From assembly GCA_022824405.1 (NCBI GenBank), contig JAJDZZ010000036.1, forward strand, positions 1-64,000: 64,000 nucleotides of DNA. Direction: 5' to 3'. Source of the stretch: Opitutales bacterium. GTDB taxonomy: Bacteria > Verrucomicrobiota > Verrucomicrobiia > Opitutales > UBA2995. Below, piece after piece: positions 1-64,000 of this stretch (its first letter is position 1; every line of letters starts with the position of its first letter). Made by a program: the position numbers and the translations under genes. A model generated the notes under the pieces. The model made no database searches, was not told where the DNA came from, and saw nothing but the letters and a program-made list of their open reading frames with translations.

Positions 1-3
1 AGA

Positions 4-67
4 GCAAGGATGCTCTTGCCCTACCAAATATACCCGGCTGCATGCGGTAGGGCAGCGGCATCCTTGC
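4..67. repeat. Inverted pair of REP-like repeats (pair A)
   Basis: The 22-base arm at 4-25 and the arm at 46-67 are reverse complements at 19 of 22 positions. The mismatches sit in the middle (aag against gcg). Both arms share a 'ggtagggca...gcatccttgc' core when read in the same direction. The unit is intergenic and can fold into a cruciform. It looks like a doublet of a dispersed palindromic repeat, but only this copy is in the window, so the dispersed nature is inferred. Confidence 0.6.
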
Positions 68-110
68 CGCGCCGATCAGGTTCAACGAAAGATATGGCAT
101 TCCAGAGCAA

Positions 111-179
111 TCGCGGGATAAACCCGCTCCTACAAACCTCCAATTGTTAAAATCGTAGGAGCGGCTTTACGTCGTGATT
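111..179. repeat. Inverted pair of REP-like repeats (pair B)
   Basis: The stretch 'gataaacccgctcctaca' near 117-134 and 'cgtaggagcggctttacgtcg' near 154-174 are inverted, imperfect copies of one unit with the core taggagcgg-(g/c)-ttta. The layout, two oppositely oriented units with a short AT-rich spacer, is that of REP doublets (REPINs). It is a different repeat family from pair A, which lies 44 bases to the left. No REP-type (RAYT) transposase gene is in the window. Confidence 0.6.
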
Positions 180-345
180 CTTCATTCTATATTTCCAAAA
201 AAGAACGATTTGGGCAACAACCCCTCCAGGACTGACCCCATGGCGGATGCCGGCAGGGGGTTCGTGCCGATGAACTGTCCCACCAGCGGTAAGCTCTGCC
301 CAGAAGTGGCTGGACCCAAGAAAAACTCCGCGTCAGGATTTTGCC

Positions 346-933
346 ATGGTTGTTGGATTAACCGGCAATTTTGGAAGCGGGAAATCGACCGTGTTGGAAT
401 TTTTCAACCAACTCGGGGCCAAGACGATCGATTCCGACCAATTCGTGGCGGAAATTTACGCCTCCGATGAGGCGTTCAAGGAGGCCTTGAGACAAAAATT
501 CGGGCCGGAAGTCTTCGACGCGGATGGCGGTGTGATACGCAAAAAGCTGGGAAAAATAGCTTTTACCAGTTCGGAGAAACTGGCTTGGCTGGAAGGGGAA
601 CTCCATCCCAGGGTAAATAAAATCCGTCAAAACCTCATTAAACAGGATCCTCAGGCCCTCTGGGTGGTGGAAATTCCTCTACTATTTGAAAAAAACCTTG
701 AAAAAGAGGTGGAATATTCCATAACCGTTATTTCGAATTACTCATTAAGGGTCGATCGGCTGAAAAATCGCGGATTTAGTCCGGAAGTCGTGGCAGCGCG
801 GAATTCCAAGCAGCTTCCACAAGCACGCAAAGCATCCAGGGCAAATTTCGTAATTTTAAACGACGGTTCCATCGAGTTTCTCAAAATGCAGGTGATGCAT
901 CTCTATCGCCAACTCCAATCCGCCCAAGCCTGA
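346..933 (+). CDS. coaE: Dephospho-CoA kinase
   Basis: Cytoplasmic kinase that phosphorylates the 3'-hydroxyl of dephospho-CoA with ATP, the last step of coenzyme A synthesis. The 195-residue length is normal for the family. The P-loop GNFGSGKS is at residues 7-14 (most relatives have GGIGSGKS), followed by DSD at 29-31, an HP pair at 87-88 and PLLFE at 111-115, all family hallmarks. An alternative frame open from 174 overlaps it but is only a shadow. The ATG at 346 opens directly into the first beta strand and P-loop, so there is no room for a later start. No clear Shine-Dalgarno sequence is visible. Rho follows 121 bases downstream on the same strand. Confidence 0.95.
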   Translation: MVVGLTGNFGSGKSTVLEFFNQLGAKTIDSDQFVAEIYASDEAFKEALRQKFGPEVFDADGGVIRKKLGKIAFTSSEKLAWLEGELHPRVNKIRQNLIKQDPQALWVVEIPLLFEKNLEKEVEYSITVISNYSLRVDRLKNRGFSPEVVAARNSKQLPQARKASRANFVILNDGSIEFLKMQVMHLYRQLQSAQA

Positions 934-1054
934 TTACGGGCATATTCCTCAGAACCGATTTTTGGATTCGGCCCAGTAAGCCGATTCGATTTATTCCAAT
1001 TCTAACAATCCGACCATAACCTTGGTTCAAACGGCCCCATGCGGGTCACCTGTC

Positions 1055-2794
1055 ATGTCCAGCCAAAATCCTTCCATGCAAGACACGCTACCCCTGCCGG
1101 AGGTGGGGACGGAAACGGTTCATCCCCAACCCAGGCCTTCTCCAAAACGCCCCGATTCCGCGGTGGAATCCTCCTCCAAGGAAACGGCTCCGAAGGAACC
1201 TGCGGACAAAATGGATGCGGCGGCCGGCGACGGTGCAAAGCCCCGGTCCAAGCAGCCTGGTGGAATATCCCATAAGCACCCGCACCACCGCCGTAGCGAC
1301 GGACCTAAAGGAACTTTTAAAAAGCGGCCCAAAAAGCCGCATCCCGGTCAGAAACCACCCAGAAGAAAGCATCCGCCACATCAGGCAAAAAAGAAGAGAC
1401 CGCCCAAAAAGAGGAGGAAAGTGGTCGATTCCATCGTTCTGCCTTCGTTGGGGAGATTATTGGAAGATCCCGTCCTTAAGGACGTCGACCAATTGAAAGT
1501 CCGGGCCGGGGAATACGATGGCGGAGGAACGCCGATACGGCTCAACCGTTATTACGGTATGCCGCTTCTCGAATTGGTCGGGGAGGTCGAAGCCATGGGG
1601 GTCAAGTTCAGCACGGCGCCCAATCGGCGCATCCTTCTTCAAAAGCTCATCCAGGTTGCGGCAGAGCAAAAACGGCCTATTCTCGATAGCGGACTGCTTT
1701 GGGTTACCGAAGATGACGGGGCCTGGGTCGTACACGAACACAACAACTACGTTCCCCGGGCGGAAGACTTTTTCGTGCCCCAATGTTTGGTCGAAAAATA
1801 CGGTCTTCAGTCTGGGCACATGGTGGATATCCAGGTGCTTCCTCAGATGGGAAATGGTTGCGCCTACGTGGTGAACATGACCACTGCTTCCGGGTTACCC
1901 TTGGAGGAGGTGAAAAATGTCACCCCTTTCGAGGATCTCATTCCCTACTATCCGACGGAGCGGATCCTCCTGGAAACACCCGTCCAAGACCTGAGAAATC
2001 ACGATGTCTCAATGCGGGTGATCGACGCGCTAACACCGATTGGATTCGGCCAACGCGGGTTGATCGTGGCGCCGCCGCGAACGGGTAAAACGGTGCTGCT
2101 CCAAGGCATAGCCAATTCTCTGGAGCAAAACAGTCCGGAGGCGGATCTCATCGTTTTACTCATCGACGAACGGCCGGAAGAAGTAACGGATTTCCGTCGA
2201 ATGGTGAAGGGCGAGGTCATAGCATCGACCTTCGATGAAGCGGCTGATAACCACGTTCACGTTGCCGAGATGGTAATCGAAAAGGCCAGGCGCATGGTGG
2301 AAGTGGGCAAGGATGTCATCATACTGCTCGATTCCATAACCCGCCTGGCCCGGGGTTACAACACCACCATGCCCAATACCGGCAAGATACTTTCCGGTGG
2401 GGTAGAGGCGGGCGCCCTGCAAAAACCAAAACGGTTTTTCGGTTCGGCCCGGAACATTGAAGGCGGGGGCAGCCTTACCATCATGGGAACGGCCCTCATT
2501 GAAACGGGAAGCAAAATGGACGAGGTGGTTTTTGAAGAATTCAAAGGCACTGGAAACATGGAATTACACCTCGATCGCGCCCTTTCCGATAAGCGCATTT
2601 TCCCCTCTATCAACCTGGAAAGAAGTGGAACCCGGAAGGAGGAATTGCTCTACCACCGTGATGAGATGCCCCGGATATATGCATTGCGGAGGGCCATGAA
2701 GGGCGTGCCCGGAACGGAGGCCATGGAAATGTTGATTGCCCGCATGAAAAAGACAGCCACCAATGCGGAGTTTCTCATGCAGGTCAACCGGTGA
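1055..2794 (+). CDS. rho: Transcription termination factor Rho with basic N-terminal extension
   Basis: Hexameric RNA-dependent ATPase that ends transcription at Rho-dependent sites. From the ATG at 1055 it has 579 residues, about 160 more than E. coli Rho. The surplus is an N-terminal tail: residues 1-60 are acidic/proline-rich and about 62-123 are very rich in Lys, Arg, His and Pro. The Rho N-terminal and cold-shock-like RNA-binding domains follow, then the ATPase core with Walker A APPRTGKT at 339-346 and the Walker B region [16 protein letters not shown]. The open frame extends to a TTG at 1022. Neither start has a good ribosome-binding site, and I chose the ATG. Tails of this kind occur in Rho of several phyla and bind RNA or change termination. 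That role is not shown here. Confidence 0.95.
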
Positions 2795-2963
2795 GACACG
2801 AATTAGGAATTAGGGATAGACCGCGGATGGGCACTGATTACAAGCGGGCAATCCGCTTTATTCAGACCGAGTGAATTGCCGCAGGATTACTCATCTTATG
2901 ATTCTCTGTGTTTAATAGACATGAAGATGTGTGCTCATTCATGGCTATATTCTTCGCGTATGT

Positions 2964-3941
2964 TCATTCCTCGTTCGTGATCGCGGCTGGGGAAGTCGGG
3001 CTCAGAAGTTCGGCGGCGAGGCCGAAGCGGAGATTGTGAAAGGTATGAAAAATTTTTTTTACCCCGGCCCATTGCCCCAGGACGATCAGTATTAGCAGAG
3101 AGACGGGAAAAACATCTGCCCGATTGGGAGGCATGCTGGGGATGCGCAGGCGCCGGTCCAGGTGATATCGGCGCACCTCCTGAAAGACGGACCTTAAGCC
3201 TTCAAGGGTCATGTAAGGGCTGGATTCTTCCAGTGTACGACCCGTTCGTCCGGCCAAAATTGCCCGCGCCGTGGAGATGGTTCCCCCCGTGCCTACACCG
3301 AGGACCGTTTCCTTATGGGCCAGTGCGAGTGGCAGGTCACTTACCCGTTGCATGACTTCCTTTTCTACCAGATTCGCTTCCGAGTCGGATAGGGGAGAAC
3401 TGGCGTCTGTTAAAAAGGATTCCATTATCCGAACCCCACCCAGGGGAAGGCTCTGGGCCAAACGGACTTGTCCCTCAAGGATATGAATGCACTCCACGCT
3501 TCCCCCACCCAGATCGAAGATGACAATCTCCTTTTGCCCCTTTAGATTGGGATCGGTCAAAATGCCTTTGGCGATAAGATCTGCCTCTCTGTCCCCGGAA
3601 ATCACTTCCAACGTTGTACCGGTGATATCGCGGATGAGCCCGATAAACTCATCCCGATTGCGGGCTTCGCGCACGGCGCTGGTAGCCACGATGCGGATGA
3701 ACGCGGGGTTGAAGGCGACCATTTTCCGGAAGAGAAAGTTTACCACCTTGGCGGCCCGATCCATATTCTGCTTCCGAAGAACCGGTTTTGCTTTACCGAT
3801 GCCGGTTCCGATCCGGGTCTCGCAGGTTTGCTCGGCCAGTACCTTTAGGGAATTCCCCTTTTTTTGAAGGACCAGCATTTTAATGGTATTGCTGCCGATA
3901 TCGATTGCGCCGGCGACGCGGGTAGGGGTAAGGGGGCTCAT
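2964..3941 (-). CDS. Ppx/GppA family exopolyphosphatase / pppGpp phosphatase
   Basis: 325-residue member of the actin-fold Ppx/GppA phosphatases, which remove terminal phosphate from polyphosphate or from pppGpp. The phosphate-1 motif (AIDIGSNTIKMLV, from about residue 12) and the glycine-rich FDLGGGSVE loop around 145 are clear, as is GVGTGGT near 217. At this length it has only the two-lobed catalytic core and lacks the C-terminal HD/ridge domain of E. coli Ppx, so substrate choice cannot be read from sequence. It is the last gene of a leftward run, with its start only 5 bases after the rsmI stop. Confidence 0.88.
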   Translation of the reverse strand: MSPLTPTRVAGAIDIGSNTIKMLVLQKKGNSLKVLAEQTCETRIGTGIGKAKPVLRKQNMDRAAKVVNFLFRKMVAFNPAFIRIVATSAVREARNRDEFIGLIRDITGTTLEVISGDREADLIAKGILTDPNLKGQKEIVIFDLGGGSVECIHILEGQVRLAQSLPLGGVRIMESFLTDASSPLSDSEANLVEKEVMQRVSDLPLALAHKETVLGVGTGGTISTARAILAGRTGRTLEESSPYMTLEGLRSVFQEVRRYHLDRRLRIPSMPPNRADVFPVSLLILIVLGQWAGVKKIFHTFHNLRFGLAAELLSPTSPAAITNEE

Positions 3942-3946
3942 AGGCG

Positions 3947-4663
3947 CTACAAAACGAAGCTTGCCGGGGCAATGATGACGACAAATTCGCCCTTGCGGGA
4001 ACCTCGGGCTACCCGCTCCTCCACTTGTGCGGCCGGGCCGGTGAGAATGGTCTCGTGCAACTTGGTCAATTCTCGGGCCACGCAGAGCACGCGGTCGGGT
4101 CCCATGATTTCAGACACTTCCGAGAGAAGCTTTTTAATGCGGTGAGTGGCTTCGAACAAAATTTGGGTTTGTTCGGAATCGAGGTGATTTTCCAAAAACC
4201 GCCGTCGAGCGGCCGCTTTGGGCGGCAAAAACCCGACAAAAGTGAACGCGTTGCTTGGGAGGCCCGAAGCGGACAGGGCGGACAAGGATGCGGAAGGGCC
4301 GGGAATGGGAGATACGGGAAGATCTCGCCTTTTACACTCCCGAACGAGGCGGAACCCCGGGTCGCTCACTGTTGGGGTGCCGGCGTCTGAAATGAGGGCG
4401 ATGGCCTGTCCTCTTTCGATTCTATCAGCAAGAATGCGCGCTTGCCTGTGCTCGTTGTGCTCGTGATAGGGGATGAGGTTTTTCTCGATGCCGTAGCGGT
4501 GGAGGAGCCGGGAACTGATTCTCTTATCTTCACAGGCGATGGCGTTGCAGGATCTCAGCACATCGAGGGCTCGTAAGGAAAGATCGGCCAAGTTCCCTAT
4601 GGGAGTGGCCACCACGTAAAGCCCGGCGGACAACGGTGATCCGCTTTCCATGGGTTCGTCCAT
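3947..4663 (-). CDS. rsmI: 16S rRNA (cytidine-1402-2'-O)-methyltransferase
   Basis: Adds the 2'-O-methyl group to C1402 of 16S rRNA, in the ribosomal decoding centre, using S-adenosylmethionine. The 238 residues carry the tetrapyrrole-methylase-like fold: VVATPIGNLADLSLRAL near the N terminus, CEDKR around 49, ALISDAGTPTVSDPG around 100 and the GPSA turn. E. coli RsmI is somewhat longer at the C terminus. An inner Met at residue 5 is an alternative start. It sits between a small lipoprotein gene and ppx in a tightly packed leftward run and is probably co-transcribed with both. Confidence 0.93.
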   Translation of the reverse strand: MDEPMESGSPLSAGLYVVATPIGNLADLSLRALDVLRSCNAIACEDKRISSRLLHRYGIEKNLIPYHEHNEHRQARILADRIERGQAIALISDAGTPTVSDPGFRLVRECKRRDLPVSPIPGPSASLSALSASGLPSNAFTFVGFLPPKAAARRRFLENHLDSEQTQILFEATHRIKKLLSEVSEIMGPDRVLCVARELTKLHETILTGPAAQVEERVARGSRKGEFVVIIAPASFVL

Positions 4664-4690
4664 GCCGGGGGAGGATGTCGAATAGAAATA

Positions 4691-4852
4691 TCAGGTGCCG
4701 GGATTGCCCACCCCAGGGAGTTGCTGCTCCCAATTGGCCGGCCTGCTCCATGGAATGGAAGTATCGTAGGGACTTTTTTCCCCGCAACCGGCGAAGAGCA
4801 AAATTCCTGAAGCAACCATGGAAAATGCAAGGAGGATTCGAATAATTTTCAT
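4691..4852 (-). CDS. Small lipoprotein (53 residues), function unknown
   Basis: A 53-codon gene from the ATG at 4852 to a TGA at 4691-4693. The product starts with MKIIR, continues with a hydrophobic stretch to residue 21 and reaches a lipobox-like FAGC with the acylated Cys at 23. The remaining 30 residues are polar, with the string IPWSRPANWE followed by LPGVGNPG before the stop. The signal peptide, lipobox and placement, 12 bases after the previous stop and 27 bases before rsmI, argue for a real gene. I do not recognise a characterised family. Short lipoproteins with a PW..P..WE...PG pattern are, as far as I recall, found in other Opitutae. Phenylalanine at -3 of the lipobox is less usual. 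Confidence 0.7.
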   Translation of the reverse strand: MKIIRILLAFSMVASGILLFAGCGEKSPYDTSIPWSRPANWEQQLPGVGNPGT

Positions 4853-4864
4853 CGGTTTTCTGGG

Positions 4865-5665
4865 TTAATGGATATGAGCCATATCGCCTGCATGAATGCC
4901 GGGGACATTCAGATTATCCCCAGTATTGGTCGAATTAAGGATTTGGGCAATACTGAAATCTTCGGTGATATGGGTAAGGTGGACCAGGCCCACAGCGGTT
5001 TGATCGCGAGTCAGGACCAGGTTTTGACCTTCCCTGGCCCCCTTGGCCCGTCCGTAGTCCAGGACTACGAAGGAGCTGCCCGGGCCAACCCGGATAATTT
5101 CCCCGACAGGTTGGGCGAACCGGGTCAGGAGATGGGTGGCCGGGTTGGAAGGACGGGTTTGAGAAAAGTCTTTGCCGGATAAGGACACCTTTGGGGGACT
5201 TTTTTTCAGGGAGGTATTTTCCGCTTCCAGTTCGAGAACCCGTGATTGAAGCCGGGCCAGTCTTTCCTGCCAATCGGGTGGGGATGCATTGGCCTGCAAG
5301 GCATTGATTTGGAGCCTGAGTTTGCGGTTGCTCACCCCCAGTTGCCGGATTTCCTCATTGTGGGAATTTTGCGCTGATCCAGCTCGCTCAATCTTATCTG
5401 ACAACGAATCGATCCGCTGCTTGAAGTTCGAGGCCTTGGCAGCTTCTTCCTCGGCCAAACGCTGTTGAAGAACGTTTTCTTCCCGGGCGGTGACGATTCG
5501 GGATTCCAATTCCACCGCCTCCAATATTTTTTCCTGCAAGGCGTTTCGGGAAAGAAACAGGTTTTTTTCGATATCCCGCATTTTGTTCCTCATGGTGAAG
5601 TAAAGGGCTCCCGAACAGGCCAGGGTCAAAAGGGCGACAAGGGGGGGGATGAATTTGCGGTGCAT
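4865..5665 (-). CDS. Membrane-anchored coiled-coil protein, unknown function
   Basis: 266 residues in three parts. A short N-terminal membrane anchor spans about residues 7-26 (PPLVALLTLACSGALYF). A long charged coiled-coil region runs from about 30 to 155 and is rich in Glu, Leu, Arg and Gln. A C-terminal beta-rich region of about 80 residues contains GEIIRVGPGSSFVVLDYG and GAREGQNLVLTRD. The last part resembles in style the small beta-barrel modules that follow coiled coils in periplasmic proteins such as MreC, but I cannot assign it. It lies 5 bases after the pgi stop and 12 bases before the small lipoprotein gene, so it probably belongs to the same transcript. Confidence 0.75.
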   Translation of the reverse strand: MHRKFIPPLVALLTLACSGALYFTMRNKMRDIEKNLFLSRNALQEKILEAVELESRIVTAREENVLQQRLAEEEAAKASNFKQRIDSLSDKIERAGSAQNSHNEEIRQLGVSNRKLRLQINALQANASPPDWQERLARLQSRVLELEAENTSLKKSPPKVSLSGKDFSQTRPSNPATHLLTRFAQPVGEIIRVGPGSSFVVLDYGRAKGAREGQNLVLTRDQTAVGLVHLTHITEDFSIAQILNSTNTGDNLNVPGIHAGDMAHIH

Positions 5666-5670
5666 GCGGA

Positions 5671-7242
5671 TCAGCCGGCGGCGAATCTGGCCTCAAGCCC
5701 GGTCCCCTGGCTGGAAATGCGCCGGGAAGGATTGGCCGCGAGGTGTTCGAGCAATTTAAAAACCGTTTCGGTATCGTCCTGGCAACCCAATCCCAACGCC
5801 ACCTCTTCGGCAGAGTGGTCCGATTCGGGGTGGGCGGTCAGGAATTGCACCACCTTTTTTTGCAATTCAAGAATTTGGGAAGCGGCCTGCTTGCTCGCTT
5901 CAACGCCAGGTTGGTGGTAAGCGTTGATATTAATGAGGGAGGCATAAAATCCCACGGCTCGTTCGTAGAGCGCGATGAGAAGGCCGACCGAAAACGGGCT
6001 GATTTCGTCAATGGCAATAGTTATGGATTGCCGCTGTTTGCGGTATAGGGCGGAGCGGGTGCCCAGCAGAAAACCGTTGAGGTAATCTCCCGTGGTAATA
6101 CCGGGTTCGACTTTCAAGTCCGGGAGATGACGATCCTTTAGAACCTGAATGAAGGTGACGAAAAAGTTATGGACCCCATCGCGTAATTGCTGCAGGTAAG
6201 CGTGCTGGTCGGTCGATCCTTTGTTGCCGTAGACGGCTATTCCCTGGTTAACCGTGGCGCCCTCCAAGTCGAGTTCTTTGCCCAGGGATTCCATCAGGAG
6301 TTGTTGCAAATATTTGGCAAACAGTTGCAGGCGGTCTTTGTAAGGCAGAATGACCATGTCCTTGGCCCCTTTCCCTTCGGTTGCGTAATACCACATGAGG
6401 GCCAGAAGAGCAGCCGGGTTTTTCCGTGTGTGGTTAGTGCGGGTGGCGATATCCATGCTGGCGGCTCCGGCCAAAAGGCGCTCTACATCGATTCCCTGAA
6501 GGGCGGCGGGAATGAGCCCCACGGCGGAGGTTTGGCTGGTTCGGCCACCGACCCAGTCCCATAAGGGGAACCGTTCCACCCATCCTTCGGCCGCGGCCAG
6601 TCGGTCCAGCTTGGAACCGCCTTCGGTTATGGCCAGGGCATGCCGGGAAAAATCCAGGTTGGCCCCTGCATAAGCGCGCTTGGCTTCCAGCATGCCATTG
6701 CGGGTTTCCACGGTTCCGCCTGATTTGGAAATAATCAGGCATAGGGTTCGACCAAGTTCCCCATCGAGTTCCGAAAAGGTGCGGTCCATTCCGTCCGGAT
6801 CGGTGTTGTCGAAGAAATGAACTGCGAGACGGTCGCGTTTGGGATGGCCCAATGCGTTACCCACTAGTTGAGGGCCCAGGGCGGAGCCGCCAATTCCGAC
6901 AATCAACAGGTTTTGGAACGTCCCGGATTGGCCCGCGATTTCCCCGGCATGAACGCGGTTCGCAAAATGGTGTATCTTACGTAGGGTTTGGCTGATCTCA
7001 CGGGTGATTTCCTCTGAAGGCGCAAGTTCGGGCGCGCGCAGCCAGTAGTGTCCCACCATGCGATTTTCGTCGGGATTGGCCGTGGACCCTCCTTCCAGAT
7101 CGGCCATGGCCCGGTAGGCAGCCTGGATTTTGGGTTCCATTTCAATGAGAAATTCATCATCGAAATCCATCCGGCTGATATCCAGGGAGAATCCCATGGA
7201 AGCGCTGTAATAGTAATATTGTTTAAAGCGGGACCAACTCAC
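5671..7242 (-). CDS. pgi: Glucose-6-phosphate isomerase
   Basis: Interconverts glucose 6-phosphate and fructose 6-phosphate. Family signatures seen: [12 protein letters not shown] near residue 100, [13 protein letters not shown], the catalytic-Glu segment [11 protein letters not shown], the catalytic-His segment [12 protein letters not shown] and the lysine segment [12 protein letters not shown] near the C terminus. The frame stays open upstream to 7335, inside ilvD, but that stretch is basic and unlike PGI. I place the start at the GTG at 7242, which begins [11 protein letters not shown], giving 523 residues. An ATG at 7197 is the fallback. No strong ribosome-binding site distinguishes them. 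The gene lies 37 bases after the ilvD stop, so the two may share a transcript. Confidence 0.93.
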
Positions 7243-7279
7243 GATTGTCCGGGGAAAAATCTGGGGAAGGCTTTTGGAT

Positions 7280-8980
7280 TTAGAGATCCTTGTCCGTAAC
7301 CGCTCCAAACGATGCCGAAGTAACTGTTTTCGCATACTTGGCCAAAACGCCTCTTCTTTCCGGGCACCCGGATGGTTTGTATTTCCTCAATCTGTTCTTC
7401 AGTTCCTCATCCGGAATGAGGAGTTGGATGGTGTTTTTGACCGCGTCAATCTCGATTACATCGCCATCCCGGACCACCCCGATGGGTCCTCCGACGGCGG
7501 CTTCCGGTGTGATATGGCCGACGTCAAAACCGTGGCTTCCGCCTGAGAAGCGTCCGTCGGTAATGAGAGCAACATCCATAATGAGGCCCCGGCCGGCCAC
7601 CGCGGAAGTGGGCGAGAGCATTTCCCGCATTCCCGGGCCGCCTACGGGACCCTCGTTGCGTATAACCACAATATTACCCTTTTCAATATCCCCTCGCAGA
7701 ATGCCTTGCAGGGCATCTTCCTCTCCTTCGTAAACTTTGGCCGTCCCTTTGAAATAGAGACCTTCCTTGCCCGTAATCTTACCCACTGCTCCGGTTGGGG
7801 CGAGATTGCCCTTGAGAATCCGTAAATGGCTTTCCTTTTTTATAGGGTTGCCCCAGTCGCGCACGATGTCCTGTCCTGCCGGGTAGGGGGCGACGTCCCG
7901 AAGCGTTTCTGCCAAAGTGAGGCCCGATACTGTCAGGCAATCGCCGTGTAACCGACCCCGATCGAGCAAGGTTTTCATCAAAGGGCGGATTCCGCCAATA
8001 GCGACCAATTCCGACATGGTATGGGGGCCAAACGGTTTCACGTCGCAAAGCAAGGGCACGCGCGCTCCGATTTCCCTGAAGTCATCGATGCTCAAATCGA
8101 CTTCGGCGGCATGGGCCATGGCCAGGAGGTGGAGGACAAGATTGGTGGAACCTCCCAAGGCTATGCAGGTTGTGATGGCGTTTTCAAAGGCCTTGCGCGT
8201 CATGATATGGCGGGGTTTTATCCCCTTCCGAACCAGATTTACCACCGCTACCCCGGCGTCGTAACAATCCATCTTTTTGGCATCGGATATGGCCGCTTGG
8301 GCGGAGCTGTCGGGCAGGCTCATTCCCAGGGCTTCGATGGCGGAAGCCATGGTGTTGGCCGTGTACATACCCCCGCAGGAACCGGGGCCGGGAATGGCGC
8401 AGGTTTCGATCTGTTTGAGTTCGGCGTCATCGATTTCACCGCGGGCGTGTCTTCCCACCGCTTCAAATATGCTGACAATATCGACAGGTCTCTCTTTGTG
8501 GATTCCGGGCATGATGGTGCCCCCGTAAACGAAAACTGCGGGCCGGTTGAGGCGCGCAATGGCCATCATGCAGGCAGGCATGTTCTTATCGCAGCCGCCA
8601 ATGGCCACCAATCCGTCCATGCCCTCGGCCGCTACAACGGTTTCAATGGAATCGGCAATGACTTCCCTCGAAACCAGGGAATAACGCATGCCCTTGGTCC
8701 CCATGGATATGCCGTCGGACACGGTGATGGTATTGAACTCCACTCCTTTGCCGCCAGCATCATCGGCGCCGCGACAGGATCTCTTGGCTAACCCGTCGAT
8801 GTGCATATTGCATGGCGTGACCATGCTCCAAGTGGAGGCGATTCCGATCTGAGGCTTCACGAAATCCTCATCCTCGAAACCGACGGCTCGCAGCATGGAG
8901 CGATTGGGAGCGCGGTGATCTCCATCGACCACAACGGAGGAAAATTGGCGTGGATTATGACTTGAATCTGTAGGGATCAA
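7280..8980 (-). CDS. ilvD: Dihydroxy-acid dehydratase
   Basis: Iron-sulfur dehydratase of the branched-chain amino acid pathway that turns 2,3-dihydroxy-isovalerate and -methylvalerate into the 2-keto acids. The 566-residue length is normal. The three cluster-ligand cysteines lie in [21 protein letters not shown] and [14 protein letters not shown], and the C-terminal [15 protein letters not shown] is typical. The only start that keeps the conserved N terminus is a TTG at 8980 (reading MIPTDSS...). Upstream of it no good ribosome-binding site is visible, so the exact start is uncertain. It heads the leftward run that continues into pgi and is divergent from scpB. Confidence 0.95.
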
Positions 8981-9109
8981 CGTAAGTTGGGGGTTTGGTT
9001 CGAAATGCCTTTGACCTGCGATACACCTCTCGCTAGGAATCGGGCACTTTCGAAAATTTTATTTTAAACTACAACCCAAAAGAGGAAACATGTAAGGGTT
9101 CCAGGAATT

Positions 9110-9997
9110 ATGTCGAAAGTCTCTATCCAGTTCGACCTGAAAAAAGTTTTGGAAGCGTTACTGTTTTCCACTTCGGAGCCGCTCAGTATAAGGGAAATCC
9201 AATCGGTTTTTTCCCGCTTTCACGATCGGGCGGAAAAAATGGGCCGTCCTTTGACCCCCGATTTCGAGGCCGGTGGTTTGGCTGCTTCGGAGGCCTCGTT
9301 TCCGTCGGAATTGATCGATGAGGTGCCGGCCCTGGTCACCGGCACGCGGATTCGGGATGAATTGGAAAAAATCAAGAGCCGGTTGGCGGAATCGTCCTCG
9401 CCTTATCAGATACAGGAGACCAGCCGGGGATTCAGGGTTGTGATTACACCGGAATACGGATTTTGGGTGCGTTTGTTGCGGGAAGATGCCAAACCGGTGC
9501 GGCTCAGTCAGGCCGCATTGGAAACTTTGGCTATCATAGCCTATCGCCAGCCCGTTACCCGCAGTGAAATGGAGTCGATCCGAGGGGTAAAGGTGGATAG
9601 TGTATTGCAACGTCTCGTCGAATTTGAATTGGTATATGCCATGGGACGGGCGGAATTGCCGGGACGACCGGTGCAGTTTGGGACGACGGACAAGTTTCTG
9701 GAATTCACCGGGGTGAGGGGGCTGGACGATCTCCCCAGCACCGATGTGCTCTCCCCCGAACAGTTGGACGAATGGATCAACAAGGCCAACGAGCCGGTTC
9801 AATTGGGGGACGCAGACGTGGGGTTGCCATCGAATGACGCATTCAACCTGGAAAACCGACAGGCTCGAATCAGGACCGAGGAGGGCCAGGAAGAACTGAA
9901 TTTGGAACCCGAGGAAAGCCCGATATACAAAATGGAAGAGTTGTTGCGTCGGGAAAAAAGACAAACAGAGGATCTAAAGGAAGATCCTACCGCCTGA
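9110..9997 (+). CDS. scpB: Segregation and condensation protein B
   Basis: Winged-helix kleisin-partner subunit of the SMC-ScpAB complex, needed for chromosome segregation. The N-terminal LKKVLEALLFSTSEPLSIREI and the central LSQAALETLAIIAYRQPVTRSEMESIRGV are hallmarks. The usual length is 180-200 residues. This one has 295 because of an insert between the two wings (about 40-85) and an acidic C-terminal tail from about 225. A purine-rich 'ccaggaa' precedes the ATG by a few bases. scpA is not in the window. pheA follows after 16 bases, so the two are probably co-transcribed. Confidence 0.93.
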   Translation: MSKVSIQFDLKKVLEALLFSTSEPLSIREIQSVFSRFHDRAEKMGRPLTPDFEAGGLAASEASFPSELIDEVPALVTGTRIRDELEKIKSRLAESSSPYQIQETSRGFRVVITPEYGFWVRLLREDAKPVRLSQAALETLAIIAYRQPVTRSEMESIRGVKVDSVLQRLVEFELVYAMGRAELPGRPVQFGTTDKFLEFTGVRGLDDLPSTDVLSPEQLDEWINKANEPVQLGDADVGLPSNDAFNLENRQARIRTEEGQEELNLEPEESPIYKMEELLRREKRQTEDLKEDPTA

Positions 9998-10013
9998 TAT
10001 TTGCCATTAACCC

Positions 10014-11096
10014 ATGGGCTTGGAAGAACATAGAAAGCGTATCGACGAACTGGATGAGAAGATCATCCTGCTCATCAATGAACGCACTCGCATAGCGGTG
10101 GAAATCGGCAAGCAGAAATTGGCCGTGGGAAAGACGGTTTTCGATCCCAGGCGCGAGGCTCAGGTCTTCCGCAAGGTCCTGGGTTTGAACGAGGGACCCC
10201 TTAGGGAGGAGGCGTTGAAAGGGATTTACAGGGAAATCATATCGGGTAATTACGCTTTGCAACAGACAGTGAGAATCGCGTACTTGGGACCGGCCGCCAC
10301 CTTCTCCCATGAAGCGGCTTTGAAACAGTTTGGGAACAGCATGGTATACGTGCCGATGGCTTCCATTAACGATGTTTTTGCGGAAGTGGACAAGGGAGAG
10401 GTCGATTACGGGGTCATCCCCATTGAAAACTCGGCCGAAGGGGTGGTTTTCCAGTCCTTGCACTCGTTCGATATTCTGGTTGGTTCGGATCTGAAAATCG
10501 TATCCCAAGTTTATCTGCCGATTGTCCTCAACCTGATTTCGAATTCGCCCCTGGAAGAAGTCGAGCGGGTCTATTCCAAGGATCAGGCCATTGCCCAGTG
10601 CAGGGGATGGTTGAGGCGTCATGCATCCCAGGCGGAAAGGGTGGAGGCATCCTCCACTTCGGAAGCGGTGCGCATCGCCGCGACAGAGGAGGGTTCGGCC
10701 GCCATAGCCAGCGCTCAGGCGGCCAAGGAATTCGGCCTGCCCATCATAGGTGAAAGTATTCAGGACATGAATAAAAATGTGACGCGTTTTCTGGTGATTG
10801 GCCGCGAGTACGATAGCCCGGGACCCGTTGGGGAGGGAAATGACAAGACCAGTTTCGTGCTCTCCATTCCGGACAAGCCGGGAGCCCTGCAGAAATGCCT
10901 GCAACCCTTCAGTGACCGCAATATCAACCTGGTGAAAATTGAATCGCGCCCCTCGCGGATGAAGGCCTGGGAGTACTGGTTTTTCGTCGATGTAATCGGT
11001 CATATTGAAGACGGGAAGATCCAGGAGGTTTACCGGGAACTTCAAGAAATCTGCCCCATGGTAAAGTGGCTCGGCAGTTATCCAAATTTGCCTTGA
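10014..11096 (+). CDS. pheA: Bifunctional chorismate mutase / prephenate dehydratase (P-protein)
   Basis: Carries out two steps of phenylalanine synthesis, chorismate to prephenate to phenylpyruvate. The 360 residues hold an AroQ-type chorismate mutase domain at about 1-85 (HRKRIDELDEKIILLINER), a prephenate dehydratase domain at about 88-270 starting with IAYLGPAATFSHEAA and containing the catalytic TRF motif near 257, and a C-terminal ACT regulatory domain from about 279 with the phenylalanine-binding ESRP near 309. Feedback inhibition by phenylalanine through the ACT domain is expected from the family. It follows scpB closely. Confidence 0.96.
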   Translation: MGLEEHRKRIDELDEKIILLINERTRIAVEIGKQKLAVGKTVFDPRREAQVFRKVLGLNEGPLREEALKGIYREIISGNYALQQTVRIAYLGPAATFSHEAALKQFGNSMVYVPMASINDVFAEVDKGEVDYGVIPIENSAEGVVFQSLHSFDILVGSDLKIVSQVYLPIVLNLISNSPLEEVERVYSKDQAIAQCRGWLRRHASQAERVEASSTSEAVRIAATEEGSAAIASAQAAKEFGLPIIGESIQDMNKNVTRFLVIGREYDSPGPVGEGNDKTSFVLSIPDKPGALQKCLQPFSDRNINLVKIESRPSRMKAWEYWFFVDVIGHIEDGKIQEVYRELQEICPMVKWLGSYPNLP

Positions 11097-11179
11097 GGAT
11101 GATGCAGTATGGCCACCTAACGATTTCCCTTTCAAGCTGAGGAAAACAAAACCTCAATAAACAAGACTTACGGTTCATC

Positions 11180-12226
11180 ATGGTTAATTCGGATATTCTT
11201 CGCATCGGCGTGATTGGCGCTGGAGCCAACACCAAACTGAGGCACCTTCCCGGTTTTCAGGAGATCGACGGGGTTGAAGTCAAAACGGTTTGTAACAGGT
11301 CGGAAGCCTCCTCTCGAACAGTGGCGCGAGAATTTGGCATACCCAACACGGCATCCGACTGGCGGGAAGTGATCGCAGATCCGGAAATTGATGCCATCAT
11401 GATCGGAACCTGGCCCAATTTGCATGCCTCGGCTACCATCGCCGGCCTGAACGCGGGCAAACACGTGCTCACGGAGGCTCGAATGGCCCTCAACCTGAAA
11501 GAGGCCGAAGCAATGTTGGCCGCCTCCCTGAAATCGCCCCGGTTGGTGGCGCAAGTCGTGCCTTCCCCATTTTCCCTGGGATTTGACAAGACCATCAGAC
11601 GGATGATCGAAGCGGGAGATTTAGGGGAACTCTATGAAATATTCGTCGAATTCAGCAACGGGGTTTTTGTCGATCCCGAAGGACCTTATACCTGGCGGCA
11701 GGATTTCCAAAAAAGTGGGGTAAACACATTGTTTTCAGGTATCATGCACGAGGCGGTTCTTAGATGGGTTCAATCGGATCCGGAATGGGTAATTGCCGAT
11801 GGACTCGTTGGAACAAGGGCCCGGATAGATTCGGAAACGGGGGAATACGCCACCGTATTGATCCCCGAGGCGCTCAGTATTCTGGCCCGGTATCCCCAAG
11901 GTTTCAAAGCAACCTATCAGTTTTCCGGGTTGGCCTCGGAGGTAGTTAGAAGCGAGGCGCGCCTGTCGGGGTCCAAAGGAGCTCTCTGCCTCGATCTGGT
12001 AAAGCAGGAGCTGTATTTCAGCGCGAGGGGCTCCGATGCCTACGATCAGGTGGATATTGCCGCAGAAGACAAGGGAAGCTGGCGGGTTGAAGCTGATTTC
12101 ATCGACTCAATTCGCGAGGGCAAACCGGTTACCTTGACGGATTTCGAGAGCGGGGTGCGTTACATGCGCTTCAGCCAGGCGGTCTGGGATTCCTGGACCG
12201 ACGGAAGCAAGAAAGTGTGGCTTTAA
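11180..12226 (+). CDS. Gfo/Idh/MocA family oxidoreductase
   Basis: 348-residue NAD(P)-dependent dehydrogenase of the glucose-fructose oxidoreductase/inositol dehydrogenase superfamily. The N-terminal Rossmann fold opens with RIGVIGAGANTKLRHLPGF. The usual EKP motif of the family is replaced by LTEARMA (about residue 96), where the conserved lysine is missing, so catalysis may differ from typical members. The C-terminal alpha/beta half starts near 130. Substrate unknown. It is a lone gene, 83 bases after pheA and convergent with rpmA. Confidence 0.85.
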   Translation: MVNSDILRIGVIGAGANTKLRHLPGFQEIDGVEVKTVCNRSEASSRTVAREFGIPNTASDWREVIADPEIDAIMIGTWPNLHASATIAGLNAGKHVLTEARMALNLKEAEAMLAASLKSPRLVAQVVPSPFSLGFDKTIRRMIEAGDLGELYEIFVEFSNGVFVDPEGPYTWRQDFQKSGVNTLFSGIMHEAVLRWVQSDPEWVIADGLVGTRARIDSETGEYATVLIPEALSILARYPQGFKATYQFSGLASEVVRSEARLSGSKGALCLDLVKQELYFSARGSDAYDQVDIAAEDKGSWRVEADFIDSIREGKPVTLTDFESGVRYMRFSQAVWDSWTDGSKKVWL

Positions 12227-12261
12227 CCCGAATTTGACCCAAGCCGGACCCCGACGTGCCT

Positions 12262-12513
12262 TCAGGAAGCGTGGGGAACGATACTTACTTTGCGGTGTGC
12301 CTTGTCGAATTTCACCCGGCCCTCGGTCAGGGCAAATAAGGTGAAGTCGCGGCCCATGCCCATATTGTTGCCCGGCCGGTACTTGGTGCCTCGCTGACGC
12401 ATGACAATATTACCCGGAATGACGTATTCTCCGCTGTATTTTTTGACCCCCAGCATTTTGGGATTGCTGTCGCGGCCGTTCTTGGAGGTGCCTTGTCCTT
12501 TTTTATGAGCCAT
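12262..12513 (-). CDS. rpmA: 50S ribosomal protein L27
   Basis: Ribosomal protein bL27, whose N-terminal tail reaches toward the peptidyl-transferase centre. The 83 residues begin [16 protein letters not shown], without the cleavable N-terminal extension found in Firmicutes. The core motif [27 protein letters not shown] is nearly canonical. It lies 2 bases after the rplU stop, the usual L21-L27 order. Confidence 0.98.
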
Positions 12514-12515
12514 GG

Positions 12516-12833
12516 TCAGGGGGATGAAATGGTTTCTATTCTGATGACGGAAATTTCCTGGCGATGGCCGCGTTTTCGTTCGTAGCCTTTGCGCCTTTTC
12601 TTTTTATAGACGATTACCTTTTTTCCGCGTTTGTTCTCTAAAACTGTCGCTGAAACTTGGGCCCCTTCCACCAGCGGGTTGCCGAAGACGGTTTCGTCCC
12701 CTTCACCGACTGCGAGAACCTCATTGATTTCTACGGAGGAACCGGCTTGGCTTTCAGGGTATCGATTGACCATGAGGATATCTCCTTCCGTCACGGTGAA
12801 CTGCCTGCCCTGGGTTCGTATGGTTGCCTTCAT
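12516..12833 (-). CDS. rplU: 50S ribosomal protein L21
   Basis: Ribosomal protein bL21, a 23S rRNA-binding protein of the large subunit. At 105 residues it has normal length, with the N-terminal strand [13 protein letters not shown], the central [20 protein letters not shown] and the C-terminal [20 protein letters not shown]. It is the first gene of the rplU-rpmA pair. The intergenic stretch upstream (12834-12927) must hold the promoter, but I see no convincing element. Confidence 0.98.
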
Positions 12834-12927
12834 GCTGAAAAACGCATAAGGGTTTACTTCTCTGCAAAAAAATCAAGGGTTTTTCTGGGTTAATTATTCT
12901 CCCTGTCAGGCCTGACGGACTTGCAGT

Positions 12928-13551
12928 CTAGTCGGTCCAATAGGGGGCCTGACCGGCCAGGCTCAGGGAAATTTCAATTTCTTCCGCCACCTTTTCCGTA
13001 TTTCTGCCGGCGTTGATTTCGAAATCGGAGCGATTGACGATAAACTTTGTCCTGAGGATCAACAGGTCTCCGTCGGGACCGCGCGGACCCATCCGCGCCT
13101 TGAGCTTCCCTTGCAGGAAGGTGAGGGTAGTGCTGGAGGTAATTTCCCGGGTAATTCCCTTTATGGTCAATTCTCCGGTAACATCGGCGGTGGTGATATT
13201 CCCATGGGTGCTGATATTGCTCAGGCTGGCGACCTTAAAAGAAATTCTCGGATACTTGTTCACCTCCATCCATTGACTTCCGTGGAGGTGCTCCTTCATA
13301 AGGGGATTGGAGACGTGCATGGAGGCGGTATCGACTTCCAGGTTTCCGGTGGTCTTGTGGGGAGCTTCCGGATCGAACTGAACCCGGCCGGACACTCCTT
13401 TGGCGTTCCCGTTGATGGCCTCGAGTTGGGCATCCAGATTAAAATTAATGGTATTGACGCCTTTGGGATCGGCAAAATCGAAGGATATCGGTTCGGCTGC
13501 CAGCATGGTTCCGATCAGGATGAGATATGAGGGGAAGGTTAAGAGTTTCAT
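12928..13551 (-). CDS. YceI-family periplasmic lipid-binding-like protein
   Basis: 207 residues: a signal peptide ending near MLAAEP (about residue 20), then a YceI-type lipocalin-like beta barrel. Typical segments are the opening FDFADPKGVNTINF, SGRVQFDPEAPHKTTGNLEVD, WMEVNKYPRISFK and TADVTGELTIKGITREI. YceI proteins bind isoprenoid or quinone-like molecules in the periplasm, but the ligand here is unknown. Its start overlaps the stop of the upstream two-helix membrane protein by 4 bases (ATGA), so the two are translationally linked. Confidence 0.85.
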   Translation of the reverse strand: MKLLTFPSYLILIGTMLAAEPISFDFADPKGVNTINFNLDAQLEAINGNAKGVSGRVQFDPEAPHKTTGNLEVDTASMHVSNPLMKEHLHGSQWMEVNKYPRISFKVASLSNISTHGNITTADVTGELTIKGITREITSSTTLTFLQGKLKARMGPRGPDGDLLILRTKFIVNRSDFEINAGRNTEKVAEEIEISLSLAGQAPYWTD

Positions 13552-13832
13552 GGCCGTTCGGGGGTAATTGGAGGGGAAGGTTTACGAAGTAGAAATGAGG
13601 TGAGCCATAAGGATGCTCCCAAAAAAATTCCAACGATTGGAAATTCAATTCCCGGTGAAAACTTGGCCCTTGTCTCGGTGTATTCCATTTCGGTGATGGG
13701 CTCGATTCTCCTAATATCTTCGGTCGTATGAAAGAAACCGGTTCGTGCCCCACCGATCATCCAAATCAGCAGGGCGGCTGCCGTGATGTAGCAGGCAAGC
13801 TTTCGGGAATAAGATCTCACGACCCGAGCCAT
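13548..13832 (-). CDS. Small two-helix membrane protein, unknown
   Basis: About 94 residues from the ATG at 13832; the frame is open to 13898, but that would overlap the divergent gloA region. Two hydrophobic segments are seen, LACYITAAALLIWMIGG near the N terminus and FPIVGIFLGASLWLTSFLL near the C terminus, flanking a polar middle of about 30 residues. No family recognised. It overlaps the YceI-family gene by 4 bases, so a shared role in the envelope is likely but unproven. Confidence 0.6.
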   Translation of the reverse strand: MARVVRSYSRKLACYITAAALLIWMIGGARTGFFHTTEDIRRIEPITEMEYTETRAKFSPGIEFPIVGIFLGASLWLTSFLLRKPSPPITPERP

Positions 13833-13907
13833 ACAACAAACCAACTGATTTTCCAAGACAACTCGATTGATCTTGGCCCGGATGGGGAAATTTCTCAAAA
13901 AAGATGG

Positions 13908-14297
13908 ATGGTAAAATTATTACACACACGTTTTCGCGTCAGCGATATCGAGCAAACCATTGCATGGTATTGCGATAACCTGGGATACGTTTGCACGAGG
14001 AGAAACGACCGGTCGCCGGCGGGCAACAGGCTAGCTTTTCTCGAATTGCCGGGAAATGAGCACGTTCTCGAGCTTTGTTATTCACCCGATTACGAGGTCA
14101 ATGTCCCCGAGGATCTCATGCACACCTGCATAGGGGTGGATGACATCATCTCCTTTTGCGACGGGTTGGAGAAAAAAGGCATCGAAGTATGGCCCAGTAA
14201 CTGGCGGGAGGCTTTTCCCACTGGGAGAAAGATGGCTTTTTTGACCGATCCGGACGGTTATGAAGTGGAGATTCTTCAAAACGATTCCCCGGTCTAA
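13908..14297 (+). CDS. gloA: Lactoylglutathione lyase (glyoxalase I)-like VOC protein
   Basis: 129 residues from the ATG at 13908 (the frame stays open further upstream but without homology). Glyoxalase I isomerises the hemithioacetal of methylglyoxal and glutathione. The expected metal ligands are all present: His6, Glu55, His72 and a Glu near 122 (DPDGYEVEIL), matching the spacing in E. coli GlxI. The sequence TRFRVSDIEQTIAWYCDNLGY is typical. It is convergent with sucD, with 3 bases between their stops. Confidence 0.85.
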   Translation: MVKLLHTRFRVSDIEQTIAWYCDNLGYVCTRRNDRSPAGNRLAFLELPGNEHVLELCYSPDYEVNVPEDLMHTCIGVDDIISFCDGLEKKGIEVWPSNWREAFPTGRKMAFLTDPDGYEVEILQNDSPV

Positions 14298-14300
14298 GGT

Positions 14301-15176
14301 TCAGGGCCGGTAGATTCGGAGCAAGGCGTCTGCTATATGGGAGGGTGTTTCGGCCACGGCGATGCCGGCGGCCCGCAGAGCGGCGATTTTGCTCTCGGCT
14401 GAACCGCTGCCGCCCGAGACAATGGCGCCGGCGTGGCCCATTCGACGCCCCGGGGGGGCGGTGGTTCCGGCAATGAACGCCGCCACCGGTTTGGTCACGT
14501 TTGCCTGAATGTAGGCGGCGGCCTCCTCCTCGGCCGATCCGCCGATTTCTCCAATCATGATGATAGCATCGGTGTCGGGGTCATCGTTGAACAATTTTAC
14601 GGCCTCGGTATGGCTGGTGCCATTGATGGGATCTCCCCCGATACCGATACATGTGGACTGTCCATGTCCCCGTACAGTGAGTTGCCAAACCGCCTCGTAG
14701 GTCAAGGTTCCGGAACGGGAAATAACGCCCACTCGGCCCGGTTTGTGGATATAGCCCGGCATGATACCGATTCTGCACTGTTCGGGGGTTATGACCCCAG
14801 GGCAGTTGGGGCCAATCAACCGGCATTGACTTTTGGCCAGGGCAACTTTTACGAGGGCCATATCCCGGACCGGAATGCCCTCGGTAATGACGACAATGAG
14901 GGGGATTTCGGCCTCGATGGCTTCGAGGATGGAGTCGGCGGCAAAAGCGGGGGGCACGAAAATTGCGGTGGCATTAACGCCTTCATTTTCCACGGCTTCC
15001 GTCACGGTGTTGAATACGGGCACCTGGTTTTGCCAAAGTTGCCCCCCCTTGCCGGGCGTTACACCCGCGGCGACGGTGGTGCCGTAGTCCAGGGAAAGCC
15101 TGGCATGGAACCCACCGAAGTTTCCCGTTATTCCCTGCACCAACAGGCGCGTGTCCTTGTTCACCAAAACACTCAT
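14301..15176 (-). CDS. sucD: Succinate-CoA ligase, alpha subunit
   Basis: Alpha subunit of succinyl-CoA synthetase, the TCA-cycle enzyme that makes ATP or GTP from succinyl-CoA. 291 residues, normal length. The CoA-binding Rossmann domain starts with [15 protein letters not shown]. The phosphorylated histidine lies in [18 protein letters not shown] near residue 245. GPNCPG around 124 is conserved. Its start overlaps the sucC stop by 4 bases. Confidence 0.97.
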
Positions 15177-16369
15177 GATGGAGCCTCCCCTACCAGATTG
15201 ACGATTTTTTCGGCCGCGTCAGCCAGCGAATCGGCCGAGACCAGCCTAAGGCCGCTACGATCGAGGAGTTCCTGGCCCAACTCGACATGGGTGCCTTCCA
15301 GCCGCACCACCAGAGGCACGTTGATATCCACGCTCCGGGCTGCCTCGATAATTCCCCGGGCGATGGTGTCGCACTTCATGATACCGCCGAAGATATTGAC
15401 CAATATGCCTTCGACTTTGGGATCGCTGAGAATAATTTTGAAAGCGGCGGTAACTTGTTCGGTATCGGCTCCACCTCCTACGTCGAGAAAATTGGCCGGT
15501 TCTCCTCCGAAATACTTGATAATGTCCATGGTCGACATAGCCAAGCCGGCTCCGTTGACCAGGCAGGCTATGTTGCCATCGAGAGAGATGTAGCTGAGGT
15601 TGTGTTTGGAGGCCTCGACTTCCTTTTCATCCTCTTCGTTCAGATCTCGCAAGGCGGCGATCTCGGGATGGCGGAAAATGGCATTATCATCGAAGCTCAT
15701 CTTGGCGTCTAGAGCCACCACGGTTCCTTCCCGGGTCAGAATGAGGGGATTGATTTCCACCAGGGAGGCATCCTTGTCCCAAAAAAGTCGGTACAAGCAC
15801 TCCAGACACTTTAACATGCCGGCAAAAGCAGAGCCGGAGAACCCAAGCCCAAAGGCAATTTGACGGGCTTGGTAAGGTTGGAGGCCCTGGGTGGGATCGA
15901 CGTGGATCTTGGTGATTTTCTCCGGTGAGACGACGGCCACCTGCTCGATATCCACTCCGCCCTCAGGGGAGGCAATGATGACCGGTTTGGCCGCTTCCCG
16001 ATCCATGAGAATGGCCAGGTAATATTCGTGCGCTATGTTTTCCGCCTGGGTAAAGTAAAGGGTTCGGACCTTTTTGCCGGCCGGCCCGGTTTGAGGGGTC
16101 ACCAGGGTATTACCCAACATTTTAGACGCCACTTCCTTGGCCTCCCGTTTGGACCGCGTCAATTTTACCCCTCCTTGAAACCCGTTCTTGAAGACCCCCT
16201 TGCCCCGGCCACCGGCGAGGATTTGGGATTTTACGACGATGTTGTCATCGTCCGGAAACTGGCTCAAGGCTTGGTCAAACTCATTTTCGGACTGAACCGC
16301 CGCACCTTTGGACACCTGCACCCCGTATTGAGCCAACAAAGCTTTGGCGTGATATTCCTGTATATTCAT
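15173..16369 (-). CDS. sucC: Succinate-CoA ligase, beta subunit
   Basis: Beta subunit of succinyl-CoA synthetase, with an ATP-grasp nucleotide-binding domain. The true start is the ATG at 16369, which opens [17 protein letters not shown], the canonical N terminus, and gives 398 residues. The frame is open further to 16555 but the extra part is unrelated. [14 protein letters not shown] near 55, [10 protein letters not shown] near 195 and the C-terminal [16 protein letters not shown] are family signatures. It overlaps sucD by 4 bases; the pair forms one operon. Confidence 0.97.
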
Positions 16370-16457
16370 GGTAAAAATTTCAAATGGGGATAAAACCCCA
16401 GCCCGATGTAAAGGCAAGGGATTAGCCCGTATTTCTACCAAATTTTTTAGCAACCAC

Positions 16458-17342
16458 TTACCAACCCATGAGACGCCGAATATTGCCGGCCAGGACGAAT
16501 TCCAAGCCTTCCCGGGACAGCCCGGACTGGGCAAGGTGATCAATGGCCAGGGCAAACCCGGGATCTCGCTGTTGTCTCGGAAATGTCATCAGGGGATAAT
16601 CGGTTCCAAACAAAATTTTTTCCGGGCCGGTAATGCGGGAAATTTGCCCAAGGATTTCCGGTTCGTAGAGAAGGGGCAGGGCGGCGCAATCGAAATAGAG
16701 GTTGGGAAATTCTCCAGCTCGAAAGGAGTCGGAATGTAGCAGGGGAAGGCGTCCGCCCAAATGTGCCAGAATAAAGTTCTGATCGGGCTGGGATTGAGCC
16801 AAGCTCAGGTAATCCTCCAGGGGAGTTTCAATTTTTCCGGGATGAGGGGGCGTGCGTGGATCGGTCACGTGCAAGGTTACCGGCGTTTTCCATGGGGTGA
16901 TTTTCTCCATCACCCTGTGCCAGCATGCGTCCCTCAGGGAGAAGTTTTGCGCCTGAGGATGGATTTCCCCGACCCCGCAAAACCCCCGATCCATGGCCCA
17001 TTCGATGGCCTCCATGGTGGATGGGCCGGAGGGGGGATGAAGGGATACGAAGGCGGAAAAGCGATCCGGATACCGTTGAATCAACTCCGCGTAAAGCCGG
17101 TTCTGGATTTGGCAGGATTCCGGATTTTGCCAATACCAGCCTTGAAGAACCACCCGTTCCACTTTTGCGGCATCCATGTCGCGCAAAGTCTGTTCGACGG
17201 TTGGCCATCCCTGCAGACTGGGTCGGCCGGGTGGGGCGACACATTCCCGCCAAATGTGTTCGCCGTGCTTTGCGGCCCAACCGATGGGGTCGCGGGCCAT
17301 GGCCTCGGTGAAGAGGTGGATATGGGCATCGATAACTGGCAT
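16458..17342 (-). CDS. Amidohydrolase-family (amidohydrolase 2) hydrolase
   Basis: 294-residue TIM-barrel hydrolase. The metal-binding HxH is in VIDAHIHLF (His7 and His9), a later His lies in FILAHLGGRLP and the catalytic Asp in ILFGTDYPLM. The family includes decarboxylases and lactonases; the reaction here is unknown. It lies 43 bases after the ABC permease stop and could be co-transcribed with the exporter. The next gene leftward, sucC, starts 88 bases on. Confidence 0.78.
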   Translation of the reverse strand: MPVIDAHIHLFTEAMARDPIGWAAKHGEHIWRECVAPPGRPSLQGWPTVEQTLRDMDAAKVERVVLQGWYWQNPESCQIQNRLYAELIQRYPDRFSAFVSLHPPSGPSTMEAIEWAMDRGFCGVGEIHPQAQNFSLRDACWHRVMEKITPWKTPVTLHVTDPRTPPHPGKIETPLEDYLSLAQSQPDQNFILAHLGGRLPLLHSDSFRAGEFPNLYFDCAALPLLYEPEILGQISRITGPEKILFGTDYPLMTFPRQQRDPGFALAIDHLAQSGLSREGLEFVLAGNIRRLMGW

Positions 17343-17385
17343 AGCGGATGCGGAGAAGCGCCCGGTTCCAATCCTCCCCCCGCCT

Positions 17386-18183
17386 TTACTGCGTGGCGAT
17401 TTTGGTGAGGAGACCCAGTTTCCGGGCGTTGGAGAACATCCAATAAAAAATGGCGCCGGAAATAAAGAGGAACCCGATATTGATCCCGACCGCGACCCAA
17501 AGTGAACTCCAATCCATAGTGCCGGTTTTGACGACTTCCCTCATTCCTTCAAAGACGTAGGTACTGGGAAGGCACCAGGCCACGTACTGCATAACTTTGG
17601 GGAGGGTATCGACGGAATAGAAAACGGCGGAAAACGGTTGAATCATAAAGGGAACGGCCCAGGCCAGGGACTCGGCGGCCTGTCCCCAACGAAGAATCAG
17701 AGAGATGGAAATCATGCCCAGCGAAAACCCGAATACCATGAGAAGGGCGAAAAAGGGAACCAGGCTCCATTTCAAATCGAAGAGATTGAAAGCGTAGAGG
17801 CCTAGGGCCATAAGGCTCATCACCACCACAACCACCGTCACCCGGAGCAGTCCCATGCAGGCGGTCGCGGCCAGGTACTCTCTGAGGCGAATGGGCGCCA
17901 CAAATAAATTGAGGAGATTGCGCGTCCACATGTCCTCCAGAAAGGATAAGGCGACTCCCATCTGAGCCCGAAACAAGACATCCCAGAAGATAGTTGCCCC
18001 GATGAGAAAACGAATGAACAAGGCGAAATCCCCCGTGGTCTGTTTTTGAATGAACATGGTGAGAAAACCCCACACCAGAAGTTCCATGGCGGGCCAGAAA
18101 ATCAGTTCGAAACCCCGCACCGGATTCCGGAGGAAGAGTAGGGAGTAGCGTTGAACCAGTCCCAGTATGACGCGAAAATTCAT
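17386..18183 (-). CDS. ABC-2 type exporter permease
   Basis: 265 residues with about six hydrophobic spans, for example ELIFWPAMELLVWGFLTMFI, TVVVVVMSLMALGLYAF, VPFFALLMVFGFSLGMISI and a C-terminal VGINIGFLFISGAIFYWMF. This is the pattern of ABC-2 permeases that export drugs, polysaccharides or lipids. The segment MWTRNLLNLFVAPIRLREYL matches the cytoplasmic coupling region. The gene overlaps its ATPase partner by 4 bases. The substrate is unknown. Confidence 0.85.
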   Translation of the reverse strand: MNFRVILGLVQRYSLLFLRNPVRGFELIFWPAMELLVWGFLTMFIQKQTTGDFALFIRFLIGATIFWDVLFRAQMGVALSFLEDMWTRNLLNLFVAPIRLREYLAATACMGLLRVTVVVVVMSLMALGLYAFNLFDLKWSLVPFFALLMVFGFSLGMISISLILRWGQAAESLAWAVPFMIQPFSAVFYSVDTLPKVMQYVAWCLPSTYVFEGMREVVKTGTMDWSSLWVAVGINIGFLFISGAIFYWMFSNARKLGLLTKIATQ

Positions 18184-18941
18184 GATTTTCTTGGAGACGG
18201 GGGATCGACCACCTTCCCGTCGCGGGCGATATGGATAAAGACATCTTCCAGGGATTGCCGCTGGAAATGCCGTTTTATTTCATCGGAGGAACCTTCCACG
18301 ACGATCGAGCCTTTGTGCAGAAAAATTATGCGGTCGCAAATGGTCTCTATATCCCGCATATTGTGGGAGGTATAGAGAATGGACAGATCCCGCTCCTTTC
18401 TCAGTCGGTTGATGAGAGTGCGGACTTTATCGGCGATGTCCGGGTCGAGGCTGGCAGTCGGTTCATCGAGGAGCAGGAGTTCGGGATCGTTTATAAAAGC
18501 CTTACACAAATTCAACCGGGTGGATTCACCGGAGGAGAGTTGGCCGCTGATACGGTTTCTCAGGTGCTGGATATCGAAGAGGTTCAACATTTCCTCGGAT
18601 TTTTCCCGGACCCGTCTTACCCCGTAAAGTCGGGAAAAAACGTGCAGGTTTTGCGATACGGTCAAATTGTTGGGCAGGTTGGCGTAGGTGGAGGAAAAGT
18701 TTATGCGGGAAAGGATGTGAATGCGGTGTTGCTCGAAGTTTCGGTGAAAAATTTCTATAGAACCCGATGTCGGTTTGATGAGTCCGAGCATCATTTGCAT
18801 GGTGGTGGTTTTACCGGCCCCATTGGCTCCCAGGAGTCCTAAAATTTCTCCTCGTTGGAGCGTCAGGGAGAGGTTGTCGACGGCCAAGGTCTCCCCGAAA
18901 GACTTGGTTAAATTCCTCGTTCGCAGTATGGGAGAAGCCAT
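18180..18941 (-). CDS. ABC transporter ATP-binding protein
   Basis: 253-residue ATPase that powers the adjacent ABC-2 permease. Walker A GANGAGKT is near residue 38, the signature motif is LSSGESTRLNL (SSGES in place of the classical LSGGQ) and Walker B is LLLLDEPTASLDPD, followed by the switch histidine in LYTSHNM. It is the first gene of the exporter operon and is divergent from HU across 143 bases. Confidence 0.92.
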   Translation of the reverse strand: MASPILRTRNLTKSFGETLAVDNLSLTLQRGEILGLLGANGAGKTTTMQMMLGLIKPTSGSIEIFHRNFEQHRIHILSRINFSSTYANLPNNLTVSQNLHVFSRLYGVRRVREKSEEMLNLFDIQHLRNRISGQLSSGESTRLNLCKAFINDPELLLLDEPTASLDPDIADKVRTLINRLRKERDLSILYTSHNMRDIETICDRIIFLHKGSIVVEGSSDEIKRHFQRQSLEDVFIHIARDGKVVDPPSPRKS

Positions 18942-19084
18942 GCCAGGGGGATTTTTACCACTTTTTTTGGCTCAACAAGCAGAAATACCCTAAATGGCGC
19001 TTGATATCCATAAAGCAAGGGACTTTGCTCGACTGAAATCTCATCAATTTTAACTGCTAACCCTTAAATTGAAAGGTAACCTAC

Positions 19085-19357
19085 GTGAATAAATCCGAAC
19101 TTATAAACGAAGTAGCCGACCGGGCTGATCTATCCAAAGCCGATGCTGTAAGAGCATTGGGGGCTGTCCTCGACGCTGTAGCTGAATCCCTGGCCAAGGG
19201 AGAACCTGTTTCCCTGGTGGGATTTGGCAATTTTTCTGTGTCACGCAGAAATGCCCGGACCGGACGCAATCCGCAAACGGGCGCTGAAATCCACATTCCG
19301 GCTCGGAATTTGGTCAAGTTTTCCGCGGGTAAGGCGCTCAAGGATGCGGTCCAATAA
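19085..19357 (+). CDS. HU-family DNA-binding protein
   Basis: 90-residue histone-like dimeric protein that bends DNA. The N-terminal [11 protein letters not shown] and the DNA-binding arm [14 protein letters not shown] are canonical. The start codon is GTG at 19085, preceded by a good Shine-Dalgarno sequence GAAAGG at 19071-19076. A strong terminator follows at 19379. The gene stands alone on its strand. Confidence 0.97.
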
Positions 19358-19378
19358 AATCATCCTGAGGATACTTTG

Positions 19379-19405
19379 AAAAAGGCCGGAATTTCCGGCC
19401 TTTTT
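19379..19405 (+). terminator. Rho-independent terminator of the HU gene
   Basis: An 11-bp perfect stem, AAAAAGGCCGG at 19379-19389 with CCGGCCTTTTT at 19395-19405, and loop AATTT. The stem ends in a T run and lies 22 bases after the HU stop. The A-tract on the left side could make it act in both directions. Confidence 0.92.
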
Positions 19406-19440
19406 CATTATTATTGCTTGCTAAGGAAATTTTCATCGTC

Positions 19441-19585
19441 CTGACTGAATCGCTGCTGAAAGCGGACCCCTTTCAGTTTGTTCTTTAATCTATAACAGGA
19501 AAAGCCGTGAGAACCGGCTACAGTCGCGCTACGGTATCAAACCGCTCACTCCTTGGATAAGGAGGGGTCAATTCTTAAATCCTGC
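19441..19585 (+). promoter_or_regulatory. Candidate cobalamin riboswitch
   Basis: The long leader of the receptor gene at 19815 contains a core like the B12 riboswitch. It has 'caggaaaa' at about 19496-19503, then a 5-bp hairpin AGCCG-TGAGAAC-CGGCT whose loop matches the conserved GGUGAAAAUCC element. Next comes 'acagtcgcgctacggta', matching the C-G-C-xACUGU segment. A small hairpin CTCCTT-GGAT-AAGGAG follows, and then 'gtcaattcttaaatcctgc', which resembles a degenerate 3' B12 box. GACCCCT at 19465-19471 pairs with AGGGGTC at 19563-19569 and closes the core. The match is imperfect, so this is a candidate only. The downstream gene looks like BtuB, which fits. Confidence 0.55.
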
Positions 19586-19759
19586 ATTAACATGCACGAT
19601 TACACGAAATGACCCCATGGAGTGAAGGATTTGGCCAACGGTCCGGTCAAGTTCGAGTTTGGAGTCCGACTTCTGTTTGAAAAATCCAATAATTTGCCGC
19701 GTCAGCAAGAAATGGAATTGAGCTAACGTATTTTTCATACGGACCCAATTTTCGTCCCA

Positions 19760-19811
19760 TTTGGTTTTCCTTGGGGGTAGCAGTTCTGTTGTGCGGCGCC
19801 ACAAAACCAAA
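19760..19811 (+). promoter_or_regulatory. Inverted repeat just before the receptor start codon
   Basis: TTTGGTTTT at 19760-19768 is complementary to AAAACCAAA at 19803-19811, three bases before the ATG at 19815. The 34-base loop includes the only purine-rich stretch in the area (cttgggggtagc). The structure could hide or present the ribosome-binding region, as the expression platform of the upstream riboswitch candidate. Its function is inferred only. Confidence 0.4.
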
Positions 19812-19814
19812 TCC

Positions 19815-21692
19815 ATGAAAATTACCTTCCGCGCCAGAAACGTAATTGAAGCGCCGACACTCGGCTTTATCGCCGCAGTGGGGCTCATCACGCAAACCTT
19901 AACCCTTGGGGAAGACACCTCCGACCATCTGCTCGAGGAGCACGTGGTGGTGGCCAACCGGACCGAGGTGCCAATTGGAAAAGCTGGCAGTTCGATTGAA
20001 ATCCTCACCTCGGTCGATTTCGAACCTCTGAAACAGTCTTTTCTTCTCGAAGCCTTGAGATTGGTTCCGGGTTTCTATTTGAGGAATAACGGGGGACCCG
20101 GACAGAGCTTCGGAATAACCACACGGGGCCTCAACACAAATCGCCCTGTCGTGCTTATCGATGGAATCGAAGTGAGCAATCCCGCTTCGGGCGAAATCAT
20201 TAATTTTGGCACGCTATTTCTTTCCCAAATCGAACGCGTGGAAATTCTCAAAGGGTCGAATAGCACGATCTATGGCGCCGACGCCCTGGCGGGGGTTATC
20301 AGCATATCCAGTAAAGTTGGCAAGGGGGAACCCGGATCATCGCTGGATTTGATGGCGGGATCGCAAGGCACCAATCAGATCGGAGCGTCGACCTGGGGTG
20401 AATCCGGAGACTGGAATTACCGTGTTGCTGTGTCCTCTTACGATTCGGAGGGTTTTTCCGTGCAGCCGGCCGACTTCGGGGAGGCCTGGGCCGACGACGA
20501 TCTCTACCGTAACCTGAATGGCTCGATCAATATCGGTTACGACATCAGCGATACCTCCTCCCTCCGCTTTCTGGGTTATTACGTGGATTCGAAGGCTGAA
20601 TTCGATCCGGGTAATCCGGACTTCATATTTGGAGAAGCCTTTGCCGATAACTACACCCTGACGGAGCAGCTTTTTGGCAAAGTGGGCCTGAACTTCGAGC
20701 CTGGTGAATCCTGGGCATCTACCCTGAGCCTCGGTTATAACCATACGGATTCCTTCAGCATGTCCTCCTTTCCCTTCACCAGCCAAGGAGAGCGCTATGA
20801 AGCGGATTGGCTCAACACCGTTCATATTTCCGATACTTATCGATTGGTTGCAGGATTGGAGTACGAAGACGAGGAACATTTGTCCGACACGGGACAACGC
20901 GATGAAACTTCGCTGTTTCTTGAAAACCTCCTGAACCTCAATTCCGCCTTGGCTATAACCTTGGGTGGGAGGTTCGATGACAACAGCGCTTATGGGGAAG
21001 AAACGACCTACCGGGGAACTTTCAGTTATGATTTGAAAGATTCCGAGAACCTCGCCTTGAGAACTCGCGGATCTTTCGGAACCTCATTTCAAGCGCCCAC
21101 CTTCTTCCACTTGTTCAGTTTCTTCGGAAATCCGTTGGTGAAACCGGAATCGGGCTGGGGTCTGGACCTCGGTTTGGAAGGGACCGTTCAGAACGGGCCG
21201 ACCTCATTTGCCCTGACCTACTTTGACTACAAGGTGAAGGATAAGATAATCTATGACTTCGCCAGGAATAGCTTCATCAACCAGGAGACCTATGAAAGTT
21301 CGGGTTTGGAGACCATGGCCAAGGTGCAGATCCATCGCTCTCTTTCCTTGCAATTTTCCCACACCTATGCCCACGCCGAGTATGAAGATGGGACCGAGGC
21401 CGAACGCGTGCCCCGCAACCTCTATTCGGCACAGCTCAATTGGCAATACCCCGAGAAAAAGTGGGGGATCCACCTGAGCCATCATTGGGTGGGGTCGCAA
21501 TACAGCCTGCGCCGCGACAAAGAAAAAATGCCGGCCTATGGGACGGCCAATTTTGCCGTGACCTACGCCTTCAGGGAAGGGATGGATATCTGGCTGCGGA
21601 TCGACAACCTTTTCGATAGCGAATATCAGGAGGTAAGGGATTACAACACGCCCGGACTATCCGTCTATTCCGGTTGGAATTTCAGGTTTTGA
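19815..21692 (+). CDS. TonB-dependent receptor, BtuB-like (putative cobalamin receptor)
   Basis: 625 residues from the ATG at 19815, close to the 614 of E. coli BtuB. A signal segment precedes a TonB-box region with EDTSDHLLEEHVVVANRTEVP, which resembles the BtuB N terminus. The plug domain follows (RGLNTNRPVVLIDGIEVSNP, RVEILKGSNSTIYGADALAGVI). The remainder is an outer-membrane beta barrel ending in a C-terminal aromatic strand (SGWNFRF). The late strands (PRNLYSAQLNWQYPEKKWG, WLRIDNLFDSEYQEV) also resemble BtuB. Uptake of cobalamin is inferred from this and from the candidate riboswitch upstream. Another metal complex or siderophore remains possible. No btuCDF genes are adjacent. Confidence 0.8.
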   Translation: MKITFRARNVIEAPTLGFIAAVGLITQTLTLGEDTSDHLLEEHVVVANRTEVPIGKAGSSIEILTSVDFEPLKQSFLLEALRLVPGFYLRNNGGPGQSFGITTRGLNTNRPVVLIDGIEVSNPASGEIINFGTLFLSQIERVEILKGSNSTIYGADALAGVISISSKVGKGEPGSSLDLMAGSQGTNQIGASTWGESGDWNYRVAVSSYDSEGFSVQPADFGEAWADDDLYRNLNGSINIGYDISDTSSLRFLGYYVDSKAEFDPGNPDFIFGEAFADNYTLTEQLFGKVGLNFEPGESWASTLSLGYNHTDSFSMSSFPFTSQGERYEADWLNTVHISDTYRLVAGLEYEDEEHLSDTGQRDETSLFLENLLNLNSALAITLGGRFDDNSAYGEETTYRGTFSYDLKDSENLALRTRGSFGTSFQAPTFFHLFSFFGNPLVKPESGWGLDLGLEGTVQNGPTSFALTYFDYKVKDKIIYDFARNSFINQETYESSGLETMAKVQIHRSLSLQFSHTYAHAEYEDGTEAERVPRNLYSAQLNWQYPEKKWGIHLSHHWVGSQYSLRRDKEKMPAYGTANFAVTYAFREGMDIWLRIDNLFDSEYQEVRDYNTPGLSVYSGWNFRF

Positions 21693-21732
21693 GTCGCCCG
21701 GTTGCAGGGAAAGAGGTGACCTCCGGGTCCGA

Positions 21733-22644
21733 TTATTGGATTCCGAGCAGCTCCGCCCTTTTGGAAATGGCCCACTTCGAATCGCCCCTTTTGAGTCGCA
21801 ATAGCCGTAGTATTGCATCGATCAATTTAGGCCCATTGTAACGCCATGGGATATTCCAGTAACGCATGAGATATTGAAAGGGCCAATCTTTCTGGCCCAG
21901 CTTGCGTAGCTCCCGGCCCCAGGTTGCCAGGAGCAGTTGGTTGTTTTGCCTGTCCCGGGCTTTCCTTCCGGGGGAGGCGCTTACGTGATGAAGGATTACA
22001 CTCTTTCCCGCCACAATGTGACGGTAACCCTGTCGCCCCAGGCGTAGGCAGAGATCAATGTCCTCACACCCATTGTGAAACCGTTCATCGAAACCGCCCA
22101 GGCTTAGAAAAAGGTTTCGACGTATCATCATGCAGGCTCCGGTTACGGCGGGAAATTCCCGGTAGCGAAAGGGGAAGATGAAGGGGTAGTTCTTGCCGTA
22201 ATGATCGGGCAGACCTATCAAGTCGAAAACAACCCCGGCGTGGTCGATTGCCCGGGTTCTGATATCTTTTTGAATATTGCCCACCGCGCCAACCCTGAGG
22301 TGATTCCGGTAAACCTCCAGCATGGGCTCCAGCCAACCGGGCAGAAGAACCAGGTCGTTATTCAACAGGCCCAGCAATTGGCCGCGAGCCGATTTGGCTC
22401 CGCTGTTCACACTGTTGGCATAACCGGATCGTTCGGGATTGGTGAGAACGCGAACCTTGTCATAGTCGAAACCCGCCAGATACTCGGCCGTGCCATCGCT
22501 GCTGGCGTCATCGACGATGATGAGTTCGTAATCGATTTTGCCTACGGTAGCAAAAAAACTGGTCATAAATTCCCGGGTGCAGTCCAACCGGTTGTGCACG
22601 GGAACGATAAAGGAAATACCTGGATAGGGATCCGCCGGGTCCAT
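21733..22644 (-). CDS. Family 2 glycosyltransferase
   Basis: 303 residues with the GT-A fold of GT2 inverting enzymes. SFIVPVHNRLDCTREF starts the nucleotide-sugar domain, IIVDDASSDGT carries the first Asp pair, NPERSGYANSVNSGAKSA is typical, and NND in LGLLNNDLVLLPGW replaces the DxD. GACMMIRRNLFLSLGGFDE and EDIDLCLRLGRQG form the acceptor site. The enzyme resembles the rhamnosyl/O-antigen type. It is a single gene between a receptor and a DUF1501 gene, with no polysaccharide locus around it. Confidence 0.85.
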   Translation of the reverse strand: MDPADPYPGISFIVPVHNRLDCTREFMTSFFATVGKIDYELIIVDDASSDGTAEYLAGFDYDKVRVLTNPERSGYANSVNSGAKSARGQLLGLLNNDLVLLPGWLEPMLEVYRNHLRVGAVGNIQKDIRTRAIDHAGVVFDLIGLPDHYGKNYPFIFPFRYREFPAVTGACMMIRRNLFLSLGGFDERFHNGCEDIDLCLRLGRQGYRHIVAGKSVILHHVSASPGRKARDRQNNQLLLATWGRELRKLGQKDWPFQYLMRYWNIPWRYNGPKLIDAILRLLRLKRGDSKWAISKRAELLGIQ

Positions 22645-22734
22645 AGATTCCTCATGGTTTTTTCTTCATCCGCCAAGGCGCAATCTTTTTAACCATCCGA
22701 GGGTGGGGGAGGGACGTGCGCCAGGATGGGAAGA

Positions 22735-24186
22735 TCAGGCCACGAGTTCCGGAATCGGATCGGCTCCGGCCGTGCCGACCAACCTTTTGTCCAGGCCGCC
22801 GTGGAGAAATGTCAGGTTGTTGGGATCCAGACCCATCAGTTGAAGAACGGTGGCGTGCAGGTTTTTCACGTGCAGGGGGCGTTCTACGGCTCGGTTGCCC
22901 AATTCATCGGTGGAACCGATGGTTCTACCACCTTTCACGCCCCCGCCGGCCACCCACATGGTAAACCCGTAGGAGTTGTGGTCGCGCCCCGTGCCTTTGG
23001 CATATTCCGCAGTCGGTTGTCGCCCAAATTCACCGCCCCAGATGACCAGGGTATCGTGAAGCAGGCCTCGTCTTTTCAAATCCTTGAGCAGGCCCGCAAT
23101 CGGTTTGTCCGTGTCTCCGGCGTGCTTGTTGTGATTGACCTCGAGATCTCCGTGCGCATCCCAGTTGTGATCGTTGTGGGCGCCGCCGGAATAAATCTGT
23201 ATAAACCGGACACCTCGTTCCACCAAACGCCTGGCCAACAGGCATTTAGTCCCGAAATCCCGGGTGCGCTCCCGGTCCAGGCCGTAAAGCCTTTTGGTTT
23301 CTTCGGACTCTTTGTCCAATTCCACCGCTTCCGGGGCGGTGCTCTGCATTTTGTAGGCCAGCTCATAGCTGGCGATCCGGGCTTCCAGGTTGGTGTTGTC
23401 GTACCGGCTTTTCAAATGTTCCTGGTTCAGGTGGTTCAGGCTCCGGATGATGCGCTGCTGTTCACCGAAAGGCATGTTCTGAACGCTTTTGAGGTTGAGA
23501 ACGGGATTTCCACTGCTGCGAAAGGTTGTTCCCTGGTAGCTGGCCGGCATGTAGCCGCTGGACCAGTTTTTCGCTCCGCTGATGGGTCCGCCGGACTGGT
23601 CTAGCATGACGACGTAACCGGGTAGATCCTGGTTAACGGTGCCCAACCCGTAATTGACCCAGGAGCCGAGAGAAGGGCTTCCACTGACGATGGACCCCGA
23701 GTTCATCATGAGCATGGCCGATCCGTGAATGGGGGAATCGGCCTGCATGGATTTCAAAAACGTTATGTCGTCCACGCAGGTGGCCAAGTGGGGAAAGAGA
23801 TCCGAGACCCATTGGCCGGACTCGCCGTATTGGCTGAATTTCCATTTGGGCCCGACGACCCGGCCCTCGCTTTTGCGTCCGCCACGGCCGAAGGTGTTTA
23901 CCTTGACGGTTTTCCCATCGAATTTGAATAATTCCGGTTTGTAATCGAAGGTATCCACGTGGCTGGGACCGCCGTACATGAAGAGGAAAATGACCCGTTT
24001 AGCTTTGGCCGGGAAATGCGGGGTCTTGGTGGCAAGGGGCCCCTCAGCGGTGGAAGCGTGGAGGGCATTAAAGAATGCGTCTTGGCTGAGGAGGCCGGTC
24101 AAAGCCAACGAACTGAAACCGCCCCCAACCGTGGTCAGAAATTCGCGACGGGCCATGCGACGGCAGAAATTGGGTGTCGGGGGCAT
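22735..24186 (-). CDS. DUF1501 family protein with Tat signal
   Basis: 483 residues with a twin-arginine signal: ARREFLTTVGG near residue 12 is followed by a hydrophobic stretch and AxA-like sites around 43. The mature part starts RVIFLFMYGGPSHVDTFDYKP, the hallmark of DUF1501, a family with an alkaline-phosphatase/sulfatase-like fold. HNDHNWDAHGDLE and WGGEFGRQPTAEYAKGTGRDHN carry probable metal ligands. The family is typical of Planctomycetes and Verrucomicrobia and its reaction is unknown. It lies 2 bases after the DUF1549/DUF1553 gene, the usual pair. Confidence 0.9.
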   Translation of the reverse strand: MPPTPNFCRRMARREFLTTVGGGFSSLALTGLLSQDAFFNALHASTAEGPLATKTPHFPAKAKRVIFLFMYGGPSHVDTFDYKPELFKFDGKTVKVNTFGRGGRKSEGRVVGPKWKFSQYGESGQWVSDLFPHLATCVDDITFLKSMQADSPIHGSAMLMMNSGSIVSGSPSLGSWVNYGLGTVNQDLPGYVVMLDQSGGPISGAKNWSSGYMPASYQGTTFRSSGNPVLNLKSVQNMPFGEQQRIIRSLNHLNQEHLKSRYDNTNLEARIASYELAYKMQSTAPEAVELDKESEETKRLYGLDRERTRDFGTKCLLARRLVERGVRFIQIYSGGAHNDHNWDAHGDLEVNHNKHAGDTDKPIAGLLKDLKRRGLLHDTLVIWGGEFGRQPTAEYAKGTGRDHNSYGFTMWVAGGGVKGGRTIGSTDELGNRAVERPLHVKNLHATVLQLMGLDPNNLTFLHGGLDKRLVGTAGADPIPELVA

Positions 24187-24188
24187 GG

Positions 24189-26756
<2,568 letters not shown>

Positions 26757-26846
26757 TGGGCAAATGAGGACAAAGCATTTTCCAATCGTCCCGTTTGTTT
26801 TACAAGGGAAAAGGATTTGACTGCAACCCACATGGCCAAGCCTAAG

Positions 26847-27542
26847 TCATTTCTCGCTCTTTTTGTCACGCTTTCGGTTCAGGTAACGTCCAAGCAGGGC
26901 CAGAAGGATAAGGCCCGCTACCAGCAGGAAGGATCCTATCGGACTGTATTCCGCCATGCGTTGGTGAATCCCCTCCAGGAGTACGGCCCAAACATAGATG
27001 GCGATGTAGGTGGCGGAAAGAACCACGGCGACATTGAGCCAGGGCTTGAAATTGAGAAAAAAACCGACGATACAACCGATGACCGGTCCGGTCATCCAAA
27101 AGGGAATGAAGACGAAAAGCATGAGGCCGATCAAACCGTATTTACGGACCCACTCACGATTAGCCTCAGCCGCAACGGCAATCCGATTCATGAATTTTTT
27201 CAGGAATTTGATCTCCAGAAGATGATTCCAACTGAAGACAAAGAGGGGATATATGAGGAGGACCAGAATGGTTTCGACCAGAATATTGACCCACAAGACC
27301 AAGGCCGGACTCAATTTGACAGCATAGCCGTAGGACAGGCCGGCAGCGCGGCCAAACATGATATTAATGGAGGTCATGGCCAAATAATCCTGACCTCGCT
27401 CCGGGGATTGAAACAAGGCGACCGACAAGGCCGCGGAAAACAACAGCGCCAGGGCCAATCCAAGCAAAAGGATGTGAGCCTCAGACGTGCTCGCGAGGGG
27501 GACCCACCTGCCCCCCGGGGATTCATCGGCCTTTTTACCCAT
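26847..27542 (-). CDS. Multi-pass membrane protein, putative small multidrug export family
   Basis: About 231 residues from the ATG at 27542 (a GTG at 27563 is an alternative). There are at least five hydrophobic spans. The segment YGLIGLMLFVFIPFWMTGP followed by GCIVGFFLNF resembles the conserved glycine/proline core of the PF06695 small multidrug export proteins. The C terminus is a short basic tail. Transport has not been shown for most of this family, so the name is nominal. Confidence 0.65.
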   Translation of the reverse strand: MGKKADESPGGRWVPLASTSEAHILLLGLALALLFSAALSVALFQSPERGQDYLAMTSINIMFGRAAGLSYGYAVKLSPALVLWVNILVETILVLLIYPLFVFSWNHLLEIKFLKKFMNRIAVAAEANREWVRKYGLIGLMLFVFIPFWMTGPVIGCIVGFFLNFKPWLNVAVVLSATYIAIYVWAVLLEGIHQRMAEYSPIGSFLLVAGLILLALLGRYLNRKRDKKSEK

Positions 27543-27802
27543 ATTCAGATCCCATTCATACACTATGTCGGCGCCTTGTCAGCACAACCTTATGCCCTCA
27601 ATGAAGTTGACCGCAGAGAATAAGGAGGAATGAACCTTGTCCGCGGCTAAATGAAAATTCTCGCAAAATAACTTTCCGGCCACTGAATTGAGACCATGGC
27701 AGGAAAACTTATTGTTACTGAAAGGCGCGGATAGTGAACTTTTTACTTCAATCCTTTATTTTAAAACTGAAAAACCGGACCGACTGTAATTTTGGTTGTT
27801 TC

Positions 27803-29248
27803 ATGCAGTTGGGTACGCTTTGTGCCAAAAGCGGCAGGCTTGGGTTGTCCTTCCTCTTTCTTGGTGGGATCGCTCCGGCCTGCTTGTCTCCGGTGGAAGC
27901 CCGTGGCGGGAACATTCGAAATGTTTTGTTGATCGTAGCGGATGATCTGAAGGCTTCTACCTTGGGTTGTTACGGGGACCCCATGGTAAAGACACCCCAT
28001 ATCGATGCCTTGGCCGCCGAGGGGATGACTTTCAAACGGGCCTATTGCCAGGGCATGAGTTGCGGTCCGTCGAGGCGGTCTTTCATGTTCAGCCGCTACC
28101 GAGGGGACGAAGGCCCGAGCTTGGGGGAGCATTTTATCGATAACGGCTTTTACAGCGCCCGAGTCGGCAAGATTTTTCACATGAGGGTTCCCGGAGATAT
28201 TGTGGCGGGAACTGATGGAGTCGATTATCCGGAATGTTGGATCGAGCGATTCAACTCGCCGGGATTGGAGGCGCATACCCCAGGCCTCTATTCCCTCTAT
28301 AACCACAATGTCTTTTCCACCAATCTGCGCGATCGAGTCTCGACTGCAATGCGGCACCGCTGGTTCGTTTCGGTTCAATACGACGGGGACGGTTCCGACC
28401 AGCCCGATTACAAAACCGCCAGCAAGACAATCGAGTTGCTAGGCAGGCAGGGAGATAAACCGTTTTTCATCGCGGCTGGATTTGTGCGACCGCATTATCC
28501 GAACGTAGCGCCCCAGGAATACTTCGATCTCTATCCCTGGCAAAACATCACACTACCCGAACAGGTTGAAGGGGACGTGGACGACATTCCCCCTCTGGGC
28601 CGCTCTTCCGTAACGAGCGGGAAGGATCCCATAGGAAAATACCCGGATAATCAAAAGCGGTTTTGGGGCTCTTACTATGCCACCATCACCTTTATCGATG
28701 AACAGTTGGGGCGCATTGTAAGCGAGCTGGAGCGACTTGGATTGCGTGAAACCACCGCTATCGTATTTCTAAGCGATCACGGTTACCATTTGGGTGAGCA
28801 CACCTTCTGGCAAAAGAACAATTTGCACGAAAACGTCACCCGGGTTCCCCTTATCATTTCGGCCCCCGGGTTCGAAACGGGAGATAGCCATGCATTGGTC
28901 GAATTGATGGATGTCTATCCGACGGTGGCGGAGCTGACAGGCGTTTCGGTCCCCGACTCGGTTCAAGGCAAGAGCCTGGTTCCCTTGTTGGAAGGGTCGC
29001 GCTCATCCATTCGCCAGGAAGCCCTCAGCCTGGGTAACGGTGGGGGATTTTCCCTGCGCGGCGAGGAATGGGCTTACATCTGGTACAAGGACGATACGGA
29101 AGAACTCTACCACATGAAAAGGGATCCGAAGCAGTTTACCAACCTGGCCGAGGATCCGAACCACGCGGCGGAACTTGAGGCGTGGCGCCTCAAGCTGGAT
29201 ACAAAACTGGTGGATGTCGGCCTGACCCGAAACAGACTGAAGGACTAG
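27803..29248 (+). CDS. Secreted sulfatase (arylsulfatase / iduronate-2-sulfatase-like)
   Basis: 481 residues from the ATG at 27803; a GTG at 27734 extends the frame but would place the signal peptide internally. After a signal segment (LGLSFLFLGGIAPACL) the catalytic domain opens with NVLLIVADDLKASTLGCYGD, where the DD pair binds calcium. The formylglycine motif is CGPSRRSFM (C-x-P-S-R). Further signatures are the His in GFVRPHYPNV and the metal ligands in FLSDHGYHLGEHTFWQKNN. It hydrolyses sulfate esters, probably on marine polysaccharides. It needs a formylglycine-generating enzyme from elsewhere in the genome. The gene stands alone and is convergent with sod. Confidence 0.93.
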   Translation: MQLGTLCAKSGRLGLSFLFLGGIAPACLSPVEARGGNIRNVLLIVADDLKASTLGCYGDPMVKTPHIDALAAEGMTFKRAYCQGMSCGPSRRSFMFSRYRGDEGPSLGEHFIDNGFYSARVGKIFHMRVPGDIVAGTDGVDYPECWIERFNSPGLEAHTPGLYSLYNHNVFSTNLRDRVSTAMRHRWFVSVQYDGDGSDQPDYKTASKTIELLGRQGDKPFFIAAGFVRPHYPNVAPQEYFDLYPWQNITLPEQVEGDVDDIPPLGRSSVTSGKDPIGKYPDNQKRFWGSYYATITFIDEQLGRIVSELERLGLRETTAIVFLSDHGYHLGEHTFWQKNNLHENVTRVPLIISAPGFETGDSHALVELMDVYPTVAELTGVSVPDSVQGKSLVPLLEGSRSSIRQEALSLGNGGGFSLRGEEWAYIWYKDDTEELYHMKRDPKQFTNLAEDPNHAAELEAWRLKLDTKLVDVGLTRNRLKD

Positions 29249-29258
29249 CCAGGATACA

Positions 29259-29870
29259 TCAACCGATGGCCGCGACGTAGTTTGCTTCGGCCTGTTCCCA
29301 GTTTATCACGTTCCAAAAAGCCTCGATATAAGCGGGCCTCCGATTCTGGTAATTCAGGTAGTAGGCGTGCTCCCAAACATCCAGCCCGATAACCGGCACC
29401 GCGCCTTCCATGAGAGGGGAATCCTGGTTGGCAGTGGAGTGAACCGCCAGGTCTCCCTCCTTGACGCTTAGCCAGGCCCATCCGCTGCCGAAGCGGGTTA
29501 TCCCAGCCTTGGCAAAGGCTGTTTTAAAGGCGTCGAGCCCACCCAATTCACTGTCTATGGCCGCGGCCAAGGAGCCAACCGGATCGCCCCCGCCGTCGGG
29601 GGAAAGTATTTTCCAAAAAAAAGAGTGGTTGCTGTGACCTCCGGCATTGTTGCGCAAAGCGGTGCGCGAGGCTTGGGGAACGGAATCGAGATCCGAAATC
29701 AATTCATTCACACTTTTTGCCGCCAGTTCGGGCGCATTGTCCAGAACGCCGTTGGCGTTGCTGATATAGGCCTGATGATGCCTGGTGAGGTGGATTTCCA
29801 TGGTTCGCGCATCGATATGCGGCTCCAGTGCATCGTAGGCGTACCTTAGCTTGGGGAGTTCGTATGCCAT
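29259..29870 (-). CDS. sodA: Superoxide dismutase, Mn-type
   Basis: 203 residues; converts superoxide to hydrogen peroxide and oxygen. The metal ligands are the His in [10 protein letters not shown], the His in [13 protein letters not shown], and Asp and His in [18 protein letters not shown]. The outer-sphere Gln in STANQDSPL and the GGH...HSFFW arrangement point to manganese rather than iron, although cambialistic use is possible. No signal peptide, so cytoplasmic. It stands alone and is convergent with the sulfatase gene (10 bases). Confidence 0.95.
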
Positions 29871-29954
29871 AATATAACTATCCTTCTATTGGTGATTATT
29901 TTGAAATTAAAAAATGGAGGAACCGAGTAGGCCTTTCGAAAGAGAGGGGTGAAG

Positions 29955-30488
29955 TCAACTCCCTTCTTTTGCCACCATCCTTTTTTGTTGGAAAAAGGAG
30001 GTGAGAAGTCGTTTGCAATCCCCTTCCAGAACTCTCCGGGAGATTTTGAGATGGTGGTTGAGGGATTGAGTTTTGGTGATATCGAGGGCGCCTCCGAGAA
30101 ATCCCATCTTGGGATCGGGGACGGCGTAAACCACGCGGTGGATACGGGCCATGACGGCGGCTCCGGCGCACATGGGGCAGGGTTCTTTTGTGACGTAGAG
30201 GGTGCAATCACGGAGACGCCAATCCCCGATTTGGTTCGCGGCCTGGGTAATGGCCAATATCTCGGCGTGGGCCGTGGGATCCTTGGTCGATTCAACCTCG
30301 TTGTGGGCGCATGCGATCACCTCCGATTCCCGCACCACAACCGCCCCGATGGGGGCTTCATTATTTCGGTAGGCGTCGATAGCGGCATTGTAGGCCAGTT
30401 GCATGAAAAAGGAATCGTCCCGTTTCAATTGGGAAGGAAACTTTTTTTCGAAGGGGCATTCGATTCGATTTTGCGGAAGGGAGGTCAT
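29955..30488 (-). CDS. tadA: tRNA-specific adenosine deaminase
   Basis: Makes inosine at position 34 of tRNA-Arg(ACG). The zinc site is complete: HAE in DPTAHAEILA and PCPMC in KEPCPMCAGAAV. The 177 residues include an N-terminal extension of about 25 residues before FFMQLAYNAAIDAY, with an inner Met near 29 as an alternative start. NEAPIGAVVV is canonical. It lies 84 bases upstream of sodA on the same strand. Confidence 0.92.
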   Translation of the reverse strand: MTSLPQNRIECPFEKKFPSQLKRDDSFFMQLAYNAAIDAYRNNEAPIGAVVVRESEVIACAHNEVESTKDPTAHAEILAITQAANQIGDWRLRDCTLYVTKEPCPMCAGAAVMARIHRVVYAVPDPKMGFLGGALDITKTQSLNHHLKISRRVLEGDCKRLLTSFFQQKRMVAKEGS

Positions 30489-30578
30489 TCCTCGTTCGAT
30501 TTTCTTAAACCTTGACTAACCAAGGCCTTTAAGGCTTTCTACACCCTTCATTTTTTTACATTTAGACAAGAAGAAACA

Positions 30579-30608
30579 ATGGCAATCCGCCGAGCAGGTA
30601 ACTTATGA
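30579..30608 (+). CDS. Possible 9-codon leader peptide overlapping infA
   Basis: ATG at 30579 reads MAIRRAGNL and stops at TGA 30606-30608, overlapping the infA ATG at 30605 as ATGA. An 'agaag' lies just before it. The overlap would allow translational coupling to infA, but a frame this short can arise by chance. Confidence 0.25.
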
Positions 30609-30880
30609 CCAATGAGGAAGTAATCGAGGTCGAAGGAAAGATCGTAGCGGTATTGCCGGGAACCATGTTCCGAGTCGAACTCCCCAACGGCCATGTGGTG
30701 CTGGCCCACATATCGGGGAAGCTCCGCAAAAACTTTATCAAAATAACCACAGGTGACATGGTGAAGATGGAAATGAGCCCATACGATATCGACAAGGCTC
30801 GCATCGTTTACCGTTTGAGAAACAAGCACGTGCAACGAAACGCCCCCATACGCAGTTTTGGTCCCCGCAGAAGGCGCTAG
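30605..30880 (+). CDS. infA: Translation initiation factor IF-1
   Basis: S1-fold protein that occupies the ribosomal A site during initiation. The 91 residues contain the conserved [27 protein letters not shown] and [10 protein letters not shown]. Most IF-1 proteins have about 72 residues. The surplus is a C-terminal basic tail of roughly 18 residues ending in four arginines. An AGCAGG-type ribosome-binding site lies about 7 bases before the ATG. cysK follows after 18 bases. Confidence 0.95.
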
Positions 30881-30898
30881 CCGGTTTGAACTTTGGCT

Positions 30899-31846
30899 AT
30901 GTCGTTTCTGGCAAAGGACGTAACGCAATCCATCGGCCATACGCCCCTCATTAAATTGAACCGTATGGCCGAAGGCATCGAGGCCAACATTTTGGTCAAA
31001 TGCGAATTTTTCAACCCGCTCTCCAGTGTAAAGGACCGCATTGGTTACTCCATGATTATGGCGGGGGAAAAGGATGGGGCCTTGAAAAGGGACAGTGTCA
31101 TAATCGAGCCGACCTCGGGCAATACGGGGATAGCGTTAGCCTTCGTGGCGGCGGCCAGGGGATACCGCTTGATCCTCACCATGCCGGAAACCATGTCTTT
31201 GGAGCGTCGAATATTACTAAAAATGTTGGGTGCGGAGCTCGAATTGACCCCTGGGCCAAAAGGCATGCCGGGCGCTATAACGCGCGCCAATGAACTGGCC
31301 GATGAACTGGGAGAGCGAGCCTGGATTCCCCAGCAATTTGAGAATGAGGCGAATCCGGAAATCCACCGTTTGACCACGGCAGAGGAGATTTGGGATGCGA
31401 CGGAGGGAAAGATCGACGTCTTCGTAACCGGAGTCGGTACCGGCGGAACCATCACCGGCGTTTCCGAAGTCATCAAGAGCCGAAAAGAACTTTTTACCGT
31501 CGCCGTGGAGCCAATGGCCAGTCCGGTCATTTCGGGCGGCCGGCCCGGTCCGCACAAAATCCAGGGGATCGGCGCCGGATTCATTCCCAAGAACTGCAAC
31601 ACCGACGTCATTGATGACATCGTCCTGGTCAGCAACGAAGATGCCTTTCAAACCGCCCGGGAATTGTCCGGAAGGGAAGGACTGCTGGTTGGAATTTCCT
31701 CGGGCGCTACCGTTTGGGCGGCATTGGAGGTGGCTAAGCGCCCTGAAATGGCTGGAAAAAATATTGTGGTTATCGCGGCTAGCTGTGGGGAGCGGTATTT
31801 GTCTACGCCCCTGACCGACCGGGCCCGTATCGAAGCAGCGGGGTAA
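30899..31846 (+). CDS. cysK: Cysteine synthase (O-acetylserine sulfhydrylase)
   Basis: PLP enzyme that makes cysteine from O-acetylserine and sulfide. 315 residues from the ATG at 30899. The PLP-binding lysine is in [11 protein letters not shown], the substrate loop is TSGNTG near residue 68, the phosphate-binding loop is [10 protein letters not shown] and the C-terminal [15 protein letters not shown] is typical. It follows infA by 18 bases and is followed by a terminator. Confidence 0.95.
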
Positions 31847-31940
31847 AGCTGCAAGAGCATAGGGTTTCTTTAAATCGTGATCGTGATCGAGGGAAGAGGC
31901 ATCTTCCAAATGAAACATGGATGAACAGGATATAATGGAG

Positions 31941-31967
31941 GGCGGGTTTTCCAACCCGCCTTGTTTT
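31941..31967 (+). terminator. Rho-independent terminator after cysK
   Basis: Perfect 8-bp stem GGCGGGTT / AACCCGCC at 31941-31960 with loop TTCC, followed by TTGTTTT. It lies 94 bases past the cysK stop. On the other strand it would not end in a good T run. Confidence 0.85.
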
Positions 31968-32064
31968 GCGTCCTTTGTGGTTACTCCTTATCTGTGATCA
32001 TCTGCGATCTGCGGTTTCCTTTCCACTTTTCTCGTTCCCCTTTCCTCCAAGCGCTTAACGCCAA

Positions 32065-32895
32065 TTAAAGCCGATAGCAGCGTTGGCAATTGGTTTGTTC
32101 TATGGCCAATCGTTCGGCGGGGCTCAAATCTGCCGTCAAATCCTTCACCGTCCCGATCCAATCCCGATAAGCTTCCACGCGTAGCAGGCAAACCGGCCAG
32201 TCGGTGCCGATCATGACGCGGTCCACTCCGAAGATTTCCACCGTCTCGGAAAAGTAGGCGCGGATGGTGCCAGGGTCGGGGATGGGATCCTGGTTGAATT
32301 CGGTCACCAAACCGGAAAATTTGACCCCCAAAATATTGTCCCGTCGGGCGAGTTCCCGCATGCCGGTTTTCCAATCTTCCTCCACGCGGCCATTTCTGGC
32401 TTCCGGTTTGGCGATATGATCGACGATCATTCCGACTTCGGGTTGGCGGTCTGCCAGTTGGATGGCGACAGGCAGTTGTCGTTGGAAAATGAGGAGGTCG
32501 AACCGGAGGTCAAGGAAGGGTAGTTGGGCCAAGCCTCGGTGGAAGTCGTCCCGAAGAAAATAGGCGTCTGGTTCTTCCTGAAGGACGTGGCGGACCCCCT
32601 TGAACTTCGGGTATCGGGAAAGGCGTTCCAGATCCTCGCGGACATCCTCCCGGATAAGCGGTACCCAACCGACGATTCCCCGGATGAGATCGCATTGGCC
32701 GGCCAAATCAATGAGCCAGTCCGATTCCTCGATACTTTGCCGGGCCTGGACCGCTACCGTGCCGGAAACCCCGGCATCATCGGTTGCGGCTTCCAGCTCG
32801 GGTATGAGATAGGATTGGGCCAGGGGAGAATCTTGGGGAATCCAGGGGTAATCCCTGGGAGAATATTCCCAGAGGTGATGGTGGGAATCGATCAA
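32065..32895 (-). CDS. Sugar lactonase, COG3618 amidohydrolase (L-galactono/L-fucono-lactonase-like)
   Basis: 276 residues with a TIM barrel. The N-terminal MIDSHHHLWEYSPRDYPWI has the HxH metal site (His5, His7), with a later His in VDHIAKPEARNG and an Asp in RVMIGTDWPVCLL. This set of motifs belongs to COG3618, which includes L-fuconolactonase, L-rhamnonolactonase and the L-galactonolactonase of Bacteroides. It would open the sugar lactone made by the upstream dehydrogenase. It is the last gene of the six-gene operon, 30 bases after the UxaE-like gene. The exact lactone is inferred. Confidence 0.82.
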   Translation of the reverse strand: MIDSHHHLWEYSPRDYPWIPQDSPLAQSYLIPELEAATDDAGVSGTVAVQARQSIEESDWLIDLAGQCDLIRGIVGWVPLIREDVREDLERLSRYPKFKGVRHVLQEEPDAYFLRDDFHRGLAQLPFLDLRFDLLIFQRQLPVAIQLADRQPEVGMIVDHIAKPEARNGRVEEDWKTGMRELARRDNILGVKFSGLVTEFNQDPIPDPGTIRAYFSETVEIFGVDRVMIGTDWPVCLLRVEAYRDWIGTVKDLTADLSPAERLAIEQTNCQRCYRL

Positions 32896-32925
32896 TTTCC
32901 AGTCAGACCAGGAGAAGGGGTTTAA

Positions 32926-34170
32926 TCAGGCGAAGAGAGGCTTCATATGGCGTTCCAGCAAGTTGTGAGTGACACATTGGGAAATGACCTTCCGGTGGGC
33001 CCGAAGGGCATTCAGGTAAACGTCACCCATTTGGGCGGCGATTTTGAAGCCGACATGAAGAAGTTGGCGGAAGTGTGGGTTATAGCCCGGGTTTGATGGA
33101 TCGTGAGTGAGTGCGGCGACAAACTGTTCGCTGGTCCACCCCTTGACCGCGTCCGGCGAGGGGAGGCAATCCTCATCGATATCAATTACAGTGGAATAGG
33201 GTTGGCAAAGCGCTTCTTTTTTCTTCAGGGCCTTCAGGTAAATATCCTTGGCCAGGAGAAGGGCTTCACCACCGCTGGCGGCCAGGCCGATGACTTCCTC
33301 CAACCAGTTGGTTCCCGCGGTTTTGATATGGAGCCCGGCGCCCGTCCGAGCCAGAGCCCTTCTAATGGGCCCGTAGATGGAGAACTTGTCGGATCCAGAG
33401 TGAACGCTGAGTTTCAGGGACGCGGGGAGCCCGTAGGTTTTGACGGCGTGGGTAATGACGGCGAGGTCGTTGTTAAATTCCCTTTCGAACTGGGCTATGT
33501 CGCCCACGTAATCGACCCCCTTATTGAAACGTCCGGTAAATTTTGGTGCTATGGTCTGGATCGGTATTCCCTCATCGGCTATGGCGGCCAGTATGATGAG
33601 CATTTCCGGGGGCGTTTGCGGGTTATCGGTTTCGTCCATGGAAACTTCGGTTACGAAGTCGGGGCCCTTGTTCAGGGCGATATGGTCGTAAATGGCTTTG
33701 GCGCCCTGGACGGCTTTGAGAAATTGATGGGCAGTCTTTTCCACGAGTTCCCGTCCCATGTTCAATGGCTTGTCGATACCCTCGATGGCCACGGCCTCCA
33801 GGAGTTCCGGGTGCCTGGAAATAAAGGCTTCGACATCCTCCGGATCGGCTTTTTTGCCAATTTCGTCAGCCACGTCGAGGGTGAAGAAATCGCTGTTGGG
33901 AATAAAACGGTCGACCGTTTCCAAGCCGATATGGTCGGCATCTACCAGGTATTCCCCGGACCATCCGAGGTCGGCCACGGCTTTATCGGCGGCGTCCCGG
34001 GTGGACTGGGGTTCGGAACCGATGATTTCGTGTTCGCGGTTCGACTTGTTCCATACCGGAGCGATATCGATGCCCCAATCCTTTGCCGCGATAAATGCCT
34101 GGAGTTGGGCGTGGGCGGCATGGGTGAAACGGTCACCTGCTCCGAAAGTAAATTTGGGACATGATTTCAT
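32926..34170 (-). CDS. uxaE: UxaE-family tagaturonate epimerase
   Basis: 414 residues. The motif string matches Thermotoga-type UxaE, which converts D-tagaturonate to D-fructuronate by C3 epimerisation: FGAGDRFTHAAH near 9-20, DADH at 77-80, EVSMDETDNP at 175-184, VDYVGDIAQFEREF near 219-232, HSGSDKFSIY at 257-266, HIKTAGTNW at 281-289 and RQLLHVGFK near the C terminus. As I remember it, the Thermotoga enzyme is about 480 residues; this one lacks the first 80-90. It lies 24 bases after the dehydrogenase gene and 30 bases before the lactonase gene. The natural substrate could also be a 6-deoxy analogue. Confidence 0.8.
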   Translation of the reverse strand: MKSCPKFTFGAGDRFTHAAHAQLQAFIAAKDWGIDIAPVWNKSNREHEIIGSEPQSTRDAADKAVADLGWSGEYLVDADHIGLETVDRFIPNSDFFTLDVADEIGKKADPEDVEAFISRHPELLEAVAIEGIDKPLNMGRELVEKTAHQFLKAVQGAKAIYDHIALNKGPDFVTEVSMDETDNPQTPPEMLIILAAIADEGIPIQTIAPKFTGRFNKGVDYVGDIAQFEREFNNDLAVITHAVKTYGLPASLKLSVHSGSDKFSIYGPIRRALARTGAGLHIKTAGTNWLEEVIGLAASGGEALLLAKDIYLKALKKKEALCQPYSTVIDIDEDCLPSPDAVKGWTSEQFVAALTHDPSNPGYNPHFRQLLHVGFKIAAQMGDVYLNALRAHRKVISQCVTHNLLERHMKPLFA

Positions 34171-34194
34171 GGGCGGGTGGGGCGCTTTTCGATT

Positions 34195-35232
34195 TTAAGG
34201 ATTTACGGTGATGAGAGCTTTTATGACCCCGAGGGAAGGATCGGTGAATTGAGCGAATTTTTCGGGAACGTCATCGATGGTCAAGCGATGGGTGATCCAA
34301 ACACTGGTATCGATTTGTCCTCTTTCAATAATTTCAATGATGTTGCCGAAATCGGCGGGAAGGGCATTGCGGCTGGCCAATAACGTTTGCTCACGGCGGT
34401 GGAAGACGGGGGCGTGAGGGAAACTTACCTCGTCGGTAGTTATCCCCACAAAGACGATGCGGCCGGTGTAAGAGGCGTATTGCAGGCTGGCCGACATCGA
34501 TTTGTTGGAACCGGTGGCATCGAGCACGACATCTGCCAATTCCCCTTCGGTCAGGTCCTCGATCAGGGCCAAGTGAGAGCCGTCGGACTGGAAAAGCACC
34601 CTTTTTTCGATACCGCGTCTGTCTCGGCAAAAGTCCAGACGGGATTGGACCCTATCCATAACGACGATTTCGACCCCTTCCCTGAGCTTGAGAAATTCCA
34701 GACAAGCCAAGCCGATGGGACCGACCCCTATGAGGAGAACGGTTTCGCCCGGTTGTGGATTGGCCCGCTGGACGGCGTGGTAGCCGATAGCCAGGGTTTC
34801 GACCAGGGCGAGTTGGTCGTAGGACAGGCTGTTCCCGGGGTGTAGTTTTCGGGCCGGCACGATCCAGTCCGATTTACGCAGGCCTCCGCTGGTATGCACC
34901 CCGATAACCTGAAGGTGGGGGCAACAATTGGAATGGCCCCTTTGAGCGGTCGTGGTCTGGGGATCGTCGATGTAGGGTTCGAGGGAGCATTTGTCACCCG
35001 GTTGGATGTGGGTTACACCCCGGCCCACGGCCAGGACCCCGAGCCCCAACTCGTGGCCGGGGGTGCGTGGGTAGTCAAAAAAGGGAAACTTGCCCAGATA
35101 GCAGGAAATATCGGTACCGCAAATGCCCATTTGATGGGTGCGGACGAGAGCCATGCCCGGACCGGGCGAACCGGCATGGTCGAGGTCAATCGGGGTGATC
35201 GTTTCGGGGGCGGTAAATTCGATGGCGAGCAT
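34195..35232 (-). CDS. Zinc-type medium-chain dehydrogenase (putative L-galactonate 5-dehydrogenase)
   Basis: 345-residue MDR-family dehydrogenase. The GroES-like domain has the catalytic-zinc residues Cys38 in GICGTD and His60-Glu61 in PGHELG. The NAD-binding domain has LLIGVGPIGLACLE. The structural-zinc loop (about 87-104) is unusual: of four cysteines only one remains, in GHSNCC. By context it is the best candidate to oxidise C5 of L-galactonate to D-tagaturonate, like E. coli YjjN/LgoD and the Bacteroides enzyme. This assignment is inferred. It lies 5 bases after the aldo/keto reductase gene. Confidence 0.8.
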   Translation of the reverse strand: MLAIEFTAPETITPIDLDHAGSPGPGMALVRTHQMGICGTDISCYLGKFPFFDYPRTPGHELGLGVLAVGRGVTHIQPGDKCSLEPYIDDPQTTTAQRGHSNCCPHLQVIGVHTSGGLRKSDWIVPARKLHPGNSLSYDQLALVETLAIGYHAVQRANPQPGETVLLIGVGPIGLACLEFLKLREGVEIVVMDRVQSRLDFCRDRRGIEKRVLFQSDGSHLALIEDLTEGELADVVLDATGSNKSMSASLQYASYTGRIVFVGITTDEVSFPHAPVFHRREQTLLASRNALPADFGNIIEIIERGQIDTSVWITHRLTIDDVPEKFAQFTDPSLGVIKALITVNP

Positions 35233-35237
35233 AGAGA

Positions 35238-36176
<939 letters not shown>

Positions 36177-36208
36177 GGGTCTATGTTTTTGTCGTCAATT
36201 AAATCCCG

Positions 36209-37021
36209 TTAAGCCAGACAATTTTCGATGGCCTCGATTTGCTGAGCGGCGCAGGTTTCCGGATCGGGCAGGGGGAAAATTTCCGCGGAAAGAAAGCCGT
36301 TGTAGCCGATTTGTCGCAGGGCGGCCACAATGGGAGCGGGATCGGAGTGCCCGAATCCCATGGCCCGGCGATTGGAGTCGGCAAAGTGCACGTGGCCGAT
36401 TTTCGGTCCCGCTTCGAGAATGGCCTGGGCGAGGTCGGTTTCTTCGATGTTCATATGGAAGAGATCGGCCAGGAGAAAGATGTTATCCAATTGATATGCT
36501 TCAATAAATCGCGCTCCCTGGGACAGGCGGTTGATGAGATTGGTCTCATAACGGTTGAGCGGTTCGTAAAGAAAACCGACCCCGTGTTGCCCGGCATGTT
36601 TACCGGCGGTGCGAAGGGCTTGGGCCAGCCACTCCAGCGCTTGGACTCGGTCTACCTCGCCACTCCAATTTCCCTGCATGGAACCGAGAATGGCGGGAGC
36701 CCCGAGGCGGCCTCCGAAATCGATCATGCCCAGTATGAAGTCAAGGGCTTCCCGGCGCTTCGAGGCCCGGGGATCGGTCAGGGAAAGGCCGTGTCGGACC
36801 ATTCCGCCTCCGGTCCCAACGGAGGCGATGAGAAGGTCGTGTCGGGAAGCGAGGGCTTTGGTTTCCTCACTCGATATGAAGTCGGGCCCGGGAAGGAATA
36901 GTTCAACCCCATCGAATCCGTGGGCTTTTGCTTTGGCGAAGCCTTCGGGCAAGGCATCGTGGAAGACGAAAGGCCCGGCTCTGGCTTCGGCCACCTGGGC
37001 CAAGGTTATGGCGCTCTTCAT
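36209..37021 (-). CDS. TIM-barrel sugar isomerase/epimerase family protein
   Basis: 270 residues of the xylose-isomerase-like TIM-barrel superfamily, which includes IolE, tagatose 3-epimerase and hydroxypyruvate isomerase. GFLYEPLNRYETNLINR carries a probable metal-ligand Glu, FLLADLFHMNIEE the Asp and His, GHVHFADSNRRAMGFGH the next His, and NGFLSAEIFPL the final Glu. It is the second gene of the operon, 26 bases after the mutarotase gene. Which sugar it acts on is not clear. In this pathway it is either a second ketonate epimerase or acts on a side substrate. Confidence 0.78.
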   Translation of the reverse strand: MKSAITLAQVAEARAGPFVFHDALPEGFAKAKAHGFDGVELFLPGPDFISSEETKALASRHDLLIASVGTGGGMVRHGLSLTDPRASKRREALDFILGMIDFGGRLGAPAILGSMQGNWSGEVDRVQALEWLAQALRTAGKHAGQHGVGFLYEPLNRYETNLINRLSQGARFIEAYQLDNIFLLADLFHMNIEETDLAQAILEAGPKIGHVHFADSNRRAMGFGHSDPAPIVAALRQIGYNGFLSAEIFPLPDPETCAAQQIEAIENCLA

Positions 37022-37047
37022 GAAATTTGGGTGGTAATTCGGGTTAT

Positions 37048-37458
37048 CTATACGGATTCGAGGATAACGTTACCGTAGGCGGTGGGATCGCCGGTGCGGA
37101 TGATGCCAGTGGCGCCGGGAACGAGTTGCTTGAAGTCGTTGTGGGGTATTCGGGTGATTTCAAGCTCGTGGTAAAGGTTTCGAAAGCCATCGAAGCTCAA
37201 TTCAAATTTGGTAATGATCTCTTGCTCATTGGTAGCGAGGAACTCCTCAGCTTGCCAGATGCGGCCTACTTTGAAGTTGGGGTGGAGCAGCTCGAGCAAG
37301 TCCGTGATCATGGGAATTCCCCGGGCCAGAGCCAAGTCTACCATTTCCAACTCCACCCAAGAGGGAAAGGCCCAATCTGCAATTACCAGGGTATTGGTGT
37401 GGCGGATACGTGAGAGAAGGTGGTTGACCTCTGGGTTCAGGATACCTTTCTGGAGCAT
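37048..37458 (-). CDS. RbsD/FucU-family sugar mutarotase
   Basis: 136 residues from the ATG at 37458, which starts MLQKGILNPEVNHLL; the frame is open to 37614 but the extra part has no homology. His20 and Asp28 (RHTNTLVIADWAFP) and the C-terminal IRTGDPTAYGNVIL are the catalytic and binding signatures of RbsD/FucU. FucU interconverts the anomers of L-fucose; L-galactose has the same ring configuration. As first gene of the operon it probably feeds the correct anomer to the AKR. Ribose pyranase activity cannot be ruled out. Confidence 0.8.
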   Translation of the reverse strand: MLQKGILNPEVNHLLSRIRHTNTLVIADWAFPSWVELEMVDLALARGIPMITDLLELLHPNFKVGRIWQAEEFLATNEQEIITKFELSFDGFRNLYHELEITRIPHNDFKQLVPGATGIIRTGDPTAYGNVILESV

Positions 37459-37618
37459 GATATATGAAAAATTTGCGGTAATTGAAGGAGTTTGGCAGCT
37501 TTCACGACCAAACCGGAAAGTTGAAAATTCAAACCAGTTGCCTGTAGACTCGTCAACCGCCTTCACGCCCCTATAATGATTCCGAATATTTTCTTTCCTC
37601 CTCCTCCTCCCCAAAACT

Positions 37619-39010
37619 ATGGCCTCAACCAGCTTTTCCTATGAATCCAAAATACCGGCCGATGCCTCGGAAGTTTTTTCCTACTTTGTGAGAGACATCA
37701 GTATTCTTCGCCTCACCCCCCCCTGGGAAACCCTCAAAATACGGAATATTACCAAGGATATGGAATCGGGTTCTAACGTGGGCCTACGCATCGGGCTGGG
37801 TTGTTTTAAGACAAATTGGCAGGTTCACCGGGCCGAATTTTCCAAAAACAGAACCCTGGTAAACCGACAGACAAGAGGGCCATTCCATATTTGGAAGCAC
37901 ACCCAGTCCTTTCGTTCCCTGGGTGATGACACCTCCTCACTGCGGGACCTCGTTCAATTCTCCCTGCCCTTTGGAAAGCTCTCCAATAATCGCCTGGGGA
38001 TTCACCTGGCGCGAAAACGGTTGGAACGCCTTTTCAATTACCGCCATTCCATAACCCAAAACGATATGCGGCATTGTACCCAACTGAAGGATTATCCGAA
38101 AACCAGGGTTGCCATAACCGGAGGGAATGGGTTGATCGGTTCAGAACTGGCTGTTTTTCTCATGGCCCAGGGACACGACGTGACCATCCTCTCGAGGTCG
38201 GGAAAAAGTCGGATTTGGGGGGTTCCTGCAGAACAATGGGATCCCCGGTCCAGGGCGGCAGACTGGAAAAAATTGGAGGGTATCGATGGGTGGATACATT
38301 TGGCCGGCGAGAACCTTGCTTCCGGCCGGTGGACCTCGAAAAAAAGGAAATCCCTGCGGAGCAGTCGAGTGGAAGGCACTCGATTCCTGGTTGAAGGATT
38401 CAAAAAAATGTCCACTCCTCCCAAGGTTTTTATTGGAGCGTCCGGGGTGGGTTATTACGGGGATGGGGCCGAAGCCGAAATAACGGAAACGGGATCCAAA
38501 GGAAGTGGATTTCTGGCTGATTTGTGCGAGGATTGGGAAGAGGCTTCGATGGAGATGGAGGCCATGGGAATGCGCCGGGTCATCCTCCGCATCGGCATGG
38601 TCCTGACCCCCAAAGGAGGCGCCCTGGCAAAACTGTTGCCTGTTTATAGAGCCGGTCTGGGCGGACGATTGGGTGAGGGAACACAATATTGGAGTTGGAT
38701 CGCCATGGACGATCTGTTGCGGGTCTTTCACACCGCATTGTCGAATCCTCATTTTAGGGGAATTTATAACGCTGTTTCCCCCGCGCCCTTGCAAAATCGT
38801 GAATTTTCCAGCACCTTGGCCCGCAAGGTGAACCGGCCAGGGTTCTGCTCCGCTCCAAAGGGAGTCTTGAGCTTTCTCCTGGGAGGGATGGCAAAGGAAA
38901 CCTTGTTTGCCAGTCAACGCGTTAAACCGCAACGTCTGATCGAAAGTGGGTTTCGATTCGATTTCCCGGCCTTGGACCTGACTTTGTCTCACCTTTTCGG
39001 TAAACATTGA
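37619..39010 (+). CDS. SRPBCC - TIGR01777 epimerase fusion protein
   Basis: 463 residues in two parts. Residues 1-155 have an SRPBCC (START/ligand-binding) pattern starting FSYESKIPADASEVFSYF and ending near RRKRLERLFNYR-like text. Residues 160-460 are a TIGR01777/YfcH-type nucleotide-sugar-epimerase-like Rossmann domain with VAITGGNGLIGSELAVFL, WIHLAGENLA, GASGVGYYGD and LRIGMVLTPKGGAL. The ligand and reaction are unknown. Similar fusions exist in Actinobacteria and Verrucomicrobia. It is transcribed away from the sugar operon across a 160-base gap. Confidence 0.85.
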   Translation: MASTSFSYESKIPADASEVFSYFVRDISILRLTPPWETLKIRNITKDMESGSNVGLRIGLGCFKTNWQVHRAEFSKNRTLVNRQTRGPFHIWKHTQSFRSLGDDTSSLRDLVQFSLPFGKLSNNRLGIHLARKRLERLFNYRHSITQNDMRHCTQLKDYPKTRVAITGGNGLIGSELAVFLMAQGHDVTILSRSGKSRIWGVPAEQWDPRSRAADWKKLEGIDGWIHLAGENLASGRWTSKKRKSLRSSRVEGTRFLVEGFKKMSTPPKVFIGASGVGYYGDGAEAEITETGSKGSGFLADLCEDWEEASMEMEAMGMRRVILRIGMVLTPKGGALAKLLPVYRAGLGGRLGEGTQYWSWIAMDDLLRVFHTALSNPHFRGIYNAVSPAPLQNREFSSTLARKVNRPGFCSAPKGVLSFLLGGMAKETLFASQRVKPQRLIESGFRFDFPALDLTLSHLFGKH

Positions 39011-39070
39011 AGTCCTTGGAAAGGATCTGAACAATTCTTCTTCCTGCCTCCGTAAACATTTTAAAATACA

Positions 39071-40144
39071 ATGAGAACTTCATTCTTCATTTTTCTTCCC
39101 CTGGTAATTTGGTTCACCGCTTGCTCAAGGCAGGATGATTCCTCCGACAGCCGGTCCGTCCCGGTGGCACAACAGCGCTCCCTGAGGCTGGTTTCCAGTC
39201 AAATTACCAACACTCCCGTTTTGGGCGAAATGGTCCTCGACTTGGCCGACAGCATCAATCGAGTGGGAGGGGACGACATTTCGGTTAAAGTATACGATCC
39301 GGGTAAACTGGTGGAAGCGCTGGAGGTTCTGGATGCGGTTTCGGCGGGAAAAGTGGAAGCCGGTTTTGGCGCAGCTGGATTCTGGATGGGAAAGATTCCG
39401 GCCGCACCTCTTTTTTCGGCCGTTCCTTTCGGGCCCAATGCCAGTGAGTACATAGCTTGGTTCTACGGGGGCAATGGAATGAAATTATACCAGGAAATGT
39501 ATGACCTGCACGGGTTTAGGGTGAAAGTTCTGTTAGCCGGAATGATTCCTCCTGAATCAAGTGGTTGGTTCGCCCAGGAAATAACCTCCTTGGAAGACCT
39601 GAAGGGGTTGAAAATGCGTTTTTACGGGCTGGGGGGGGACATCATGAAGCAATACGGAGTAGCGGTGCGCCTTCTTCCTCCAGGGGAAATTTTCCCCGCC
39701 CTGGAAAAGGGTGTGATTGACGCCACCGAATTTTCCATGCCCAGCATCGATGAACGGCTGGGATTCTACAAGATTGTGAACTACAACTACTTTCCCGGTT
39801 GGCATCAGCAGGCCACAGCATTCGAACTGCTCATTAACAAGGACGTGTGGGAAACTTTGTCGGACAGGCAAAAGGCGATTTTGGAAATCGCTTCCCAGGC
39901 CAATGTGGTCAACGGAATCGCCAAAGGGGAAAGCAGCCAGGGACCCACTCTGCAACGAAACGCGGAGAGAGGTGTGAAGCAGCGGACCTGGCCTCCGGAA
40001 ATGTTGGAGAGTTTTCAAAAGACCTGGGCGGAAGTGGCACGGGACCGCTCGGCGGAAGATCCATTCTTTAAAAAAGTTTGGGATGACCTGCAACAATTCC
40101 GTAGCGAGTTCAAGGAATGGGGAGACCAAGCCTACCTCGATTAG
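39071..40144 (+). CDS. dctP: TRAP transporter substrate-binding protein, DctP family
   Basis: 357 residues. The first 18 form a signal peptide ending in FTAC, which looks like a lipobox, so the protein is probably lipid-anchored. Most DctP proteins are soluble in the periplasm. The mature domain has the DctP fold: LVSSQITNTPVLGEMVLDLADSI, KVYDPGKLVEALEVLDAVSAG, SLEDLKGLKMRFYGLGGDIMKQYG and LEKGVIDATEFSMP with the ligand-binding Arg in MRFYG. It binds a carboxylate, or less likely a sugar, for the membrane subunits that follow. Confidence 0.92.
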   Translation: MRTSFFIFLPLVIWFTACSRQDDSSDSRSVPVAQQRSLRLVSSQITNTPVLGEMVLDLADSINRVGGDDISVKVYDPGKLVEALEVLDAVSAGKVEAGFGAAGFWMGKIPAAPLFSAVPFGPNASEYIAWFYGGNGMKLYQEMYDLHGFRVKVLLAGMIPPESSGWFAQEITSLEDLKGLKMRFYGLGGDIMKQYGVAVRLLPPGEIFPALEKGVIDATEFSMPSIDERLGFYKIVNYNYFPGWHQQATAFELLINKDVWETLSDRQKAILEIASQANVVNGIAKGESSQGPTLQRNAERGVKQRTWPPEMLESFQKTWAEVARDRSAEDPFFKKVWDDLQQFRSEFKEWGDQAYLD

Positions 40145-40176
40145 GGCTTTGAGACGTCGGCCGCTCCGAATTTTAC

Positions 40177-40698
40177 ATGTCTGAACTTTTTGAAAGGATT
40201 GAGGTCTGGATGGAAAACCTGGGCCGTTTGAGCGCCTGGATGCTCCTGGTGTTGTTGGCCTCGATCGTCCTGCAGGTTTCCCTCAACTTCCTGAACAGCT
40301 CCATAACCTGGATGGAGGAGTTGCAATGGTACCTCTATGGAGCCTCGGCCATGGTCGCTTTATCTTACACCATGACCAGAAATGGCCACGTTCGCGTGGA
40401 ACTAATCCACCGCAAATTGTCCCTGCGGGTCAGGCAGGCGCTGGAGTTAATCTGGATAGCGGTCGCTTTGATTCCCCTTTACCTGATTACCTTGACCCAC
40501 GGTTGGGACTTCATGGTGGAGTCTTTCAGGATTGGGGAAGGGAGCCCCGACCCGGGAGGCATGCCCTACCGCTGGGTCGTAAAAGGATTCATTCCCATAG
40601 CCAGTTTGTTGTTGATCCTGACCGCCCTGCTCCGGGGCATACGGATTTGGGCCAAACCCGAATTGTTGGAGGAAACAGAGTTGATACATGGAGATTGA
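40177..40698 (+). CDS. dctQ: TRAP transporter small permease, DctQ
   Basis: 173 residues with four predicted hydrophobic spans, including AWMLLVLLASIVLQVSLNF, ASAMVALSYTMTRNGHVRV (the conserved HVRV loop) and LIWIAVALIPLYLITL. This is the normal DctQ pattern. It begins 33 bases after dctP and overlaps dctM by 11 bases. Confidence 0.9.
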   Translation: MSELFERIEVWMENLGRLSAWMLLVLLASIVLQVSLNFLNSSITWMEELQWYLYGASAMVALSYTMTRNGHVRVELIHRKLSLRVRQALELIWIAVALIPLYLITLTHGWDFMVESFRIGEGSPDPGGMPYRWVVKGFIPIASLLLILTALLRGIRIWAKPELLEETELIHGD

Positions 40699-42079
40699 GG
40701 GAATTCTGCTGTTGATACTCTCCCTGGGGTTTTTGGGGTTCCTCGCCTTGGGCGTGCCGGTGGGATTCAGTCTTGGAGGAGCGGCTTTTATCACGACGGC
40801 TCTGGCCGTTGTTTTTGACCGATTTTTTGGCACATTTTCCGGGCTGGATTTCCAGGTCTTTTCTCTGGTGGTAAACCGCATTTACAGTTTGATGGGCAAT
40901 TGGGTGCTGGTGGCGCTGCCCATGTTTATTCTCATGGGCTACTTCCTGGACAAGTCGGGGTTGGCGGATAGGCTCATGAGTTCGCTCGGGTTGCTCACCC
41001 GCAGATTTCCCGGCGGCTTGGCCCTGAGCGTCACCTTGATAGGAGCGCTGCTCGCTGCCTCGACGGGGATAATCGGCGCCTCGGTGGTTTTATTAGGTAT
41101 GGTTTCCCTGCCGGTAATGATGCAGGCCAAATACCACAAGTCCTTGGCGGTTGGGACTGTCTGTGGAGCCGGTACCCTTGGGATTTTGATCCCGCCCAGC
41201 ATCATGCTTATCATCATGGCGGACCGGTTGCAGCTATCTGTGGGCGACCTCTTTCTCGGCGCAGTGATCCCCGGGTTGATTTTGACCGGCCTCTACGCCC
41301 TGTTTATTTGTGGCTTCGCCCTGGTGAAACCGCAATTGGCGCCCGCAATGAAGCTTGAAGATGAGGCTTCCAATGAAACCCTTTGGTCTCTCGTCAAGGC
41401 TGTCCTTCCAACCATGGCGCTGATTATCATGGTTTTGGGTTCGATTTTTTTTGGTATCGCCACCCCCACCGAGGCCAGTGGGTTGGGCGCCCTCGGCGCC
41501 ATGTTGTTGGCTGCCATGAACGGTCGATTGAACCTTAGGGTGATTCGCCAATCCCTGGAGGGAACGATGCATACAATGGGGTTTCTCTTCGCCATTTTCA
41601 TTGGAGCCACTTGCTTTTCCCTCGTTTTGAGGTTGTTGGGCGGAGATGATCTGGTGGCGAATCTGGTGCAAAACTGGGGGGTGGGGAACTACACCAAAAT
41701 CGCCGCTATTCTGGCCGTGGTATTTTTGCTCGGCTTTTTTCTCGAGTGGATAGAAATCACTTTGATCATCCTTCCCATCGTGGGAATTTCCGTGGTCCAA
41801 ATGGATTTTGGGTGGCTGGGAAACACTGGCATGGATTCGACCGCTCAACCCTCCCTGGTCTGGTTCTGCATCCTGTTCGCCATGACCCTGCAAACATCCT
41901 TTCTCACCCCGCCGGTCGGATACGCCCTGTTTTACGTCAAGGGCGTTTGCCCGAAAGATATCCGGCTCGGCCATATCTACACGGGAGCCATCCCTTTTAT
42001 CGTCCTGCAACTTATCGCCCTGGCCCTGTTGATGTTTTTTCCACAACTGGTTTTGTGGCTGCCCAGCATCAGTTATTGA
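40688..42079 (+). CDS. dctM: TRAP transporter large permease, DctM
   Basis: 463 residues with about 12 hydrophobic spans, the sodium-driven transport subunit. Typical segments are FLALGVPVGFSLGGAA, VALPMFILMGYFLDKSGLADRL, ILIPPSIMLIIMADRLQLSVGDLFLGAVIPG, FGIATPTEASGLGALGAML and PVGYALFYVKGVCP. Together with dctP and dctQ it makes a complete transporter. What it imports is unknown. The cargo of TRAP systems is often a C4-dicarboxylate, a sugar acid or an amino acid. Confidence 0.94.
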   Translation: MEIEGILLLILSLGFLGFLALGVPVGFSLGGAAFITTALAVVFDRFFGTFSGLDFQVFSLVVNRIYSLMGNWVLVALPMFILMGYFLDKSGLADRLMSSLGLLTRRFPGGLALSVTLIGALLAASTGIIGASVVLLGMVSLPVMMQAKYHKSLAVGTVCGAGTLGILIPPSIMLIIMADRLQLSVGDLFLGAVIPGLILTGLYALFICGFALVKPQLAPAMKLEDEASNETLWSLVKAVLPTMALIIMVLGSIFFGIATPTEASGLGALGAMLLAAMNGRLNLRVIRQSLEGTMHTMGFLFAIFIGATCFSLVLRLLGGDDLVANLVQNWGVGNYTKIAAILAVVFLLGFFLEWIEITLIILPIVGISVVQMDFGWLGNTGMDSTAQPSLVWFCILFAMTLQTSFLTPPVGYALFYVKGVCPKDIRLGHIYTGAIPFIVLQLIALALLMFFPQLVLWLPSISY

Positions 42080-42146
42080 TCACCGTAACTGGCACTAAGT
42101 TAAGCGCGTTTGTAGAGGAATATAGTATGGACCCCTTCCTTCGACC

Positions 42147-43556
42147 TCACACGCTTCCCGATTTCAAAAACCCCACTGGATGGGTGATCGATGCCGGGTC
42201 GTAGAAGTTCCGGATATTGGGAAAAACGGTATCCATTTCAGAACCGGAGACGCCTAGCCAACTGGCCAATTCACTTCCGTATTCATCGACCGAGGTAGTT
42301 GGAATCAAGCGACCTCGATTGCGACGATCGGAGTCCAGGCTCGAACCCAATCTGAGAGATGGATATTGACCGAATATTTGGCCTCCGTTGACCGGGCCGC
42401 CCATTACGAAATGATTTCCCCCCCAGGCATGGTCGGACCCCTTGCCGTTGGAAGTCAGGGTTCGGCCAAAATCGGAGGCGGTGAAGAGGACGACCTGATC
42501 CAATGCATCGATCTCAGTCAGGGCATCGTGCAGGTATTTGATCGCCTGATCGATTTCATCCAGCATTACGAGTTGGGCATTAATAACCTCGTTATGATGA
42601 TCCCATCCACCTGACCGGACGAAAAATGTCTGTCTCCTCATACCGAGAGCTTCCCGGGCCGCAATGGTGCGCGCTACCATGCGCATGCGCTGCCCCAATC
42701 GGTTGGGCGGCGTGGGAGTATTTATCACGATCGGTTCTATGGCCTCATTGAAGGCGATTGACGAATCGATGAACCGGCGCGTTCTTTGGGCAAAGGTACG
42801 GGTAAACAGGTTCTTGTATTGCAGTTCCAACAAGCTGTCCACCGCGGCCTTTTCAAAAGGATCCCGGTAGGCCACCATTTCAGTGCCTCCCTCAAGACCG
42901 CTTATGTAAGCAAAAGCCTCGTTTCCCGACTGAAATACGTTAACTCCGTTCAGGGATATGTTCATGGATACCTTGGAGTTTTCGTTCAATGCCATTAGAA
43001 GATCGGCGGTTCTTCCGCCCCATCCTCCAGGACCTGCCCCTTTTATTTGAGGGACCGAAGTCTGCCAATGAATTTGCTGGTCGGAATGGGAAAATAATCC
43101 CGAGGGGCGAAGGCGACTGTTGTTGATGTATATCGACCTGTCGGAGATCGGCTCGATCAGGGTGCCGACATTGGCGATCAGGGCCAGCCTTCCGGCCTCG
43201 TAGAGCCTCTTGGTCTCGGGCATGGATGGATGCAATCCGAATTCCGGAAAGGGCTGTCCGGTGGACGTTATGTCCAGGAGGCTCGTTTTTTCCAAGGCCA
43301 AGTCATCCCTGGTGGTACGGTATTCCTCATAGGCCTCGTTATTTCTGGGAACCAACATGTTGAAAGAGTCGTTCCCCCCCGCCAAAAACAGGCAGACCAG
43401 GGCCTTGTAATCGTCTCCTGGCCCGGACTCGGCCGCCGCGGCCGTGCTGGCCATGCGCAGGGATAAAAGGCTGGAAAACAACGCCGTCGACCCAACGGCC
43501 GCGCAACTGGCCTCGCCGATAAATTTTCTTCGGGAAATTCTTTTTGATGGATTCAT
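42147..43556 (-). CDS. DUF1501 family protein with Tat signal
   Basis: 469 residues. The twin-arginine motif SRRKFIGEA lies near residue 8 and is followed by a hydrophobic region and AAAA around 38. The mature domain begins LVCLFLAGGNDSFNMLVP, typical of DUF1501 partners of DUF1800. SGGWDHHNEV and FTASDFGRTLTSNGKGSDHAWGGNHFVMG carry the probable metal ligands. Function unknown. It follows the DUF1800 gene by 9 bases. Confidence 0.9.
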   Translation of the reverse strand: MNPSKRISRRKFIGEASCAAVGSTALFSSLLSLRMASTAAAAESGPGDDYKALVCLFLAGGNDSFNMLVPRNNEAYEEYRTTRDDLALEKTSLLDITSTGQPFPEFGLHPSMPETKRLYEAGRLALIANVGTLIEPISDRSIYINNSRLRPSGLFSHSDQQIHWQTSVPQIKGAGPGGWGGRTADLLMALNENSKVSMNISLNGVNVFQSGNEAFAYISGLEGGTEMVAYRDPFEKAAVDSLLELQYKNLFTRTFAQRTRRFIDSSIAFNEAIEPIVINTPTPPNRLGQRMRMVARTIAAREALGMRRQTFFVRSGGWDHHNEVINAQLVMLDEIDQAIKYLHDALTEIDALDQVVLFTASDFGRTLTSNGKGSDHAWGGNHFVMGGPVNGGQIFGQYPSLRLGSSLDSDRRNRGRLIPTTSVDEYGSELASWLGVSGSEMDTVFPNIRNFYDPASITHPVGFLKSGSV

Positions 43557-43565
43557 GGCCTGGTG

Positions 43566-45671
43566 TTATTGAAGTATGGCGAACTCGGGGCTGATGCTCA
43601 CCAGAAGAATGGCCCGTTTAACCCGGGTTTGACTAAAAGAGCTCGGAATGGCCTCCACGGCATCGACAATGATATCCCTGGTGTTTTGGCCCAAAGAGTT
43701 GTGACAAAGCAGCAGGTCGAGGTGGTCGACCAGGGCTTCCACGTCCCCGGACAATTCCAATTCGGTGGAATAATCCAGGGATGGCCTGGGGTTTGCCCCT
43801 CCGGCTATGGCGCCTTGCAGGCCCCGGTCGATCAATATGGAAAAAATCTGAAATGTCTTCATCCCGGTGGAATCGTCCAGAATCTGGAATTCCGGCCCAT
43901 AGAAATCAGACTTTCCGAGTTCCCCGCTGGGAACGAAATCGGGCAAGTAAAAATTAAATACGCTGGGTGAGCGATAGGGGGATTGGCCAAATTCGTCTTC
44001 GAAGGAGTAGAACCACAGGATATTGCCGTTGGCCTCGTTGCTTTTCAACTTAAAGGCCCGGCAAAGGTGGGTGAACCTCAATAAGGGTTCCTGCAACTTA
44101 CCCCGGCCGTTGTCGATCATATAACCGGCATCCCGGGCTTCCGGGTCGAGCAGAATGGCCTTCACCACCGCGGTCAAATCCCCTCGAACCCCCTCACCGT
44201 TGTCGGCAAAAACATTGGCTACTCTCTCGACGTATGCGGTGCTGGGATTGGAAGAAACCAGCCGTTGAATCAGACGGAAGGAGACGAAAGGGGGTACATT
44301 CGGATGGTTGAAAAGTACGTCCAAAGCTGCGGTAATTTCCGGTATCGTATTCACTCCTGCCGGCAGAACCGTCCCGTCCAGCATGGTTTTCTCGGTCCTG
44401 TCGTGTCGGTTTTCATTGCGCACGATCATGGGATCCACCCGGTTTGGGGTGTCGTACTGCGGTTTATCATAGGCGTGCTGCAAACCGGTGAATACTTTGG
44501 CCAATTCGGTGATATCCACATTGTCGTAAGTCGGAATGGGCTCCTGGTTGGCGTCCAACATCAGGGTTCCATCCATATTGAGATGCCACAGACCCACCGT
44601 GAAGAGTTGCATCACCTCCCGGGCATAGTTCTCATCCGGCAACCGGTTCCCGGCTGCTTTTTGGTTGTTCAAATAAGTAAGGTAATAACCCATTTTGGCA
44701 TTCAGCGTCACCTCCTGCAGAAGATCGCGATAATTTCCGAAGGCATTCCGGACCAATATGTCGTAATAATTGAGCCATTGCAGAGGGTAACCGTTCTTAT
44801 TGCTGCCCACCTCCCCGATGACGAATATCTGGGCCAGAGCCCAGGCCATTCTCTGGCGTAACTGGTCTTGGGCGAACAAGGCAGCTTCAAACCAGACGAC
44901 CCCCTTCAAGTGACCGCGGCCCACCCGGATTTCCCTGGGTTCGGGATAGATGTGGTCGGTTAGCGGATAAGCGTAGTATAGGGGAAGATGAAGGGTGGGG
45001 TCCAATGCGATCTGATCATTAATCCAACCTTGGAAATCCATCCCTGATTCCATTAGGGCATCGATATCCGCCGTGGTGGGGCCAAAGGTGGTTTGCTTCA
45101 AAAACCTGGCCGCCAGCGCCCCGGCCACCAGAGTGGGATGATCTTCCATCCGCATCCTTAAAAATTGAGCCTGGGGCCAATCGTCATAGGATAACTCCAC
45201 CCTCCCCAGGGCATTATCAACGACAAATCCTTCGGCTACCGGTTCCCAGGGCGCGTTGCCGAGTTTTTGGGCCAGTACCGTCCATTCGCCTTGGTTGAGA
45301 TTTGGCTTGCCATCGAGGTAGTAAGCCAAATCCCGCCTTCCGGCAAAGGGTAATAAGACCACGTTGTTCTTCCCATTGTGCTGGAAAGTCATGGACTGGC
45401 CCGAGGCGCCGGCATTGACCGCATCCTCCGGAGCCGCGCCCAAAGCATACTCCAAAAAACTCGGCACGCCATCTTGGTCCGGGTCGGAACCGGATGGCTG
45501 TAAGGGAATCTTGGATCGCCAATCCCGGTAATCGAGGGATTCATCCCCAACGGCGGGCAGTGGGAATAACCAAACGGCCAAGGCCGGAATGATGAGCCAC
45601 TTGCCAACTCGGGCCGATAGGACGGGAACTTTCACGATAATTTGTCGAAGGACAGAATTCAAATTTAACAT
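43566..45671 (-). CDS. DUF1800 family protein
   Basis: 701 residues. A signal/anchor (LIIPALAVWLFPLPAVG) is followed by a calcium-loop-like SDPDQDGVPSFLEYALG repeat, common in secreted verrucomicrobial proteins, and then a beta region. The DUF1800 domain begins around 190 with ARFLKQTTFGPTTADIDALM and includes FQGWINDQIALDP, NYAREVMQLFTVGLWHLN and DNGRGKLQEPLLRF. Function unknown; the family is nearly always next to DUF1501, as here. Confidence 0.9.
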   Translation of the reverse strand: MLNLNSVLRQIIVKVPVLSARVGKWLIIPALAVWLFPLPAVGDESLDYRDWRSKIPLQPSGSDPDQDGVPSFLEYALGAAPEDAVNAGASGQSMTFQHNGKNNVVLLPFAGRRDLAYYLDGKPNLNQGEWTVLAQKLGNAPWEPVAEGFVVDNALGRVELSYDDWPQAQFLRMRMEDHPTLVAGALAARFLKQTTFGPTTADIDALMESGMDFQGWINDQIALDPTLHLPLYYAYPLTDHIYPEPREIRVGRGHLKGVVWFEAALFAQDQLRQRMAWALAQIFVIGEVGSNKNGYPLQWLNYYDILVRNAFGNYRDLLQEVTLNAKMGYYLTYLNNQKAAGNRLPDENYAREVMQLFTVGLWHLNMDGTLMLDANQEPIPTYDNVDITELAKVFTGLQHAYDKPQYDTPNRVDPMIVRNENRHDRTEKTMLDGTVLPAGVNTIPEITAALDVLFNHPNVPPFVSFRLIQRLVSSNPSTAYVERVANVFADNGEGVRGDLTAVVKAILLDPEARDAGYMIDNGRGKLQEPLLRFTHLCRAFKLKSNEANGNILWFYSFEDEFGQSPYRSPSVFNFYLPDFVPSGELGKSDFYGPEFQILDDSTGMKTFQIFSILIDRGLQGAIAGGANPRPSLDYSTELELSGDVEALVDHLDLLLCHNSLGQNTRDIIVDAVEAIPSSFSQTRVKRAILLVSISPEFAILQ

Positions 45672-45725
45672 CCTATATTAGCCATAAAACCATGGATTGG
45701 AAAGGTTTATTGGCAAATTACAATA

Positions 45726-46541
45726 TCATTGGGAATTGGAACCATGGTAAAGCCGATACAGGAGAAATAGGTACCGTTTTTGAGATTTGAATCTTTCCGA
45801 GTCCAATAATTCCCTTTCCCGGTTAAGTTTTTCCCATTTTTTGCGAAATATACGAAACGCCAACCGAGTGAGGAACGGGTGCTTTTTTCGGGTTTTGTCG
45901 GTCAATATATCCAGTCCTGTCAGTATCCGTTGGGCCAGAAGGTTGCCAAGATCCAAGGTTTTGGCCACTCTGTCCGTAAGGTCCCGCTCTTCAATCGGCT
46001 TAAATCGGTTCTTTTTGGCTTCAATTCTGAATTTTGTCAGGTTATGGCCGCTTTGGGCCATTATTCCCTTGGCATTGTCCAGGACGAAATAATCGCAAAT
46101 CATGAGAAACCCACCTGGAGAGAGGCTTTTTTTCGCCGTTGCGAAGAGTTGCGCATAGGGAATGTACTGGGCCGATTCGCTCATGACCAGGCAGTCGAAT
46201 TTTTCCCGGGGTTCAAAATCTTCAAACCTGCAATGGTAAAAGGGCGCGTCCAGGTTCTCGGTAAAATTATTTTTTTGACTTTCGTCCGGCGATAAACCGT
46301 GGACCTCCAGTCCCATGGATAACATTCTCCGGGTCATGGCGGACGTCCCGCAACCCACGTCGAGGACCTTTTGGATGGAAGGGGGCAAGCGATCGATGAG
46401 ATAATTCTCATAGCGCAATTGGGCTTCCTTGAGATTTGAAAGGGTCAATTCATCCTCCTTATTCCACAGCCCGTAGTGAAGGTGGTCCAGACCCAGGACT
46501 TCGTTGTAAAATCTCAGTACCCTGTCATCTTCTCGTGACAT
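45726..46541 (-). CDS. SAM-dependent methyltransferase
   Basis: 271 residues of the class I (Rossmann) methyltransferase fold. VLDVGCGTSAMTRRML near residue 58 is motif I, VHGLSPDESQ motif II, FDCLVMSESAQYI the acidic loop and GGFLMICDYFVLD motif III. The overall shape, with a basic C-terminal extension from about 165, resembles tocopherol/sterol or cyclopropane-type methyltransferases. The substrate is unknown. It lies between a DUF1800 gene and the YhaM-like gene, on the same strand as both. Confidence 0.8.
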   Translation of the reverse strand: MSREDDRVLRFYNEVLGLDHLHYGLWNKEDELTLSNLKEAQLRYENYLIDRLPPSIQKVLDVGCGTSAMTRRMLSMGLEVHGLSPDESQKNNFTENLDAPFYHCRFEDFEPREKFDCLVMSESAQYIPYAQLFATAKKSLSPGGFLMICDYFVLDNAKGIMAQSGHNLTKFRIEAKKNRFKPIEERDLTDRVAKTLDLGNLLAQRILTGLDILTDKTRKKHPFLTRLAFRIFRKKWEKLNRERELLDSERFKSQKRYLFLLYRLYHGSNSQ

Positions 46542-46595
46542 GTTGGGCTAATTGGTTTTTCCCGACTGGATCGGAACGAAGGGGATTTGGGCGGA

Positions 46596-47627
46596 TCAAA
46601 GATCCAGGTCCTCCTGTTGCCCCAGGGTTTTTCCATCCTCCTTCGAGATGGGTTCCGTCAAAAGGGAAGTTTTCAAACCGCCGATGTATTCGCTGAAGAC
46701 TTGGTCCTCAGACCGGTGGCGCAAGGCGTAATGAACCATGCCCATGCGGGCATCGAGGTTGTCGATCATGGATACGAAAACCGCTTCCGGAGTTGCCGCC
46801 AAACTGGCCGCGCCCCATTCCAGCTCACCCTGATGCGATAGTATTATGTGTTCCAGGCGCTCCAGCAACTCGGGGGATAGTTTAGCCAAAATACCCGCCT
46901 TGCGGGCCAAGCGATAACCCAGGACGACGTGTCCCTGCAAAATGCCCGCTTTGCTTTTGTTGGGGCTAAATTCCCCTTCGTATTCGATGGCTTTGCCGAT
47001 GTCGTGCAGGACAACTCCAGCCAATGCCAGGTCCGGGTCCACTTCGGGATATAAGGGAAGCAGGGCAATTGCCGCTCGCGCCATGTGAACGGTGTGTTCC
47101 AACAATCCGTGTCGGTAAGCGTGGTGCATCTTCATTGCCGCCGGAGCGCAGCGAAATTTTATTTCTATCTCCTGCAGGGTCCTTTCCACCGTTTCCCGCA
47201 AAGCCCCGCGCCCGATCCTGTGGACCATTTCCTGAAGTTCCACCCATAGCTCATCGGGATCTTCCAGGCAGGTTTCCACCAGGTCTTGAAGGAGGGAAGT
47301 ATCCCTCGATTCATCTTCCCTGAGGGGGCGGATTTCAAAAAGATCAGGGGAAAAGTTTCCTTGGTAGACACCGGTTACTCCTCCTACGAAAACGGGAGAA
47401 TCTTCCTCAACTTCTTCAATGCGGGGATAGAGGGGATGACTCCCAAAGCAGGTACTTCGAAAATTGCCGCTCTTGTCCCCGAACTCCAACCCCCAAAAAA
47501 AGGAGCCATTCCTGGCCGTTTTCCGCGTTTTTCTTTTGAGAAGGAATATACCCTTGAATTTCAGGCCGCGGGAGTGGTCGAGTTGTTTGATCTCGGCGAC
47601 TGTTAGCAGTTGTGTGTTTCCCTCCAT
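46596..47627 (-). CDS. YhaM-like 3'-5' exoribonuclease (OB + HD domain)
   Basis: 343 residues from the ATG at 47627 (open further to 47774 but without homology). An OB-fold domain at about 1-100 is followed by an HD phosphohydrolase domain: HAYRHGLLEHTVHM, then VVLHDIGKAIEY with the HD pair, and IILSHQGELEWGA. This architecture matches Bacillus YhaM, a manganese-dependent 3'-5' exonuclease. It starts 8 bases after the mgtE stop, so the two are likely in one transcript. Confidence 0.82.
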   Translation of the reverse strand: MEGNTQLLTVAEIKQLDHSRGLKFKGIFLLKRKTRKTARNGSFFWGLEFGDKSGNFRSTCFGSHPLYPRIEEVEEDSPVFVGGVTGVYQGNFSPDLFEIRPLREDESRDTSLLQDLVETCLEDPDELWVELQEMVHRIGRGALRETVERTLQEIEIKFRCAPAAMKMHHAYRHGLLEHTVHMARAAIALLPLYPEVDPDLALAGVVLHDIGKAIEYEGEFSPNKSKAGILQGHVVLGYRLARKAGILAKLSPELLERLEHIILSHQGELEWGAASLAATPEAVFVSMIDNLDARMGMVHYALRHRSEDQVFSEYIGGLKTSLLTEPISKEDGKTLGQQEDLDL

Positions 47628-47635
47628 GACAGAAA

Positions 47636-49012
47636 TTAGAGCAATAGCCATGAACCGAGGCTGAGAAAAATAAAAAAGCCCGTAATATCGGTTATGGTGG
47701 TCAGGAAAATGGAAGAACTTTGCGCGGGATCCAACCCCATTTTTTTCAGGACAAGGGGGATAAAAGCGCCGCAAAATCCGGAAATGGCCATGGTAAGAAC
47801 CATAGCTACCCAGACCACGAAAGAAACGGTCAGGTCTCGCTTTATGAAATAAGCCATAATTGCCCCAACCAATCCAACTCCAACCCCATTTAAAAATCCC
47901 TTGAGGAGTTCCTTGGCGGTGAGCTTTAGTTTGTCCGCATCCCTGATGTCTTCAAGGGCGAGGCTCCGGATTACCACGGCCAGGGTCTGGGCTCCGGTAT
48001 TGCCGCCGGTTGCCGCAATAACCGGCATGAAAACGGCCAGAAAGGTGACGCTGGCAATTTGTTCTTCAAAGAACGATACCACTCCGGCAGCGAGGGAAAC
48101 AGTGAGCAAATTCACCTGCAGCCATATGTGACGTTTCCTTAGGCTGTAGGAAAGGAGATCGTGCACCGATTCATCTGCGCCGGCGCCCACCAGTTTCTGA
48201 ATATCCTCGGTGGCCTCTGCTTGCAGAATATCGATCACGTCGTCATGGGTGACGATACCGAGAAGCCTGTCCCCGGCATCGACCACGGGGAGCGCGATCA
48301 AATTGTATTCGCCCATCAGATAGGCCGCTTGTTCCCGGTCCGTATGCGGGGAAAGAACCCCCAGCATCTTTGTCTTCATGATGGAAGCCACCGCCGTTTC
48401 GGGAGCCGCCATCATGAGATCTCGCAATGAAACGACCCCAACCAACTTTTTGAATTCATCGACCACGTAGACATAGTAAATGGTTTCCAACCCGGAAGTC
48501 TGTTTGCGAATCGCCCCGATGGCCTCGTCCACTTGGTAAAAATCATGCGTGCAACACACGTCGGGAGTCATGATTCCCCCTGCTGTGTCCGGCTCATATA
48601 CCAGTAGTTCTTTAATCTCCTGGGCCGAATCCGGCTCCATTTTGCTCAGAAGATCCTTTCGCTTCTCGTCCTCCAATTCGGCGACCACGTCGGTGGCGTC
48701 GTCGGGATCGAGTTCCTCCAGAAATTTTACCGCGCGCCGCTCCACCATGGCCTCGAACACTTCGGCGCTGGCCTCGGTATCCATTTCCGCCAGGATTTCC
48801 GTGGCCATATCGTCGGAAACCATGCGCAGGATATCCCGCCTTTGATCGATTTCAAGCCGATCGATCACGTGGGCCAGTTCCACCGGAGGCATTCCCTGCA
48901 AAAGGTCCGGATCCAAATTTCGCAGTTCCCCGTGGGTAAGTCCGAGCAGGTAATCCAGTGTATAGCTCTGTTTTTTCAAGGGTCGGTCGGTTGATCCGTT
49001 GGGAGCGTTCAT
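47636..49012 (-). CDS. mgtE: Magnesium transporter MgtE
   Basis: 458 residues in the standard order: an N-terminal helical magnesium-sensing domain (about 15-140), two CBS domains (about 145-265, including VSLRDLMMA and GIVTHDDVIDI) and a five-helix membrane domain with the pore signature FMPVIAATGGNTGAQTLAVVIRSLAL. Magnesium enters through a dimeric channel gated by the cytoplasmic domains. I looked for an M-box leader in the 138 bases upstream and saw none. Confidence 0.95.
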   Translation of the reverse strand: MNAPNGSTDRPLKKQSYTLDYLLGLTHGELRNLDPDLLQGMPPVELAHVIDRLEIDQRRDILRMVSDDMATEILAEMDTEASAEVFEAMVERRAVKFLEELDPDDATDVVAELEDEKRKDLLSKMEPDSAQEIKELLVYEPDTAGGIMTPDVCCTHDFYQVDEAIGAIRKQTSGLETIYYVYVVDEFKKLVGVVSLRDLMMAAPETAVASIMKTKMLGVLSPHTDREQAAYLMGEYNLIALPVVDAGDRLLGIVTHDDVIDILQAEATEDIQKLVGAGADESVHDLLSYSLRKRHIWLQVNLLTVSLAAGVVSFFEEQIASVTFLAVFMPVIAATGGNTGAQTLAVVIRSLALEDIRDADKLKLTAKELLKGFLNGVGVGLVGAIMAYFIKRDLTVSFVVWVAMVLTMAISGFCGAFIPLVLKKMGLDPAQSSSIFLTTITDITGFFIFLSLGSWLLL

Positions 49013-49150
49013 GCCAGGTCGGAGTGGAATGCCCGGAATTTACATACGGGACCCAGGGTTCAGGCAATCCCGGATCCCAATAAGAGGCTTGATAAAAATC
49101 GACATGGGGGCGGACATTAGGTCTCCCATCCGGGATAAACAACCCGATTT

Positions 49151-49882
49151 CTACGGAATGTATTTCTCGCGCGCATCCACCTGCACCAGCTTTTTTTCCG
49201 GCAAGATATAAGCCGTCAGTTTTCCTCCCGAAACACACCCCGTATCGATCCCCAGCGACCCCTCCTTCCGGACAACCGAAGGTTTCGGAGTGTGTCCGTA
49301 GACGACGAAGGGCTTCTGGTCCCACCTGTCGGCCCAAAATGTGCCCGTTGGGCAGTTCTTTCGCCTACAGGGCATACCGTCATGGCAAATATTTCGGACC
49401 CTGGTGACGATGGATGCATCCTGTTTACGCCAGGGAATTCCGGGCAGGAATCCTCCATGCACGAAGAGGCAATTGTTTCGGGGCCAGTGCAGGGTCAAGG
49501 CCATGGAAGACAGGTAGGCCCAATCCTCTTCTTCGAGAGTTTCCACGGTTTTCATTTCATGAGCATTGAGATGGGCGGAATCCTGACTGTAGCGGTATTG
49601 GAGCAAGCGAAGTTCGTGGTTACCCATTAAGGAAAACGCCTCCAAGCTCCGCGCCAATCGAACCACTTTCCTGGAATAAGGACCGCGATTGAGCAAATCG
49701 CCGAGAAAGAGAACCCGATCCTTTCCCCCGAGGTTAACCTTGTGCAGCAGATCTTCCAGTTCCCGGATACAACCATGGACATCCCCGACAATGATCCAAC
49801 GCCTGTCCGGATTGTCGGAACTTTGCAAAGCCCGCACTTGATGGTAGGGAAACAATCTGCTTCTTTTTTCGTCGGCCACCAT
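49151..49882 (-). CDS. PPP-family metallophosphoesterase (ApaH-like)
   Basis: 243 residues with all metal motifs of the PPP family: IIVGDVHGCIRELEDLL, FLGDLLNRGPYS, LMGNHELRL, FVHGGFLPG and VVYGHTPKP. The usual aspartate in GD-x-x-D-RG is Asn here, as is often the case with ApaH-type diadenosine-tetraphosphatases. The substrate could be a phosphoprotein or a dinucleotide. It is divergent from the next gene with 14 bases between the start codons. Confidence 0.88.
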   Translation of the reverse strand: MVADEKRSRLFPYHQVRALQSSDNPDRRWIIVGDVHGCIRELEDLLHKVNLGGKDRVLFLGDLLNRGPYSRKVVRLARSLEAFSLMGNHELRLLQYRYSQDSAHLNAHEMKTVETLEEEDWAYLSSMALTLHWPRNNCLFVHGGFLPGIPWRKQDASIVTRVRNICHDGMPCRRKNCPTGTFWADRWDQKPFVVYGHTPKPSVVRKEGSLGIDTGCVSGGKLTAYILPEKKLVQVDAREKYIP

Positions 49883-49896
49883 ACGAACCTGACTTT

Positions 49897-50391
49897 ATGG
49901 AGTGGGAATTAAAACCTTTTGGTAAGAAATCTTCTGTTTCTGGCAATCCCTTTAACGATGGAGACACCATTCATTGTTTCCTCACTCGGGACCGGGAGGG
50001 AAATTTGTCCCGGCAGGATCTTCTGGGGGATGGCTCGGAACAATTGCCTCACGAGGATCGAATCCTAGGCCGTTGGACGCGAACATTCAAATCCGAACCC
50101 GATGTTCGGCAGGAGAACTTGAACTACCGGAAAACGCTGGAGGAATTGTTCTTCAGCTTCTTTGAGGCAACCGATGTGGCAGGGAGCGAAGAATTCGATG
50201 CCCTCAAACAGATCGTTTCTCTCATGCTTGAACGGAAACGCATCCTGCGCCGCGCCGGAACACCTTCCACCGGTGAGAGCCTGCGCTACCTGCACGTGAA
50301 ATCAAAATTGGAATTCGAAGTTCCCAACCGCGACATCACCCCCAATGTGATCATGCGGGTCCAAGAAAACCTCAATGCCTTGATTCGATGA
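49897..50391 (+). CDS. Hypothetical protein, 164 residues
   Basis: I do not recognise this protein. It has no signal peptide and no membrane segment. The N-terminal half (about 1-65) is polar with short beta-like stretches such as DTIHCFLTRDREGN and GRWTRTFK. The second half is helical and charged (LEELFFSFFEATD, DALKQIVSLMLERKRILRR) and then reads YLHVKSKLEFEVPNRDITPN. It looks cytoplasmic and regular in composition, like a conserved small protein. It shares a short divergent promoter region with the phosphatase gene. Confidence 0.7.
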   Translation: MEWELKPFGKKSSVSGNPFNDGDTIHCFLTRDREGNLSRQDLLGDGSEQLPHEDRILGRWTRTFKSEPDVRQENLNYRKTLEELFFSFFEATDVAGSEEFDALKQIVSLMLERKRILRRAGTPSTGESLRYLHVKSKLEFEVPNRDITPNVIMRVQENLNALIR

Positions 50392-50459
50392 ATTCAGGCA
50401 GGGGGCATGCCGTGAAAAAGTGATGCCTCGGGCTTGACCCCTTCATTGCCTCCCGGAGG

Positions 50460-51902
50460 TTAATCGGAATACCGTCGCCTCAGATAGGTGGGCGGTATTC
50501 CGAGTTCCTCCCTGTATTTCGCCACCGTTCTCCGGGCAATCCCGATCTCCTTTTCTTTCAATTTATTAACCACCACCTGATCGCTGAAAGGTTTGGCAGG
50601 ATCTTCGCCGTCAATAATCCGAGCCACCATTTCCTTTATGGTGGTATTGGATAGGGATTCACCATCGCCCGAGCTGTACCCAGGCGTAAAAAAGTATTTC
50701 AAAGGGAACAGACCATGGGGGGTTTTGATGTATTTTCCGGCTATTGCCCGACTCACTGTCGTTTCGTGGACCCCAACAGCTTCGGCCACTTCGATCATGG
50801 TGAGCGGGCGCAACTTGCCGAGCCCATCTTCAAAGAAGTCCTTTTGAAAAGTGAGGATGCAACGCGTAATTTTTTCGATGGTTTGTTGCCGTTGTTCAAT
50901 GGAATTGATGATGAACTTTCCCGATCGAATTTTCTCCTGGATGTATTCCTTCTCTTCTTTGCTCAGGTTCCCGCGGGCGATAATTTCCTTGCACACATTG
51001 CTGATGCGCAATCGCGGTATATACTCATTGTTCAGGGACACGGTCCAATACCCGTTGTCCTTTTCCACCGTTACATCCGGGGTAACGACGTGGTTGGTAT
51101 CCTCGCTGAACTTCCTTCCCGGGGAGGGATCGAGAGTGGCTATCCCTTCGATGGCCTCCTCTACCTCTCTCAGGCTGCTTCCGGTGCGCTTGGCGATTTC
51201 GGGAATTCGGCGGCGCGGGAGAAGGTTAAAATGATCCTGTACTATCTTTGCCGCCAAACTGTTCTTGCGGCCTCGTTGTTCAAGTTGAATCAAAAGACAG
51301 TCCCGCAGGTCTTCGGCTCCAATTCCCGGGGGATCGAGGGTCTTCAAGACGCGGTGGGCTTCTTCCAATTGACCCAGCGGTATTCGGGCCAGAAGGGAAA
51401 GCTCCAGCAAGGATGAGGTCAAGTATCCCCGATCGTCCAGACTCCCGATCAAAAACCCCATGGCTTCCATCTGATCCTCCTCCAGGTCGGACAGCTTGGC
51501 TTGGCCCATCAGGTGTTCCTGCAGGCTGACTCCGCTTACCAGACTGTTGAAAAAGTGCTGCCTCTTTTTGGAATCCTCCGAAGTATAAACCTGGTTGGAC
51601 CCCTCCCGGGCGAATTGTTCGCGCCAATCCCGATCCAACCGTTGCAGGGTCTCAAAATTCATTTCCCCGGGGGAGTCCGGCGGTGTGGCTTCTTCGTCAT
51701 TGCCCAGCGCGGATTCGAGGCTGGCGCCCTCCATGGGCAACTCTTCCAGAGCGGGATTGGTTTCCAACTCCCCGAGTATTTCGTTGCGCAAATCCAAGGT
51801 GGGGGCCTGCAGGATTTTAAGCGACTGCCGCAGTTGAGGCGCCAGAATCAGGGCTTGGGACTGCTTTTGGTCTTGCTGTAGGCCTTGCCAGGGTATCGCC
51901 AT
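50460..51902 (-). CDS. rpoN: RNA polymerase sigma-54 factor
   Basis: 480 residues, normal for RpoN. Region I (activator-responsive) is the Gln/Leu-rich N terminus (QQDQKQSQALILAPQLRQSLKILQ); region II is acidic; region III holds the core-binding and DNA-binding domains, with the helix-turn-helix in TMIEVAEAVGVHETTVSRAIAGKYI. The RpoN box ARRTVAKYREELGI lies near the C terminus and reads the -24 element. Activators of the NtrC type are needed; one is at 60379 in this window. Confidence 0.96.
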   Translation of the reverse strand: MAIPWQGLQQDQKQSQALILAPQLRQSLKILQAPTLDLRNEILGELETNPALEELPMEGASLESALGNDEEATPPDSPGEMNFETLQRLDRDWREQFAREGSNQVYTSEDSKKRQHFFNSLVSGVSLQEHLMGQAKLSDLEEDQMEAMGFLIGSLDDRGYLTSSLLELSLLARIPLGQLEEAHRVLKTLDPPGIGAEDLRDCLLIQLEQRGRKNSLAAKIVQDHFNLLPRRRIPEIAKRTGSSLREVEEAIEGIATLDPSPGRKFSEDTNHVVTPDVTVEKDNGYWTVSLNNEYIPRLRISNVCKEIIARGNLSKEEKEYIQEKIRSGKFIINSIEQRQQTIEKITRCILTFQKDFFEDGLGKLRPLTMIEVAEAVGVHETTVSRAIAGKYIKTPHGLFPLKYFFTPGYSSGDGESLSNTTIKEMVARIIDGEDPAKPFSDQVVVNKLKEKEIGIARRTVAKYREELGIPPTYLRRRYSD

Positions 51903-52046
51903 GAATGAAAACTAGATAGCATTGTTGCAACCTTTTCAAGCGCCTATTTGAGAAGGAGGGGGCGTTGCGAATCGAACCCGAGGGGTGGGGCAAAAAATCA
52001 GACCGGTGAAGTTGACTTTTTTGCCGTTTGGCTCATGGATGTTGGC

Positions 52047-52364
52047 ATGATTTCAATAACTGAATCTGCCGCAAGTCGGATTGCCGCCTTGCACGATAAC
52101 GAGAACGATCCCGACAAGATGCTCCGCATATTCGTGGATGCCGGCGGTTGCTCCGGCTTGGAATACGGCATGGGTTTCGATCAAGCCAAAGAAGGGGACC
52201 AAGTGCTCCGGAATGGGGGCGTCTCCTTTATCATCGACGAAACGAGCCTGGCTCACCTGGACGGATCGGTGGTTGATTTTGACGACGGACTACACGGCAA
52301 AGGGTTCGAGATTACCAATCCAAATGCCAAGACCACCTGCGGATGCGGTCGATCTTTCAGTTGA
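52047..52364 (+). CDS. HesB/IscA/ErpA-family iron-sulfur carrier
   Basis: 105 residues from the ATG at 52047 (ATG at 52035 gives four more). The family opening MISITESAASRIAAL and the three cluster-binding cysteines, in AGGCSGLEYG and in the C-terminal TTCGCGRSFS, are present. It delivers iron-sulfur clusters to target proteins. There are no isc or suf genes around it, so it is an orphan carrier. Confidence 0.9.
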   Translation: MISITESAASRIAALHDNENDPDKMLRIFVDAGGCSGLEYGMGFDQAKEGDQVLRNGGVSFIIDETSLAHLDGSVVDFDDGLHGKGFEITNPNAKTTCGCGRSFS

Positions 52365-52383
52365 CCCGGGGAACTCCCGGACC

Positions 52384-53565
52384 TCAAAAAACCACTTCCG
52401 GATCGCAGGGGGCTCCGTAATCCACCCCGGGAATTCCGAAACCGAAGAGTTTTAAAAACTCCTTCTTGTAACCGGCATAATCGGTAATCTCCTTGAGATT
52501 TTCATTGGTCGCCTGTTTCCATAACTTGGCCACGGCATTCTGGACTTCCGGTTTCATTTCCCAGTCATCGATGCGGATCCGGCCCGCTTCATCGAGGTTG
52601 GCCGAGGAATCGTTATAAAGTTGGGTGGCGTAAAGGCGGTAAAGCTGTTCTATGCAGCCCTCGTGAAGCCCTCTTTCCTTCATGACTCTAAAAAGAATGG
52701 AAATGTAAAGGGGAACAATGGGGATGGCGGCGCTGGCCTGCGTCACGACGGCTTTGTTCACACTGATAAATGCCATTCCGCCATTGGATCTCAACGACGC
52801 GTCAATCCGTTGGCAGACCTTGGCCAGATCGTGCTTGGCCCGTCCTATTGTGCCCCACTTGTAAATAGGCCAAGTCTGTTCAGGGCCCACATAGGAAAAC
52901 GCGACCGACCGGCAGCCTTCCTCCAACAGACCGGCTTCACCCAATCGGTTCATCCACATTTCCCAATCCTCGCCCCCCATAACGGCCACCGTATCGCCAA
53001 TGTCCCGTTTTGAGGCCGGCGGAAGGTGTATTTCCTTGATAATTCCTCTATCGGTATCGATGGTCGGCCCCGAAAAGGATTCTCCAATGGGCTTGAGAAC
53101 GGACTTGTGGAGAACCCCCGTTTCGGGATGTTCCCGCCTCGGAGCAGCCAAGCTGTAGATAACGAGGTCGACCGGGCCAACTTCGTCTTTCAGGACCCGA
53201 ATCACCCGGTCCTTGACCGGCTTGGAAAATGCGTCCCCATTGATGCTTTTGGCATACAGGCCCTCCCGACGGGCTTTTCTCTCAAATGCAGCGGAGTTAT
53301 ACCAGCCTGCCGAGGCACACCTTCCATTGGTGGAGGGACGTTCAAAAAAAACACCCACAGTGGCCGCCTTTCCCCCAAAGCCAGCGGCAATCCTTGCCGC
53401 TAAACCGTAACCCGTGGAAGCGCCGATCACCAATACTTTCCTGGGACCGTTTCGCAACGGCGCCCGGCTTCTTATGAAATCAATTTGCTCCTGCACGTTG
53501 GCCGCGCAACCTTTCGGATGGGCCGTAATGCAAATAAATCCACGGACTTTGGGTTTTATGATCAT
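52384..53565 (-). CDS. fabV: Enoyl-ACP reductase FabV
   Basis: Performs the last step of each fatty-acid elongation cycle with NADH, in place of FabI. 393 residues from the ATG at 53565, the canonical MIIKPKVRGFICITAHP; a TTG at 53574 adds three residues. The nucleotide-binding motif is GASTGYGLAARIAAG, and the catalytic Tyr-x8-Lys of FabV is in IYKWGTIGRAKHDL. GVDYGAPCDPEV at the C terminus is also typical. FabV enzymes are naturally resistant to triclosan. The gene is convergent with the IscA-like gene. Confidence 0.95.
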   Translation of the reverse strand: MIIKPKVRGFICITAHPKGCAANVQEQIDFIRSRAPLRNGPRKVLVIGASTGYGLAARIAAGFGGKAATVGVFFERPSTNGRCASAGWYNSAAFERKARREGLYAKSINGDAFSKPVKDRVIRVLKDEVGPVDLVIYSLAAPRREHPETGVLHKSVLKPIGESFSGPTIDTDRGIIKEIHLPPASKRDIGDTVAVMGGEDWEMWMNRLGEAGLLEEGCRSVAFSYVGPEQTWPIYKWGTIGRAKHDLAKVCQRIDASLRSNGGMAFISVNKAVVTQASAAIPIVPLYISILFRVMKERGLHEGCIEQLYRLYATQLYNDSSANLDEAGRIRIDDWEMKPEVQNAVAKLWKQATNENLKEITDYAGYKKEFLKLFGFGIPGVDYGAPCDPEVVF

Positions 53566-53763
53566 GATGGCCAATACAAAATCGTTCTTCCGGAAAGAGT
53601 CAGGTTTCTACACCCCCAGGTTTCCGGTCAGCAAGAAGGAAATTTTTCGACTTCCATCGGGATTTAGCGGAGGGCGTTGACGCGGTGACGGGATCAATAG
53701 GCGATCCGAGCCAGACGGAAAGAGAAAAATTTCCCAGCAAGGGAACCTGGAGTGAGAAAAAAT

Positions 53764-53792
53764 TTGACAGCCCTCGAAGCAACGTGGATTAT
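53764..53792 (+). promoter_or_regulatory. Candidate sigma-70-type promoter for the 75-residue membrane protein
   Basis: TTGACA at 53764-53769, a perfect -35 hexamer, is followed after exactly 17 bases by GATTAT at 53787-53792 (4 of 6 matches to TATAAT). It is 80 bases before the ATG at 53872, giving a leader of about 70 bases. The rest of 53566-53763 shows nothing I can name. Confidence 0.5.
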
Positions 53793-53871
53793 TAGGTCCT
53801 TTAATGTCGACGAACACCTTAGCTTCTAGGTTTGATTGAGCTTGGAGGCTAACTAATCAGCAAAACATATC

Positions 53872-54099
53872 ATGGAAAATATAATCGAAACAGCCGTTAA
53901 GTGGATCAAGAAACTAACAGAAGCAGGTATCGCCCTCATAGCTTTGGCCATTGTCGTCCAAGTTATTTTTGGCGTGGATGCCGCTTTTGTGCCCGGTAAT
54001 GTAATTGGCACTATCACCAGTCTCATCGGACAACTTGGTTCTGAGGGTCTGGTTGGTTTGGCAGCCCTAGCTGTCATCTACGCTATTTTCAAGCGTTAG
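53872..54099 (+). CDS. Small two-helix membrane protein (75 residues), unknown
   Basis: An amphipathic N terminus (MENIIETAVKWIKKL) is followed by AGIALIALAIVVQVIFGV, a short loop with a Pro-Gly turn, a second weakly hydrophobic stretch and a final GLVGLAALAVIYAIFKR. The pattern of two helices with a basic end could suit a pore-forming, holin-like or VirB2-like peptide, but I recognise no family. It stands alone with its own promoter and leader. A GGAGG motif is present about 22 bases before the ATG, too far for normal use. Confidence 0.65.
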   Translation: MENIIETAVKWIKKLTEAGIALIALAIVVQVIFGVDAAFVPGNVIGTITSLIGQLGSEGLVGLAALAVIYAIFKR

Positions 54100-54542
54100 A
54101 TTGACGGGATATATTCGGTTTTTTCCGGCCGGGCGAATCGGAGCAATGCCCTGTTCTCTCGGTCAGGAATTAGTTGATCGCCTGGCAGTCTTAATCCGGT
54201 CTCGCAAGATTTCCGTCTGAGGCCTTCGCGACTCGTCGCAAGGTTTATCTACTCGGGAAAGGATATTACGGGAACGGATCGGCTGCCCGGTGATGCATGT
54301 CCCCGGAGGGATAAAAAGTTAGGTTTTCACAGGGACTGACTCAAGGCATTGAAAACCGGTGGAGTCGCTTCTGCCGATCTTCGATGATCTTGGGATCCAG
54401 CCCCCGAGGTGTCATTTAACTTTTCAGGGATCCCATAGGAAAAAGGGTAGGGTTGATCCGGTCTTCTATTCCGGATCGGCGACCTTTGGAATCTATCCCC
54501 CGACAACTTGGCGACCGCCAAGCAAGAAATTCCTGGGTGGGT
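54100..54542. other. Intergenic region, nothing identified
   Basis: Between the 75-residue membrane protein gene and the 3' end of the tRNA gene. Short open frames are present on both strands but none has a recognisable domain, start signal or signal peptide. I saw no clear terminator, repeat or RNA gene here. Confidence 0.5.
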
Positions 54543-54617
54543 TGGTGCCAGAGGGCAGAGTTGAACTGCCGACCAAGAGCTTATGAGTCTCCTGCTCTAC
54601 CACTGAGCTACTCTGGC
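54543..54617 (-). tRNA. tRNA with CAU anticodon (Met elongator or Ile2)
   Basis: Complete cloverleaf on the minus strand with encoded CCA: acceptor GCCAGAG/CTCTGGC, D arm GCTC-AGTGGTA-GAGC, anticodon loop CTCATAA with CAT at 54583-54585, T arm GGCAG-TTCAACT-CTGCC and discriminator A. The initiator-type GGG/CCC anticodon stem is absent, so this is not the initiator. The anticodon stem GGAGA/GCTCT has an A-G mismatch at its loop end. The sequence around the anticodon is very like E. coli tRNA-Ile2 (which has lysidine), but elongator Met in some phyla is alike. tilS is not in the window. Confidence 0.92.
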
Positions 54618-54813
54618 ATCTTTAAATGGGGATAAAAGCAGTTATCCACCTTAAACAAAACACTGCAAGCCAAATGCAGGGGCCGAAGCGGCGCTTTTCC
54701 TGACGGCGTTGCAACCAGTCGACCTGCATTTTTCTCTGCTGGAAGGACTCGACATCCCAATCTCAAAATGCCGGTCAGCGCCACCGTCCGGCCATTCTTA
54801 TGGTAATAATTCG

Positions 54814-54844
54814 TTGACAGTCCGCCTCGTTTGAGAATTAGAAT
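54814..54844 (+). promoter_or_regulatory. Candidate promoter of the first TonB receptor
   Basis: TTGACA at 54814-54819 and TAGAAT at 54839-54844, spacer 19 bases, ending 17 bases before the ATG at 54861. The spacer is longer than ideal and ATTAGA two bases upstream is an alternative -10. The region from the tRNA to this point is otherwise featureless. Confidence 0.4.
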
Positions 54845-54860
54845 TAGAATTTAACCACTC

Positions 54861-57380
54861 ATGAAAATATCCTTACGCTTATCCTGCTTCCTTCTCCTTC
54901 CCTCCCTGATCGTTTCCCAATTAGTGGCTCAGGAATTGGAGTCCGAGGAAGACATCTACGAACTCGAAGAATTGGTCGTGGTGGGTTCCCGCCATCATGC
55001 CCGCTCTGCGGCCGAATCCCCGGTTCCGGTGGAGGTGATTCCCCAAGATGATTTTCTCAACCAGGGATACACCGACATGGACTCCATGTTATCACTCGTC
55101 ATCCCGGCCTACAACGTTAACGAACAGCCGGTCAGCGGCAGCCCGTCGCTGGTTCGTCCGGCCTATATGCGTGGGTTGCCCGGGGATTCCACCCTGGTCA
55201 TGGTCAACGGCAAACGGCGTCATCGCGCATCGGTAATCAATATCTTTGGCGCCGGTGTTACGGACGGTTCCCACAGCTCCGACCTGGCCGCCATTCCCGC
55301 CATAGCGCTCAAGCGGGTGGAAGTGCTTTGCGATGGCGCCTCCGCTCAATACGGCACCGACGCAATTGCAGGGGTGATCAACTTCGTATTGAAAGACGAT
55401 CCTTCCGGCAGCATCTGGGAAACCCGCTGGGGGCAATATTACCAGGGGGACGGCGCAACTTTAACCTTTGCCGCCAACGCCGGAGTGCCATTGCTCGAAT
55501 CGGGTTTCGCGAACTTCAGTTTCGAATACACCAAAGTCGACCCGACCAGCCGCAGCGTTCAGCACACCGCCGTCCAGGCTCTTATCGACAAGGGGGAAGA
55601 GCTGAAAGGAAAACGTGCCTCGGGCGCCCAGCTCACCCCCGAGGAAGAATGGGATATCCTGACCGGGGACAACGTGCCACGGCCCGCCCAGCACTGGGGG
55701 GTTCCGCAGCTTCATTACAATTATAAATTTTTTGGCAATATCGGTTTCGATCTGGGCGAGGGGCAATTCTACCTCTTTACCAACTGGGCGCAACGCAAGA
55801 TGTATCAGGGTTTCTGGTATCGCTACCCCTCGGGAGGGCGGTTTTTTCCTACCGTGGCCATGTTGGACGATGGCAGTGTCTTTGATTCCAGAAATATTTT
55901 TCCCGGTGGATTTACCCCGGATTTCGGGGGAGTGGCAACGGATATGAGCCTGGTTTCCGGCATTCGGGGAGAATGGGAGAACGGCTGGTCTTACGATTTC
56001 AGCGGCGGGATAGGGCAACATGAAACCGATTTCAGCATCTGGAACACGGTGAACCCCCAGCTCATCCACCTGAAGGAAAACATTCCCACCTTCTACAAGC
56101 CCGGCGGCTACACGGAAAGGGACTACATCTTCAATTTCGATCTTACCCGGTCCGTCCATTTGGATGGCATGTATTCCCCGCTCAATGTTGCCACGGGTCT
56201 CGAATATCGCGTAGAACGATACGAGATCGTAGCGGGTGAACCCAATTCCTGGTTCGATCACTCCGGCGACCCGAATCCTCCACTGGTCAATTGGAGAAAA
56301 TTCGGCATCGGTTCCGACGGTTTCCCGGGCTTTAACCGGGAGTTTGCCGGAGCAGCCGACCGAGGCGCCTACTCCGCCTACTTCGACCTCGAAACGGATG
56401 TGAGCGAAGATGTCCTGGTCGGGCTGGCGGCCAGGTATGAGGATTATGAAGATTTCGGAGACACCCTCAACGGCAAGCTGACCACCCGCTGGCAATTGGC
56501 CGACGGTTTTGCCTGGCGCGGATCGGTCAGCACCGGGTTTCGGGCGCCGACGGTAGGCCAGGCCAACCTCGTCGACGTAACATCGGCCTTTGACGACGAT
56601 GGCAATCTGGTCAACAACGCCACCTTGCCTCCGACCCACCCGGCATCTGCAGCATTGGGGGCCGAGCCCCTCGAGCCGGAAACCGCCCTCAACTTTACCG
56701 GAGGCCCCGTTTTCAATATCGGCGACGTCGGCTTCACTGTAGACTACTACCGCATTGAGATGCAGGACCGCATCTCGCTCACTCGGCAGGCCGATTTGAC
56801 CGAGGAGCAAAGAACCCAATTGATAGCTCAGGGCGCGCCGGGCGCCGCTGCCATCAGGACGGTGCGTTACTTTGCCAACGACTTCGACACCTCCACGCAG
56901 GGAATCGATTTCGTGGCCGATTACAACACCGATCGATTTGGGGGTGAGACCAATTTCACTTTATCGGCCATTTGGAACGATACTTCTGTGGAAAGTGTTA
57001 CCTCCAGCGGTATCGATACCAAGCGCATCAACCAGATCGAGCGCAATCTGCCGGAATTCCGCGGCATTCTGACCGCCCAACATGGGTGGGGGCCTTGGGA
57101 CATCCTGGCCCGGATCCGCTACTATGACAAATTTCTGGAGTACCATGCGGATTGGGTCGGTTGGCCCATAGAAGCTGGAAACCGCACCTTGATGGATGCG
57201 GAACTCGGATACAAATTAAAGGGAGGCATCCGTCTGGTGCTGGGAGCGCAAAACCTCTTCGATACCTATCCTACGGAAAACCCGCACGCCAGATCCTCCG
57301 GCGCCAGGTACCCCGATTCCTCCCCCTATGGCTTCAGCGGGGGGTTCTACTACTTCAAAGTAAGTTGGGGCCGTCCATGA
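54861..57380 (+). CDS. TonB-dependent receptor (paralogue 1)
   Basis: 839 residues. A signal peptide ends near LVAQELES and is followed by the TonB-box-like EELVVVGSR. The plug domain has LVRPAYMRGLPGDSTLVMVNGKRR and VEVLCDGASAQYGTDAIAG; the family normally has Arg instead of the Cys in VEVL(C)DGAS. The barrel region continues to a C-terminal strand with YYFKVSWGRP. The substrate is unknown. The closest relative is the next gene, 172 bases downstream, so the two likely arose by duplication. There is no SusD-like gene nearby, so a glycan-uptake role is unlikely. Confidence 0.9.
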   Translation: MKISLRLSCFLLLPSLIVSQLVAQELESEEDIYELEELVVVGSRHHARSAAESPVPVEVIPQDDFLNQGYTDMDSMLSLVIPAYNVNEQPVSGSPSLVRPAYMRGLPGDSTLVMVNGKRRHRASVINIFGAGVTDGSHSSDLAAIPAIALKRVEVLCDGASAQYGTDAIAGVINFVLKDDPSGSIWETRWGQYYQGDGATLTFAANAGVPLLESGFANFSFEYTKVDPTSRSVQHTAVQALIDKGEELKGKRASGAQLTPEEEWDILTGDNVPRPAQHWGVPQLHYNYKFFGNIGFDLGEGQFYLFTNWAQRKMYQGFWYRYPSGGRFFPTVAMLDDGSVFDSRNIFPGGFTPDFGGVATDMSLVSGIRGEWENGWSYDFSGGIGQHETDFSIWNTVNPQLIHLKENIPTFYKPGGYTERDYIFNFDLTRSVHLDGMYSPLNVATGLEYRVERYEIVAGEPNSWFDHSGDPNPPLVNWRKFGIGSDGFPGFNREFAGAADRGAYSAYFDLETDVSEDVLVGLAARYEDYEDFGDTLNGKLTTRWQLADGFAWRGSVSTGFRAPTVGQANLVDVTSAFDDDGNLVNNATLPPTHPASAALGAEPLEPETALNFTGGPVFNIGDVGFTVDYYRIEMQDRISLTRQADLTEEQRTQLIAQGAPGAAAIRTVRYFANDFDTSTQGIDFVADYNTDRFGGETNFTLSAIWNDTSVESVTSSGIDTKRINQIERNLPEFRGILTAQHGWGPWDILARIRYYDKFLEYHADWVGWPIEAGNRTLMDAELGYKLKGGIRLVLGAQNLFDTYPTENPHARSSGARYPDSSPYGFSGGFYYFKVSWGRP

Positions 57381-57552
57381 CCCGGCTCGAATCTCAACCA
57401 TGGCCTGCCCTCTGCGGTCTCATTTCGTATCGTTAAATACTGAACTGGAGCGAAAAATTCAGGAAATATTTGGCGTTAAGACTTGATTCCCTCTATTATA
57501 GGTGAAATAAAATTTCAACCAACTACCTGTTAACAATAAAATAAAAAATACC

Positions 57553-60153
57553 ATGAAACTTATCCGCATTACCGCTCTATTGACTCTTATCCCTTTCTCC
57601 GCCGTTCTGGCCCAACAGAACGAGGCCGAAGATGTCTTCGATGATGAAGCGCTCGGGGAGATTATTGAACTCGGCGAATTTGTCGTGGTCGGCTCCCGAC
57701 ACGAGGAACGCACCGTTTTGGAATCCGCCTTGCCGGTCGATTTGATCGGGGGAGGCGAACTTTCCCCTCAGGGATACAGGGATATGGACGACCTTCTGGC
57801 CAACATTCTCCCGTCCTTCAATATCAACACTCAGCCCATCAGCGACGCCGCGACCCTGGTCCGGCCCGCCAATCTGCGCGGCCTTCCCTCGGACTCTACC
57901 CTGATATTGATCAACGGTAAACGTCGTCACCGCGCTTCTGTCATCTCCTTCCTGGGAGGCGGGACGGCCGATGGCGCGCAAGGTCCCGACCTCGCGGCCA
58001 TTCCCGCAATCGCCTTGGAACGTGTGGAAGTACTCCGGGACGGCGCTTCGGCCCAATACGGTTCCGACGCCATAGCCGGGGTTCTCAACTTCGTTCTCAG
58101 GGACAAAGCCTATGGGGGCAGTTACGAAACGAGTTGGGGAGAACACTATGAAGGAGACGGGCTGTCCAATTCTATTGCCGCCAATTGGGGGATGCCCCTC
58201 ACCGAGAAAGGCTTTGCCAATATCAGCTTTGAATATACGAAGGCCGGCCCCACGGTTCGAAGTGTGCAACGGGAAGACGCCCAAGGGTTGATCAATGCAA
58301 ACCAGCCTCACATCAGCCCCTACATCCGCCAGCCCTATGCCCAGATTTGGGGTTCCCCCGAGGTTCATTCCGATTTAAAATCCTTCGTCAACCTGGGAGT
58401 GGAGATCAGTGACCAATCCGAATTCTATAGTTTCGGCAGTTTCGCCAAACGCAAGGTTGACGGTGGCTTTTATTATCGGAATCCCACCAATCGAGGCGGG
58501 GTCTTCAGGGGAATTCCCGGTGAGACCGTCAAAGTGGCCGATTTGAGAGACAATCCCGATCCGGCCACCGTTCCGGTGGTCAGGCTTGTTCCAGCCGCCA
58601 ATGGCGCTCTGGTTCCCCATGCGGGTGATCTTGCCGCGGTGGAGGCCAGCCCCGATTTTTTCGCCTTCAATGAAAAGTTGCCCGGTGGGTTTACACCCCA
58701 GTTTGGCGGGTACATCAACGACATGAGTTGGGCATCAGGAGTGCGCGGAGAATTGGAGAACTGGTGGAAATACGATTTGAGCGCAGTCTTCGGGCGGCAC
58801 GAGACACAGTTCTACATGCATAGGACCATCAATCCGCAGACCATCGTGCACCCGGATTTTCGCAACGATCCCGCATCGATTCCCACTACATACAGGCCTG
58901 GAGATTACATCCAATCGGACTACACCATCAACCTGGATCTTTCCCGCCCCTTCGATGTGGATTTTCTTGAATCCCCGTTGAGTTTCTCCACCGGCCTGGA
59001 ATACCGGGTGGAAGAGTTCGAGGTTGTAGCCGGGGAAGAATACGCCTGGTATGTCGATCGCCGGGATGGGGGAATAGCGGCACAAGGTTTCGGCGTGGGG
59101 TCCAATGGATTTCCCGCCTTCCCGCCTTCCATTGCGGGCGCAGAAAGTCGGGCTAGCTACGCGGCTTATCTCGATTTGGAAACCGAAATCTCCGAAGAAG
59201 CCCTTTTGAGCGGCGCTATCCGCTATGAGAATTACGAAAATTTCGACGCCATCCTTGGCGGCAAGGTGTCCTACCGTTATGAAGTGTCGCATGATGTTGC
59301 CTTGCGCGGCTCCGTCAATACGGGGTTTCGAGTGCCCTCCATCGGACAGGCCACCGTTCGCAATGTAACCACCGAGTTCGGCGCACTCCCGGACGGTGGC
59401 TTCGGGTTGCGCGATCGCGCTCTTGCGCCGGTAGACGGACTTCCTCCCGCTTTGGGAGCCCAACCTCTGAAAGAAGAAACTTCGGTTAACTTCAGCCTCG
59501 GCGCTGTCTACGACAAGGATCATTTCCACTTTTCAGTGGACTATTACAACATCAAGGTAAAAGACCGGATAGCCGTGACCGATGCCTTCGATTGGCCGGC
59601 TGCTGCTCCCAACCCCAACAATTATTCCGCTGTGAGTTGGTTTGCCAACGACTTCGACACCACCTCGCAAGGACTGGATATTGTAGGCGACTACGACATA
59701 GATTGGGAAGAGGGAACCACCGTGTTGTCCTTCGCGGCCAACTTCAGCGATACCAATGTCGATCGAGCGGGTGACTTCATAACTCCCAAACGAGTTGACC
59801 AACTGGAGAACACAATACCCCAAAATCGTATTATCATCAGCGCCGAGACTATTATGGGTCCCTGGCGCTTCATGCTGCCCCGCCTGCGTTATTATGGCAG
59901 TTTCATTGAATACACCACCAATTCCGACGATTGGTACCAAAAGTATGGCGCCAAGACGCTGGTGGACGTGGAAGCGGAATACTCCATGCAAAATGGGGTT
60001 TCTGTCGCGGCCGGAGTGAAAAACCTATTTGATACATATCCGGATGAAAACAATCCGGCTGCAATCGCGAGTGTAGGCGCCCTTTACCCGGAAGTTGGTC
60101 CCTACGGTTTCAACGGCGGATTCCTCTACGTGAGAGCGGCCTACACATATTGA
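57553..60153 (+). CDS. TonB-dependent receptor (paralogue 2)
   Basis: 866 residues, with the same organisation as the previous gene: a signal peptide ending near SAVLAQQNE, then EFVVVGSRHEERTVLESALPVDL, LRGLPSDSTLILINGKRRHR, VEVLRDGASAQYGSDAIAGVLN and a C-terminal strand VRAAYTY. FANDFDTTSQGLDIVGDYD in the barrel matches FANDFDTSTQGIDFVADYN in paralogue 1. The two differ by an insertion of about 25-30 residues. It is followed by a strong terminator. Confidence 0.9.
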   Translation: MKLIRITALLTLIPFSAVLAQQNEAEDVFDDEALGEIIELGEFVVVGSRHEERTVLESALPVDLIGGGELSPQGYRDMDDLLANILPSFNINTQPISDAATLVRPANLRGLPSDSTLILINGKRRHRASVISFLGGGTADGAQGPDLAAIPAIALERVEVLRDGASAQYGSDAIAGVLNFVLRDKAYGGSYETSWGEHYEGDGLSNSIAANWGMPLTEKGFANISFEYTKAGPTVRSVQREDAQGLINANQPHISPYIRQPYAQIWGSPEVHSDLKSFVNLGVEISDQSEFYSFGSFAKRKVDGGFYYRNPTNRGGVFRGIPGETVKVADLRDNPDPATVPVVRLVPAANGALVPHAGDLAAVEASPDFFAFNEKLPGGFTPQFGGYINDMSWASGVRGELENWWKYDLSAVFGRHETQFYMHRTINPQTIVHPDFRNDPASIPTTYRPGDYIQSDYTINLDLSRPFDVDFLESPLSFSTGLEYRVEEFEVVAGEEYAWYVDRRDGGIAAQGFGVGSNGFPAFPPSIAGAESRASYAAYLDLETEISEEALLSGAIRYENYENFDAILGGKVSYRYEVSHDVALRGSVNTGFRVPSIGQATVRNVTTEFGALPDGGFGLRDRALAPVDGLPPALGAQPLKEETSVNFSLGAVYDKDHFHFSVDYYNIKVKDRIAVTDAFDWPAAAPNPNNYSAVSWFANDFDTTSQGLDIVGDYDIDWEEGTTVLSFAANFSDTNVDRAGDFITPKRVDQLENTIPQNRIIISAETIMGPWRFMLPRLRYYGSFIEYTTNSDDWYQKYGAKTLVDVEAEYSMQNGVSVAAGVKNLFDTYPDENNPAAIASVGALYPEVGPYGFNGGFLYVRAAYTY

Positions 60154-60209
60154 CTACGACTTTCTCCGGGCGCCTTCCGCGATCCTTCCTTCTTCAGGCG
60201 CCGTCACTT

Positions 60210-60253
60210 GACGTTCATGCAACTCTCGCTGAAGAGTTGCATGAGCGTCTTTT
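60210..60253 (+). terminator. Rho-independent terminator after the TonB pair
   Basis: GACGTTCATGCAACTC at 60210-60225 pairs with GAGTTGCATGAGCGTC at 60234-60249 (16 bp, one G-U), loop TCGCTGAA, then TTTT. It lies 56 bases after the second receptor's stop and ends its transcript before the regulator gene. Confidence 0.9.
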
Positions 60254-60378
60254 CGGCGAATGCCCCCAACGCAGGTTAACCCGCGGGGCCATTCGGCATT
60301 GACCTTCCCAAGGGATGCCGTGTGCAATGGCCCTTCCAATGACCCCATCCGGGGGTTCAAATTGCCACCTTGAAAGAC

Positions 60379-61887
60379 ATGGAGCAAGCCTCTGCCAAAA
60401 TACTTATAATCGATGACGATTCCCAGGTCCGCTATTCCCTGAAACGGGTTTTGGGATCCCACAGGTTCGCGGTGGTGGAAGCGGGTAGTGGAAGAGAGGG
60501 TGTCGAGGTAGCCTCCCGAGAACATCCGGACGTGATTTTTTTGGATCACCGTATGAAGGGGATGTCGGGGCTGGAGGCCCTACAGCACTTGAAAGGAGTA
60601 AGCGACCGTTTTCTCGTAGTCATGATGACCGCTTTCGGCACGACCAAGACCGCTATTGAAGCCATGAAATTCGGGGCCTTCGACTACATCGTCAAACCAT
60701 TTGACGTGCAACAGGTTCTGGAGTTGGTCAACTCAGCCTTGGAGGCGAAAGCGGATCGCGATAAAACCGAAGCCTATGAGCCGCTTCTGGATAGTGACGA
60801 TTACAAGGAAGGAATAGTTGGCAGCTCCCAGCCCATGCAGGAGGTCTTCAAGCAAATCGGTCAGATTGCGGCCAGTGACGTGACGGTTCTGATAACGGGG
60901 GAGAGCGGAACCGGGAAGGAGTTGATCGCCAAGGCAATCTACCGGCACAGTCTGCGGTCGGCCGGACCATACGTGCCGGTCAATTGCGCCACCATTCCGG
61001 AGAACCTCATCGAGAGCGAATTGTTCGGCCACGAAAAGGGATCGTTTACCGGAGCCACCAAAACGCGGAAGGGAACCTTCGAAATATGCGACCGGGGAAC
61101 GATTTTTCTCGATGAAATCGGAGACATGACGTTGGCCACCCAAACTAAAATCCTGCGCGCATTACAGGAAGGGGAGATCCAAAGGGTGGGGGGGAGTTCT
61201 CCCATTAAGGTCGATGTCCGGCTCATTGCCGCCACCAACAAGGACTTGGAGCAACTGGTTGAGGAAAAGCAATTCCGGCAAGATTTGTATTACCGCCTAC
61301 ACGTAGCCCGCATTCGGTTGCCCAAACTCATTGAACGCAACGAAGATATCCCGGAGTTGGTGGATTTTATGCTGCAACGCCTGGGCAAACAGGGCAATAC
61401 CGAAGTCAGGCGTGTGAGTGCGAACGCCAGAACCTTGCTCACGCGGTATTCCTGGCCCGGTAACGTGCGCCAATTGGAAAACGTGATCAATCGGGCCTGC
61501 GTTATCGCGCAAGGGGATACGATTCTGCTGAAGGATCTACCACAGGAATTGACCGACTGGGCAGTGGAAAACGGAGTTGAATTATCTCCCGGGACATCCG
61601 CCAAGCCCCCTGTGCCCGGCCCGAAAGCAGGTGAGGAGAAGCGGTTGTCAGGCCGTTCGGATAAGGGTTCCACCGCTCGGGAGGGGGATAACCTCACGGA
61701 CTGTTTCGATCGGCTTTACCAGTTGCTACGCGAGAAAAATAGAGAAGCGATTTTGAAGGTAATCGAAAGTGAAATGATCCGGCGAGCCCTCGCTGAATCG
61801 GAGGGGAACCAAGCCAAGGCCTCAAGGTTCCTGGGAATGACCCGGGCCACCTTGCGGAAGCGAATTGATACGGTTTCCAATGGCTAG
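60379..61887 (+). CDS. Sigma-54-dependent response regulator (NtrC family)
   Basis: 502 residues from the ATG at 60379 (a TTG at 60370 adds three). The receiver domain has the acidic pair in [10 protein letters not shown], the phospho-Asp in VIFLDHRM and the Lys in YIVKPFD. The AAA+ domain runs from about 148 to 385, with GESGTGKE as Walker A, the sigma-54 contact loop GSFTGA and [11 protein letters not shown] as Walker B. The C-terminal Fis-type helix-turn-helix is [23 protein letters not shown] linker of about 75 polar residues precedes it. No histidine kinase is adjacent. It works with RpoN at 50460. Confidence 0.94.
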
Positions 61888-61908
61888 AACAGCGTCCTGG
61901 AAATAAAT

Positions 61909-61936
61909 CACCACAGAGACCACAGAGGACACAGAG
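61909..61936. repeat. Short CACAGAG-type intergenic repeat
   Basis: Three CACAGAG words within 28 bases (caccacagagaccacagaggacacagag). Such strings are known from many Verrucomicrobia and Planctomycetes intergenic regions (from memory). Its relation to the tandem repeat at 62099 is unclear. Confidence 0.5.
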
Positions 61937-62077
61937 TTGGAAGAAAACGATCCAATCACATGATAAAATTACCAAGCATTACGTGGCCCCGCCTTCACCA
62001 AAGGTCTGCGGTATGACAGGCAGGCCCGGATTGAATAAATTGCCGTAAAAGGCATAATAACACCCAATTCCAAATTC

Positions 62078-63133
62078 CTATGTTCTCCCTCTCCCTCCTT
62101 TGTGCCTTTGTGCCTTTGTGCCTTTGTGCCTTGTAATATCTACCTTATCATCGAATCCAGCCGGGTGAGTGGAGTGCCATTTCCAAGCCGTGGCGACGAT
62201 GTCCTCCAGATGATTGAATTTAACTTCCCAGCCCAGGACATCTTTCGCCAGGCTGGGGTCCGCAAACAGGGTAGGGGGATCTCCGTCCCGGCGCTCCGCC
62301 AGAACCACCGGCACCTTTTTACCACTGACGCGCTCCACCGCATCGATCACTTCCCGAACGGAATAGGGTTTTCCCACTCCGAGGTTAAGGAATAAACGAG
62401 TGTTCGGCTCCTTGAGTTTTTCCATGGCGGCAATGTGGGCGCGACCCAAGTCGTCTACGTGAACGTAGTCCCTCTGGCAGGTTCCATCCGGGGTGGGGTA
62501 GTCGGCCCCAAAAACCTTCAAGGCTTTACCTTTCCTCATGGCAGCGGCTATGGCGAGGGGGATGAGATGGGTTTCCGGATCGTGGTCCTCCCCGATGGCG
62601 CCATCCTCCGCCGCTCCCGCCGCGTTGAAATAGCGCAGAACGGCAAACCGAAAATCTTCCACCTTGGCCAGGGAGAGCAAGAGGGTTTCGATGTCCAGTT
62701 TGGATTGACCGTAGGGGCTGATGGGAACTTGTTTATGGGTTTCGCCGATGGGCAGAAAATCGGGAATTCCAAAAGTTGTGCAACTGGAGGAGAATACCAG
62801 TTTATTCACCCCGGTCCGTTTCATGGCATTGAGCAGGTGAAGGGTGCCGGCAACGTTGTTGAGGTAATACTTGAGCGGATCTTCCACGCTTTCCCCCACG
62901 TAGGTAAAAGCGGCAAAATGCGTCACCACTTCGATCTGCTCCTGATGAAGGATATCGGTTATGATGGATTCGTCCTCCATATTTCCCCGGTAGAAGGGAA
63001 TATCCGGAGCCAAAGCTCCCCGGTGGCCAAAAACGAGGTTATCCACAACCACGGGTTGGTGCCCCGCCGCAACCATTTGCCTTACACAATGACTACCGAC
63101 GTAGCCGGCGCCCCCTACGACAAGGATTTTCAT
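62078..63133 (-). CDS. galE: UDP-glucose 4-epimerase with a repeat-derived C-terminal tail
   Basis: 351 residues. Interconverts UDP-glucose and UDP-galactose. It is an SDR enzyme with GGAGYVGSHCV as the NAD loop, SSSCTTFG at the active-site serine/threonine and YGQSK as the catalytic Tyr-x3-Lys. RYFNAAGA and GTCQRDYVHVDDL are also typical. The last 20 or so residues, from ITRHKGTKAQRHKG, are encoded by the tandem repeat at 62099-62130 and are not part of the fold. It overlaps malQ by 4 bases. Confidence 0.93.
   Translation of the reverse strand: MKILVVGGAGYVGSHCVRQMVAAGHQPVVVDNLVFGHRGALAPDIPFYRGNMEDESIITDILHQEQIEVVTHFAAFTYVGESVEDPLKYYLNNVAGTLHLLNAMKRTGVNKLVFSSSCTTFGIPDFLPIGETHKQVPISPYGQSKLDIETLLLSLAKVEDFRFAVLRYFNAAGAAEDGAIGEDHDPETHLIPLAIAAAMRKGKALKVFGADYPTPDGTCQRDYVHVDDLGRAHIAAMEKLKEPNTRLFLNLGVGKPYSVREVIDAVERVSGKKVPVVLAERRDGDPPTLFADPSLAKDVLGWEVKFNHLEDIVATAWKWHSTHPAGFDDKVDITRHKGTKAQRHKGGRGRT
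62099..62130. repeat. Tandem repeat of an 8-base unit
   Basis: Four exact copies of TTTGTGCC in a row on the plus strand. On the minus strand they encode part of the C-terminal tail of GalE (KGTKAQRHKG). Copy number can change by slippage; since 8 is not a multiple of 3, a change of one copy would shift the reading frame. Confidence 0.9.
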
Positions 63134-64000
63134 GCATTCAAACTTCTCCGGTATAGATCAGCCAGTAGTTGCAAATATTGGGAACTCTCACCCGTCAATT
63201 TTTCCAATTGCCAGGTTTGATACCGCCATTGCCAATTTCCCAGAGCCTGTCCGGGTGTATTCATGCGAGCTTCACTCCCAAGGCCCATCAGGTCCTGAAG
63301 GGGAAAGATGGCCAATTTCGCCACGGACCGGTAGGCGGCGCGGATCAGATCCCAACTTATGGCATCTCCCGGTGTATCCAAGTACCGTCTCACGTGGTCC
63401 CGGGTCGATTCGGAAGCAGTGTTAAACCAACCCAAGGATGTATCGTTGTCGTGGGTTCCCGAATATACCACGGAATTGGGTTGCATATTATGCGGCAGGT
63501 AGAAGTTGTCATTGCGACTTCCAAAGGCAAATTGGAGCACTGAAATTCCCGGAAAACCAGTATCCTCCCGCAGTTTTACAACATCGGGGGTTATAAAACC
63601 CAGGTCTTCGGTAATAATTTTGGCATGGGGAATTGCCTCCTTGATCACCTCGAAAAAACGAAGTCCCGGGCCTTTTATCCACCTGCCTTGGGAAGCTTTT
63701 TCGGATCCGGCCGGAATAGACCAATAGGCTTGGAAACCACGGAAATGGTCGATTCGAACGATATCGAATAGTGAAAATGCCGCCAAAAGCCGTTCTATCC
63801 ACCAACTATATCCGGTTTTCTCCATCCATTCCCAATCAAAAAGGGGATTGCCCCAGAATTGGCCGTCCTCGGCGAAATAATCAGGCGGCACGCCGGCAAA
63901 AGCCTTGGGTTGAAAGGTTTTGAGATCCATTTGAAAACGTTCCGGACACGACCAGACGTCCGCGCTGTCCAGAGCGGTATAGATGGGAACGTCTCCTATT
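63130..64000 (-). CDS. malQ: 4-alpha-glucanotransferase (MalQ), partial
   Basis: C-terminal 289 residues; the frame runs through the right edge. Transfers glucan chains in maltodextrin or glycogen metabolism (GH77). IGDVPIYTALDSADVW at the edge, then GVPPDYFAEDGQFWGNPLFDWEWM, RIDHFRGFQAYW (with the catalytic Asp), IITEDLGFITPDV (acid/base Glu) and YSGTHDNDTSLGWF are GH77 signatures. The stop overlaps the start of galE by 4 bases, so the two are co-transcribed. Confidence 0.95.
   Translation of the reverse strand, partial: IGDVPIYTALDSADVWSCPERFQMDLKTFQPKAFAGVPPDYFAEDGQFWGNPLFDWEWMEKTGYSWWIERLLAAFSLFDIVRIDHFRGFQAYWSIPAGSEKASQGRWIKGPGLRFFEVIKEAIPHAKIITEDLGFITPDVVKLREDTGFPGISVLQFAFGSRNDNFYLPHNMQPNSVVYSGTHDNDTSLGWFNTASESTRDHVRRYLDTPGDAISWDLIRAAYRSVAKLAIFPLQDLMGLGSEARMNTPGQALGNWQWRYQTWQLEKLTGESSQYLQLLADLYRRSLNA

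Follow-up and report, generated by a model that had tools for sequence, protein, structure and literature searches.

The 64,000-nucleotide window of Opitutales DNA (the whole stretch that was analysed) belongs to a 3.4-Mb assembly of 92 contigs, and between its genes for HU and for a TonB-dependent receptor lies a long stretch of DNA. The question raised by this locus is whether that stretch holds an intact regulator of the receptor gene. The first-pass annotation had proposed a cobalamin riboswitch that ends at 19585 and is either a divergent class or a decayed copy. As judged from its sequence, an AdoCbl-type cobalamin riboswitch lies in the gap at approximately 19480–19709, and its expression platform reaches as far as the ATG at 19815. 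The element is very probably intact and specific to its lineage, nearest to the Rfam families RF01482 and RF01689, and would switch through kissing of the L5 and L13 loops and a hairpin over the start codon. This is a long-known kind of riboswitch that has diverged within a lineage, and the biology is ordinary.

The flanking genes are as first annotated: HU matches PF00216 and the TonB receptor scores best with TonB-B12. The ATG at 19815 is most likely the receptor start, and the HU–receptor gap is therefore 457 bases, as originally given. TIGR01779 (TonB-B12) is the top-scoring of 29 NCBIfam matches to the receptor at 279.3 bits, below its equivalog cut-off of 599.7 bits; the receptor is BtuB-like by context, the cut-off not being reached. 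Among named records the nearest receptors come from Opitutia/Opitutales, Pelagicoccus and Puniceicoccaceae (Verrucomicrobia). The features of the locus are as follows.

19085–19357: HU gene (PF00216)
19377–19407, + strand: HU's own terminator, downstream of HU in the scan for terminator-like sites
19480–19486, + strand: GTTCTTT box, seen in the sequences at a similar distance before most orthologous aptamers
19495–19498, + strand: P3 5' strand ACAG, pairing with 19673–19676 (4/4 pairs in 11/13 sequences)
19503–19519, + strand: P4 hairpin with loop L4 UGAGAAC (5/5 pairs in 13/13 sequences)
19522–19530, + strand: P5/L5, with loop UCGCG at 19524–19528, putative kissing-loop partner of L13 (invariant in 13 orthologs)
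19532–19534, + strand: P6 5' strand CGG, pairing with 19666–19668 (invariant, 13/13)
19538–19542, + strand: base of the P6 accessory arm (P7 in the scripts), CAAAC, pairing with GTTTG at 19657–19661
19543–19656, + strand: variable P6 accessory arm (predicted fold; length differs widely among orthologs)
19547–19552/19619–19624, + strand: accessory-arm internal stem CACTCC/GGAGTG (predicted fold)
19564–19570/19610–19616, + strand: accessory-arm internal stem GGGGTCA/TGACCCC (predicted fold)
19657–19661, + strand: accessory-arm base 3' strand GTTTG
19662–19669, + strand: true 3' box GAGTCCGA, which includes the P6 3' strand (AGTCCG in 13/13 orthologs)
19673–19676, + strand: P3 3' strand CTGT (pairing counts, folds)
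19693–19709, + strand: P13/L13 hairpin TTTGC-CGCGTCA-GCAAG (TTG(C/T)CGC in 13/13)
19747–19823, + strand: predicted start-codon-sequestering hairpin AATTTTCGT...ATTTGGTTTT / AAAACCAAAT..ATGAAAATT (AUG pairing probability)
19815–21692, + strand: btuB-like TonB-dependent receptor, 625 aa from the ATG at 19815 (Pfam Plug and barrel; TIGR01779)

At gathering thresholds, the Rfam models returned only tRNA and no cobalamin riboswitch over the whole window. Searches below those thresholds yielded 23.8 bits with RF01689 at 19480–19559 (cut-off 36.5), 25.1 bits with RF01482 at 19476–19619 (cut-off 50) and 13.6 bits with RF00174 at 19457–19688 (cut-off 31.5), none of which reaches its cut-off. Within its own genome the element is the sole RF01482 match at E ≤ 10 and the second of four weak RF00174 matches, the other three of which score 10.4–14.2 bits. 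The RF01689 and RF01482 matches were not taken at face value, as they stop at 19559 and 19619, short of the true 3' half. The accessory arm pushes that half to 19657–19709, which is why both the first-pass annotation and the Rfam models misplaced it; RF01689 does so because a 7-base loop takes the place of the long arm in that model. The Rfam score by itself leaves the riboswitch call undecided. The RF01482 cut-off is passed by 3 of 16 loci scanned (L048, L049 and L051, 50.4–52.8 bits) and the RF01689 cut-off in 2 of 53 genomes (G005, 41.9 bits; G002, 38.3 bits).

A receptor match at E ≤ 1e-40 was found in 15 of 53 related genomes. The same leader had been suggested as something to look for before homologous receptors, and its core is present upstream of the receptor in every one of the eight genomes of its family, its own counted, and in each of five other Verrucomicrobia records whose upstream DNA is long enough (L038, L041, L042, L043 and L045). 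The 12 loci from named records comprise five that repeat contigs already in the set, these five new ones with the core, and two that were excluded from the leader set: L044, which has just 125 bases of upstream sequence, and L046, a betaproteobacterial match that is partial and lacks the core. Common to the resulting 13 sequences are GTCGCGCTACGGTA, a box of sequence (G/A)AGTCCG and a hairpin with TTG(C/T)CGC; the arm between GTCGCGCTACGGTA and the box is short in 5 members and long in 8. These leaders display features expected of the cobalamin riboswitch clan, namely a P3-P4-P5-P6 core with conserved L4 and L5, a 3' box of the AGUCCG type, and a position before genes of B12 uptake or metabolism, here the TonB-B12 receptor 3' of the element.

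Base pairing is retained throughout this set. In alignment A3 of the 13 sequences, 97.9% of 336 pair cells are paired, and both partners have changed in 8 of the 27 pairs. In 500 shuffles the observed pairing was never reached, and sliding the partner strand gave 27–39%. The MAFFT alignment splits the accessory-arm base in the five short members, so that those cells count as gaps among the 336; a separate per-sequence count covers this base in all 13 and finds 5/5 pairs in each, formed by six different duplexes. Three of the four P3 pairs changed on both sides across the 13 sequences, and the closing pair of P4 is A-U in the window in place of C-G. P13 has 5/5 pairs in 10 sequences and is incomplete in three by a fixed-loop count. 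The P2 strands fit their own partners (−7.0 kcal/mol) better than those of others (−3.4 kcal/mol; 0/20,000 permutations). In the window and in G001, its nearest relative and the other member of its genus, P2 is weak: its −0.7 kcal/mol falls short of the −2.8 kcal/mol that non-cognate strands reach there on average.

The L5 and L13 loops, named after PMC10653944, could interact: L5 is UCGCG and L13 starts with CGC in 13/13, which provides three complementary bases, and the CGC of the window's L13 (19698–19700) is able to pair with the GCG of L5. Because both loops are invariant in the ortholog set, they show no covariation there. In other families, too, several TonB-receptor leaders have the same L13 loop. 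An earlier reading paired TTGYCGC with GCGACA on the 3' side of P4, as seen by eye in several sequences; this helix is missing from the window and others and gave way to the L5-L13 reading, which follows PMC10653944. Comparison of the sequences shows a P3–P6 core with a variable arm as an insertion at P6 and, beyond it, a P13/L13 hairpin capable of kissing L5.

These results alter the extent of the element more than its identity. The AGGAAAA motif, the hairpin with loop TGAGAAC (P4/L4) and CAGTCGCGCTACGGTA, which spans P5/L5 to P6 at 19521–19536, are present in the right order, as first described. The end at 19585 does not hold, the conserved 3' box and P13 lying at 19662–19709, some 80–120 bases beyond it. 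What had been taken for a degenerate 3' box falls within, or pairs with, the variable accessory arm and is not conserved. The 7-bp closing stem, read as GACCCCT 19465–19471 / AGGGGTC 19563–19569, is likewise abandoned: the G001 leader has no counterpart of its 3' arm, and in the folded window this arm pairs with TGACCCC at 19610–19616 inside the accessory arm instead. Upstream of the aptamer, 19456–19486 holds a 7-bp hairpin, CTGAAAG/CTTTCAG, followed by the GTTCTTT box; this box or a close variant also precedes most orthologous aptamers and may be part of a promoter or of the RNA.

Five relatives of another genus, and none of the window's own, served to build a covariance model, R1. In the 3.4-Mb genome it gave one match at E ≤ 0.1, at 19497–19550 (37.8 bits, E 6.4e-6), which makes the element more than a chance likeness. 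With filters off, a second piece at 19578–19710 (11.8 bits, E 0.0022 in 321 bases) recovered the P6 3' strand, the accessory-arm base, the P3 3' strand, the 3' box and P13. The R1 and RF01482 searches of the genome found no second copy. At seven more distant receptor loci (L028–L034, of which L028 has no upstream DNA), R1 matches L034 only, RF00174 matches L030 only, and the rest match neither. The L030 match is a canonical RF00174 riboswitch of 106.3 bits, upstream of the receptor on the same strand.

Two other identities have to be weighed against an intact riboswitch. A decayed copy, a former riboswitch whose function was lost in the window's lineage, would account for the weak P2 and for scores under all Rfam cut-offs. 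However, the core is identical to that of G001 at 52/52 and 65/67 positions, while the receptor gene is only 88.7% identical (1536/1731); since the core is the better preserved, the element is not decaying, and P3, P4 and the base of the accessory arm stay paired through the changes of the lineage. The accessory arm is 48/59 identical to that of G001, with 47 gap columns. Decay is thus very improbable, and of the alternatives first offered, divergence stands and decay falls. Slightly less probable still is a mere resemblance to a cobalamin aptamer, the conserved leader being in truth a binding site for a protein or a structured RNA of another kind. Room for it is left by the fact that cobalamin binding is predicted from sequence, but orthologous leaders exceed the RF01482 and RF01689 cut-offs, and the distant relative L030 carries its canonical riboswitch upstream of the receptor, on the same strand. 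The first-pass annotation had named two signs that would speak against a riboswitch: the lack of an above-threshold covariance hit was found in the window, but loss of pairing in related genomes was not, pairing being strongly conserved there. Its central claim, a cobalamin riboswitch before a BtuB-like receptor, is borne out by the pairing kept in relatives and by those orthologous leaders that pass Rfam cut-offs.

How such an intact riboswitch would act on the receptor is suggested by the sequence between P13 and the ATG. A + strand scan of 19300–19900 found no terminator-like site in this interval, and translational control is therefore most likely. Transcription termination in place of start-codon hiding is an unlikely mode of action: some cobalamin riboswitches are transcriptional, according to PMC10653944, but the only + strand sites in the scanned region are the HU terminator and one at 19455–19477, before the aptamer. 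For start-codon hiding, the pairing probability of the AUG in the window is 0.96 (0.88–1.0 in whole-leader folds), and it is at least 0.95 in 8 of 12 leaders, with a mean of 0.78 versus 0.52 for shuffles; it is low in G003 (0.14) and L041 (0.04), and L043 was left out of these counts because its start could not be placed. The start-codon hairpin is kept in G001 with an A-U to G-C exchange. Left unconstrained, the leader folds with only 5 of the 24 aptamer pairs and gains 8.1 kcal/mol over the constrained fold, ligand and tertiary contacts being outside the model. The AUG hairpin forms whether or not the aptamer is constrained, so it is from better-studied relatives that the switching is inferred. 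Binding of adenosylcobalamin or a related corrinoid would bring L5 to kiss L13; kissing would stabilise P13 and favour the hairpin that buries the receptor start codon. BtuB translation would then be repressed and uptake turned down when B12 suffices, and receptor translation would proceed when no ligand is bound. Two segments at 19727–19755, ATTTTTCAT and AATTTTCGT, lie 5' of the ATG and are both complementary to the region of the start codon, and the switch could involve competition between the two.

The genome encodes MetH, an NrdJ-like protein that scores 365.5 bits, short of its cut-off, and one Peripla_BP_2 protein, at L078:1372–3182, adjoining a gene for a DUF6580 membrane protein. CbiC had no hit in the genome, and methylmalonyl-CoA mutase was looked for there and not found. 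MetH, Peripla_BP_2 and the NrdJ-like protein, together with the lack of CbiC, fit an organism that imports B12. A Peripla_BP_2 gene lies directly 3' of the receptor at two orthologous loci, and the L078 protein could be part of the uptake route.

R1 matches occur in 73 of 273 genomes of the order, a count that includes any sites which Rfam finds as well. Twenty-two of the listed loci were examined, 20 of which have a usable downstream ORF: 13 are TonB receptors, three Asp-Al_Ex permeases, one a biotin carboxylase, one a CitMHS transporter, and two are without a match. In a different family within this order (L064, L066 and L067) a cobalamin-type riboswitch precedes an Asp-Al_Ex (PF06826)/TrkA_C permease, which is a candidate for an unrecognised B12-related transporter. 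The R1 match at L077 lies upstream of a CitMHS/sodium symporter-like gene.

The annotation of a B12 regulator that falls below Rfam cut-offs is hereby corrected, and its orthologs form a natural series, from short to long arm and from strong to weak P2 with a constant kissing loop, through which the dispensable parts of the aptamer could be sought. The element shares the P2-to-P13 order of the RF01482 AdoCbl riboswitch (clan CL00101), whose cut-off three orthologous leaders exceed; it differs in its P6 accessory arm of ~115 bases, its weak P2, and its L5 UCGCG with L13 CGC. A highly variable length is described for the P6 accessory region of cobalamin riboswitches in PMC9600662. The 5' half of the window's core aligns well with RF01689 (AdoCbl-II), which two relatives pass, and the long arm stands in place of that model's 7-base loop. 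RF00174 is alike in kind of core and gene context, although the window attains only 13.6 of the 31.5 bits required and the L030 relative 106.3. In the E. coli btuB, env8HyCbl and P. megaterium metE riboswitches, an L5-L13 kissing loop joins aptamer and platform, according to PMC10653944, which describes the first two as acting on a hairpin at the RBS; in the window the predicted hairpin covers the AUG. The P. megaterium kissing loop pairs C70-C71-G72 with C185-G186-G187, i.e. UCCCG/CGG (PMC10653944). Mapped onto this numbering, position 70 is G and position 187 is C in the window, a complementary exchange, and the middle kissing pair would be G-C in the window in contrast to C-G in P. megaterium. 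The exchanged pair, an arm of ~15 to >100 bases among orthologs of a single gene and a platform that conceals the start codon may possibly mark a branch of cobalamin riboswitches of Opitutia's own, a reading held tentatively, in which the window's lineage would be the extreme with P2 nearly lost.
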